NCBI RefSeq assembly: GCF_000701525.1
Contig: NZ_JNJC01000001.1
Coordinates: forward strand, 186,001 to 250,000
Source of the DNA: Mesoplasma grammopterae ATCC 49580
GTDB taxonomy: Bacteria; Bacillota_I; Bacilli_A; Mycoplasmatales; Mycoplasmataceae
Reading direction: 5' to 3'
DNA length: 64,000 nt
The notes under the pieces are model-generated. The model had not been told where the DNA came from. It searched no databases and saw only the letters and a program-made list of their open reading frames with translations. A program made the position numbers and the translations under genes. Positions 1 to 64,000 of this stretch are shown here, piece by piece. Each line of letters begins with the position of its first letter. Within the stretch, counting starts at the first letter, position 1.

Positions 1-186
1 TGTAAAAGGTTTGTCTAAAACAGCCATTGTATCTTGGATATCAATTGCGTTCCCTTCTGCAGCTTTTGCATTAACATCGATTAATACGTATTCTTCAGCT
101 AAACCTTGGTTTACCGCTGAATAAATAAATGACATACCAACTGCACCAGTACCAACTAATACGACTTTATTTGAAGTTTTTTTCAT
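1..186 (-). CDS. ldh: L-lactate dehydrogenase, N-terminal part (runs off the window)
   Basis: The visible 62 residues begin MKKTSNKVVLVGTGAVGMSF, a Rossmann NAD-binding start with GxGxxG at about residues 12-17. ELVLID-type strand two follows (EYVLIDVNAKAAEGNAIDI), which fits LDH/MDH and best fits LDH. The enzyme reduces pyruvate to lactate and regenerates NAD+ at the end of glycolysis. The ATG is preceded by AGGAGATATT (191-200), and a TATAAT box reads on the minus strand at 238-243. The catalytic half lies outside the window, so LDH versus malate dehydrogenase is not formally settled. Confidence 0.85.
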   Translation of the reverse strand, partial: MKKTSNKVVLVGTGAVGMSFIYSAVNQGLAEEYVLIDVNAKAAEGNAIDIQDTMAVLDKPFT

Positions 187-237
187 ATTTAATATCTCCT
201 TATTATTTCTCTCTACACATATAATTATATTCTCTCT

Positions 238-243
238 ATTATA
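238..243 (-). promoter_or_regulatory. Probable -10 box of ldh
   Basis: A perfect TATAAT on the minus strand, about 52 bases upstream of the ldh ATG. No good -35 match lies 16-18 bases further upstream, so only the -10 is called. Confidence 0.45.
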
Positions 244-296
244 AAAAATTAAGTCTTTTGTTAGAGAAAATATTTTTTGTTTTTTAAGTTAAATAT

Positions 297-325
297 AAAA
301 AAGCATCATTTAACATGACGCTTTT
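297..325 (-). terminator. Intrinsic terminator after rpoC
   Basis: Read on the minus strand, AAAGCGTCAT and ATGATGCTTT form a 10-bp stem with one G-T wobble and a short loop, followed by T residues. It lies 9 bases beyond the rpoC stop. Confidence 0.75.
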
Positions 326-333
326 AAAAAATA

Positions 334-4098
<3,765 letters not shown>

Positions 4099-4107
4099 TT
4101 TGACCTC

Positions 4108-7100
4108 CTATTTCTCTTCAAATGAAAGGTTTATTTCACTTTCATCTACTTCTTCAAAACTATCTAGGTCTTCAATTTCAACAAGTGATATTGAATCTTC
4201 AAAAGTTAATTTATCAATTGATGCATGTTTCATACTTTCATCGTTAATTAAATCGTTGTCATCATCGTATGCATTAATTTGTGATTTATTACCTTTGTTA
4301 TCTAATAAGTAAATATCAAATCCTAATCCCATAATTTCTTTTGAAAGAACGTTAAATGATTCAGGTGTTCCTGGTGTAGGAATATTTTTTGATCTTACGA
4401 TAGCTTCATAAGTTTTTGTACGACCTTTTAAGTCATCTGATTTAATAGTTAAGATTTCTCTTAGAGTATGAGCTGCCCCATAAGCTTCTAACGCTCAAAC
4501 TTCCATTTCTCCGAAACGTTGTCCCCCGTTTTGTGCTTTTCCTCCAAGAGGTTGTTGAGTAATTAATGAGTACGGTCCAACACTTCTTGCGTGAAGTTTG
4601 TCATCAACCATGTGTGAAAGTTTCAACATGTACATAACTCCAACAGAAATTGGTTTGTCAATTGCTTCCCCTGTTTGACCATCAATTAATTTAACTTTTC
4701 CATAGTTTTCCATTCCAGCTTCAGCCATGATTTCATCTAAATCATTACTGTTAACTCCTTCAAAAACTGGAGTTGCAATTTTAACTCCTAATTTTTTAGC
4801 AGCCATTCCTAAATGAATTTCTAATATTTGTCCAATGTTCATACGTGATGGAATCCCTTGTGGGTTCAATAGAATATCTACTGGTGTACCATCTTCTAAG
4901 TGAGGCATGTCTTCAACAGGTAACACTTTTGAGATAATCCCTTTGTTACCATGACGTCCTGACATTTTATCCCCTTCTTGGATTTTACGTTTTTGAACAA
5001 TATAAACTTTAATTACTTCTAATACATCTGCTGGTAAATCAATACCATCTGGGTTCGCTGCTGATTTAGCTTTGAAACGTTTAACAGATTGAACAATACC
5101 TTCTCCACCATTTGGAACTTTTAATGAGTTATCTTTAACTGATCTTGATTTTTCTCCAAAGATAGCATGTAATAATTTATCTTCTGGTGATAATTGAGTT
5201 TGCCCTTTTGGAGTTACTTTACCAACTAAAATATCTCCTGTTTTAACTTCAGTACCAATAGCTACAATACCTTCGTTATCTAAATATTTTTTAGCATTGT
5301 CACTAATATTTGGGATTTCTGAAGTAATTTCTTCTGCTCCTTGTTTTGTATTACGCACTTCTAATACATATTCATCAATATGAACTGAAGTAAATTTGTC
5401 TTCCATGATTACTCTTTCAGACATAACAATAGCATCCTCAAAGTTGTAACCATTATATGTAGTAAAAGCAACAACTACGTTTTGTCCTAAAGCTAATTCT
5501 CCATTATCAACAGATGGACCATCGGCGATGATTTGACCTGCTTCAATTGAATCTCCAACTTTAACAATTGGTTTTTGTACAATTGAACTTCCGTTATTTG
5601 AACGTTCAAAGTTTGCTAATGTATAAGTTTTAATTCCTGCTTTTGATTCAACAGTAATTTGTTTCGCATCTACGTATTTTACAATACCGTTTTCTGTAGC
5701 TACAATACATACTCCTGAGTCTCTAGCTGCTTCAAATTCAATTCCTGTTCCAACGAATGGTGATTCTGGAACAATTGTAGGAACGGCTTGACGTTGCATG
5801 TTGGCACCCATAAGTGCACGGTTAGCGTCATCGTTTTCTAAGAATGGAATTGCTGAAGTAGCAACAGAAACAATTTGTTTTGGTGAAACGTCGATAAATT
5901 GAACTTCACTTACTTTAGCAATGTAATCATCACCTTTGTAACGTGAAACAACAGTTTCATCTAAAATTTTTCCATTTTCATCTTTAGTAACGTTTGATTG
6001 AGAAATAATGTATTCTTTTTCTTCATCAGCTGATAAATATTCATGTTCATTTTGAATTACACCATTAATAACTTTTAAGTAAGGTGTTCTAATAAATCCT
6101 AATTCATCAACAATAGCATAAGTTGATAAGTTGTTAATCAATCCAATGTTTGGTCCCTCTGGAGTTTCAATAGGACAGATTCTTCCATAGTGAGAAGGGT
6201 GAACGTCACGCACTTCTAAACTGGCACGGTCTCTTGATAATCCCCCAGGTCCTAAAGCAGTTAATCTACGTTTATTTGTTAATTCTGCTAATGGGTTTAT
6301 TTGATCCATGAATTGTGATAATTGTGATAAGTTGAAAAACTCTCCAATTACAGCAGTTAATGGTTTTGCATTAATAATTGTTGATACTTTTACTTTGTAT
6401 AAATCACTTGTTGAAAGTTTTTCTTTAACGTTTTTATCAATACGTGTTAATCCCATTCTGAATTGATTTTGTAATAATTCTCCAACTGTTCTAACACGAC
6501 GGTTAGCTAAGTTATCAATATCATCATATTCACCTATGTTGTATTCTAATCCTAATAAGTAAGAAACAGTAGCTACAATATCAACAACTGTAATGTGTTC
6601 TTCTTTTGAGTTAGGAGTAATTCCAACGATTGTAAATGTTTCATCTTTTGAGTTATTGTCTTGGTAAACTTTAACTTTTTGGATTTGACGTGAACCTGGA
6701 ATATCTTCTCTGTATTCAATTGAAGAAACCATTACACCATCTTGTGATAATGCATCAGAAACTTCTTTAATGTTTGCTTTTGAAATTTCAGTATTTTTAG
6801 CAACTAAAACTTTTCCGCTAGCATCAACAATATCTTCAGCTAATATTCTTCCCATTAAACGATTTTTAACAGCTAATTTTTGTTGTAATTTGAATCTACC
6901 TGCTTTAGTTAAATCGTATTTTCTACGGTCAAATAATAATCCGTTAATGTATTTTGAAGCTCCATCAGAAGTAGCAGTTTCACCTTGTCTAATTTTTTTA
7001 TAAATTTCTTGAACGTGTTGCGCTCAGTCTGCATATGTATCACCAGTATCGTTGTCATTTTTTAACGTTTCAACAATAACTTTATCTTTATCATAAATAT

Positions 7101-7962
7101 TTAAGATTGTATCTCTATCTAATCCTAAGATTTTTAAGAATGATGTTGCAGTTGTTTTTCTTGATTTGTCAATTTTAACAAATAGTGAATTTATTGTTTC
7201 AGCAGTTTTTTTAGTATCAGTTTCAAACTCTAATCAAGTACCACGACTTGGGATAATATCACCATTGTATAAGCTTTCCCCTGTTTTATTATTGATTTCT
7301 GTTTTGAAATATGAACCAGGTGATCTAACTAATTGTGAAACAATAACTTTTTGTGAACCATTAATAACAAATGTTCCAGCATCAGTCATTAGAGGGAAGT
7401 CTCCAAAGAATACTTGTCCTCATTTTCTTACACTAATTTCTGCTACAATAACATCTTCTTTTTCTTCTAAAATTGTAATTTGGAATAAGTCATTCTTTTC
7501 TGTTCCTTTTAGCTTAACATCAAAGAAATAAATGTTATCAGTGTTTTTAACAAGTGAAACATTTTTTGAATCTGTTTTTTCAGCAATTCAATTTGATAAT
7601 ACTTTCTTAACATCTTTTTCTACAATTTCTTCAAATTCTTTTGAAATGTCTTCAGTCTTTGTAAACATTAATTGTAAGTCTACATAAATTGGAGCATCAT
7701 AGATTTTTGATTGTTCTTTCGCTTTTGATGGAGAAATTTTTGCTTCTTTAATTTCTCACCCTTCTAAGAAAAGAGATGCACTAGCATCATTTGAGCTCAT
7801 TGCAAAAAATTCATTTAAAACTTCATCGATTCCTTTTGTTTTGAATCATTCGAAAGTTTTAGTTTGAATTTCGATTAAGTTTGGTAACTCAAGATTACCA
7901 GAAACTTTTCTATAATCACGTCTTTCAACGCCACGGTTTACTTTTTTAATTTTATATGCCAT
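4108..7962 (-). CDS. rpoB: DNA-directed RNA polymerase beta subunit
   Basis: The 1284-residue beta subunit begins [17 protein letters not shown]. Conserved blocks include the [14 protein letters not shown] region and [12 protein letters not shown] near the active centre. [20 protein letters not shown] stands near the C terminus, with TGA as the Trp codon. A short acidic tail ends in INLSFEEK. The start is preceded by GAAAGGAAACA. It begins 14 bases after the Fic-like gene and ends inside the rpoC ribosome-binding site, so all three probably share one transcript. Confidence 0.98.
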
Positions 7963-7976
7963 GTTGTTTCCTTTCA

Positions 7977-9134
7977 TTATTCTAATATGTATTTATACTT
8001 ATTTAATTGCTTATCAGCAACTCTAAAGTTTGCGTCATTTTTTGTAACTTTGACTATGTTAGCACTTTTAAGGTTTTCTAAAGCATCCTTAATTTCTTGT
8101 TTTTTAACTCCTGCATAACCTGCAATTTTTAATTTGTCAGTAATTCTTTTAACAGAAACTTCTTTAGTTCTTTCTGTCAAAATACTAATTAACACAATAA
8201 GTTCATAATCGCTTGGAAAAAATTTTGATCGAACTTCAGAATCTTGCGCTATTCATTCTTTTACCAAAGAAGCTATAAAACCTCTTTTTACGGAATCTTG
8301 TAAATATTTTTTAACAGTTTTTAAAAGGTCATTTACATTTAAATTGTTATCGTAAGATTCATTAATTTTTTCAATAATTTTATCTCAGTGATTTAGTAAA
8401 TCAAAAATTCATATTTGAAAAATTTGTTTCTCTTTAGATTGACCTATGAATCAAAGACTCATAAGTAAAGCTAATGTTGAATTGAATTTTTGATAAGGTT
8501 GAATAATTAAAATCTGTAAGAAAATAATTATTGCTTTTGTAAAACCATCAAAAGAATTTTCAGGTATATCATTTATAAATTTGAATAAGCCTTTTAGTTC
8601 ATCATCTATTGATTCAAAGTTAATTAAAACATCAGTCAAAAGTTTTTTATTGTCTGTTCTATAGTAATTAGCTTTTCTGTCTAGGTTAAACTCTGTATTT
8701 CTGAATAATATATGAATTAACAACTCATAGTTATCTTCATTAATTTCAAAGTCAGCTTTTTTGACCAATCTAACAGCTTCTATTAAATTCATTGCTAGTT
8801 TTTCTTTTTTAGTTTTTGGTTTAGCTCCATTTTCAATTCTTCTAATCATGTTGTGAATAGAAATAGTTGAAGATCCTTCTGCTAAGTTTTCCAAAAACAT
8901 CAATGAAGATATATTGCTAGTTAGAATAAAATCATTCAATTCCTTGTTCTTAGTAAATGTATATGCTTGAAAGTAGTTTGTTAAGTACTTATCTCCTTCA
9001 ATTTCTTGAACTGGTTCAAAATTCATTTTTTGCCCTATTGATAGCGGGAAGTCTAAAGTTAAATAACTTTGTTCTTCAACAATCTGATTCATTGAATCAA
9101 TAATCTTCTTATTTAAAAAATAGTTTAGACTCAT
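7977..9134 (-). CDS. Degenerate Fic-like protein with C-terminal winged helix
   Basis: A 385-residue protein, whole only if TGA is Trp. The region EGSSTISIHNM at about residues 88-98 resembles the SSxIEG stretch of Fic N-terminal regions. The IIQPYQKFNSTLALLMS segment at about 211-227 lines up with the Fic catalytic loop HPFxDGNGRTARLLM, but His, Asp, Gly, Asn and Arg are replaced. The last 70 residues look like a winged helix (KRITDKLKIAGYAGVKKQEI). Catalytic AMPylation therefore looks lost. Fic plus wHTH is a known layout; the role here is unknown. It heads the rpoB-rpoC transcript behind a strong promoter. Family assignment is by eye only. Confidence 0.5.
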
Positions 9135-9216
9135 ATGACTTCCTCCAATATTTCTTTTGCAAAAAAATTGAGGATAGCAGAAGCTCTTAACTAACTAAAC
9201 TATACTCGATTATTAT

Positions 9217-9245
9217 ATTATATAGAAAAGACACTAAAAAAGCAA
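9217..9245 (-). promoter_or_regulatory. Sigma-A promoter of the Fic-like/rpoB/rpoC transcript
   Basis: On the minus strand TTGCTT (9240-9245) and TATAAT (9217-9222) are separated by exactly 17 bases. An untranslated leader of about 75 bases follows, with TTGGAGGAAG just ahead of the Fic-like ATG. The rplL terminator lies upstream, so rpoBC has a promoter independent of rplJL. Confidence 0.7.
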
Positions 9246-9318
9246 ATATTTCATGTGTTTCAGGTACTAAATTTCAGCTAATTTATTTAACTTTAAACTA
9301 CTATTTAATTATAAAAAT

Positions 9319-9356
9319 AAAAAAACTATCAAGATTGATCTTGAAAGTCTTTTTTA
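9319..9356 (-). terminator. Intrinsic terminator after rplL
   Basis: Minus strand: ACTTTCAAGA, loop TCAA, TCTTGATAGT, then a run of seven T. The stem is 10 bp with one mismatch. It separates rplJL from the rpoBC transcript. Confidence 0.8.
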
Positions 9357-9374
9357 AGAAATATAGTTGGAATA

Positions 9375-9743
9375 CTATTTGTATTCTACTGATGCTCCTG
9401 CTTCAATTAATTGAGCTTTAATTGCGTCAGCTTCTTCGATTTTTACGTTTTCTTTAATAGCTACTGGTAAAGTTCCGTCAACTAATTTTTTAGCGTCCAT
9501 TAATCCTAATCCAGTTACTTCTTTAACTACTTTAATAACTGCAACTTTTTGTCCACCTGCGTTTGTTAACATAATTGCAACTTCTGATGGAGCTGCGTCA
9601 GCAACAGCTGGTCCAGCAGCAACAGCAACACCTGCTGATGCAACAACGTCGAAGTGTTCTTCGATTGCTTTAACTAATTCGTTTAATTCTGTTAATTTCA
9701 TTTCTTCTAATGCTTTAATAATATCTTCTTTTGTAATTGCCAT
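9375..9743 (-). CDS. rplL: 50S ribosomal protein L7/L12
   Basis: A 122-residue stalk protein that recruits translation factors to the 50S subunit. An N-terminal dimerisation helix (ITKEDIIKALEEMKLTELNE) is followed by an Ala/Val/Pro hinge at about residues 35-52. The conserved C-terminal domain contains KVAVIKVVKEVTGLGLMDAKKLV and ends VEYK. It follows rplJ by 59 bases, as in most bacteria. The ATG has AAAGGAGACC upstream. Confidence 0.97.
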   Translation of the reverse strand: MAITKEDIIKALEEMKLTELNELVKAIEEHFDVVASAGVAVAAGPAVADAAPSEVAIMLTNAGGQKVAVIKVVKEVTGLGLMDAKKLVDGTLPVAIKENVKIEEADAIKAQLIEAGASVEYK

Positions 9744-9802
9744 GATTTTGGTCTCCTTTAATATTTTTCTTTTTTGCTATTAATACATTTTGATTATTTG
9801 TA

Positions 9803-10303
9803 TTAGTCTTGTTTTGTATCAGCAACAGCGTTAATTACAGCCATAACTTGACGTAATGGGTAAAGTAAGCTTGATGCAAACATTGAGTATAAATCTTCTT
9901 TTGATGGTAGTGTAGCAACTTCCATAATTGCTGCAGTATCCATAGCTGCGCCTTCGTAAACTCCGGCTTTTAATTTTAATGCTTCGTTTTCTTTTGCAAA
10001 GTTTGCTACTAATTTAGCAGCTCCAATTGCATCATCATTTGAGAAAACAAAAACATTTTGTTGAGTTAAATATTCGTTTAATTCTGTTAAATTTAATTCT
10101 TCAGCAGCTCTTCTAACAAGTGAGTCTTTGTAAACTTTAACTTCGATACCTTGTTTTAAAGCTTGTCTTCTTAAATTTGACATTTGTTCAACTGTTAAGT
10201 GTTTGTATTCTGCAATAGCAACACCTTGAGCTGATTGAATTTTAGAAACAATCTCAGCAACGATTTCTGCTTTTTTAGCATGTGCAGGTCTATTTGTTGA
10301 CAT
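9803..10303 (-). CDS. rplJ: 50S ribosomal protein L10
   Basis: A 166-residue protein that anchors the L7/L12 dimers on 23S rRNA. It shows AKKAEIVAEIVSKIQSAQGV near the N terminus, then a basic NLRRQALKQGIEVKVYKDSL segment, and a C-terminal helix for L12 binding (MFASSLLYPLRQVMAVINAV). It is first gene of an rplJ-rplL pair with a structured leader and attenuator directly upstream, consistent with L10 autoregulation. Confidence 0.97.
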   Translation of the reverse strand: MSTNRPAHAKKAEIVAEIVSKIQSAQGVAIAEYKHLTVEQMSNLRRQALKQGIEVKVYKDSLVRRAAEELNLTELNEYLTQQNVFVFSNDDAIGAAKLVANFAKENEALKLKAGVYEGAAMDTAAIMEVATLPSKEDLYSMFASSLLYPLRQVMAVINAVADTKQD

Positions 10304-10331
10304 TCGTATTCCTCCTATTTTCTTATTTTGT

Positions 10332-10369
10332 AAAACAAAACCCTCGGTTCTTAATGCAAAGACCGAGGG
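10332..10369 (-). terminator. Attenuator hairpin in the rplJ leader
   Basis: Minus strand CCCTCGGT and ACCGAGGG form a perfect 8-bp GC-rich stem around a 13-base loop. TTTTGTTTTA follows, only about 30 bases before the rplJ ATG. Being upstream of the gene it controls, it is best read as an attenuator rather than the end of another transcript. Confidence 0.75.
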
Positions 10370-10490
10370 AAACGTAAAAATACATTTTTTAAATTAATGA
10401 TTGATTTATTTAATAAATGTTTATTTTAATCCTCGGTAACAAATTAAGGGAATTTCCCAGTTACTGTCTTTGGTATTAATAGCCTTTATT
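10370..10490 (-). promoter_or_regulatory. Ribosomal protein L10 leader RNA
   Basis: The stretch ahead of rplJ is not coding. On the minus strand it carries conserved-looking GACAGTAACTGGGAAATTCCC and GTTACCGAGGATTAAAAT segments. The CCGAGG at about 10431-10436 could pair with the CCTCGG arm of the downstream attenuator and act as antiterminator. This matches the known L10-leader mechanism of Firmicutes. I assign it by position and complementarity, not by a covariance search. Confidence 0.65.
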
Positions 10491-10491
10491 A

Positions 10492-10519
10492 ATAATATCA
10501 TATTGATTATTTATTTCAA
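10492..10519 (-). promoter_or_regulatory. Possible promoter of rplJL
   Basis: Minus strand TTGAAA (10514-10519), a 16-base spacer and TATTAT (10492-10497). It lies just beyond the stop of the upstream membrane-protein gene and just before the L10 leader. Confidence 0.4.
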
Positions 10520-10528
10520 TAATTACGA

Positions 10529-13087
10529 CTAAACTTCAACATCATCATTTCGTTTGATTATATCCATATCAGTTTCATTAGGAGGGAATACACCATCATT
10601 TTGACGTTTTTTGTATCATTCGAATTGCCCTTCAAATGGATGTAATCTTCTAACTTCTTGAGCAAGTTCTATGTAAATATCATCACTCATACTATTTCAG
10701 TTATATTTAAAGAATTTTCTATCTGATTTAAACTCAGCTAATTCTTTGGCTAAACCTAATGAGATCATTCCATCTATAACATGTTTTCCAAGGAAACTAC
10801 CAAATCTTATTTCTCTATTCCTGTTTCTTGCGCCAATAAGACCAAGGGTAACAAAGAAAACTGCAAATATTAATAATATTCCTGCTTGTTGCATAATGTA
10901 CAGTGTATCCGATGAATTAAATCCATTTTCTCCAACACCATATATTATTGATCCTAGTCCATGTAATACATATGTGAACTCAGCAACAAAACTAATTTTG
11001 TGAAAGAATTCAAATTGCATAAATGAAGGGAATGTTCCTCATCCTGATGAAATATTTATAACTAAATAAATGATAACTAAAACTTTTGAAATTGTTTCAT
11101 CCTTAAACAAGAACCATAATCCTTGTATAGTAAGTACAAATATAAGATCTACAAATAATAGCCATAGTCATACAGAAAGCATAGCGGCTGAACCTATTGT
11201 TATTCAACCAGTTAGACTTAAAGCTATAGTAAGTGCTGTTGCTTGAACTATTCCTGTAACTAACATAAGTAATGTTTTTGATACATATCATTTTCCAGTT
11301 TTAAGTTTTTTAGTTCTTCTTGCTCTATCATATATAAATGTTTGCATAAATGTACCAACAAACAATCCGATGATTATAAAGAACTCTCCAATTCCAATTC
11401 CATAAATTCCATTTTTTAAACCAGCTATTTCAATATTAACTATTTCAAATCTATCAAAAGTTTTATGTTTAATATATTCAATAACTTTTTTGTTCAATGT
11501 ATTTAAAAATGAAATCTGATTAGTAAATCCATTTGCTACAGCTAGTTTATCCATGTTCTTATTAAATTCAAATACAGTTGTTGCATTTCTATTTAAAGGG
11601 TTTAAGGTTGAATTAAACACTTCTTGAGATTTAATTGATCTTAGATTAAATCCAATTTTTTCATTTAAAATTGAACTTATTTTTGGTAAGTAAGTTTTAA
11701 AGTTAAATTTTAAGTTTTGTATAGGGCTATTATTGATTGCAGCTACAAAAGCTGTTATGGCTTTTTGAACTTTTGAATCTAGTCCTAACTGATCTATGTG
11801 TTCTAAATTAATTCACATTTTTTGTGAATCTTCAAATGGGTTTATTCCATGCATCACATCATATAAATACTTGTTTAAAATATGTGAGTTGTCATTTAAT
11901 AATAAAATATAACCCATTAGTTTTGAATTAGAAAGATCTATTTTCAATATCTTAGCTATTGTTTTTAATTGCTCGTTATCTAACAATGACGCAATTGTAT
12001 TTGTAAATATACCATTTGTTTTTTCTGCAGCATCTGCTTTTGAAGTTATTTCTTCTCTTATATCACCAAAAATAGTATTTTCAGATTTAACTCTTTGAAT
12101 CCCTTCTGTTTCTGAAGTTGACTCATTTACTGAATCACTTATAACATACTGTTTATTCGCTTCAATAATAGCATCAGAATTATTTATAATTCCAAAACTT
12201 TGAGAAGCACTTACTTTTTCATCATTTGAAGGTGTGTAAGTTACTTGTTTATAGAAGTTCTTATAAACAATATTTGAAATAAATGACGGTATGTTTTCAC
12301 CTAAAAAATCTTCAACTGCTGATAGTATAAGTGCTGATTTCATTTCCATCATACTATTTAGGTAATATCCGAAAATAAAGTTTCTTTCAAATGTTGTTCA
12401 AAGATTAATATTTGATTTAGGTAACTTAGGTGCCTCATTTTTTCTATTAAAAGTTGTTCCTACTTGTTGAATTAAATATTCTCCAAAACCTTTTTCAATT
12501 TTGGCTTGAACATAATATTTTTTACCTTTTCATTGTTTTTCAATTTCTTTTTCAGATGAAATGTATCTGATGTTAGTAAATGCCATATCTTCTTTTAATT
12601 CCGGAGAAGAAAATACATAATCTTCATCCTTAATATTTTTATCTGTTTTTTCATTTAAAGCTGACTTAATTATGTCTCATACATTAAATTGAAAAATGTG
12701 ATTTGCAACTTCTTCTTTTGAAGAAATTTGCATTGTTCCAGTGTTTGTATATAAAATCCTTTTTTCGATGTCATAAGCTGAAGAAATGGCTTGTTCTTTA
12801 CTTATATAACCATCCAATGAATTATATTTATAATCTGTTAAAACACCGAGTTTAAAATCGAGTTTTTCCATATCATTATTTTTATATACTCAGACTGTAT
12901 TGTCTTCGTTTAAAATTGCAACTGGTGCCTTTCCTAAATTGATTGTTGGGTTTCAAAAAGCTATTAAACATGTTACTCCATACAATATAGGTATTAATGC
13001 AATACCTATAAATTTAGAAATCCTTTTTACCGAAGACAGAACTCGAGATGTAAATTCATCTCGAAAACCTTTGATAATTCCTATCAT
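10529..13087 (-). CDS. YhgE/Pip-family membrane protein
   Basis: An 852-residue protein, whole with TGA as Trp. Residues 28-62 read IALIPILYGVTCLIAFWNP followed by APVAILNEDN. This is the typical YhgE/Pip opening: one transmembrane helix, then the 'P-V-A-(V/I)-x-N-x-D' strand. A long extracytoplasmic-type region of about 500 residues follows, and several hydrophobic helices lie near the C terminus (for example EFFIIIGLFVGTFMQTFIY and a later GILLIFAVFFVTLGLIGA). The family is ABC-2-like; some members are linked to type VII secretion or phage infection. Its role here is unknown. No ATPase gene is adjacent. Confidence 0.6.
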
Positions 13088-13142
13088 ATGTCTCCTTTTA
13101 AATAAATGAACTTAGTAGTTCATATATATAAGATAACACTTA

Positions 13143-13171
13143 ATAAAAAAAATAACTTTAAAGTTATTTAA
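13143..13171 (-). terminator. Terminator overlapping the permease stop
   Basis: Minus strand AAATAACTTT/AAAGTTATTT is a perfect palindrome followed by a T-run. The permease TAA stop at 13164-13166 lies inside the stem. Confidence 0.65.
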
Positions 13172-14573
13172 TTTTTATATTTTTGCTAGATTTTTCTTGT
13201 AACTTGTTTTTATAGTATCCAATCGGAAGTAATATTATAACAATAAATAACATTAAAAGTGGTTGTCATATAATTGCTCAAAGTTTTACAAAAGTTATTT
13301 CTTCCATACTCATTATTGGTTGTATAAACATCATATAAAGTATTCCTAATAAAGTTATCAAGATTGTTACAAAAGATGCAATAACTAAAAATATGAACAT
13401 AGATTTTGAATATATTTTTTTATACTCTGGGTCATTTTTTCTTAAATTAATAATTGATAAATTTAATAGTGTCTTTAATAAAATTGTTGCAAATATGAAA
13501 GAACTTACAATTTGTGTTAAAGTATGTGAAAAAACATATAATGATGCAAAAGCCATTAAAAGCAACATTGCTAAATATGGCTGATTAGTTCTTTTGTGAG
13601 TTTTGGTAAATAACCCAGGTATGTCTCTTTCTTCAGCTAATTTAAATACTAGTCTTGACTGGAATAAAACAAGCGCATTAATTGATCCAATCATTAAAAT
13701 AATAGCAAATACATTAAATGTAATCTTAGCCCAGTTTGGAAGTACTGAAAGTTTACTTACAATAGTTTCTTCTCCACTCCCGCCAATTAATTCACCAGGT
13801 TTAGCAATTGAAAGTAAGGCTATGGTATAAATTATATAAATTAACATAACAATAATTACTCCACCAACCACTGTTTTTGGTACTGTTTTTTTTGGATTTT
13901 CAATCTCTTCAGTTATATAAGTTGCTGTTTCAGTCCCTGAATACGCAAAGCCTGTTAAAGTAGCTGCTGGAATTAGCATAATTGTTGATAGATACAATTT
14001 TGTAAAATCTTTATTTATTTCTGGATTAGTTAATATACCATCTTTTGAACCATAAATAAATGCCAAAATAATAATTAAAAGAATTGGTAAAATTTTTGCA
14101 ACTAAAAAAATAAATTGAGTAACTCTTGAACTATTTTTTATAAGAATTTGAGAACCCCCAATTAAAAATAAAATACCAACACCAATTAGTTTCTCTCAAA
14201 TTGTATTTGCTTCCATTCCAACTAACTGTCTGAACAAAGAAGCCATTGCTGTACAACAACTTGCCAATGAAGTTGCAGATACAAATAAAACTAATATTCA
14301 TCCAAATCAAAATGCCATTAATTTTCAATTACATATTTTTAATCAAGAATATCCTGTTCCACTTTTTTGATAGCTTATTGATGGTTCAATCATTAAAAAA
14401 GCTTCTGGTAAAACTAGAATGGCACCAAAAATTCAAGCTAAAATCATAAGTATTGCATTTTCACCAGACATAAATAGTGTATTTCCAAACGTAATTATTA
14501 TACTAGAACCAATTGTTGCTGTTAGTGTCGTTGCTAATACTGTTCAAAACCCATATTTTTTATTTAATTTCAT
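13164..14573 (-). CDS. APC-superfamily amino acid permease
   Basis: A 469-residue polytopic membrane protein with about 12 hydrophobic segments. The N terminus has WTVLATTLTATIGSSIIITFGN, an APC-type broken first helix with the TxxxIG(S)xI pattern. A mid-protein FAYSGTETATYITEEIENPKKTVPK segment is the classic APC 'E-E-(x)-N-P-x-x-x-P' motif. It probably imports amino acids by exchange or proton symport, but the substrate cannot be read from sequence. The ATG overlaps the end of the upstream hydrolase gene by 14 bases, so the two are probably co-translated. Confidence 0.85.
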
Positions 14574-15582
14574 TTCCTTCTCACTTTCTAGCAAAATTTA
14601 TTGTTTTAAGAATGTAATCATCATTATAAGTCCCAATTGTATTTACATGCTCTGAACCTTCGGGTGTTCAAATTTTGCTTATTTTTACTTTTTCAAACTT
14701 TATTTTTTTCTCATACATTATCTGACTCATCTCATATGGAATAAAAGTATCACCTTTTGAGTGAACAAAAAATATCGGATTACATTTTGCCTTCCTCATA
14801 TTTAATAATAAGTTATATTTTCCTTGATTAGTTTTTGTTTCTTTGCTAAATTTATGTGTAAAAAGAAATCCTATCTTTCATCATGGAATATGGTATAAAT
14901 TATTTTCAATGTAATATCTATACTGCAATTTTATATTACTAAAACCACAATCCGCAACAACCCAATTTATTTTTGATCTAAACTTGCTTTTTTGAACAAA
15001 TAAAATACTTGTTGATGCACCCATACTATTACCTATTAATCCAATTGAGTCCGCTTGTTCTTTATTTTTTAGGTGCTCAACAACAGTTTCCAACATTGAA
15101 ATAGAAGAATATCCTATGTCAGTTTTTTCACCATAACTTAAACCATGAGCAAACGCATCAAAAGTTAATATATTGTATCCTTGCTTTCAAAAATGATGAA
15201 CTAATCTTAAAGCTAAAAATTTATTTTCAGTTCAACCATGTAATCCAATTACTCATTTCTTTGAGTTTGCATTTTTTGCAACTAAACAGCTTATTTTTCC
15301 ATTACTATTGAATAAATCAAATTCTTCAATTGATTTATCGTCAAAAGTATCACTTAAATAATTTAAACTCTTATTTTTTAAATCATCATAATAAATATCA
15401 AGTGAATTTACTTTAATTCCTTCTTTAGTAAAACCATCTCTATAGTAGTTATAACAAAAGTTTTTATAATCAAAAAAATGAGAACTAGAATTTTTTTTAA
15501 TTGATTTTATTTGTAATAGTGTCATTAATACTGTTTTTAATGAATATTTATATTTATTTATTTTTTTCAAAGTAAACCTCAT
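14560..15582 (-). CDS. Alpha/beta-hydrolase family protein
   Basis: A 340-residue protein with TGA as Trp. The nucleophile elbow G-N-S-M-G puts the serine near residue 186. A catalytic Asp candidate is in HSKGDTFIP and a His candidate in GSEHVNTIGTY near the C terminus, so the full triad is visible. LHGWTEN near residues 115-121 gives the oxyanion-loop HG motif. The N terminus is basic and partly hydrophobic, which may tether it to the membrane. I chose the ATG at 15582 over a TTG further upstream because the extra residues have no convincing SD. Substrate unknown; it resembles mollicute 'esterase/lipase' proteins. Confidence 0.75.
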
Positions 15583-15611
15583 TTTTTTATATATTAAATT
15601 AATTATACATA

Positions 15612-15655
15612 TAAAAAAAATAATTCCCAAAAAAATTTTTATTTTGGAAATTATT
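15612..15655 (-). terminator. Terminator after the ElaA-like gene
   Basis: Minus strand AATAATTTCC and GGGAATTATT form a 10-bp arm pair with one wobble, followed by eight T. It lies a few bases beyond the acetyltransferase stop. Confidence 0.65.
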
Positions 15656-15658
15656 TAA

Positions 15659-16099
15659 TTATTTTTTAATGATCATATCAATGTGATCTATGCCGTCATC
15701 ATCATATACTTCAGAGTATTCTACAAAGCCAAAACTTTTATAGAAATTTAATAAATAGTATTGAGCACTAATTTTTATGTCTTTGTTTGGTCATTCATTA
15801 TTAATTCAATCAATAGCATTTTGCAAAAGTATTTTACCCACTTTAAGCCCTCTGAATTTAAATGGAGTTAGTACTCTACCAAAAGAAACTGTTCCATCTA
15901 ATTTTTCATATATTCTTAAGTAAGCCACAAGTTGATTATCATCATTTCTAATAATTAAATGTGTTGCTGTCAAATCTTGTTCATCAATTTCGCATGCAAT
16001 TCATTTTTGTTCGACAACAAAAACTTCACTTCTACTTTTAAATATTTCTCAAGTTTCATAACTAGTTAGTTCACTAAACTTCTTAAATTCTATTTTCAT
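15659..16099 (-). CDS. ElaA-like GNAT N-acetyltransferase
   Basis: A 146-residue GNAT protein. The segment WEIFKSRSEVFVVEQKWIACEIDEQDL matches the ElaA opening (LRxEVFVVEQ...EIDxxD). The acetyl-CoA loop is represented by GRVLTPFKFRGLKVGKILLQ at about residues 79-98, with RGLKVG for Q/RxxGxG. C-terminal NFYKSFGFVEYS is the usual GNAT 'FYxxxGF'. It probably transfers acetyl to a small amine or peptide N terminus; substrate unknown. The ATG has an AGGAGTATTTT leader. Confidence 0.75.
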
Positions 16100-16121
16100 A
16101 AAATACTCCTTTTTTATATAA

Positions 16122-16146
16122 TAAAAAAACAGCTAACGCCGTTTTA
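16122..16146 (-). terminator. Terminator after rplA
   Basis: Minus strand AAAACGGC, loop GTTA, GCTGTTTT with one G-T wobble, continuing into T residues. It abuts the rplA stop. Confidence 0.8.
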
Positions 16147-16830
16147 TTAGTTAATTTCTACTTTAATTCCAGGACCCATTGTTGTTGAAATTGTAATGTT
16201 AATGATGTAATCACCTTTAACAGTTTGAGGTTTAACTCTTTTCATTTCATTTAGGATTGTAGTAAAGTTTTCTTTTAATTGTTCTGCTGTAAATGAAGCT
16301 TTTCCAATAATTGTGTGGATGTTTCCTTCTTTATCTGCACGGAATTCAATTTTTCCTTTTTTAATTTCGTCAATTGCTTTAGCAACGTCCATTGTAACTG
16401 TTCCAGTTTTTGGATTAGGCATTAAGCCTTTTGGCCCTAAAACTTTCCCGATTGCTCCTAATTTTGCCATCATTTCTGGTGTAGCAACAATTACATCAAA
16501 TTCAAATCAGTTTTCTTTTTGAATTTTTGTAATTAATTCCTCTCCCCCAACAAAGTCAGCACCTGCATCTTGAGCTTCTTTAACTTTAGTATTTGTTAAA
16601 ACTAAAACTTTTTGAGTTTTACCTGTTCCAGCTGGCAATACTAATGCTCCACGGATTTGTTGATCTGCTTTTCTTGGATCGATGTTTAAGTTAAATGATA
16701 ATTCAACAGTTGAATCAAATTTAGTTGTTGAAGTTTCTTTTGCTAATTTAATTGCTTCGTCAAGTGCGTAAACTTTTTGTTTGTCTACTAAACCTTTAAC
16801 GCTTTTCATTCTTTTTGAAATTTTAGCCAT
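16147..16830 (-). CDS. rplA: 50S ribosomal protein L1
   Basis: A 227-residue L1 stalk protein that binds 23S rRNA and, in many bacteria, represses its own mRNA. It begins [20 protein letters not shown]. The conserved [20 protein letters not shown] block lies at about residues 123-142. It ends with [14 protein letters not shown] single TGA-encoded Trp falls mid-gene. The ATG overlaps the rplK stop by one base (TAATG), the usual L11-L1 coupling. Confidence 0.97.
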
Positions 16831-17258
16831 TAGTTAGTTTCCTCCATGCCTGTAATTTTGATTCCCATGTTTTTAGCTGTACCAGCAATAATTTTCATTG
16901 CTGCTTCAACATCGTTTGCATTTAAATCAACTAATTTGTACTCAGCAATTTCTCTAACTTTATCAGCTGAAATAGTTGCAACTGTTTGAGTTTTAGCATT
17001 GCTTGCTCCTCTTTCAATTCCTGCTGCTCTTTTTAATAAAATAGCTGCTGGTGTTGTTTTTAATATATAGTCAAATGATTTGTCATCATATGCTGTAATA
17101 ACTACAGGAACAACGTCTCCTGCACGATCTTTAGTAGCATCGTTAAATTGTTTTGTAAATTCAGGCATGTTAATACCTAAAGAAGCTAATTCTGCTCCTG
17201 GTTTTGCTTGCATCGCCATAAATTCTAATTTGGCAATACGTGTAATTCTTTTAGCCAC
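16830..17258 (-). CDS. rplK: 50S ribosomal protein L11
   Basis: A 142-residue protein of the GTPase-associated centre. [22 protein letters not shown] is the N-terminal domain and the C-terminal domain carries [17 protein letters not shown]. It appears to begin with GTG at 17258, preceded by AGGAGG with normal spacing; no ATG is better placed. It is first in the rplK-rplA pair, and the leader upstream contains a hairpin likely to be a regulatory site. Confidence 0.96.
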
Positions 17259-17304
17259 GGGCTTATCCTCCTAATATTCTGTTAGTCGGCTGCTTTTACT
17301 CGCT

Positions 17305-17337
17305 GTGGTCCATGTGAAGTATTAGAACTTCTCCCAC
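17305..17337 (-). promoter_or_regulatory. Structured leader hairpin upstream of rplK
   Basis: Minus strand GTGGGAGAAGTTCTAATACTTC followed by ACATGGACCAC. GAAGT pairs with ACTTC and the outer GTGG with CCAC, leaving a bulged GGAG/ATGGA internal loop. Position and the GTGGGAG signature fit an L1-binding leader known ahead of L11-L1 operons. Assigned by eye. Confidence 0.5.
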
Positions 17338-17358
17338 AATAAAAATCAGTCATTTTTA

Positions 17359-17386
17359 ATTATACATTTTTATATTCTTAAATCAA
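17359..17386 (-). promoter_or_regulatory. Promoter of rplK-rplA
   Basis: Minus strand TTGATT (17381-17386), 16-base spacer, TATAAT (17359-17364) with TG one base upstream of the -10. It directly precedes the leader hairpin. Confidence 0.65.
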
Positions 17387-17403
17387 GTTTATATACGGTT
17401 TGG

Positions 17404-18318
17404 TTAATTAAAATTAACATTAAATAGTTCTTTATCATAGTTTCTTTTTAATTTTGAATAAACATTTTTAAGATAATCTTCGTGTTCTATAAGATCTTGT
17501 GAAATTTTTTTTAATTCATTTTTTAAATATTGAGTATCATTTGTTATATTAAAAAGATGTCAATTAAATAACGGATCTTTTGAATTTTTGATTTTAATTA
17601 TCATTTTTTGCAGCAATTCATCTCTAATTTTTTTATTGTAAGTACAAAACTCTAAAACTATATTATTATTTAAATTAGTCAACGTGTTTGTGTAGAATAG
17701 AGAATTATTTGTATCAATGAAATCAGTATTTTTAAGTAAGCTATTTTCATTTAAGATGTCACTTGGAAATGAATAAATGATTTGATTAAATTTGTTTACT
17801 TTTCATTTAAATGAGTTTTCTCCTATGTTTATAATAGATTTAAATTTTTTATCGTTAATTTGAACATCATTATTAAGTAAAATAAAATTATCAAAATTTT
17901 GAATTCTTAAATTATCTTTTGATATTTCAGGAGTATAAATTTTAATAAACTCAGGATCTACTTTTTTAACATCATTAATTTTCAAAGTATGTTTAAAATA
18001 ATGAGCAAAAAAAGTATTTAAAAAGCTTTCTTCAAAATGTTTAGAATTTATTATTTCATTAAAGAAAAATATTTTACTCATAAGTTCTATTTTATTTGAT
18101 TTTAAGTTTCAATAAACATCAACATCTAACATAAAATATTTTTTTTCAATGTCACTTTCTTCAATCTTATATTTTAGTGCTCTATTTCAGTTTGCTGAAG
18201 AATAACAGTTATTTAAAACAGAATCTGGAATGGATTCAAATTTTGTATTTCCTATATAGTAAACATCTTTTTTAAAGCCTATTTCAATTAATATACTTTT
18301 GCTAAATAAATAAAACAT
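17404..18318 (-). CDS. Hypothetical protein, 304 residues
   Basis: I do not recognise this protein. It begins MFYLFSKSILIEIGFKKDVY and is rich in Asn, Lys, Ile and Phe, with no clear membrane helix and no catalytic motif that I can name. It is whole only with TGA as Trp. The ATG at 18318 was preferred to an in-frame ATG at 18330 because GGAGG lies five bases before the former. It follows the small membrane-protein terminator and sits between that gene and rplK, so it is probably transcribed alone. Confidence 0.6.
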
Positions 18319-18349
18319 TGAATCCTCCATTTTTACTTTGTAATTTTAA

Positions 18350-18377
18350 CAAAAAAAAGATTTGCTAAGCAAATCTC
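18350..18377 (-). terminator. Terminator after the small membrane protein
   Basis: Minus strand GATTTGCT/AGCAAATC, near-zero loop, followed by eight T. Confidence 0.8.
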
Positions 18378-18391
18378 TTAAATAAATAAAA

Positions 18392-18676
18392 TTATTTTTT
18401 TAATAATCAGTTTGTGATTTGTAATGCTAATGGTTGTTTACCCATTAAACATCAAACAATAATAAAGATTATACCTACCATTGATAAACATAGTAATACG
18501 TAGATTAAACCATAAATTAAAGCAGCTCCTCTGCCTTCGGCTTGAGGTGTTTTGAAAATCATTTGTCCAACTAATGGTAAGTTTAAAATTCATAATACTA
18601 AAGGTAAGATTCCTAAAGTAAATCCGTTTAAAAATCCATTAATAATTGTTGATAATGCTCTTTTTATAATGTTCAT
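18392..18676 (-). CDS. Small membrane protein, 94 residues
   Basis: The protein begins MNIIKRALSTIINGFLNGF and has two hydrophobic stretches (GFTLGILPLVLWILNLPLVG and a longer AALIYGLIYVLLCLSMVGII). It ends with a Trp-Leu-Leu-Lys-Lys tail. The SD AAAGGAATAAG precedes the ATG. It lies about 80 bases after alaS with no terminator between, so it may share the alaS transcript. Family unknown. Confidence 0.6.
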
Positions 18677-18754
18677 TTTACTTATTCCTTTCTGTATTTC
18701 TCTTAAAATTATACAACAATAGTGGGAAAAAACAAAATTAATGTATTTTAGATA

Positions 18755-21433
18755 TTAAAATTTTCCTTGCGCTAAACTTGAGTTTCCTCCTCCTTTTGGA
18801 GAAATTGGCAAGTTTTTAAATATTTCTATAGCTGAATATTCACTTTGAATTTTTTCACTAACTCCAACAACCACAAAGTTTCCTTCTTCAGTTTCAGAAG
18901 TTAATATTATAATTAATTTTTCAAATTTATTTTTGTACTCATCTACAAGATTTTTCATATCTTTAATATTTAAACCATTCACTTGTTGTTCAATTGTTCC
19001 TACACCTTTGTCATTAGTTATAGGTTCAAAAACTTTAAATTGTTCTAATTTTTTAGAAGTTAATAAATCTTCAATTTTTCTTTCATATATTTTTAAAGCA
19101 GCTGATAACTTTTCTAATATGAATTTTAATTCTTGAATTGATTTTTTTGATATTGTTTTAGTAAGTGACTCTTTAACAATATTTTCAATATTTTGGTCAG
19201 CCTGAATTAATTTAGAATTTTCGTATTTAGAATTTTGTTCTTGAATCAATTTTAAAAGTTTATTAAATTCTGTATTTAAATATTCATTAATTGCTTTTTT
19301 TGATGTTAAACACTTAACCCTGTAAACTCCACTACCTTTTGATTCTAAACCTGTTATCATAAAGTCTTCTATGTCAATTGTATTATCAACATGAGTACCA
19401 CCACATAATTCACTTGAGAAATCTCCAAATTTTACAACTCTAACAATGTCATCATATTTTTCAGTAAAGAATGCTAATGCACCATATTTGCTTACTGCGT
19501 CCTTCATTGAGCAGAAATAAACTTCTCTGTTTATTTTTTCATTAATTTTATTTAAAACTAATTTTTCAGATGCAATTAATTCTTCTGCTTTTATTGAGTC
19601 ATTATATGTGAAGTCCATACGTAATCCATGTTCATCATTATATGAACCTGATTGCATAACAGTTTCTCCCAATACAATCCTTAATGCAGAGTGAATTAAA
19701 TGAGTACCCGAGTGATTTTTCATTGTTAATGTTCTTTTTGTTTCATCTACAAATGCATCGATTTGATCTCCAATTTTGATTGAACCATCTAATAAAATTT
19801 TATGAATATGTTGATGGTTTGGTCCTTGTTGTGTGTCAATTACTTCGCATCTTGCTTCTTTATTTACTAAATAACCTTTATCAGCAGCTTGGCCACCTTT
19901 TTCAGCATAAAAAGGAGTTTTATCTAAGATAACATAAACTTCTTTATCTGTAGCTTCAGTAAGAATTTCATCATCTGTAAATATATATACAATTTTTGCA
20001 TTTTTATGGCTTGTTTCTTCTCAACCAGTAAACTCTGAATCAACATTTATTTCTGTAAAGATTTCATTTTGTTTATCTCAAGCTTTTAAATCTTTTCTCG
20101 CATTACGAGCTTGTTCTTTTGCTTGTTCTAATAAACTATTAAATTCTTCAATTTCTACCTTAACTTTTCTGTCTTCAGCGATTTCAATTGTTTGCTCTAT
20201 TGGATAACCGTATGATTCAAATAAAAGTAATGCATTTTTACCTGTTACTTTTTTGTCGTTTTCAATCATTTTATTTAATGCTTCATAACCTTTTGATAAA
20301 GTTTTTAAGAATTTCTCTTCTTCAATTAAAATTGTTGTTTCAATTAAATTTTGTTTTTCTAATAAATATGGGTAAAAATCTTTCATGACATCAATAACAT
20401 TTATTACTAATGTGCTTAAGAATGGACCATTAATACCTAATTCCATACCTTTCATTAAAGCACGGCGAATTAAACGGCGAATTATATATCCTCTATCTTT
20501 GTTACCCGGAAAAACACCATCAGCAATAGCAAAACTTGTTGCTCTTATATGATCAGCAATAACTTTGAAAGCTGTATTAATTTTAGTTTGCTCTGCTTTT
20601 TCATCAAAATAATTTTCAATTGAGTATTTGAAATTAGCATCACAAATATTTTCAATTTGTTTAATTATTGGTCAGAAAATATCTGTTTCAAAGTTTGTTG
20701 GAGTATCTTGAAAAATAGAGGCTATTCTTTCTAGGCCAGCACCAGTATCTATATTTTTTCTCGGTAGCTCTGAATAGTTATTAAAACCATCATTATTAAA
20801 TTGAGAGAAAACAATATTTCAAATTTCAATGTATCTATCGTTTTCAATATCTTCAGCTAATAATCTTGGACCAATATTTTCTTTATCTCATTTTTGCCCA
20901 CGATCAAAGAAAATTTCAGTATTTGGGCCACAAGGTCCTTGACCTACGTCTCAAAAGTTTGTATCTCTTGTTAATTTAAAAATATGGTCTTGTTTAATTC
21001 CAATATCATTAATTCAATATTCATATGCCTCAATATCTTCGTTAAATACAGTTATATATAATTTTTCTACAGGAATAGCAAATCATTTATCACTTGTTAA
21101 TAATTCTCATGCAAATGATATTGCTTCTTTTTTAAAATAATCTCCAATTGAAAAATTACCTAACATTTCAAACATTGTATGGTGTCTAGCTGTAACACCT
21201 ACGTTTTCAATATCATTAGTTCTAATTGCCTTTTGTGAGTTAGTTAGCCTAGGTGAAGGCGGTGTTTTTCTTCCATCAAAATAAGGTTTTAGTGTCGCTA
21301 CACCAGAGTTAATTCATAGTAATGAAGGGTCTTCTACAGGTATTAAACTAACTGGTTCTAAAAAATGGTGTTTTTTTTCTTTAAAAAAATCTAATCACAT
21401 TTTTCTAATTTCATTTGTTGTTAATTTTTTCAT
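18755..21433 (-). CDS. alaS: Alanyl-tRNA synthetase
   Basis: An 892-residue class II synthetase that charges tRNA-Ala. The N terminus [20 protein letters not shown] is typical, and motif [22 protein letters not shown] follows at about 85-106. The editing-domain zinc ligands appear as HSGTHLIH (HxxxH) near 573 and CGGTHVDNT near 675. The C terminus has the expected GGG-rich [15 protein letters not shown]. Length and all domains match bacterial AlaRS. AAAGGA precedes the ATG and a TATAAT lies at 21457-21462. Confidence 0.97.
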
Positions 21434-21456
21434 TAAATATCAGTCCTTTAAAATTA

Positions 21457-21462
21457 ATTATA
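21457..21462 (-). promoter_or_regulatory. Probable -10 box of alaS
   Basis: Perfect TATAAT on the minus strand, 24 bases before the alaS ATG. The -35 (TTCTCT at 17-base spacing) is poor. The 119-base intergenic region is too short for a T-box plus promoter. Confidence 0.45.
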
Positions 21463-21552
21463 ACCTTTAACAAAATCAAAGAGAAAATATTTTTATCTAA
21501 ATTTTGATAAAATATATTTATATCTACTTATTCTGGAAAGGAAAGTAAACTT

Positions 21553-22404
21553 ATGCAATTAAAAGACAAAAATAAAAAGAGATTAATACTAATTGATTTA
21601 GATGGGACAACATTAAAAAATGATCATATATCAATTAATCCAATTACTAAAAATGCATTACAAAATGCAATAAAAAACGGGCATACAGTTTGCATTTGCA
21701 CTGGTAGAAGTTTAAAAGATACATTACATATCTACAATGAATTAGAATTAGACAGTTTATTAGTAACACTAGATGGAGGTCATATATCTGATCCTGTTCA
21801 CAGAAATTTTAAAAGAATAGTTTTACCAATAAGTGAAGAAGTTACAAAAGGCATATTAAGACATCCAATTTTAAAAGGCAAGATCGAAAATATTATTGTT
21901 GAGTATTATCATACAAATATGATACAAAATCCAGCTGATAACTTTTTCGTTGTTGATTCAAATGCAGAACAACCTGTTCAAGGAAATATTTTAAAAGATT
22001 GAAATGGTCCATGTAGTAATATCATTATTAAATTAAATACTAATTTAAATTTCTTTAATGTTGTTGACACTTTAAATGATGAATTTGGAGATGCAGTTAA
22101 AGTAAAATCAAATCTAATTTATGGTATTGAAAATATTGGAGAAAAGCCTATTTTAATAATTACAAATAAATTTGTTAATAAAGGATTTGCTGCTGAAATG
22201 GTTGCACAATACTATAATAAAAATATTAATGACGTCATTGCTTTTGGAGATCAAATGAATGATTTTGAAATGATAAAAACAGTTGGTCATGGAATTGCAT
22301 TAACTAGTGGTAATCCAAAACTAAAAGAAATTGCATGAGGTATAACTGATTTGTCAAATGAAGATGGCGGTCTTGGTGATACATTAAGCAAGCTTTTAAA
22401 ATAG
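21553..22404 (+). CDS. Cof-type HAD-superfamily phosphatase
   Basis: A 283-residue HAD hydrolase with TGA as Trp. Motif I is LIDLDGTTL at about residues 14-22. ICTGRSLKD matches the Cof motif II Thr-Gly-Arg. Motif IV is FGDQMNDFEMI near residue 235, with the Cof-type GD(x)xND. The family dephosphorylates sugar phosphates, FMN or related metabolites; substrate not readable. It is transcribed alone on plus, divergent from alaS. AAGGAAAGTAAACTT precedes the ATG. Confidence 0.87.
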
Positions 22405-22411
22405 TTTTAAA

Positions 22412-22437
22412 TAAAAAATGGATTACTCCATTTTTTA
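22412..22437. terminator. Bidirectional terminator
   Basis: AAAATGGA/TCCATTTT stem with A-run before and T-run after. It ends both the HAD gene (plus) and the first MFS gene (minus). Confidence 0.7.
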
Positions 22438-23865
22438 ATATTTGTTTAATTTTTTTCGTTTTTTGTCCTTTTTAATCATATACATAAGCACTAATCCAGA
22501 TATGATTCCTAATATACCTCCCGCTACAATTAATATCATTGAATATTGATAAGCTAATTGATAATTATAAATACCGTTTACGCCAGTTTCGATTTTGTAT
22601 TTCTCTAAAAATAATGAATTTAATTGTCAAAATCAAGCGTCAGGAGAGAAGGCAATTACTGAAACTAAACCTACTGCTGTAGCATACTGTTTGTGATCAA
22701 TACCTATTTCATATATTGTTGCTCATCTATTTGTAACAAGCCCTCAACAAATAGCTCCCATACATAAGAAAAATGAATAGACAACTACTTGAATAAGTAT
22801 TTTTATTGTAGTTGATTGATTTACAAATCCGCCAACTTTAAACCCTGGTAAAAAAATTATAAGCAACATTAAAAGTGAACAAATTATACATCCTACAACT
22901 AAAAACTTTATGTACTTACCAGATTTATCTGCTATTTTTCCAGCCGGAGCTGAGAAAAATAATCTAAATAGATAAGTTCTTAAAAGTCCTCCAACAAAGG
23001 TTACACTTGCACTAATAAGCAAGGCAGTATTCATAAAAGGAATTAATACACTTAAACCTTGTTGATACATATAAACACCCATAACTAATAATGCTAATAA
23101 ATAAACTTTATAGTTTTTTAAAACTTTACCTACTTCTTTAATATTGAAATCTTTACTTATAGCTTCTCCTTTTTTCTCTTTAACAAAGAATATCAAAAGT
23201 AAGACATCTATTAATATTAATAAACAAAACAAATAGCACATTAATGAAAATGCTAATGTCGAAGTACTATTTTTATTGACAAAAATAGGAGTTAATACTA
23301 TAAAAATAATAAAACCTACTGCTACAAATATTGTTCCAATAAGTCCATTCAAGCTTCCATGAATACCATTAAGAATTCCATTTTCTTCTGGTTTTCCTTG
23401 TTGTGATAATAATTTTCACAAAGGTGCCCAAAATATTATTTTGGCAAAAGCTCAAATAACATAAATTATTAAAACCTGTGTATATCTACTAGATTGGCCT
23501 ATCGGATTCAAAACTGCAACATTATTTTCAATATCAAAAATAATTCCTCCTCCAGCAGTTAAACCAACACTACCATATCAAACACCTGATATGCCAAATG
23601 CTGCTAGTCCAGTGATAGTAAGTCATTTTAAACTTATTTTATCAGCTATTACACTACCAAAAAAATAAATAAATAATGACACATATCCATAAACTGCTGA
23701 AGCTTGTGCTAGTTGAGATGGGGAAATGCCCAAATTTAAAGAAATAATTTCAGTATTAATAACATTTTTTAAGTATGAAGGGAATATAAAAACTAAAACA
23801 TCTGCAGTTGCTAAAATTGCTATTATTCAAAACTTTTTAGTTTGTCAAAACTTGTTTTCCTTCAT
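22435..23865 (-). CDS. MFS transporter, copy 1
   Basis: A 476-residue polytopic protein with about 12 hydrophobic segments. It begins MKENKFWQTKKFWIIAILATADV. The loop EENGILNGIHGSLNGLIGT at about 160-178 and PAGKIADKSGKYIKFLV near 300 (MFS loop motif after helix 8) are shared with the next gene. Substrate unknown; some MFS sugar-phosphate antiporters are similarly organised. It overlaps the end of the neighbouring paralogue by 29 bases, which suggests a tandem duplication in one operon. A basic KKDKKRKKLNKY tail closes it. Confidence 0.8.
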
Positions 23866-25198
23866 TTCTTTGTTTTTCTTTCTTTGTTGCATAAATTAAT
23901 ATTGCTCCCGCTATCATAGCTAATAGACCAAAACATAATATAATCATTATGCTTATTTGATTTGCTAATTTATTATCTACATGGCCTGCTTCTGTTCCTA
24001 AATTTTTTAATAAAATTGAATCTATTTGTCAGAATCAAGCATCTGCTGAGAAAGCAATTAAAGAAATAAATCCTACAGCCATACCATAATCTTTTTGACT
24101 TATATTAATAACATAAATTGTTGCTCATCTATTTGTTACAAGTGCTCAACAAGTTATACCCAATCCTAAATACATTGTTACTACTGAAATTTGAACCAAA
24201 GTTTTTGATCCTTTTGACATATTAGTAAAACTACTTTCAGTAAATCCAGGTACAATAACTGCAATTAAACATAGTACAGACGCAACCGCTAAACCAATAA
24301 TTATAAACAAAATGTATTTTTGACTTTTATCTGCCATTTTTCCAAAATATGTTGAAAAGAAAAATCTAAATAAATATGTTCTCAAAATTCCAAAAACAAC
24401 AACTAATGACGCAGTTATTAATAGTACATCTTGCATATAAGTTACGAAAATTGATAACCCACTTTGATATAGATAAACACCCAAAATTAATATTGAAACT
24501 AGCCAAATTTTTCAATTACCTAAAATGTTTTTAAAACTTTTAAGTGAAAAGTCACTTTCTCCATCTTTCTTTGTTGTTTTATCTTCTGGTACAAAAAAGA
24601 ATATTAAAAAACAATTGATAATTATAAAACCAGTAAATATAAATACTAAGGCTGGAAATGCTCAATCACCTAACGAAGATTTTCAAACTGTTCCAAAAAG
24701 GAAAAATACTAAATAAGCAATAGCTATAATAATTGTTCCAATAAGTCCATTCAAGCTTCCATGAATACCATTTAGTTTTCCATTTTCTTCTGGTTTTCCT
24801 TGTTCAGATAGTAATTTTCAAAGTGCAGCTCAAAATATAAAGCATGTGATAAAACTTCACAATGCAAATATTAAATAAACTTGTATTACTTTAGCAGTTG
24901 CAATAAAAGGAATAAATCCATATCACAAACCTACAACACCAATTGATGCTAAACCAACTAATGTTAATTTTTTTAAACTTATTTTATCTGCAAATCAACC
25001 ACCAATAAAATAACTAGGCAATGATACATAGCCATAAATTGAATTTGCTTGTGAAAATTGTGAAGGTAGAATTCCTAATGATTCAGAAATAACTACTGAT
25101 GATATAACATTTTTTAAATAAAAGGGTACAGCCATTACTAATACATCAGCCATTGCCAAAATTGCAATTATGGTGAATGTCTTTTTACTAATACCCAT
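23837..25198 (-). CDS. MFS transporter, copy 2
   Basis: A 453-residue paralogue of the next gene, sharing ENGKLNGIHGSLNGLIGT, GVYLYQSGLSIF versus GVYMYQQGLSVL, and the NRWATIY segment. It has about 12 hydrophobic helices. The ATG at 25198 is the first Met, but no SD lies close to it. GAAGGGA sits about 25 bases upstream, and an in-frame ATC or ATT there would give an N terminus closer in length to the paralogue, so the true start is uncertain. Substrate unknown. Confidence 0.8.
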
Positions 25199-25244
25199 TA
25201 TTGTATTTTTCTTCGTAAAGATAAAAATCCCTTCTTTCTAATAT

Positions 25245-25958
25245 TTATTTAAAATCTATCTTTAAATCTTTTTTATCACTAATAAATGAATTTAATTTTT
25301 TCTTGTATTTTAAATAAATTATTTCAGCGTCTTTATCATTTTTAAAAGTTCATACATTTATAGGCAAATTAATTTTCTCTACAATTTTAGGTGAATCAGT
25401 TGATTTTAGATTTCCAACATATGGGTGCAAATAATCAAATTTTTTTATTAAATTAAAATCAACTTTTTTAACATATTCAGTTAAATATCCTTTTTTAAAC
25501 TTAGTTGAATCTAAATTTGATATAAATTTTAGTGCCTCATATCCAAAAGATGAAACAACAATTTCAGCTTTTGTTTTTTTTCTTAATAACTCCAAAGCAT
25601 TTTTAATAATTTCAAATTCTTCTTTAGTATTTCTATCTGGTTTAATTTCAACATTTATAAATTCATATTTATTTGAAATTTTTTGAATAAAATCTTCTAT
25701 AAATAAAGGGGGTATATTTTCTGGATGTTCTTTAAAAAATTTAATACTTTTAATTTCATTAAATGTTTGGCTTTTAATTGTTTTATCAACTTTACCAATT
25801 CTTTTTAAATTATGATCGTGAAATATTATTATTTTTTTATCTTTCGTCAAGCGAATGTCAAATTCTACCCCTTTGCAGGTTTTTAATGCATCAGTGAAAT
25901 CAATCATTCTATTTTCTCTTCCTGGTGCTCTAAAACCTCTATGTGCTACTAAAAACAT
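25245..25958 (-). CDS. glpQ: Glycerophosphodiester phosphodiesterase
   Basis: A 237-residue GDPD-family TIM barrel. Key motifs are VAHRGFRAPGREN at residues 4-16 (catalytic His-Arg and metal Glu), EFDIRLTKDK and FHDHNLKRIGK (second catalytic His), and NVEIKPD. It releases glycerol-3-phosphate from deacylated phospholipids. No signal peptide is visible, so it is probably cytoplasmic. The ATG at 25958 is preferred over an upstream start because AAAGGAAACA precedes it. It is divergent from glpF-glpO-glpK, which would use its product. Confidence 0.88.
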
Positions 25959-26029
25959 AAATTGTTTCCTTTCCAACAAATTATTTTTTATCTCTCTTTA
26001 ATATATTAAAACACAAAAAAATTCCAAAA

Positions 26030-26074
26030 AGTAATTTTTTCCAATTTTTTATAGATTACTTGGAAAAAATAATT
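26030..26074. promoter_or_regulatory. Inverted repeat, probable operator of glpF
   Basis: TTTTTTCCAA (26035-26044) and TTGGAAAAAA (26060-26069) are perfect 10-base arms 15 bases apart. Each arm extends into a TGGAAAAAAT-like half resembling the elements near the PTS and TIM-barrel genes. It lies between the divergent phosphodiesterase and glpF genes. Confidence 0.5.
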
Positions 26075-26135
26075 TAATTTGTTATTATGAGTTTGTATCT
26101 ATTATGGTACATAGAAAAGAAGAGATGACTTAATT

Positions 26136-26912
26136 ATGAATTGATATACATTAGTTTTAACAGAACTTTTAGGTACTGCAATTTTAATTATTTTGGGTAA
26201 TGGAATAGTTGCCAATGTTGTTTTAAAAGGAACAAAAGGAAATAACGGAGGACTTGTTGCAATAACAATTGGATGAGCAATGGCAGTTACAATTGGCGCA
26301 CTTATTGCAAATGCGTTAGGTGGAGTTGCTCATTTTAATCCGGCTGTTACTGTTGCTCTTGCAATAGCTGATAAATCAGGGAATTTAGGATTAGGAAGTT
26401 ATACTGGTATGTCACCAGTTGGAATGTTCTTCTTAGTAATAATTTTTCAATTTATAGGAGCTGCAATAGGGCAATTAATAGTAAATTTTGTTTACTACAA
26501 GCATATACAAAAAACTTTGATAAGTGGAACAATTGAAGATAAATTAAGTGTACTTGGAATGCACTCAACAATTCCAACAGAAAGATACAAAATCACTAAC
26601 TTTGCAATGGAGTTTTTAGGGACTGCATTACTAATTTTAGCTATTTTATCATTTGGTAAATTTAATAGTAATACTGGACTACCTTCATTCTATGCTCCAG
26701 TTTTAGTAGGTTTGGTTATTTTAGGTATTGGATTATCGCTTGGTGGAACAACAGGTTATGCTATAAACCCATTCAGAGATCTAGCACCAAGAGTTGTTCA
26801 TCAATTAATGCCTTTTAAAAATAAAGGTAAATCTGATTGAGGATATGCTTGAATACCTGTTGCAGCTCCACTTGCTGCAGCAGTAATTGTAGGTTCATTT
26901 TTCTTAATTTAA
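26136..26912 (+). CDS. glpF: Glycerol uptake facilitator (aquaglyceroporin)
   Basis: A 258-residue MIP-family channel with six membrane segments. The first pore motif is AHFNPAVTVAL at about residues 66-76. The second reads AINPFRDLAPR at about 209-219. The Asp after Arg is the glycerol-facilitator signature, and the Ala of NPA is replaced by Phe. It lets glycerol diffuse into the cell. It is first in glpF-glpO-glpK with gaps of 11-16 bases, so the pathway is co-transcribed. GAAGAGATGAC lies upstream of the ATG. Confidence 0.93.
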
Positions 26913-26928
26913 TAGAAACAGGTAAAAA

Positions 26929-28083
26929 ATGAAAAAATATGATATTTGTATAATTGGCGCAGGATTAATTGGTTCTTCAATTGCTAGGGAGCTCTCAAAA
27001 TACAATAAAAAAATTGTTGTTCTTGAATCAAATTTGAAAGTTGGTTTAGAAACATCAACTGGTAATTCAGGTTTAGTCCACGGTGGATTTGATCCAACTC
27101 CAGGGAAGCTAAATGCTAAATTAAATGTATTAGGTAAAAAAAGATATGAAGATTGAATTTCACAAATGGATTTTCCTTATGCAAGAATCGATTCTCTAGT
27201 TGTTGGTTTTGATGATTTAGATTTAGAACATATAGATATGCTATATAAACGTGGCTTAACAAATGGCCTAAGCTCCGATGAAATAAAAATTTTAACAAAA
27301 GAAGAAGTTTTAAAAAAAGAACCTAATATTTCTTCTGAAATTAAAGGCGCTTTACTTTGTAATTCATCAATTGCAGTAGATCCATTTATGCTAACTGAAA
27401 CTCTTATGAAAAATGCAATTAAAAATGGAGTTGAATTAAAATTGAACTCAAAGGTTATTGCTATTTCTAAGAAAAATAGTTTGTTTAAAATAGAAATAAA
27501 AAATGGAGAAAGTATAAATTCTCAAATAATTATAAATGTCGCTGGGCATTATGCAGATGTTATTAGTAAAATGGCTGGTCATCATGAATTTGATTTGGTT
27601 ACAAAACGTGGAGAATATAGAGTTCTAGAAAAAACAGAATCTGGAATTGTTAACTCTGTAGTATTTATGGTTCCAACAATACATGGTAAAGGTGTTATTG
27701 TTGCTCCTACATTAGATGGACATATTTTAGTTGGGCCCACTAGTGAAGATTTTGTCCCTAAAGAAGATACAAGACTAATAACAAAAAACAAATATGATTT
27801 AATTGGTAATATTGGAAAAAAACTAATTCCCACAATTAACATGGAAAAAACATGCTTAAGTTTTTCTGGAAGTAGACCTATAGAACCTAAAAATGATGAT
27901 TTTTGAATTAAACCAGCAATTAATGATAGTTCTTTTATAAATGTTGCTGGTATGAAATCTCCTGGTCTTTCTTCTGCGCCAGCTATTGCAGATTTAGTTA
28001 TTGAACTACTTATGAAAGAAACTAAATTAACAGAAAGAATAAATTGAGATCCTATTGAAAAGAATCCATTAATATATAAATAA
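26929..28083 (+). CDS. glpO: Type 2 glycerol-3-phosphate oxidase (H2O2-forming)
   Basis: A 384-residue FAD enzyme. The dinucleotide fold is [15 protein letters not shown] at residues 5-19, and [10 protein letters not shown] near 46 is typical of the DAO family. [20 protein letters not shown] at the C terminus binds FAD. The short length matches mollicute GlpO rather than long GlpD. It oxidises glycerol-3-phosphate to DHAP with O2, releasing H2O2, a known cytotoxicity factor in mycoplasmas. It sits between glpF and glpK. An L-2-hydroxyglutarate-oxidase-type annotation is the likely database alternative; context favours GlpO. Confidence 0.88.
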
Positions 28084-28094
28084 AAGGAGATAGT

Positions 28095-29603
<1,509 letters not shown>

Positions 29604-29608
29604 AAAAT

Positions 29609-29643
29609 AATAAAACACCTGTTTACTCAACTGGTGTTTTATT
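29609..29643. terminator. Bidirectional terminator between glpK and the next gene
   Basis: AATAAAACACC and GGTGTTTTATT form a perfect 11-bp stem with a 13-base loop, flanked by A- and T-rich ends. Confidence 0.85.
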
Positions 29644-29982
29644 TTCTAATTTCAATTTATCTTGTTCGTCTGTTAACATTACTGATGCTACTATAAATAG
29701 AATACCTGATACTAAATTAACAAATAATAATGTACATACTGATAAAGCAACATGAGGTGCTTCTTCCTCTGTTCCAACTTGTTTATATGCTTTATTTGCT
29801 GCTAAAGTCATTGGTATAGTTCAAATTAAAGGAACTAAGAATATAACCAATAAAACTACTCCAATTATGGGATTAGCTGTAATTCCAATTAATCCATATA
29901 TCAAAGCAATTAAAACAGCAAATCCCATATATACAATATTTAAAATTATTCCTATTAAATATAACGTTTTTCTTGTTTGCAT
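29623..29982 (-). CDS. Small membrane protein, 119 residues
   Basis: Whole only with a TGA Trp. It begins MQTRKTLYLIGIILNIVYMGF and has three or four hydrophobic segments, ending in a charged DEQDKLKLENKTPVE tail. The stop lies inside the bidirectional terminator stem. AAAAGGTGGAAAT precedes the ATG. It stands downstream of tuf but behind the tuf terminator. No family recognised. Confidence 0.6.
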
Positions 29983-30011
29983 ATTTCCACCTTTTCTTTT
30001 CTAATAATAAC

Positions 30012-30040
30012 AAAAAAAATTGCCGTTAAGCAATTTTTTG
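30012..30040 (-). terminator. Terminator after tuf
   Basis: Minus strand AAAAAATTGC, loop TTAACG, GCAATTTTTT plus extra T. End of the str operon. Confidence 0.85.
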
Positions 30041-30048
30041 TTTTGTTA

Positions 30049-31233
30049 TTATTGAACTGAAATAACAGTTCCTGCACCAATAGTTCTTCCACCTTCACGG
30101 ATTGAGAATTTTGTTCCATCTTCAACAGCAATTGGTTTAATTAATTCAATTGTCATTTCAACGTTATCTCCAGGCATAACCATGTCTGTTCCTGCAGGTA
30201 AGATTACTTCACCAGTAACATCAGTTGTACGGAAGTAGAATTGAGGACGGTATTTGTTAAAGAATGGTTTTTGACGTCCACCTTCTTCAGTAGTTAAAGC
30301 ATAAACTGATGCTTGTAATTTAGTATGAGGTTTAATAGTTCCAGGTTTAGCTAAAACTTGTCCACGTTCAATACTTTCTCTATCAACACCACGTAATAAT
30401 GCTCCAACGTTGTCTCCAGCTTCAGCAAAATCTAATAATTTTCTGAACATTTCTAATCCAGTAACAACAGTTTTTTTAGCTTCTTCAACTAAACCAACGA
30501 TTTCAACTTCTTCGTTAACTTTAATTGTTCCACGTTCAACACGTCCTGTAGCAACAGTTCCACGTCCTGTAATTGTGAAAACGTCTTCAACAGGCATTAA
30601 GAATGTTTTATCTGAATCACGAGTTGGAGTTGGAATGTATTCATCAACTGCAGCCATTAATTCTTCAATAGCAGCGACTCATTTAGCTTCTCCGTTTAAA
30701 GCTCCTAAAGCTGATCCACGGATAACTGGTGCTCCGTCTCCATCGAAGTCGTAAGCTGATAATAAGTCTCTAACTTCCATTTCAACTAAGTCGATCATTT
30801 CTTCATCATCAACCATGTCACATTTGTTTAAGAAAACAACAATTTTTGGAACTCCAACTTGTCTTGATAATAAGATGTGTTCACGAGTTTGAGGCATAGG
30901 TCCATCAGTTGCAGCAACAACTAAGATCCCACCATCCATTTGAGCAGCACCTGTAATCATGTTTTTAACATAATCGGCGTGTCCTGGACAGTCTACGTGT
31001 GCGTAGTGTCTGTTTTCTGTTTTATATTCAACGTGTGAAGTATTAATTGTAATTCCACGTTCTCTTTCTTCTGGAGCGTTATCGATATTTGCGTAATCTT
31101 TAAATTCTGCTCCACCTTTATCTGCTAAAACTTTAGTAATAGCAGCAGTTAATGTAGTTTTACCGTGGTCAACGTGTCCAATAGTACCAATGTTAACGTG
31201 AGGTAAACTACGGTCAAAAGCTTCTTTTGCCAT
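30049..31233 (-). CDS. tuf: Elongation factor Tu
   Basis: A 394-residue GTPase that delivers aminoacyl-tRNA to the ribosome. The P-loop GHVDHGKTT is at about 19-27, DCPGHADY and NKCDMVD are G3 and G4. The C-terminal barrel has [10 protein letters not shown] and ends GAGTVISVQ. One TGA-encoded Trp splits the frame under the standard code. It follows fusA after 140 bases containing an unusual GC-rich hairpin, and is last of the str operon. AAAGGAGAAAT precedes the ATG. Confidence 0.98.
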
Positions 31234-31293
31234 TTTTGTATTTCTCCTTTATTTATATCTAGCGATATTAGATTTACTTTCTAGTATCTTTAC

Positions 31294-31309
31294 CGCCCCC
31301 GTAGGGGCG
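31294..31309 (-). promoter_or_regulatory. GC-rich hairpin in the fusA-tuf spacer
   Basis: Minus strand CGCCCCTACGGGGGCG folds into a 6-bp almost pure GC stem with a short loop, in surroundings near 25% GC. GTAAAG follows, not a T-run, so it is not a simple terminator. About 60 bases remain to the tuf ATG. Could be a processing or stability element, or part of a tuf-specific leader. Confidence 0.45.
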
Positions 31310-31373
31310 TTGTTTATTCTTATTAATTAAGAATATTTTAACTTTTTACATCAATAAGTGCAATTATAAATTA

Positions 31374-33443
31374 CTACTTACCTGATTTTTTAATAATTTC
31401 TTCTGCAATAGATCTAGGTGCTTCAGCATAGTGACTGAAAATCATAGTATAGTTTCCACGTCCTTGTGTGAATGATCTTAATTCTGTTGCATAACCAAAC
31501 ATTTCTGTTAGAGGAACTTTAGATTTAATTGTTTGTGCGTTTCCTCTTTGTTCTGATCCTTCGATTAATCCACGTTTTGATGAAATGTTACCCATTACAT
31601 CTCCATAGTATTCATCTGGAACAGTTACTTCAACGTTCATGATTGGTTCTAAGATCACTGGATTCATTTTTTTACATGCTTCTTTTAAAGCAAATGATGC
31701 AGCGATTTTATAAGCCATTTCGTTTGAGTCAACGTCGTGCATTGATCCATCAACGATTGTTGCTTTAACATCGATCATTGGGTATCCAGCAACTACCCCG
31801 TTTGTAAGTGCGTTTTCTAAACCAACACGTGCAGCATTGATATATTCTTTAGAAACACGTCCTCCAGTAATTTTGTCAACTCATTCAAATCCTTTATCAA
31901 CGTTTGGTTCGAATTCAATAACAACGTGACCATATGACCCACGTCCTCCTGATTGTTTAACATATTTACCTTCAGCTTTTGCTGGTAATTTAATTGTTTC
32001 ACGGTATGAAACTTGAGGTGCTCCAACGTTTGTTTCAACTTTGAATTCACGTCTCATACGGTCAACAATAATATCTAAGTGTAATTCACCCATACCAGCA
32101 ATAATAGTTTGTCCAGTTTCTTCATCAGTATATGTTCTGAAAGTTGGATCTTCTTCTGCTAATTTTGATAATGCTAATCCCATTTTTTCTTGATCCGCTT
32201 TAGTTTTTGGTTCTAAAGCTAATTGAATAACTGGTTCTGGGAACACCATTGATTCTAAAATAATTTCATGTTTTTCATCAACTAAAGTATCACCTGTTGT
32301 AGTATTTTTTAATCCAACAGCAGCTGCAATATCTCCAGCATAAACTTCTTCAATCTCGTTACGGTTGTTTGCGTGCATTTGTAAAATACGTCCAACACGT
32401 TCTTTATCACCTTTTGTTGAGTTTAATACATAACTTCCTTTTGTAAGAATACCTGAGTAAACTCTAAAGAATGTTAATTTACCAACGAATGGGTCAGTCA
32501 TAACTTTGAAAGCTAAAGCTGAGAATGGTTCATTGTCATCTGCATGTCTTTCTGCTTCTTCACCATTTGGTAAAACACCTTTAATTGAAGGAACGTCTAA
32601 TGGTGAAGGTAAATAATCAACAACTGCGTCTAATAATAATTTAACACCTTTGTTTTTAAAAGCTGATCCCGCTAAAACTGGGAAGAATTCTGCACCAATA
32701 ACCCCTTTACGGATTGCTTGTTTTAATTCAGGAATAGTGATTTCTTCACCATCTAAGAATTTCATCATTAATTCCTCATCGTATTCAACAGCTGCTTCAA
32801 CTAATTCGCTTCTTAAAATTTCTGCTTGATCTTTTAAATCTGCAGGAATTTCAATTTCTTTAGCAATTTCTTCAGCTTTTCCGTCAAATTCGTAAGCTTT
32901 CATTTCAACTAAATCGATTATTCCTGTGAAGTTATCTTCAGCACCGATTGGTAATTGAATTGGAGCAGCTTTGGCTCCTAAACGATCCCCGATTGATTTA
33001 ACTGAGTAGATGAAATCTGCTCCAGTTTTATCCATTTTGTTAACAAAAACAATACGAGGAACTCTATAAGTAGTTGCTTGTCTTCAAACAGTTTCAGTTT
33101 GAGGTTCAACTCCTGATTGTCCATCAAGAACTGCTACAGCTCCATCAAGAACACGTAATGAACGTTCAACTTCAACAGTGAAGTCAACGTGACCTGGAGT
33201 ATCAATTATGTTGAAACGGTTATTTTTTCAGAATGCAGTTGTTGCAGCTGAAGTAATTGTAATACCACGTTCTTGCTCTTGTGCCATTCAGTCCATTTGT
33301 GAAGCCCCTTCATGAGTTTCACCAATTTTATGAATTTTACCTGTATGGAATAAAATACGTTCTGTTGTAGTAGTTTTCCCAGCATCAATGTGAGCCATAA
33401 TTCCAAGGTTACGAGTATTTTCTAAACTAAATTCTCTTGGCAT
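31374..33443 (-). CDS. fusA: Elongation factor G
   Basis: A 689-residue translocase GTPase. It begins [20 protein letters not shown], with P-loop AHIDAGKTT at 17-25, DTPGHVDF and NKMDKTGAD. The domain IV/V region has [23 protein letters not shown] codons encode several Trp. AGGGGG lies ahead of the ATG, 37 bases after rpsG. It also acts with RRF in ribosome recycling. Confidence 0.98.
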
Positions 33444-33480
33444 AATTTTGCCCCCTATCTAAATAAAATAATTGTTGATC

Positions 33481-33948
33481 TTATCAACGGTAGTGTGCAA
33501 ACGCTTTATTAGCTTCTGCCATTTTATGTGTATCTTCACGTTTTTTAACTGATCCACCCATGTTGTTTGATGCATCAATAATTTCGTTAGCTAACTTAAC
33601 AGTCATAACTTTTTCATTTCTTAATCTTGCATAGTTAATTAATCAACGTAAAGCTAATGTAACTTGTCTTTCATCTGAAACTTCAACTGGCACTTGGTAG
33701 TTAGCTCCCCCAATACGACGAACTTTTAATTCTAAGTGCGGTTTGATGTTTTCAATAGCTTTGTTAAAAATTTCAATTGGTTCTTCACCAGTTTTTTCTT
33801 TGATAATGTCAAATGCATCATAAATAATTGTTTGAGCTGTTCCTCTCTTACCATCTAACATAATTTTGTTGATAGCACGTGTAACTAATTTTGAGTTATA
33901 AATTGGATCTGCTAAAACATCTCTTTTTTCTGCTCTATTTTTACGCAT
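33481..33948 (-). CDS. rpsG: 30S ribosomal protein S7
   Basis: A 155-residue primary binder of the 3' major domain of 16S rRNA. It begins [20 protein letters not shown]. The conserved [21 protein letters not shown] is at about 69-89 and the end is FAHYRW, with TGA as the last Trp. It follows rpsL and precedes fusA, the universal str order. Confidence 0.97.
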
Positions 33949-34028
33949 AGTTTTGACTCCTTTCTTGATTTTCTATTTTGTGATACTTATTTGTGGTTCA
34001 TTTCACGGTTCTTCTAAATTTAATTAGA

Positions 34029-34442
34029 CTATTTTTTAGGTCTTTTCGCTCCATATAAAGAACGAGATTGTTTACGGTTGTTAACTGCTTGAGTATCTAA
34101 TGTTCCACGAATAATGTGGTAACGTACTCCCGGTAAGTCTTTTACACGTCCCCCACGAATTAAAACAACTGAATGTTCTTGAAGGTTATGTCCTTCTCCT
34201 GGGATATATGCATTAACTTCCATTCCGTTTGTTAATCTAACACGAGCGTATTTACGTAACGCAGAGTTGGGTTTTTTAGGTGTCATTGTAGCAACACGAG
34301 TACATACTCCTCTTTTTTGAGGTGCAGAAACTTTAGTTACTTTCTTTTTCAATGAGTTTACCCCTCTGTTTAAAGCAGGCGCTTTAGTTTTTCAAGTTTT
34401 AGCTTTACGGTTTGTTTTAACTAATTGATTGATTGTTGGCAT
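34029..34442 (-). CDS. rpsL: 30S ribosomal protein S12
   Basis: A 137-residue decoding-centre protein. It begins [20 protein letters not shown], then [15 protein letters not shown] with a TGA Trp just before. The conserved [17 protein letters not shown] and [20 protein letters not shown] (streptomycin-resistance region) are present. It ends YGAKRPKK. Start chosen at 34442 because AAAGGAGGAAATAC precedes it. First gene of the str operon. Confidence 0.97.
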
Positions 34443-34491
34443 TGTATTTCCTCCTTTCACAATTCCGTGTGTGTTGAACTCACATAAATAA

Positions 34492-34520
34492 ATTATACAC
34501 TTAATTGATTAAAAGTTCAA
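34492..34520 (-). promoter_or_regulatory. Promoter of the str operon
   Basis: Minus strand TTGAAC (34515-34520), 17-base spacer, TATAAT (34492-34497), about 50 bases before the rpsL ATG. Confidence 0.75.
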
Positions 34521-34544
34521 ACTTATATCAACAAGTGCATATTT

Positions 34545-35090
34545 TTATATTAAATTTATTATTTCTACTAACGTTGAAATAATTTCAAAATTGTTCTTTA
34601 GGTCTAAGTTTAATTTTGTTTTATTTGTTGAACTTATTAAATTCAACAATGAAGTTAACACTTCAGATTTTTCTAATAAACTAAACTCTTTCTCTTTTTG
34701 CTTCGTATTTTTTATAAAAAGCGGTAGCTCCTCGTTTGAAGTTAAAATGAAATCTTTATTTTCTTTATAAGCAACAATAAAAATCTTTTCAAAACTTTCA
34801 TTTAAAAAATTTTTCATATTTTCAGAATCTTTAAAATATACTGATAATGCTTTTTTGTAAAAAAGCAGATCGTTTTCCAAATTTTTTAATATTTCTTCAA
34901 AAGCAATTAAATTATGATTTTTACATTGTTTTACTATTTTTATTAGTTCTTGTAATTGTGCTATATTTTCAATTCTTAAGTTAATTGACTTAAATTTCTT
35001 AAAATCAGCATCAAACATAAATGCATCTAGCATCTTAAAACCTTGATAAGATTTATTAATTTTATTAAATACTAATTTTTCTATATTCAT
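34545..35090 (-). CDS. Hypothetical protein, 181 residues
   Basis: It begins MNIEKLVFNKINKSYQGFKM and contains no TGA codon. It is predicted largely helical, rich in Leu, Lys, Glu and Asn, with no membrane segment. No family is recognised. It follows the cardiolipin synthase gene by eight bases, with its SD (AAGGAG) spanning that gene's stop. The three genes 37383 to 34545 therefore look like one translationally coupled unit. Confidence 0.65.
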   Translation of the reverse strand: MNIEKLVFNKINKSYQGFKMLDAFMFDADFKKFKSINLRIENIAQLQELIKIVKQCKNHNLIAFEEILKNLENDLLFYKKALSVYFKDSENMKNFLNESFEKIFIVAYKENKDFILTSNEELPLFIKNTKQKEKEFSLLEKSEVLTSLLNLISSTNKTKLNLDLKNNFEIISTLVEIINLI

Positions 35091-35098
35091 AAAACTCC

Positions 35099-36658
35099 TT
35101 ATAAAAGTGGGGCCATAATATTATAGACTTTAACAATAGCTCTTTTTCACAATGGTAAATCTTTGTTTGGCATAAATTTATATTCAAATGATTTATCCAT
35201 GTCGTGAATCATTTTTTCTTCAATCTTTTTATTCATATTATTTGATCTTATTAGTGCCATTGTTTGTTGATCGCAAAATAAAGCTCTATAGTCAAGATTA
35301 GAACTTCCAGTAAATGATATAGATTCATCAAAAATATAAGCTTTTTCATGTATAAAAGTATCATTCATTGAATATATTTTAACGCCGTTTTCAAACATTT
35401 TTTTAGTTCATTGTTTTGAAACTTCTAACAATAAGAATTTGTCTGATCTTCCTGGTAATAAAATTCGAACATCCAATCCAGTAGAAGCAGCATTACATAA
35501 TGCATTTATAATTTCTGGAGGTGGTATAAAGTAAGGAGATTTTAATCAAATTCTATTTTGTGCTGAGTGAATTAAATTTAATAATAGTTCTAAACAAATA
35601 GGTCTGTCATGATTTGGTCCATCAGAAACTACTTGAATAAATTCATCAGTTCTAAAACGTTTTCTGATTGCTTTACCAAATTTAGGTTCCAATTTTTCAA
35701 TTTTCTTTTGCTTTTTAGTTGCATAAAAATTTCAGTCTTTTTGGAATATTGATTCAATTTCTTGAACACCTTCACCAATAATTCTTATTGCCGAATCGTT
35801 TCAGAAACCAAAAACCCCACTTTTGTTTATGTATTCATCTGAAATGTTAACTCCACCTAAATATCCTATTTGTCCATCAATTGAAATATCTTTTCTGTGA
35901 TCTCTATAATTTGCATTCCATTTTAAAAATGGGAAATGAATTGGTGAATAAGCAATTAAGTTTGCGCCCTCTTGAATTAATCTTTTTTTACTTGTTGTAA
36001 ATCTTCCGTAACTACCTAAGAAATCGTAAATTATATATACTCTAACGCCCTCATTCATTTTTTCAACTAGTAAATTTGTTAGTTTATTCAAAAATTCACC
36101 TTCAGAAATGATGTAACAATTAATCATTACATACTCTTTAGCATTTTTTATATCATTTAATAAATTTGAAAAATATTCATTTCCTGATTTTAAATATTCT
36201 ACTTCAGTATTTGCATAAATACCTTCTTTTTGTTGTTCAAAAGTCATCATAAATGATCTTTTAAACTCTGGATTTAGTCTTTCAATTTCTTTTAGATTTT
36301 CAATGTCATATTGTACTTTCGGTTGTAAAGCACTAACTGAATTTTTATTATATAAATAATTTTTATTTTTATTATATTTATAAACTCTACCTAAAAAAAT
36401 GTAAGACATAATTCCAAAGAATGGAATTATTATTATAAATATAGCTCATCTAATTCTAGTTTCAATTCTTCGTTTTCTATTACATAAAACAACAATTGCT
36501 CATACCATTGAAACTATGTGAGTTACTGATATAAAAAATATAAATGGTAATGGTGTAGGCATAAAGAAATTTAAGCATAAGTTGATTGCTACATATAAAG
36601 CACCACCAATGCTAAACATTGCAATTAAAGAAGCTGTCGCTACAAATGGTTTTTTCAT
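35099..36658 (-). CDS. cls: Cardiolipin synthase (phospholipase D family)
   Basis: A 519-residue membrane enzyme that makes cardiolipin from two phosphatidylglycerols. Two or three N-terminal hydrophobic helices (SLIAMFSIGGALYVAI and IFIIIIPFFGIMSYIFLG) are followed by two HKD motifs. The first is DHRKDISIDGQIGYLGGVNI near residue 190-210. The second is HEKAYIFDESISFTGSSNLD near 433-452. TGA codes for several Trp. The ATG overlaps the upstream gene's TAA (TAATG), and AAGGAAGG lies nine bases before it, which decides the start. Confidence 0.92.
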
Positions 36659-37383
36659 TATCATGCACCTTCCTTAAATCTAAACATTTTACTTTTACTT
36701 GTTAATCAATTATTTAATTTTGAAATAATACTATTAAAATAAAATGGCGAAATCTCTTGAGTTATTTCACAAAGTAAATCATTTAATTCAAGTTTAAATA
36801 AAAAGTTATTGTATGTATTTATTTTTTCCTCAAAATCAGATTCAAAATAAGTGATTATATACATTGAAAGTAAATATCCATATTTATAATAAGCATCTGG
36901 TTTATCTTCTGATATTTTTGAAAATATTTTACCTATTTCTGAATAATAAAAATGTTTTCTTTTATTGATAATTTCATCTGAGAAATTAGAAAATGTTTTT
37001 ATACTATTAAACAATTCTTTTTCATAATTAATTTTAAATTCTACATTTGTTCCAATTGAAGGTAATATAGTTTCAATGATTTTTGTTATCTTCAGTTTTT
37101 CAATTTTAATTTGTTTTGTTTCAGCAGCATCAAGATTTGTGTAAAGAAGTCTTGAGTAAAGTATAATGTGAATCATTTCATTAATAAAATGATTTTTATT
37201 TTTTCCTTCTAGGCTTATTAAATTTAAAAAAACTTTAAGTATTATATTTTCATGAGCAAATTCCACTAAAACCTTAGCTTCTTTTTTGGTAATTCCGTGC
37301 TCAATTAGTCATATATTAATTTCTTTGCTTTTTAATTTAATGAAATGCTTTTGCCCTTTAATACTTTTTGTAGTTTTAAACAT
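36658..37383 (-). CDS. Hypothetical protein upstream of cls, 241 residues
   Basis: It begins MFKTTKSIKGQKHFIKLKSK and is mostly helical, with no clear membrane helix. It ends KMFRFKEGAW using TGA as Trp. No known domain is recognised. The N-terminal 40 residues (EINIWLIEHGITKKEAKVLV) look like a small helical, possibly S4-like RNA-binding fragment, but this is weak. The stop overlaps the cls start by one base, so it is probably co-translated with cls. Confidence 0.6.
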
Positions 37384-37425
37384 TTGAAAAATTCCTTTGC
37401 TTTTTTAATAATTATATTCTTTTAA

Positions 37426-37458
37426 AATAAAAAAACACAATCAGCTAACATGCCAATG
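37426..37458 (-). terminator. Weak terminator candidate
   Basis: Minus strand AACACA...TGTGTT with imperfect inner pairing, then a T-run of seven. It lies just past the 37470 gene stop. Confidence 0.4.
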
Positions 37459-37469
37459 TGTTCATTGTT

Positions 37470-38384
37470 TTATTTTTGTCTTGAAAGAAGTGGGAACATG
37501 AATTTCTTATCTTTTAATCCTGTTGTTACTTCTTTTAAGTATAAACATGAGTGCATATCTAAACCTGTTTTAACAAAAGTATCTGTTTTAGTTATGTGAA
37601 TACCTTCTTTAATATCTGGCATAAAACCAAAATCAACTCTTTTTATACCATTTGGAACTATTATTTTTAAAAGTTCTTCTAAATCAATGTTGTGTGAAGA
37701 AAATGATCCAATGAAATCAAATATACCATTTTTAATTCTAAAACAAACAACTGTTTGTAATGAAGGTATATATCATAAGTCGTCTTCAAAGTGTTTTTGA
37801 ATATTATGAAATTTAACTAAGCTATCACCTTTTGTATCTAATATACTTGATTGTTTACTTGAGTGTAAAATAGCTTCCTTAACTAATTCAAAATCATGTG
37901 CTAAAGATAAATCAAGTTTAATGATTTTTGAAGATTCTTGTTTTTCTCTATTATTTCAAGGTAAAAAAAATAAATATTCTTGTTTTCTTTCAAATCCAGA
38001 TTTTATTAAAACTTCTTCATCTTTTACTCCACAATAAGAAATTAAAATATCAACTAAATTTGAATATTTATAAATAGCTGCTTCAATTAAAATCTCTTCA
38101 AGATTTTCTTCAATGAAAGCTTCTTTAATAAAGAAATTCCCAACTTGAACTGCGCTACATTTTTCTCCACTAATAAAAACATCAAATTTTAAGATGCCTA
38201 ATGCTGCTATTATTTCATTTTTTTCATTAACGATTGTGATAGGTGAAAAATTTTCTAATTGTTTATCTTTGAACAATCATTTTTCAAAATTATTATTTGA
38301 TGATCTTTTGATTAAGTTGCTTAAATCCTGGTTGAAGTGTTTATTATCTTTGTGATCAAAAACAATATCATAAGTGTCTCTCAT
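37470..38384 (-). CDS. GNAT-fold-like protein, 304 residues
   Basis: It begins MRDTYDIVFDHKDNKHFNQD. The stretch PITIVNEKNEIIAALGILKF, then KCSAVQVGNFFIKEAF, resembles the central strands of GNAT enzymes. VLIKSGFERKQEYLFFLPW resembles the closing 'GF' strand. A second half with a repeat-like layout (FELVKEAILHSSKQ onwards) suggests a two-domain GNAT. The acetyl-CoA Q/RxxGxG loop is not clear, so activity is uncertain. TGA gives several Trp. It appears to stand alone. Confidence 0.45.
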
Positions 38385-38471
38385 GCGAACTACTCCTCTA
38401 TATGTAAATTACTAATTAATTATATAACAGTTTAACAATAAATAGAATAGTTAAATTTTGCTAAAGCATGC

Positions 38472-38497
38472 AAAAAACCTTTATATTAAAGGTTTAT
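38472..38497 (-). terminator. Terminator after the nuclease-like gene
   Basis: Minus strand AAACCTTTA/TAAAGGTTT followed by TTT. The gene's stop codon lies inside the stem. It closes the long run that starts near 46541. Confidence 0.7.
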
Positions 38498-39145
38498 TTG
38501 TTTTATTACAATGTCTGACAATGGATTAAAGACAAATATTTTTATATTCTTTATCTCTGAGTTATTTTCAATTAATTTCTTTTGTAGCATAGCTTCATAT
38601 TTATATTTGTCTTCATAAGGAGATTTACTAAACTTAAATATGCATAGAAATCAATTATCATTTGATTTTAATAGTAAATCAATTTTTCCATAAAAGTTCA
38701 AGCTTGATTCTAAGTTCGCTAGCATTATATTTGCTAATGAATGGTTTATTTTATGCTTATATATAAATTTATTTAAATCATGTACAACTGACTTTGCAAT
38801 GTTTATTGCTACTTTATGATCTTCATCGTTTTTTTCAAATTTAAGAAACTCAGCTTTTCTTTGAACGACGGAATTTATTATTAATTCTTTTGCTATTTTG
38901 TTTCTTAAAAATATTTGTTCAAGAATTTTTGATGATGGGCTTTGAATAAAGGGAAATTCTTTTTGACAAAGATCATCAATTGAATCAAGAATTAATTTTT
39001 GATTTTCATCAACGTAATAAGTTAAATTGAAATTTTTATCATTGTAATCAACGCTATTAATTAATTTAAAACTTGAAGAATTATCATCAAATTCAAAATA
39101 CTCTGAAATATCATTGATATTAAATTTTGATTTTATCGTACTCAT
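38486..39145 (-). CDS. Possible degenerate PD-(D/E)xK nuclease-fold protein
   Basis: A 219-residue protein beginning MSTIKSKFNINDISEYFEFD. The stretch NFYGKIDLLLKSNDNWFLCIFKFSK at about 151-175 resembles the core of PD-(D/E)xK nucleases (GxID(L)..., then D/E-x-K). The second acidic residue is Ile here (IFK). YKYEAMLQKKLIE follows, as a Q/Y helix often does. If real, the catalytic site is incomplete. It overlaps the TsaC-like gene by 13 bases and ends the run. Assignment is tentative. Confidence 0.35.
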
Positions 39146-39639
39146 ATATTTGTTATAGAATTATAAATTTTTGATGGTTTATTGTTTGTAATAACTTTAT
39201 CAAAATAAACATTAATTGAACTATCAAAATTAATTAATTCGTCTTTCTCATTTATTGGTTGCTCTCCATGTAAATTAACACTTGTAGAAAATATCGGTCC
39301 AGTTTTTTCAATAATTTTTTTTATATCATTTCTAATTATTAATCTAACTGCTATAGTTTTATTATTACTTTTTGTTTTAAAAATAACTGTTGTACTTTCA
39401 TTAAATAATAAATCTACAAATTTATTTTCTTCAATACCCAAAATGCTTAGCTGTTCTATGTTTGATATTAAAACAATTAAAGGTTTTTCTTTGTTTGCAT
39501 TTTTTAGACCATTTATTCTTTTTTCATTTTCAAAATTTCAAATCGCTGATAATCCATAAATAGTATCAGTTGGTAAAATAATTATTTCATTTTCTATAAG
39601 AGCGTTTGTTGCTTTAATTATTAAATCTTTACTTAACAT
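39133..39639 (-). CDS. tsaC: TsaC/YrdC-like threonylcarbamoyl-AMP synthase
   Basis: A 168-residue short Sua5/YrdC/YciO protein. ILPTDTIYGLSA near residues 20-31 and KRINGLKNANKEKPLIVLI near 38-56 are the ATP/threonine site motifs (KxR replaced by KN.NKEKP). AVRLIIRND and STSVNLHGE near 104 and 125 are later conserved blocks. The enzyme makes threonylcarbamoyl-AMP for t6A37 in tRNAs reading ANN. One TGA Trp lies at the C terminus, so the stop is at 39133. It overlaps both neighbours. Confidence 0.8.
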
Positions 39640-41137
39640 TTTTATTTCCTTTTCTTCTTTTAGCTAAAATTTCTGAAAATAAAATTTGAGCACCAACTCT
39701 CTTTTTAAATATAGTAGTTTTCATAATATTGAATCCAATTATTAAAAACGAAGAGATTAATATTCCAAATAAAATTATAGATTCTGCAATAACGTTAACT
39801 GTTTTCTCTCATAAAAATCCTACATGACCATCAATTAAATTTAAATTGTAAGCTTTTTCGATAACTTCATAATCACTATCATTGCCAATAATTCCTTTTA
39901 TTGCGTTTATGAAAGCATTGCCTGCAGTTACACCATTTTCACTTTGTAAATTTCAGGCTTCTACTAAATTACCAACCTGTACTTTTGATATTATGTTTAA
40001 ACATGTAATTAAAACTAAGTTTGTATATATAATGAAGTACTGAGTAATAAATAAATTTTGCGATTTATTTTCTCCTCTAATTGATACTGAGATAAAGTAC
40101 ATAAAAGTTGCCATAGTTGTACCTAATCCTATTATTGGAAGCGAACAATATATAAAATAATTTTTTTCATATTTTAAAATATCTGAAAAACTTGTTTGAG
40201 AAAGTCCTTCATCAATTCCATATCTTTTTAATAACTCTGGTAAGACATGAACCGTTCTTGTTAATATAGAAGTTTTTGTTGTGTCAAAAGAAATTGTTAT
40301 AACGTAGACAAACTGAGGTAAAAGAATACAAGCTGCAGCAAACATTGTCCAATTTGAAATGTTCTTGTCTGAATTTTTAAATATTTTTGTTAAAAACGAT
40401 TTCATTCTATTTTGACTTAATTCTTTTTTTCTATTACTAATATAGTCAATATATTTATTAATATTTAAGCTTTCTGCTTCTACTATTACTGCATTTTGAA
40501 TACTTAATGAAAGCATAAATATTGCAATTATTTGAATAAATAATATTCATCAAATAGAATCTTCAGATGCTCATTTATACGCTTGATCTTTATTTGCAGT
40601 AAACTGTTTAGAAATTTCGCTTATAACGTCTGGAACAGACTTAACATATTCATTATCAATTTGTCCTATTAATGACTCAAATGTAAAAAACTCTTGAAAT
40701 TTAGCAAATTCATACTGAGCTATTGAAGACATAAGAGCAGCTATAATTCCAAAAGAAATAACAAATATTCAAAAACTTGTTTTATACTTGTTATTTACAC
40801 CAGCTGCAGTTAGAAAAGGTTTTAATAAAATAAAGCCAATTAATGTTGCAATGAAAAAGCCTCATCCTATGTAAACAGGTGTTAAAATTTCAATTTTAGA
40901 CGGAAGTCAAAGAAATTCTGAAAGTGCATTTCAATTATCAAAATAAATTTTTAAATTAATATCTGAAAAAACTATTCAACTAAATATATACGTAGGAATC
41001 ATTAAAACTGAAAAAATAAACATACTAAAAATAGCAACCTTATACAAGTGTGCATTTTTTTCTTGAACAGAAGCAACTTTGTCTTTTATTGCAAAGTTAA
41101 GTCTGAATTTACTTTTAAATTCAATCTTTTTTTCCAT
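39629..41137 (-). CDS. Polytopic membrane protein, 502 residues
   Basis: It begins MEKKIEFKSKFRLNFAIKDK and has about seven or eight hydrophobic segments, including KVAIFSMFIFSVLMIPTYIF near 39-58 and SIILFGILISSFLIIGFN close to the end. Loops are large. No transporter signature is recognised. It is whole only with TGA as Trp. It follows prmC after eight bases and overlaps the TsaC-like gene by 11, so it sits in a translation-factor run, without an obvious functional reason. Confidence 0.65.
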
Positions 41138-41145
41138 CTTATCTC

Positions 41146-42006
41146 CTACTTAGTAAGTATTAAATATCTTAAATTATTAAAATAATCTTTTTCAAACTTT
41201 CATTTATATTTTAAACCTAATTCTTGTTTTAAAAAGACATCTAGCTCTTTTTCTTGTTTTCATCCTATTTCAAAAACAATTAGTATATTTTTTGTAATAT
41301 CCATAAATTTATCAATATTTTTAATTGCTTCCTTATAAAAAAACAGTCCATTGTCTTTTGCAAAAAGTGCCAATTTTGGTTCATATTTTTTTGTCATTTT
41401 ATCTACATCAATATCATTTAAATCAATATATGGTGGGTTGCAAACAAGAATGTTAAATTTATTTTGTTGTTTTATAATAGAATTCAAGAAATCACTTTTA
41501 ACAACTTTTGTACAATTTACTAAATTATTATTTTCAATATTTTTACTAGTTATATTTAACGCTTTTTTAGAAATATCTGAGAATGTAACTTTTTCTATTC
41601 TTTCTTTGTTTTCTATAGCAATAGAAATTCCTATACAACCTGAACCACAACAAAGATCTAATACTGAAATTTTTTCATTTTGAGAATTGATAAATTCATT
41701 AACATAATCAACAATAAGTTCAGTTTCCATTCTTGGTATTAAAGTATTTTTATTTACTAAAATTTTATGGTTTCTAAAAATTTTGTATCCTAAAATATAA
41801 GCTAAAGGTTTCCCTTTAGCTAACTTTTTAGAAATTTTAATTATTTTTTTAAATTGATTTTTATTTAAAACTTTTTCTTGTGAAAATAAAACTTCTGAAT
41901 ATTCAATTTTTGTAATAAATGAAATAATTTCAATAGCATCCGATTTTCCAATTTTATTATTTTCTAAAAGAAAATCTAAAGCAATTTTTATATTTACATT
42001 ATTCAT
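41146..42006 (-). CDS. prmC: Release-factor glutamine methyltransferase
   Basis: A 286-residue SAM-dependent enzyme that methylates the GGQ glutamine of RF1. The SAM motif I is [18 protein letters not shown] at about 118-135, and the catalytic NPPY lies in [10 protein letters not shown] near 190. The N-terminal helical domain precedes them. The ATG at 42006 lies eight bases inside the end of prfA, its substrate gene, giving translational coupling. An in-frame ATG at 42048 is less likely. TGA codes for Trp. Confidence 0.93.
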
Positions 42007-43090
42007 TATCTTGTAATTGCGCTTCAACTTTCTGACGCTGTTCATCATTAACTAAGGCAATAATAAAATCATCAATTTTTCCTTCCATAACTTGATCCAG
42101 TTTGTTTAGTGTTAAACCTACTCTATGATCAGTTACACGATTTTGTGGATAATTATATGTTCTTATTTTTTCACTTCTAGCTCCTGTACCAACAGCACTC
42201 TTACGTGTTGCATCAGCTTCTGCTTGTTGTTTCTCTAATTCTGCTTCATATATTCTTGCTCTTAGCATTGTCATAGCTATATCCTTATTATCATGCTGAC
42301 TTCTTCCATCTTGAGAAGCTGCAACAACACCAGTTGGTATATGAGTAATACGAACAGCTGAATCTGTTGTGTTAACGTGTTGACCACCTGCTCCAGATGA
42401 TCTATATGTATCAATTCTTAAATCACTGTTTTTGATTTCGATTTCAACATCACTCATTTCAGGTAAAACAGCAACTGTAGCAGTAGAAGTTTGAATTCTA
42501 CCTTTAGCTTCAGTTTTTGGTACTCTTTGTACTCTGTGGGCTCCAGATTCAAATTTTAATTTTGAATAAACTCTGTCACCTTTAACCATAAAAGAAACTT
42601 GTGAGAAACCACCAGCTTCTGAAGAGTTTGCATCAAGCATTGTAATTTTTCAATTTTGAGTTTCAGCATATAGTTTATACATTCTTAGTAGATCACCAGC
42701 AAATATATTTGCTTCATCTCCACCTGCTGCACCTCTAATTTCTACAATAACGTTTTTGTCATCGTTGGGGTCTTTTGGTAAAAGCAATTCTTCAATAATT
42801 GCAACAATAGGATCAACAGCATCTTCATTTTCTGATAATTCCATTTTAGCTAGTTCAATCATTTCAGCATCTTTTTCATTACCTAATATTTCTTTAGCAT
42901 CAGCAATTGATTGAATTATTGTTTTATATTCAATAAATTTTTCTACAACTTCGATTAAATTTGCTCTTTCTTTGTTAAGTTCTAACATTTTTTTAACATC
43001 TGAAACAATTTCTTCTGATTGTAAATCTTTATCTATTTGATCAACCCTTTTTTGCATTGTTTCCAATGCTTCATAAGTTTTTGGATTCAT
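41999..43090 (-). CDS. prfA: Peptide chain release factor 1
   Basis: A 363-residue class I release factor for UAA and UAG stops. GGQ lies in [19 protein letters not shown] near residue 230, and [20 protein letters not shown] near 113-132 is typical of RF1. Because UGA is sense here, RF1 is expected to be the only class I factor, consistent with stops in the window being TAA or TAG. AAAAGGGG precedes the ATG, overlapping the tdk stop region. Confidence 0.97.
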
Positions 43091-43092
43091 TT

Positions 43093-43704
43093 TTACCCCT
43101 TTTCTATTTGGTAGCAATTTCTACATCTAGCTTCGTAACTATCATTACCATCAACTAATATTAATGGTGAATTTCAATCAGCTGGTTTACCATCAATTAT
43201 TCTTTGTGTTCTATTTGCAAAGTTTCCACATTTTTGACAAATGGCTGTTAATTTATCTACCATTTCAGCTAGTGGAAGTATTCTGTCAACATTTTTAAAT
43301 GGTTGACTTCTAAAGTCTTTATCTAAACCTGTTACTATTACTATTATTCCTCTGTCAGCTAATTCTTCAATGTAATCAACAATAGCTTCATCAAAAAATT
43401 GAATTTCATCAATACCAACTACATCTACTTTTTTTTCTAATATTTTTGCTTCCAGTTTTTCTTTTAATTCAACTGTTGAATTCACAGGAATTGATGATAA
43501 TAGAGTTCCTGCATGCGAAGCAACCTCATTAACAGCATATCTTGTATCTATGACTGGTTTAAATGCTATTACATTTCTTTTGGCAAAAGCATGTCTACGT
43601 AATCTTTTGATAAACTCTTCTGTTTTACCAGCAAACATACATCCAGTTATTAATTCCACTCAACCTAACTGTTTTTGTTCAATTGTATCTCTGTTTTGTA
43701 TCAT
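43093..43704 (-). CDS. tdk: Thymidine kinase
   Basis: A 203-residue type II TK that salvages thymidine to dTMP. The P-loop is TGCMFAGKTEE near residues 21-31, Walker B-like VVGIDEIQFFD near 95, and zinc cysteines are in CQKCG and CRNC. TGA encodes two Trp. The ATG at 43704 is used, two bases after the previous gene's TAG; MIQNRDTIEQKQLGWVEL gives a short leader before the P-loop, as in Firmicute TKs. Needed because Mollicutes lack full pyrimidine synthesis. Confidence 0.95.
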
Positions 43705-43706
43705 AA

Positions 43707-44651
43707 CTATTTATTTCCTTTTGTTATAACAGCATCTAAGTCTTTAACAAGTTTTGATATATCAGATAATGTATTTAATTTACATCCACTTGCTAATTTA
43801 TGTCCACCACCATCATACTTGTTAGCTACTTTATCAATTTCAAAATCCCTACTTCTAATTGAAACTTTAATTTCTTCATCTAATTCAATAACTAAAACTC
43901 AAATTTTTATTTCATCAATACCACTCATAGTTCCTAATGCAGATTTAATTTGTTCGTATGAATATTTTCAAGGTTTTTGGTCTTCTTTTGTAATTGTAAT
44001 ATGACCAACACCTTTTTTAGATAATTGTAATTTTGAAAATGCAAAGTTTGCATATTGTTTTCTTTTTAAATCTGAAACAAAAAGTGAATCGTGTACCGCT
44101 TTTAAATTTGCACCATTTTCTAAAAGAATTTTAGCTGCGTTAAAAGTTTTAAAACTTGTATTTGGAAATAAAAATCTTCCACTATCTGTAACTAAACCTT
44201 TGTAAAGATTTGATGCTGCATTTGCGTTTCATTTTAGTTTCATAGCATCTGCTCATAAAGTTATAACTTCAGTACATGCCATTGCTGTTTCTTTAACAAT
44301 TTCATTTTTTGCATATGGATCAATATTAACATGGTGATCAATTTTAAATGTTTCAACTGCAATATCATATTTATCAAAATCTAATCTTGATTTTGTTGCA
44401 GTGTCAACTGTGATAACTAATGCTGATTTAATGAAATCATTTGATATTTTGCTTTTTAAAAAGTCTTTGTTATCATCAAGTCTATCTCCAGGAACAACTA
44501 TTGTTTTACCTGGAAAATTTTCTTGAATTAAGTATGCTAAACCCATTGAGCTACCTTGTGCATCTCAATCAGGTCTTATATGTTTTAAAATAATAATATT
44601 TTTATATTTTTTAATTTTTTTAATTAATAATTTGTAATTTGTTTCTTTCAT
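43707..44651 (-). CDS. nrnA: DHH-family phosphoesterase (NrnA-like)
   Basis: A 314-residue DHH/DHHA1 protein. The first motif reads LKHIRPDWDAQGSSMGLAYL (usual HxxPDxDAxGS), the DHH motif is KIDHHVN near 107, and the DHHA1 motif YDGGGHKLASG lies near 288. Members degrade nanoRNA and pAp, or cyclic dinucleotides. Which substrate applies cannot be read from sequence. TGA codes for Trp at W in PDWDA. It begins the tdk-prfA-prmC run, 13 bases after the degenerate ABC gene. Confidence 0.9.
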
Positions 44652-44663
44652 TTCTTTTTTCCT

Positions 44664-46541
44664 TTATATTATTGCTGATATTGAATGTTCTTCAAAATAA
44701 AGAACTGCATCATTTTCTCTTTCAAATGTTTTATCTTCAGAATAAAAATATATTTTTGTTTTATTTTTTGTTATTCCAAAGTACATATTTTTATCATGAT
44801 ATTTATTTGTTCTTATAATTCTAACATTTATCGGTACAGAATTATTTTCAATGAACTCAGTAGATATCTCAAGAGGATTAATAAATATAAACCCACTTTC
44901 ATTAAATTTTTTTGTGTTTACATTTCATAATCTATTTTCTACATCAATTAAATTGTCAGATTCTTTTGTGTAAGAAAAAACGTTTGATTCACCTAATTCA
45001 TTTTTACAAATATCTATTAAATTTTTTTCAAAAAATTCATTATTTGTTGTTTTAACTAATTCATTATTTCTTGATCAGTATATTTTTTTGTCTTTAGACA
45101 TATCACTTATTGTGAAAGTTCTTGAATGCAGAATAATAAATGATATCTCTGGATAAAATTCATTAATCTTATTTATTGTATCAAAAAGCATTTCATAATC
45201 TTTATTTGTTAATAAATGTAAGAAATCAGATAATATAATATTTTTCTTACCTAGATTTATCGCTTTCAATATTTTCACATATATCATGTTTAATGATGTA
45301 AGCTTAAAACTTCCTTTTAAGAATCATTCAAAATTTATATCTAAGTTTTTAAAGTTATTTTCCATTCATAATTCAGCTTGCTTAAAAATAGGAACTATTT
45401 GTTTTTTGTAATGTTTTCTTAGAGATAGAAATTCATTCTTGTTTCCGTACTTTACTTCTCCAGTTAATATTAACTTGTGATAATTATGAATATTTGAAAT
45501 AATAAATTTTGTTAACAATGAAGATTCAGTTTTAATAAAATTGAATAAGAATTTTTTTTCTGTCAATTTTTGATCTGATACTTTATCTTTAATAACTTTT
45601 TTTCAATTATTAAGTTCTGATGATATTTCTTGTTGAACTTCTTTAGCAACAGAATAAGTTTTATAAAACTTATCTAATTCAAATTTAAATTGAGTACTTA
45701 TTGTTCTTTTTCTAAAAAATAATAAAATACTTTCCAGTCTTAGCTTATTTAATCTTATGTTTAAAAACTTTAATTGTTTTTCTACAATGAATTTTGTTTG
45801 TTTGTATTCAAAAAGATTTTTTCTTTTTCTCAATAATTTATTATTTGATTTTTTTGTATTGAATTCACATGTGCAAGAATCACGCAATTCATTTAAAGAT
45901 TCAATTCTATCGTAAAGAACTTGAACAAATTTAAATTCCATTCCTTTAAGTAGTTTTTCTTTTTCAATATCAAATAAAGCTTTTGATAAAACTTTTACTT
46001 GTGGTGAAAATTCATTAAACATTTTTTGAGACATACTCTCATTTAATTTTGATAAAATATCATCTAAGTTATTTATTATTTTTTCATGTGATTCGTTAGA
46101 AAAATTAATAAATTTATTTATAGCTTCATCAATATCTCTTCTTAATTTTAAATCTGATAAATCATTTTTTGAATCTAATAAAGAAAGATACTCGTATTTT
46201 TTTTCTGCATATTTAATTCTTGCATTTCTTAAAAATTGTAAATCAGACAATAGCGAAAGAGCTAAAATTCATTTTGTAGGCACTAAACGTTCAAACCATG
46301 TATCGGCTTTTATGTACTCTGTACGCAATTTAATAAAATTCTTGTTAATAACATCTTCGTTGTCAACTTGGTATCTACCAGTTTTATTTTTTTGTCTTCC
46401 AAGTATGATTCTTTTAAATGATTTTTGTTTTTTATCTTCTAAATAAATATTAGTTATTTGACCTGGCTTAGACTCAAAATCAACTTTTTTAAGTGATTCT
46501 TTGTTATTAGAAGGGCTAAAATTTTTTATTTTATATGACAT
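44664..46541 (-). CDS. Degenerate ABC-ATPase-like protein with long helical insert
   Basis: A 625-residue protein, whole with TGA as Trp. The start LKKVDFESKPGQITNIYLED at about 17-36 aligns with the opening strands of an ABC ATPase, but the Walker A loop that should follow is LEDKKQKSFKRIILG, without GxxGxGK(S/T). Residues 80-350 are highly charged and helical, with coiled-coil character. A later LTSLNMIYVKILKAINLGKK and NIILSDFLHLL resembles signature and Walker B positions, with DE missing, and FIILHS sits where the switch His should be. ATP hydrolysis looks lost. No partner permease is adjacent. AAAGGAGG precedes the ATG. Confidence 0.5.
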
Positions 46542-46622
46542 ATTTTTCACCCTCCTTTAAAAGACATAACATTTATTATATTTTAAATCATTTAGGACTT
46601 TAATTAAAGATATTAACTAAAT

Positions 46623-46644
46623 AAAAGACCACTATTGTGGTCTA
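46623..46644 (-). terminator. Terminator after rpmE
   Basis: Minus strand AGACCAC, loop AATA, GTGGTCT, then TTTATTT. Confidence 0.85.
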
Positions 46645-46646
46645 AA

Positions 46647-46925
46647 TTATTTATTTTCTTTGTTTTTTGATTTTTGATCTTCAGAATTTTTTTGAGCAGT
46701 TGCGTTAATAGCTTCTTTTCTAGCAAATTTTGATTTAAATTGTTCAACACGACCTGTAGTGTTTGCAAAGTTTTGTGCACCTGAGAAGAATGGGTGACAG
46801 TTTGAACAAACGTCAATTCTCATTTCTTCTCTTTTTGTAGTTCCACAAACAAATTCATTAGCACATGTTGTACAAATAAATTTTGCTTCCTCGAAGTATT
46901 TTGGTTGAATATCTTTTTTTGGCAT
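46647..46925 (-). CDS. rpmE: 50S ribosomal protein L31
   Basis: A 92-residue zinc-binding (C+) L31. CTTC near residues 17-20 and CSNCHPFFSG near 39-48 hold the four cysteines. It starts MPKKDIQPKYFEEAKF, with AAAGGAGATAC before the ATG. An extended, lysine-rich C-terminal tail of about 30 residues (KNSEDQKSKNKENK) goes beyond the usual L31 length. Confidence 0.93.
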   Translation of the reverse strand: MPKKDIQPKYFEEAKFICTTCANEFVCGTTKREEMRIDVCSNCHPFFSGAQNFANTTGRVEQFKSKFARKEAINATAQKNSEDQKSKNKENK

Positions 46926-46981
46926 AGATGTATCTCCTTTCACACTATGTTTTCATTTAGATACTTTTTCAGTACTTAAAA

Positions 46982-47011
46982 ATTATATAACATTTTTATT
47001 TAAAAGCACAA
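46982..47011 (-). promoter_or_regulatory. Promoter of rpmE
   Basis: Minus strand TTGTGC (47006-47011), 18-base spacer, TATAAT (46982-46987), about 55 bases before the ATG. Confidence 0.55.
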
Positions 47012-47013
47012 AT

Positions 47014-47036
47014 AAAAAACCGCTTTCGCGATTTTT
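47014..47036 (-). terminator. Terminator after fba
   Basis: Minus strand AAAATCGC, GAAA tetraloop, GCGGTTTT and further T. Confidence 0.85.
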
Positions 47037-47054
47037 TAATTATTTGATTAAATA

Positions 47055-47945
47055 TTAAGCTTTACCTTTACATCCGAATCATTCTGTTAATTCGTTAAAT
47101 GTTTCTTTTAATGCTTGGTATCCTGGGTTTAATAATTTTCTTGGATCAAAACCTTTTGTTTTATCATCTAAGTCTTTTCCAGCTTCAATATATTTTCTTG
47201 TTGCATCTCTAAAAGCTAATTGTAATTCAGTATTAACGTTGATTTTTGAAATCCCCATTGAAATAGCTTTTTCAACTTGGTCTTGAGGAATTCCACTTCC
47301 ACCATGTAATACCATTGGCATTTTACATGCTGCTTGTAATTCTTCTAAAGTATCAAATGATAATCCTGTTCATCATTCAGGGTATTTTCCGTGGATGTTT
47401 CCGATTCCTGCTGCTAACATTGCAATTCCTGTTTTTGAAATTTCTGCTGCTTGAGTTGGGTCACCTAATTCACCGTTTCCAACAACTCCATCTTCTTCTC
47501 CACCAATTGAACCAATTTCAGCTTCAACTGAAATTTCATGTTCGTTAGCAAAAATTAATAATTCTTTAGTTTTTGCTAAGTTTTCTTCGTATGGTAAGTG
47601 TGATCCATCAAACATAACTGATGAGTAACCAGCTAAAATACATTTTTTAGCCATTTCAATAGATTGTCCGTGGTCTAAGTGTAATGAAACTGGTACAGTA
47701 ATGTTTAATTCTTCTAATAAACCATTAACCATTCCAACAACAGTAACTGGTCCACCCATATATTTAACAGCACCTTCACTTGTTCCTAAGATAACAGGTG
47801 TGTTTGAAGCTTGAGCTGCTTCTAAGATTGCTTTAGTTCATTCTAAGTTGTTAATGTTAAAGTGACCGATTGCGTATTTATTTTCGTGTGCTGCTTTAAC
47901 CATAGCTGTAGCATTAACTAATTTTTCATGATATAGTCTTGTCAT
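47055..47945 (-). CDS. fba: Class II fructose-1,6-bisphosphate aldolase
   Basis: A 296-residue Zn-dependent aldolase of glycolysis. The zinc ligands are in SLHLDHGQS near residues 81-89 and MVLHGGSGIP near 208, with NVNTELQ later. AIGHFNINNLEWTKAIL is the N-terminal substrate-loop region. It ends WFGCKGKA with TGA as Trp. Length is typical (about 290). It stands alone between the rpmE promoter and the ABC exporter genes. Confidence 0.96.
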
Positions 47946-48015
47946 TTATTTATCCTCTTTCTTTTACTTCTTTAAAATTATACAACTTTATAACTTTTAA
48001 ACAAATAATTTTATA

Positions 48016-48879
48016 TTATCTTTTTGCTGTTCATTTAAATGTAAAAGTTGTTAATGTAAATAATCCAGCAAGAATTGCCAATGAACCTACTATTGGTTGT
48101 CAGCTTGATGTAAAACTATTCACAGCTCCTTGGAATGTTACTTGAGTTCCTTGCATTCCTTGGTATGTTTCAGTTCATCCAGTTTTGCTAAATGAATACA
48201 TATATAAGAATACTGGATATTTATGCGGGATAAAGTAAGTAAATATAACCATACCTTGACTTTTAAATAGTGACTCAGTTGGTAACATTATTCCAGATAA
48301 AAATATACTGAAAAAATATACCATCATTACAATTCCTTGTATTGACCCTGATGAATTTGCAATACCTCCAAAAAGAGTTGCTAGTGCAATTGATGTTGCA
48401 CAAATTAAAATAATTGATAACAATAAATATCCGATTTTAATTGAAGAAAAAGCTTTTAAGAATGAGTTTGAATCACCTGTACCCAAAGCAATTATACTTA
48501 GTATTGCATTAAATGATAAAACAACAATATAAAAGAATATTCCTGCTAATAAATACACCAGCCATATAGACCCTATAAACATGCTTTTTTTAACACCTGT
48601 TATATCAATTCTTTTTAAAAACACTGAGTTTTTTCACTCTACTATTGCAGGAGTAAGAGATGTTAAAACAGTAAGGCATGGAAGAAGTGCATAATTAAAT
48701 AATGTCTTTCCATCTTTTCCAAAAATAAAGAAAAACATAACTGAAAAAAATATTGGAACAACTAACATAAAAATAATACTTCTTGGTTCTTTAATAAATG
48801 ATTTATAAACTAATAAAGTTAAATTTTTAAATATGCTTGATTGCTTTTTAAAATTAAATGTGTCAATTTTCTTAAACAT
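48016..48879 (-). CDS. ABC-2 type exporter permease
   Basis: A 287-residue membrane protein with six hydrophobic segments (for example SIIFMLVVPIFFSVMFFFIFG near 41-61 and GIVMMVYFFSIFLSGIMLPTE near 180-200). The last cytoplasmic-to-membrane motif 'GIMLPTESL' is typical of ABC-2 permeases. It partners the ATPase immediately upstream, whose stop overlaps this ATG by one base. The cargo is probably a drug, lipid or peptide; not determinable. Confidence 0.85.
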
Positions 48880-49583
48880 TATTTTAACTCTCCTTTAAAA
48901 AATAAATTCATTAAGTCTCTAACAGAAACATATTTTTTTATTACAGCAGAAATTTTTTTGTCAAAAAATATTCCACCGTCTTTAATTATTATTATTCGAT
49001 CACATAATATTTCAACTTCTTCAGGATGATGCGAAACAAGCAATAATGTTTGTTTTGATTTTTTAACGTTTTCTTTAAAGAAGTCTGTAATTTTGTATTG
49101 AAGTTCCATATCTAATCCTGTTGTTAATTCATCTAGTATAACAATCTTTGGATTATTCATAACAGAAATCATAGCATTGAATCTTTGCTTTTGACCACCT
49201 GAAAGTTTTTTTAATGGTACTTTAATAAATTCTTTAATATCAAAAACATCAGCTATTGTATTTTCTCATTCTTTTGTAAATTTAGGATATATACTTCTAT
49301 AAAAAGCTAGCATATCTAATGGTGTAATTCCAGCAGGTCAATCTCCTGTTTGTAATTGAATTCCAATTTCATTTTTAATGTTGCCTTCTAAATTAATTTT
49401 TATTGTTCCTTTATCAGGATTGTTAAATTGAGCTATCATTTCTACTAATGTTGTTTTCCCACAACCATTTGCACCCATGATCGCAACTCTTTCGCCTTCT
49501 TTAATATCAAGGTTTAAATTATTTAATACAACTTTATTTTTAAATGCTTTTCTTAAATTACTTATTTCAATTATATTTTTCAT
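48879..49583 (-). CDS. ABC transporter ATP-binding protein
   Basis: A 234-residue ATPase. Walker A GANGCGKTT is at 38-46, signature LSGGQKQR and Walker B IVILDELTTGLD follow near 130-155 (DEL in place of DEP), and LVSHHPEEVE holds the switch His. The TGA codons are Trp. The stop forms TAATG with the permease start, so the pair is translated together and makes one exporter. AGGAGACATT precedes the ATG. Confidence 0.92.
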
Positions 49584-49687
49584 AATGTCTCCTTTTCATA
49601 TAAATATAATATTAGCACTAATAAGATAAATAGGAATACACAAAATAAAATATTAGTATAGAATCAATATAAATATGGAGGACAAAT

Positions 49688-50200
49688 ATGAAACTTAAAA
49701 TTGTTAAACCTCAATGAGAACATATGGACGAAATTCTAAATGCTTTGGAAGATTTTAAAAAATATCCAAATGAACTTAAAGAAAACATTTCGGGATCTTC
49801 AGATATACTTTCATTTGAGAGAACTGAAGATTGATTAGACTTTGTTCAAGAAGGGGTTGGAAATCCTGGGTGAATGCCATTTATTCAATATCTTGCATTG
49901 GATGAAGAAAATAAAGTTATAGGTTTTATTAATTTAAGACTAAAACTTAACGAATTTCTTTTAAATTTTGGTGGTCATATAGGTTATGGTGTAGTTCCTT
50001 CTCGCAGAAAACAAGGATATGCTACAGAAATGTTAAAACAAACTTTAAAGATAGCCAAAAAAGAAGGAATAGATGAAATTTTAATAACTTGTTTAGATTC
50101 TAACATTGCTTCTGAAAAAGTCATTTTAAATAATGGCGGCATTTATGAAGATTCAAGAATTGATGGAGACAAAAATATTAAAAGATTTTGAATAAAATAA
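49688..50200 (+). CDS. GNAT-family N-acetyltransferase
   Basis: A 170-residue GNAT protein with TGA as Trp. The acetyl-CoA loop is VPSRRKQGYATEMLKQTL near 104-121 (R/QxxGxA). IGFINLRLKLNEFLLNFGGHIGYGV is the central strand pair, and NIASEKVILNNGGIYED near the C terminus is the usual 'N-x-x-S-x-x-x-x-x-x-x-G' helix. Similar proteins are annotated YafP or aminoglycoside-type acetyltransferases; substrate unknown. GGAGGACAAAT precedes the ATG. Confidence 0.85.
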
Positions 50201-50223
50201 AAAATCTCTTATGAGATTTTTTT
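50198..50223. terminator. Bidirectional terminator
   Basis: AAAATCTC/GAGATTTT around a TTAT loop, between A- and T-runs. It ends the GNAT gene (plus) and the PTS gene (minus); the PTS stop lies in the loop. Confidence 0.85.
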
Positions 50224-52032
50224 GTGCAATTTTTGCATTATTTCAGCAACATGAACAACGTCTAAACCTATAACTATTTGCATTGCTTCAGTACCCATTC
50301 TTTTTATTCCGTAAGAACCAGCCTCTTTAATCTTACTTTCATCAATTTTAGAATTATCTTTTAAAATTAATCTTAGTCTAGTCATGCAATTATCAATAGA
50401 TACTATGTTATCTTCGCCTAATGCTTCAAATATTTTTTCAGCCATTACTTGATATTTATCTTCTGCTTTTGCATTATTTTGTTTTTTATCTTTAGATGCA
50501 ACAGTTACTTCATTTTCTTCTCTTCCTGGTGTTGGAAGATTTAATTTTTTAATTGTTGTATAGAATATTCCAAAATATGTTCCAAAAGCTATTGGTGTTA
50601 ATAATAAAACTCATAATGGGTTAGATGTAATTTTAAACACACCTTCTTTTGAAGCTGCAAATCCTCAAGATTGAGCAAATGATGCAATATAATCAATTAA
50701 TCCTGCACTAAATCCAAATCCTAATTGAATTTGCATACCTGTAGAAATTGCTACAAAAACACCAGCAAGTAACGCATGAATTACTAATAATATAGGAGAA
50801 ATAAATACAAATGAGAATTCAATTGGTTCAGTTATTCCTGAAACAAGTGAAACTAATGCGACCCCGCCTAAGAATCCTGCGATTTCTTTTCTATTTTCAG
50901 GTTTAGCTGTACATATCATTGCTATTGCAATTGCAGGTACACCACCCATCATAACAGGGAAGAATCCTCCTTGGAATAATCCTGATCCTTCAATTCCAGC
51001 AGCAAATGCATTAATGTCACCATTAACAATAGTTTCAGCTCCTGCATTACCTGTTATCGGATCAATTATATGTCCCTGAATAGGTAATTGGAATCAGAAG
51101 AATGTATTTAAAATGTTATGTAAACCAAAAGGTAATAATAATCTATTTAATATAGCGTATATAGCTGTACCAGGAATCGCAACTGCTGGATTAGTTGGGT
51201 CAGCTACAGCTCTTCCAAATAACATTAATACGTACTGAATTCAAGGTCAAATTATTGAAAAAAGTAATGCTGTTGGTATTACAGCAATTAAAGCTACCAT
51301 TGGAACAAATCTTCTTCCACTAAAAAATGAAAGAGCTTGTGGTAATTGAATATCTTTATATTTGTTATAGAAAAACGCTGATAAACAACCTGCTGTAATT
51401 CCTCCTAAAACTCCAATATTTAAAACGTATGCACCATCTGAAACATATTTAATTAGTTCTCCATTTGCTCCTTCATAAGTTGAGTTAATAGGAACATAAA
51501 AAAGTCCAGATAGTTTTCCTGATACTTCAACACCGATTACTTTTCCGGCATCATCAAGAATTGGTTTATAAATATCAAATCCCAAAGTTTTACCATATAT
51601 CATTGATGGTAAACTTCTTTCTACACTTGTTAATGCAATTAATGCAATATAAAATACTGCACTTACTAAAGCTACTTCTCCTCTATGATCTTTTGAAAGA
51701 CCAAACGCTATACCAATTGCAAAAAGTAAAGCTAAGTTATCAAAAACAATTTGACCAGGTTGCTGAATTACAAATGAAATTCAATATCCTATTGAACTTC
51801 CAACTCCATCTAAAATAGCACCTGTCGAATCAGTTGTATATGTAACTCCAAGAGCTCCAAATCTGTTTAAAATAGCGGCAAAAGGTAAAACTGCAATTGG
51901 AAATGCTAAAGCTTTTCCAAGTTCTTGTAATTTTGTTAAAATTTTGTTTCACTTGCTGCCACCACTTGTATTTAAAGCATTCTTTTTTCTATTTTTAGAT
52001 TCAGAATGCTTTTGTTTTAATTGTGTTAACAT
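50209..52032 (-). CDS. PTS system IICB component, probable N-acetylglucosamine/glucosamine type
   Basis: A 607-residue permease. The N-terminal IIC domain has about 10 hydrophobic helices and FGLHNILNTFFWFQ, a conserved pore motif. The C-terminal IIB domain starts near residue 530, with the phospho-Cys in IDNCMTRLRL. There is no IIA domain, so an EIIA must come from elsewhere. The protein brings in a hexose or amino sugar with phosphorylation. Amino-sugar specificity is inferred from nagA/nagB next door. An operator-like site lies at 52092-52105. TGA gives many Trp. Confidence 0.88.
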
Positions 52033-52091
52033 GAAAATCTCCTTTCAAAATAATTTTACTCAAAAACAAAATAATGTTAAAAAAATGATAA

Positions 52092-52105
52092 GGAAATTTT
52101 TTCCA
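52092..52105. promoter_or_regulatory. Operator-like motif upstream of the PTS gene
   Basis: Minus strand TGGAAAAAATTTCC, nearly palindromic, 60 bases before the PTS ATG and just after a possible TAAAAT -10. It matches the sites at 52580 and 56321. Confidence 0.5.
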
Positions 52106-52140
52106 CTATATTTTAGAATAAATAGAAATAAAAAAATAAT

Positions 52141-52452
52141 TTAGGCTACACCCGATATTCCTATTGCAAACATAACTATAGCAGCTATTATTGTTGCAAT
52201 AATCATAAAATAAAAAGCATAACTTGATCCTATGTCCATATATTTATATTTTCCTGAAACAATTTTAAAAGTTTGTTCCTTTTTGTATTTCTTTTTACGT
52301 GAATAAGAAATTGTAATTAAAATAAGTAAAATAGCCAGAATAACTAGTAATAATGATCCTAAAAGAAATAATCATCCTGCTTTTTCAGAAATTTTATTTG
52401 TCTGTTCTGCAGCTGCTAATAAAGTAATTTTATTTAAATTATATTTAATCAT
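52141..52452 (-). CDS. Small membrane protein, 103 residues
   Basis: It begins MIKYNLNKITLLAAAEQTNK, has one long hydrophobic stretch (WLFLLGSLLLVILAILLILI), a basic loop (SRKKKYKKE), and a second C-terminal one (YFMIIATIIAAIVMFAIGISGVA). GAAGGAGATAA precedes the ATG. It lies between the PTS and TIM-barrel genes, transcribed with the PTS strand. Family unknown. Confidence 0.6.
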
Positions 52453-52550
52453 TTTATCTCCTTCAAAATTCTTTAGTGTGTTTTATATTTTTATTCTGTA
52501 TTCAATAAGATTTTTCTTAAAAATACATTTATCTTGATTTTAATATTAAA

Positions 52551-52580
52551 TTGAGAAATTTGTTTTAAAAATAGCATAAT
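52551..52580 (+). promoter_or_regulatory. Promoter of the TIM-barrel gene
   Basis: TTGAGA (52551-52556), 18-base spacer, CATAAT (52575-52580). The operator-like motif begins at the last base of the -10, an arrangement expected for repression. Confidence 0.55.
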
Positions 52581-52593
52581 AGAAAAAAATTCC
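52580..52593. promoter_or_regulatory. Operator-like motif downstream of the -10
   Basis: TAGAAAAAAATTCC, identical at 12 of 14 positions to the PTS-side element. Confidence 0.5.
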
Positions 52594-52658
52594 AAATACA
52601 TTAACTTAGTTTGTTTTATCTTTGAATTGGGTATTATTAAGATATAAGGGGGAATAAT

Positions 52659-53567
52659 ATGAGATATTTATCTTTAACTGCTTCAGAGATTGAAAAACTT
52701 AATTCAAGTGAGTTAATTCAGTCAATAAAAAATTGCGAAGGAAGGATTTTGGTTAGTGAAAATATAGTTACACTTAATCCTTTACTACAAACTATAACAA
52801 ATTCAGAATTAGCTGCCGCAATGGGAGCAGATATTTTATTATTAAATTTATTTGATGCTGAAAAACCTGAAATAAAAGGAATGCCTAAAGAAATTAAACC
52901 ATTTGAATTAATTAAAAAGTTAAAAGAATTTACAGGTAGATCAATTGGTGTAAATTTGGAACCTGTTGATCCAAATTTTTCTGATCAGAATAAAGAATTT
53001 TGAAAAATGACTAAAGGAAGATTCGCAACTGTAGAAAATGTTAAAAAGTTAAAAGAACTTGGAGTTGACTTTATTGTTTTAACAGGAAATCCTGGAAATG
53101 GAATAACAAATGAAGAAGTTGTTAAATGTACAAAAAAAATTAAAAAAGTTTTTAATAACAATATCGCAATCTTTGCTGGAAAAATGCATGGAGCTGGTTT
53201 AGGAGATGCAATACTTAAAGATGAAGAAATAAGAGAATTAAAACTTGCTGGAGCTGATGTTATATTAATTCCTGCACCAGGGACAATTCCCGGAACAACA
53301 GTTGATTTAATATCAAAAAAAATTAATCTTATTCATGAGTTGGGATTATTATCTATGACATCAATTGGTACTTCTCAAGAAGGGGCTGACTCACAAACAA
53401 TAAAAACAATTGCATTAAATGCTAAAATGTGTGGAACTGATATTCATCATATAGGAGATACAGGTTATCCTGGAATAGCTGTGCCTGAAAACATTACAAC
53501 ATATAGTATTGTTATAAAAGGAATTCGCCACACTTATTTTAGAATGGCTTGCTCAATTAAACGATAA
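52659..53567 (+). CDS. Probable TIM-barrel protein of the amino-sugar locus
   Basis: A 302-residue soluble protein beginning MRYLSLTASEIEKLNSSELI. Alternating strands and helices such as GADILLLNLFDAE, GVDFIVLTGNPGNG, NIAIFAGKMHGAGLG, GADVILIPAPGTIPGTT and DIHHIGDTGYPGIA suggest a (beta/alpha)8 barrel with Gly-rich phosphate-binding loops. No catalytic family is recognised with confidence. It stands between the PTS and nagA on the plus strand, behind its own promoter and a motif shared with the PTS gene. Strong AAGGGGGAAT SD. It uses TGA once. Confidence 0.7.
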
Positions 53568-53570
53568 AAT

Positions 53571-53598
53571 GAAAAAGCGTTTATAAGCGCTTTTTTTA
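53571..53598 (+). terminator. Terminator after the TIM-barrel gene
   Basis: AAAAGCG/CGCTTTT stem, then a T-run of seven. Confidence 0.8.
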
Positions 53599-53677
53599 TT
53601 ACGTCAAAATATTAAAAAACAATACAAAAAGAGAATTATTTTCATAATTAGTTTTTTTATTGCTTCTTTACCAAATG

Positions 53678-53683
53678 TATAAT
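53678..53683 (+). promoter_or_regulatory. -10 box of the nagA pseudogene
   Basis: Perfect TATAAT, 20 bases before the TTG start; -35 is weak. Confidence 0.45.
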
Positions 53684-53702
53684 CAATATATAACAGGAGC
53701 GA

Positions 53703-54845
53703 TTGTTTATATTAATTAAAAATGGAAAGATTGTAACTCTAGAAAAAATAATCGAAAATGGATATATCAAAATAAAAGATAATAAAATATTTTTAATAAA
53801 TGAAGGTTCTACAATTTTAGAAGGAATTGATGTTCAAGATTCATGAATAATGTCAGGTTTCATTGATTGTCATGTTCATGGTGGATATGGTGTTGATTTT
53901 GAAACAGGAAATAAAAATAGATTTGAAATATTTTCAAAAGTGTTGCTAAAGAAGGAATAACAAAATATTATCAAGCTACAGTAACAAACTGTGAAATAGA
54001 CAATAATAAATATTTAAAAGAATTCAAAAAAATTTATGGAAGACAAAAACGAAGGTGCTAAATGCTTAGGAATTCATATGGGAGCTCCTTTTATTTCAAC
54101 AGAAAAAAAGGAGCTCACGATGAAAAATTATTAACACCACCAAATATTGAACTAACTAAAAAATGAAATGCGATTTCAGGAAACAATATAAAAATAATAA
54201 CATTTGCTTCTGACTTACAAGATGGTGCTTTTACTAGATATTGTATTGCTAATAACATTTTGCAAAGTATTGGCCAATCAAATATGGAGGCTAATCAATT
54301 CAAAAAAAGATTATTTATTATGTGTTAAACATATTTGTCATATTTTTAACACAATGAGTGGTATTGATCAAAGAAGGCCAGGTTTAACGACAGCAGCTTT
54401 AAATTATTCTGATGTTTTAGTAGAAATTATTTCTGATGGTGTTCATATAGATGATGAAGTATTAAAATTAATTTACAAAATTAAAGGCCCAGATCAAATA
54501 TCTATAATAACAGATTCAATGAACGCTAAGGGTTTAGATGATGGTAAATATAAATTAGGTAATTTAGAAGTTATTAAAGATGGTATGACAGCAAAATTAA
54601 GTTCTAATGAGGCTCTTGCTGGAGCAGGAGCAACTTTTGATCACAATGTTAGAAATTATAAAAGAGTTTGTAATTTGGAAATTACTGATTTGGCAAAAAT
54701 GGCTTCAACCAATATTGCTAAACAAATGAAATTATCTGATACAGGACCAATTGAAGTAGGGAAGCTTGCCGACATAGTTATACTTGATAATGAACCAAAA
54801 GTTTTATTAACAATTGGCAAAGGAAAAATTATTTATAAAAAATAA
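53703..54845 (+). pseudogene. nagA: N-acetylglucosamine-6-phosphate deacetylase, frameshifted
   Basis: Over about 381 codons, the length of an intact NagA, five frame segments read as one protein: SGFIDCHVHGGYGVDFE, VAKEGITKYYQATVTNCE, GAKCLGIHM, GAHDEKLLTPPNIEL, and HIFNTMSGIDQRRPGLTTAA onwards. Frame changes occur near 53936-53939, 54026-54032, 54103-54109 and 54302-54308, each at an A-run, alternately minus and plus one. Zinc ligands also changed: HLEGPF is HMGAPF and GHS is GQS. The last 213 residues are open from 54204. The start is uncertain (TTG, or a nearby non-ATG). NagA removes acetate from GlcNAc-6-P. Confidence 0.85.
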
Positions 54846-54870
54846 AATAGTAATTTAATTACTATTTTTT
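54844..54870. terminator. Bidirectional terminator
   Basis: AATAGTAATTTAATTACTATT is a perfect palindrome with T-runs on both strands, between nagA and cutC. Confidence 0.75.
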
Positions 54871-55527
54871 TACTATTTTTTTAAATTTGTTTATTTTATC
54901 AATATCTATTCCTGAGTTTCAAGTTCCATCAATTCTTGCAGCTGTACCTATATGAATTTCATCTGCGACTGGTATTATTTTTAAAATATTTTTTTCATTA
55001 ACTCCGCCACCCGCTAAAACTGTCACTTTATTTAAATTTTTAATTTTATTCAAATTTTCTGTATTTAACTCTATTGTTTCACCACACGCTGTCAATACTG
55101 TATTAACGCCCAATGAGTAAAGAGTTTCAATTCCTTTTTCAAAATTTTTAACTTGATCAAACGCTTTATGAAATGTTACGGTTTTATCACCTTTTAATTT
55201 CATTATTTTTTTCATTCTGTCTATATTTATTTCGCCTTCAGGAGTAATTATACCTACCACTATACCTGATACTTTTGTATTTTTAATATATTTTAAATCT
55301 TTTAGCATTTTTTCAAATTCATCTTCTGTATAATAAAAATCTCTTGCTGAAGGTCTTAAAATTACATTTACTGGTAACTTAGAATTTTCACCAGCTTGCT
55401 TAATTTCTTCATAGCTTGGAGTTAATCCGCCAACTTCAAGACTTGTGCAAAATTCAATACGATCAGCATTTGACTTATTTATATGTAAAATATCTTCTAA
55501 ATTTTTTGCAATAATTTCTAATATCAT
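54862..55527 (-). CDS. cutC: CutC-family TIM-barrel protein
   Basis: A 221-residue protein beginning MILEIIAKNLEDILHINKSN. The CutC hallmarks are ADRIEFCTSLEVGGLTPS near 21-38, VNVILRPSARDFYYTEDE near 53-70, VTFHKAFDQVKN and TVLAGGGVNEKN. CutC was first linked to copper tolerance, but the family is often next to amino-sugar genes. It is two bases after nagB, so it is co-translated with it. The role here is probably in sugar metabolism; that is inference. AGGAAAC is the SD and overlaps the nagB stop. Confidence 0.92.
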
Positions 55528-55529
55528 AA

Positions 55530-56255
55530 TTATTTGTTTCCTAACTGAGATGCAGCTTCTTCATCTACTATAACAATCACATTTGAGTGTTGTTGTAATA
55601 TTGTACAAGGTCACTCAACAGAAATTTCGCCTTGAACTAAATGCTTTATTGCTTTAGATTTATTTTTACCTGTTGCTAACAAAATTATTTCTTTAGCATT
55701 CATAATTGATTTAAGGCCCATAGAAATTGCTTTTTTTGGAACTTCATCAATATTTGTAAATAATCTAGAATTTGCTTTTATTGTTGATTCAGTTAATTTT
55801 ACTTCTGAAGTTAATGACTCAAAATCTGTATAAGGTTCGTTAAATCCAATATGGCCATTTATTCCTAAACCCAATATTTGTAAATCAACCCCACCATTTT
55901 TACTAATTAAAGAATCATATTCTGAAGGATTTTCAACATTTATGCCACTTGGAACATGTGTATTATTTAAATCAATATTAATATGATTAAACAATTTGTC
56001 ATTCATAAAATATCTATAAGATTGACTGTGTGTTGGTTCAAGTCCTTTATATTCATCTAAATTAAAAGTTTTAACTAATGCAAAATCAACTTCTCCTTGA
56101 TTGTAAAAATTTATCAAATTATTATATAAAGGTATTGGAGTAAAACCTGTTGCTAATCCAAGCACTATATTATTTTTTTCTTTTATTTTTTTTATTACTA
56201 TTTGCGAAGCTTCAAGTCCGACTTGCTCTTCATTTTCAAGTTTAATTACTTTCAT
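55530..56255 (-). CDS. nagB: Glucosamine-6-phosphate deaminase
   Basis: A 241-residue enzyme converting GlcN-6-P to fructose-6-P and ammonia, feeding glycolysis. GLATGFTPIPLYN near 33-45 binds phosphate, FNLDEYKGL near 65 has the catalytic Asp, and LGLGINGHIGFNEP near 128-141 holds the catalytic His. TGA gives a Trp late in the protein. Good AAGGAGTAAT SD. It is divergent from rpiR, which probably regulates it. Confidence 0.95.
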
Positions 56256-56319
56256 ATTACTCCTTATTTTATTTCCTTATTATTTTAATCTAAAAAACAA
56301 GCATTTTAACTTGGCCTAA

Positions 56320-56346
56320 TTGGAAATAATTTTAATGATGTATAAT
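56320..56346 (+). promoter_or_regulatory. Promoter of rpiR
   Basis: TTGGAA (56320-56325) and TATAAT (56341-56346) with a short 15-base spacer. The operator-like motif covers the -35 and spacer. Confidence 0.5.
56321..56334. promoter_or_regulatory. Operator-like motif between nagB and rpiR
   Basis: TGGAAATAATTTTA, 11 of 14 identical to the PTS-side TGGAAAAAATTTCC. Its place inside the rpiR promoter suggests autoregulation. Confidence 0.45.
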
Positions 56347-56377
56347 TAAAAAAAAGAATAATGGGGCATTATTTAAA

Positions 56378-57214
56378 ATGAATAAAGAAATTTTTAAAAT
56401 TGATGAAGAAGAAAATATCGATTCAACAAAAAACAATATGATTAAATACATAAATGAGAATACAAGTGATTTTTTGGCAATTAGTATCGACTCTATTGCA
56501 AGAAAAGTTGGTATTTCTGTTTCTTCTGTTTCAAGATTTTCACAAAAAATGGGTTTTAATAGTTTTAAGGATTTACAACTATATGTTAATGAAGAAAATA
56601 TTAAAAAAAATAAAAGCTACATTATAAACGATGGAACTACAATTGAAGAAATCATTGAAAATATTACAACATATAATTCTTATACAATAAAGGAAACATC
56701 TGATATTTTAAATAAAAATGAAATTGATAAAATAACTAAAAAAATTATTACTTCAAAGGTTGTTTTAATATACGGTGTTGGAAGTAGTGCACTTGCCGCT
56801 CAAGAGCTAAATACTAATTTAAAAAAGACAGGTATAAACTGTGCGTACTTTTCAGATTTTCATAGTGTTTTAGCAATTCTATCAACTTTTAATGATGATG
56901 GTTTGGTTATTTTAATTTCATCTTCTCTAAAAAGTCATGAAGTAAAATTTATTTATGATTATTGTTATAAAAATAAAATGCAAAATTTATTAATTACAAA
57001 AGATACAACAATATTAGAATATGAACCATCTTATAAGATAACTTTCAAAACAATTGATCAAAAAGAAAGATATTCATCTATTTCATCAAAAACCGCTCAA
57101 CTTTTTATTGCAGATATTATATTTAATAGTGTTGCAAATGATTTTGTTAAAAACAAAAAAGAATTAATAAAAAAAACAAATGATTTAATTTCTGAATGAA
57201 ATGAAATGAAATAA
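56378..57214 (+). CDS. RpiR/MurR-family transcriptional regulator
   Basis: A 278-residue regulator: an N-terminal HTH domain (SIDSIARKVGISVSSVSRFSQKMGF near 37-61), then a SIS domain near 110-250 (VVLIYGVGSSALAAQELNTN and LVILISSSLKS). RpiR proteins bind operators and sense a phosphosugar. Divergence from nagB and motif copies nearby suggest it controls the amino-sugar locus. It ends SEWNEMK with a TGA Trp. SD is weak (AATGGGGCATT). Confidence 0.93.
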
Positions 57215-57240
57215 AAAAATCTCTTTCGAGAGATTTTTAT
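57214..57240. terminator. Bidirectional terminator
   Basis: AAAAATCTCT, TTCG tetraloop, AGAGATTTTT: a perfect 10-bp stem between rpiR and pyrG. Confidence 0.9.
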
Positions 57241-58838
57241 TTTGTTTTCATAATTATAGCTTCCACAAATCCTTTGAATAATGGATTTGGTTTATTTGGT
57301 CTTGAAGTAAACTCAGGATGATATTGGCTACCAACAAAAAATGGGTGATTTGGTAATTCAATCATTTCAACTAATTTTTTTTCTTCATAAATACCTGAAA
57401 ACACTAAACCTTTTTCTTCTAATGGTTTTTTGTATTCGTTATTAAATTCATATCTATGTCTATGTCTTTCAAAAACTTCTCTACTTCCATAAAGTTTTTC
57501 AGCTTTTGTTCCTTCTTTAATTGTTGTTTTATAGAATGCTCCTAATCTTAATGTACCACCTAAATTTTGAACATCTATTCCTCTGATGAAATCAAAGATA
57601 AGAACAGCTCCTGAGTTATCAAATTCAGTTGAATTAGCTTCTGGTAAATTCAATCAATCTCTAGCCATTGAAATAGTTGCAATTTGCATTCCTAAACAAA
57701 TACCCAAATATGGAATACTATTTTCTCTAGCAAATTTAGAAGCTAAAATCATTCCTTCGATTCCTCTGTCTCCAAAACCTCCAGGAACCAAAATACCTTT
57801 TGCATTTTGTAAAACTTCTTTATAATTTGACTCATTTAATTTATCGGCTTGAATTCAATTGATTTTTAATTTTCTTTTAAATTCATATCCAGCAATTTTT
57901 AAAGATTCAATAACTGATAAATATGCATCCTGTAATTCAATATATTTTCCTACAAAAGTAACTTCGAATTCTTCTTTTGATGCTTTTATTTTTTCACAGA
58001 ATTTTATTCAAGATTCCATGTCTGTTATTTTAGTTTTAATTTGCAGTTGATCTAAAACTAAACCATGTAAGTTTTGCTCATACATTTCTAAAGGAACTTC
58101 ATATATTGATTCTTTATCGATTGCATCAATAACATTAGTTGTAGGAATATTACAAAATAATGAAATTTTTTCTTTAATTTCTTTTGAAGAATGTTTATCA
58201 GTTCTTTGAACAATAATATCAGGTTGGATTCCTAAACTTAATAATTCTTTAACTGACATTTGAATAGGTTTTGTTTTGTATTCTTTTGATGCATTTAGAT
58301 ATAAAAGTAAAGCAACATGAATAAACACAACATTTTCTTTTCCTTGTTCCATTCTTATTTGTCTAATAGCTTCAATGAACGGTTGAGATTCAATATCACC
58401 AACAGTACCACCAATTTCTGAAATGATAACATCAGCACCTGATGATTTAGCAGCTTGGTAAACTTTATTTTTAATTGAATCAGTTATGTGTGGAACTACT
58501 TGAATAGTTTGTCCACCTCAATCCCCACGTCTTTCAGCATTAATTGTTTCTAAGTAAATTTTACCTGCTGAAGTTGAAGACATTTTTGTTAACTTTTCAT
58601 CTATAAATCTTTCATAATGACCTAAATCTAAATCAGTTTCTCCACCATCATCAGTTACGAAGACTTCTCCATGTTGATATGGACTCATTGTTCCTGGGTC
58701 CACATTTAAATAAGGGTCAAATTTTTGCATAAAGACTTTTAACCCGCTCGCTTTTAATAAATTACCTAATGAACTTGCAGTAATTCCTTTACCTAAGCCA
58801 GAAACCACTCCACCTGTTACAAACACAAATTTTGCCAT
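57237..58838 (-). CDS. pyrG: CTP synthase
   Basis: A 533-residue enzyme that aminates UTP to CTP with glutamine. It begins [20 protein letters not shown], the synthetase P-loop. [20 protein letters not shown] and [11 protein letters not shown]-type blocks follow. The C-terminal amidotransferase has GDRGIEGMI-type and [20 protein letters not shown] motifs with the catalytic His-Glu. TGA gives Trp. It follows rpoE after a 72-base spacer with a terminator hairpin, the usual Firmicute order. Confidence 0.97.
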
Positions 58839-58863
58839 AATACTATCTCCTTTTTTTAAAAAA

Positions 58864-58902
58864 ATAAAAAAAGTTGCTAAAACATAAAAGTCGCAACTTT
58901 TC
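58864..58902 (-). terminator. Hairpin terminator in the rpoE-pyrG spacer
   Basis: Minus strand AAAGTTGC/GCAACTTT with a 15-base loop, then TTTT. Only about 26 bases remain to the pyrG ATG, leaving no room for a separate promoter. Confidence 0.75.
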
Positions 58903-58910
58903 TTTAATTA

Positions 58911-59324
58911 TTACATACTATCTTCATCATCATTGTAATAAATTGATGTTGAATCTTCTTCTTCCTCTTCGACAAAAAGGTCATCATAAACCTCTGGGTT
59001 TTCATCATCTTCATCTTCTGAAACCACTTCATCATTTTCGTCATCAGATTCATTTTTTTTCTTTTTAACTGGTTTTGAGTCAAATTTTTTCTTGATGTCC
59101 TCAATTTTTGAGTCGTCGCTTAACGCTCATTCACCTTTAGTAGAAAGAGCGAATCTAACATCAAGAACTAAATCACTATATAAATCTGCAATAGCTTCAT
59201 TTTCATCATTTTTGTGATTTATTGCTTTATCTTTGATTGATTCTCAAATAGCCATTAATTTCATTGGACTTTTACGTTTTCTTAAAAGCTCATAAGCCAA
59301 GTCAATATTTGATAAACTTTCCAT
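58911..59324 (-). CDS. rpoE: RNA polymerase delta subunit
   Basis: A 137-residue protein beginning MESLSNIDLAYELLRKRKSP. The N-terminal HARE-HTH-like fold is followed from about residue 80 by a very acidic tail of Asp/Glu (DDENDEVVSEDEDDENPE). Delta raises RNA polymerase specificity and recycling in Firmicutes. TGA encodes Trp near 32 and 70. It lies in the gltX-HD-rpoE run. Confidence 0.93.
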
Positions 59325-59348
59325 TCTATTCACCCTTACTCTCTATAT

Positions 59349-60557
59349 TTACATTACTTCTTTTGGAAAAAAGTATTTTTTAATTGTTTTTTCATCTTCA
59401 ATTAATTTAACTGTATTAGCCAATAAACTAAATTTAGTTAATGATTTCACTACATTGTTTTTGTCAACTATATAAATAGTTTGATCTTTGCCATCTGTTA
59501 CACCATCTTTATAAATGCTAGGTTTTTTAACCTTAGGTTCAATAAAATAGTATTTAGGATCTTTGCCGTCTTCTTTTAATAAGGTTTTAATTTCTCTTAT
59601 TTTAAATTCATCTGCCTCTTTTAATTTTAAGAAATTTCTATTAATTAGCCGATCAGATAAATCATTAAGAATATGGTCATTTTCTTTTTGACAACTTTTC
59701 ATGATATCAAACATTGTAAAATCATCTAAAATTAAGTATAAATGTATTGGAATATTTTGTCCATTAAAAATATAACTAAAATAATTATTTATTCTATCAT
59801 CCAAAAATTTATACCCTTTTTCATTTAAATCAACAATTCTTTCAAATCAGCTTATAAGTGTTACATCAAAAGCTGTTGATATTTTATGTTCATAAACTTG
59901 CTTATACATGTGGTATCTTCCAAGTAAATATGACTCAATTGCATGAATTGTTTTTTTAGGAAATATAATTTTGTCATCCATAATTCTAACATTTCTAATT
60001 AAAAATTCTGTATCTAGTGAAGAATAATTAACACCGCAATAATATGAATCTCTCATCAAGTAGTCTATTCTATCTGCATCTAATTGACTGCTAACTAATG
60101 AATTTAAAACTTTATTTGGATATTTACCTTCTAGTATAGCAATTATATCTTCAGGATCAATCTTGTGTTTTTTTAGAATTTTTGAAATGTTTCCTTCAGG
60201 ATTTCTAATTATATCAGCACTATATTCTTCATGACTTCTATTGCTTATTTTTTCAAATGTATGAGAAAACGGGCCATGACCAATATCGTGCATTAAACCT
60301 GCAAGTAAAACTATTTTCTTTTCTTTAGCTGATATTTTTTCAAAATCAGGCGCTTTAAGAAATTGAGAAATGATATGGTAAACACCTAAACAATGAGTAA
60401 ATCTTGTATGTGTTGCTCCAGCATAAGCAAATTGAGCTCCACCTAATTGAAGAATTCTTCTTAATCTTTGCATTTCTGGTGAATTAATTATTTCCATAAA
60501 AATCTCATCATGAATAAATATGTCACCGTGAATACTATCTCTAAAAACTTTTTCCAT
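59349..60557 (-). CDS. HD-domain phosphohydrolase (dGTPase-like)
   Basis: A 402-residue protein beginning MEKVFRDSIHGDIFIHDEIF. Metal-binding motifs are HTRFTHCLGVYH near 55-66 and AGLMHDIGHGPFSHTFE near 90-106 (H...HD), and SQLDADRIDYLMRDS near 160-174 supplies the later Asp. Related Firmicute proteins (YwfO) cleave dNTPs. The substrate here is not shown by sequence. It lies between gltX and rpoE, eight bases past gltX, likely one transcript. One TGA encodes Trp. Confidence 0.88.
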
Positions 60558-60566
60558 AATAATTAC

Positions 60567-63793
<3,227 letters not shown>

Positions 63794-63824
63794 TTTTATA
63801 TCCTCTTTTTTCTCTTTATTTAAT

Positions 63825-64000
63825 CTATATTAACTTACTTAAAGCAATGTGAATAATATCTGTTGTTCTTGAAAACGGTGGAGAGTATGGTAAATCAATC
63901 TGCTCTAAATCTTCATCAACTTTACTTCTTGCCCAAATTAAACCAACTAATCCATAAATTCTTAAAACAGATTTATTTTTTCCTATCATTTGCACGTTAA
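63825..64000 (-). CDS. FAD/NAD(P) disulfide-oxidoreductase, C-terminal end (NADH oxidase-like)
   Basis: Only the last 58 residues are in the window. QMIGKNKSVLRIYGLVGLIW then DLPYSPPFSRTTDIIHIA matches the dimerisation domain of the pyridine-nucleotide disulfide oxidoreductase family, where 'D-L-x-Y-x-P-P-(F/Y)-S' is typical of NADH oxidase and CoA-disulfide reductase. The active-site cysteine lies beyond the edge. Nox would regenerate NAD+ using O2. Confidence 0.6.
   Translation of the reverse strand, partial: NVQMIGKNKSVLRIYGLVGLIWARSKVDEDLEQIDLPYSPPFSRTTDIIHIALSKLI

Follow-up and report, generated by a model that had tools for sequence, protein, structure and literature searches.

A very probably redundant, recently decayed nagA copy in the genome of a Mesoplasma-like mollicute

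In N-acetylglucosamine-6-phosphate deacetylase (NagA) of K. pneumoniae, the metal is coordinated by E131, H143, H195, and H216, and N219, H251, and D273 are substrate residues (PMC12409433). The corresponding Glu-122 and His-188 are metal-binding in M. smegmatis NagA (PMC6016474). With respect to broken genes, homopolymer-tract frameshifts in Blochmannia and Buchnera have been described as changes with which gene erosion may begin (PMC3017870), and slippage is known to occur at long poly(A) runs, where 12–50% of transcripts are corrected (PMC5009743).

The nagA copy considered here lies in a 64,000-nucleotide stretch of DNA, the whole of which is referred to as the window, from a Mesoplasma-like mollicute. 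As for Blochmannia and Buchnera (PMC3017870), the genome is A+T-rich and reduced and the indels are located at A/T runs, but the genes considered rescued in those organisms have one indel and no acceleration, whereas the window nagA has four indels, substitutions, and acceleration. We regard the gene as very probably a redundant pseudogene, i.e., a spare copy that decayed recently. A literature search on Mesoplasma, nagA, and pseudogenes returned nothing on this case.

Reading frame of the window copy

Translation table 4 was used, in which TGA encodes Trp and is not counted as a stop; a reading under table 11 is ruled out because the window genes need TGA as Trp. Under table 4, the nagA locus contains short frames that together span the whole NagA length in alignment, and homology is thus full length, as for a functional NagA. 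The remnant also covers all of the second NagA encoded in the same genome in a frame-aware alignment, and is placed among NagAs in the tree.

In a relative of the same genus (G001), the neighbouring genes, their order and their orientation match those of the window (PTS, DUF7916, nagA, cutC, nagB, and RpiR; Table 1). The G001 nagA is 77% identical to the window copy over the frame-aware alignment, but unlike the latter it is an intact single frame with all ligands, comprising 395 codons when upstream in-frame sequence is counted. A broken frame where the same-place ortholog of a close relative is intact is characteristic of a pseudogene. The start codon also appears to be lost, with GTG in G001 replaced by ATA. 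The sequence AGGAG is found at 53695–53699, upstream of the lost start position, and the only in-frame start that remains is a TTG at 53703, about 3 nt from AGGAG. Instead of the one continuous frame with a start codon expected for a functional NagA, the window copy has four frameshifts and ATA.

Table 1. Features of the window nagA locus and its neighbours
Feature	Position	Strand	Remarks
PTS sugar permease EIIC-EIIB	50209..52032	-	Intact, same cluster; 94% identical to G001
DUF7916 protein	52659..53567	+	Intact, upstream of nagA remnant; 86% identical to G001
Probable nagA pseudogene (N-acetylglucosamine-6-phosphate deacetylase remnant)	53703..54845	+	Five frame segments; intact ortholog G001:C1:796253-797437
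ATA at position of G001 GTG start	53709..53711	+	From nagA alignment to G001
Frameshift 1 (-1)	53934..53941	+	CAAAA context; exact base ambiguous
Frameshift 2 (+1)	54026..54032	+	A7 run; no A7 but a shorter A-run in G001
HMGAPF for HMEGPF	54078..54095	+	Glu metal ligand (E131, K. pneumoniae numbering) and adjoining Gly changed
Frameshift 3 (-1)	54103..54109	+	A7 run; A8 in G001, own second copy, and G002
Longest open stretch left, nagA C-terminal part	54204..54845	+	First ~35 codons out of frame; above Amidohydro_1 cut-off
Frameshift 4 (+1)	54302..54308	+	A7 run; GAAAAAG in G001
CutC family protein	54862..55527	-	Intact; 80% identical to G001
NagB (glucosamine-6-phosphate isomerase family)	55530..56255	-	Intact; 81% identical to G001; same rate in the two lineages
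RpiR-family regulator	56378..57214	+	Intact; 90% identical to G001

The frameshifts were called by frameshift-aware alignment of the window nagA with six intact NagAs, which confirms the four shifts of alternating sign reported in a first-pass annotation of this DNA, as well as the regained net frame and native length. The order is -1, +1, -1, +1, and frame and length are regained because the numbers of +1 and -1 shifts are equal, which is not a sign of function. All four sites are agreed on by five of the six references; with L033, the second falls at 54053. The annotation had further assigned every shift to an A-run. This stands for sites 2, 3, and 4, each an A7 run; site 1 is ambiguous, since a lost C fits as well as a lost A. 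The window nagA contains three A7 runs, and every one is a shift site.

Based on the A7 runs at three of the four shifts, and on the draft status of the genome (8 contigs), it could be argued that the real nagA is intact and that the shifts are sequencing or assembly errors at A homopolymers. However, the other window ORFs contain 88 A/T runs of at least 7 (22 of length 8), every one of which is in frame relative to the G001 orthologs, and none is a shift site, compared with 3/3 of the A7 runs in nagA (Fisher p ~8e-6). Every other window ORF of at least 80 aa aligns to G001 in one frame, nearly all at full length. These one-frame alignments and unbroken runs rule out a general frameshift error in the assembly, which the annotation had already considered unlikely, and its remark that no other window gene is frameshifted holds against the syntenic G001 stretch. 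Nor are the substitutions at the start codon, the ligands, and other invariant sites, or the threefold rate excess described below, of the kind that homopolymer errors produce. Local assembly error at single sites may be present given one isolate's assembly alone, but error as the explanation for the broken gene is very unlikely.

Two further observations concern the surroundings of the gene. Of the seven genomes of the genus, this one and G001 alone encode the DUF7916 protein, beside this cluster in both; it is weakly similar to NanE, which suggests a sugar-phosphate role. In G001, the RpiR gene and pyrG are separated by about 4.3 kb of extra sequence (L063:7868-12147) that is missing from the window, with genes identified by eye as encoding a mannose-6-phosphate-isomerase-like protein, a fructose/mannose-type PTS, and a second RpiR-like regulator.

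Metal ligands and the C-terminal stretch

By alignment, the equivalent of E131 in the window copy is Gly, and that of H195 is Gln (in GQS). The equivalents of H143, H216, N219, H251, and D273 are retained, so that the set of metal and substrate residues of a functional NagA is incomplete at two positions, whereas the intact second copy carries HMEGPF and GHT. The altered ligand positions HMGAPF and GQS, pointed out in the first-pass annotation, are thus real when compared with intact NagAs, and homopolymer errors cannot explain them. In total, 4 of 48 family-invariant NagA sites are changed in the window copy, as opposed to zero in most intact members.

The final frame segment comprises 178 codons with ~79% identity to G001 and a score above the Pfam cut-off, features that could be taken to mean that the open C-terminal stretch makes a shortened or repurposed protein with some function. 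The stretch covers only part of the TIM barrel, however, without the segments that hold the HxH and Glu ligands, and conserved sites are altered here too (G195C, V285A, and S337P). A residual function of this kind is extremely unlikely, and we predict that no active protein is made from the window nagA.

Relaxed constraint relative to ortholog and neighbours

In the tree, the remnant pairs with G001 nagA at a support of 100/100, on a branch of 0.25 compared with 0.066. Relative-rate comparison gives 34 amino-acid changes in the window lineage and 11–12 in G001 (p ~0.001) with either the second copy of the same genome or the nagA of another genome of the genus (G002) as outgroup; with the more distant outgroups G014b and G021, the excess is smaller (28:14 and 29:14). 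For the neighbour nagB, the corresponding numbers are 10 in the window and 11 in G001, i.e., no excess, and the ratios for cutC (18:9 and 12:8) are not significant. The window nagA has evolved about three times faster than in G001, and nagB has not, so that constraint is relaxed relative to both ortholog and neighbours. As a separate observation, the window NagB differs from its relatives in what is likely the phosphate-binding loop, with ATGFTP instead of ATGSTP or ATGSSP, and carries FNEPY in place of their FNEPN or FNEPG, with no overall rate excess.

The pairwise dN/dS of nagA relative to G001 is 0.152 at a dS of 0.77. The window median is 0.103 and several intact window genes have higher values, and this pairwise figure alone is no proof of decay. 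A value as low as this means that decay either began recently or is only partial, and indicates that constraint held on the window nagA for most of the branch after divergence from G001. A rough calculation would place inactivation in approximately the last fifth of that branch. In this calculation, the branch dS was halved, dN was split by the tree lengths, and omega was set to 1 after inactivation, and with near-saturated distances the date is an inference rather than a measurement. An old decay common to the genus was not seen: nagA is intact in G001, the other nagA is the sole one in G002, and in 4 of the 7 genomes of the genus no NagA match was obtained even at an E of 1. Exact DNA searches with the remnant against public genome contigs and against plasmids gave no match, and among named organisms a profile scan identified a single close relative, Mesoplasma seiffertii ATCC 49495.

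The presence of A-runs at the shift sites raises the question of whether transcriptional or ribosomal slippage yields some full-length NagA, as for the frameshifted genes of Buchnera and Blochmannia. In the endosymbiont genes considered rescued, one frameshift interrupts a frame that is open elsewhere, and the rate is not raised (PMC3017870); the tracts regarded as long in the Blochmannia study are of 9 or more. A gene rescued in this manner is expected to have one indel, located in a long tract of A or T, to be in frame elsewhere, and to keep an unchanged rate; nagA has four indels, at runs of A4–A7, and is accelerated. A single transcript would need four corrections of alternating sign, and the resulting NagA would still be without two metal ligands. 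Slippage rescue can be regarded as very unlikely. The preference of the first-pass annotation for decay, over assembly error and over slippage, is supported by the intact syntenic ortholog, the rate excess specific to nagA, the lost invariant residues, and the altered start.

A second nagA and the course of decay

The second nagA of the genome (G000:C1:270956-272104), which was out of sight for the first-pass annotation, belongs to the same family as the window copy and is likewise located beside nagB and cutC, but unlike the window copy it is intact, with all ligand motifs. It is part of a nagB-nagA-cutC cluster in the interval between mnmG and ftsH (both named by eye from their sequences), about 31 kb from the window copy, to which it is ~57% identical. 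This level of identity and the separate clades rule out a recent duplicate. Instead, the second nagA is orthologous to that of G002 (75% identical, 100/100 support), which occupies the same mnmG-ftsH interval, and the genome evidently holds both cluster types, that of G001 and that of G002.

The second intact nagA makes the window copy dispensable, which is the likely reason for its loss. We propose that with an intact gene in the other cluster, constraint on the window copy was lost, and that it would then have gained substitutions at the start codon and metal ligands, together with one-base slippage indels at A-runs in an A+T-rich genome. At sites 2 and 4, the A-run is longer than in G001, as would fit A-ward substitutions that came before slippage; the order of events is inferred.

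The cutC of this second cluster has a one-base frameshift near the 5' end (L036:4906-4950, ~G000:C1:270913; outside the window), with the N-terminal matching residues in another frame. This is a single indel with no rate excess (14:13), and leaves an ORF of 205 codons with a TTG start. G002 has a PTS gene between mnmG and cutC (L038:3753-5738) that is 78% identical to that at 50209–52032 in the window, and no PTS gene is present at the corresponding place in the second cluster (L036:4183-4287). The shifted cutC and absent PTS gene in the second cluster, together with the broken nagA in the window, suggest reciprocal loss. The two diverged clusters for amino sugars may be undergoing reciprocal paring, by which one working GlcNAc pathway would now be split over two loci, with PTS, cutC, and regulator kept in the window and nagA about 31 kb away; we see even chances for this scenario. 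Reciprocal loss is weaker than the main finding, given the lone cutC indel with no rate excess, the ORF that it leaves, and the PTS gene, which may have been lost here or else gained in G002.

Because of the second intact nagA, the growth test on GlcNAc proposed in the first-pass annotation would not report on the window copy, and the organism should not be called NagA-negative from the window locus alone. The decay of the window nagA is ordinary gene decay of a kind already known. With the ortholog, the second copy, and the neighbours as controls, it provides a clear, small case of the death of a redundant gene in an A+T-rich, reduced genome.
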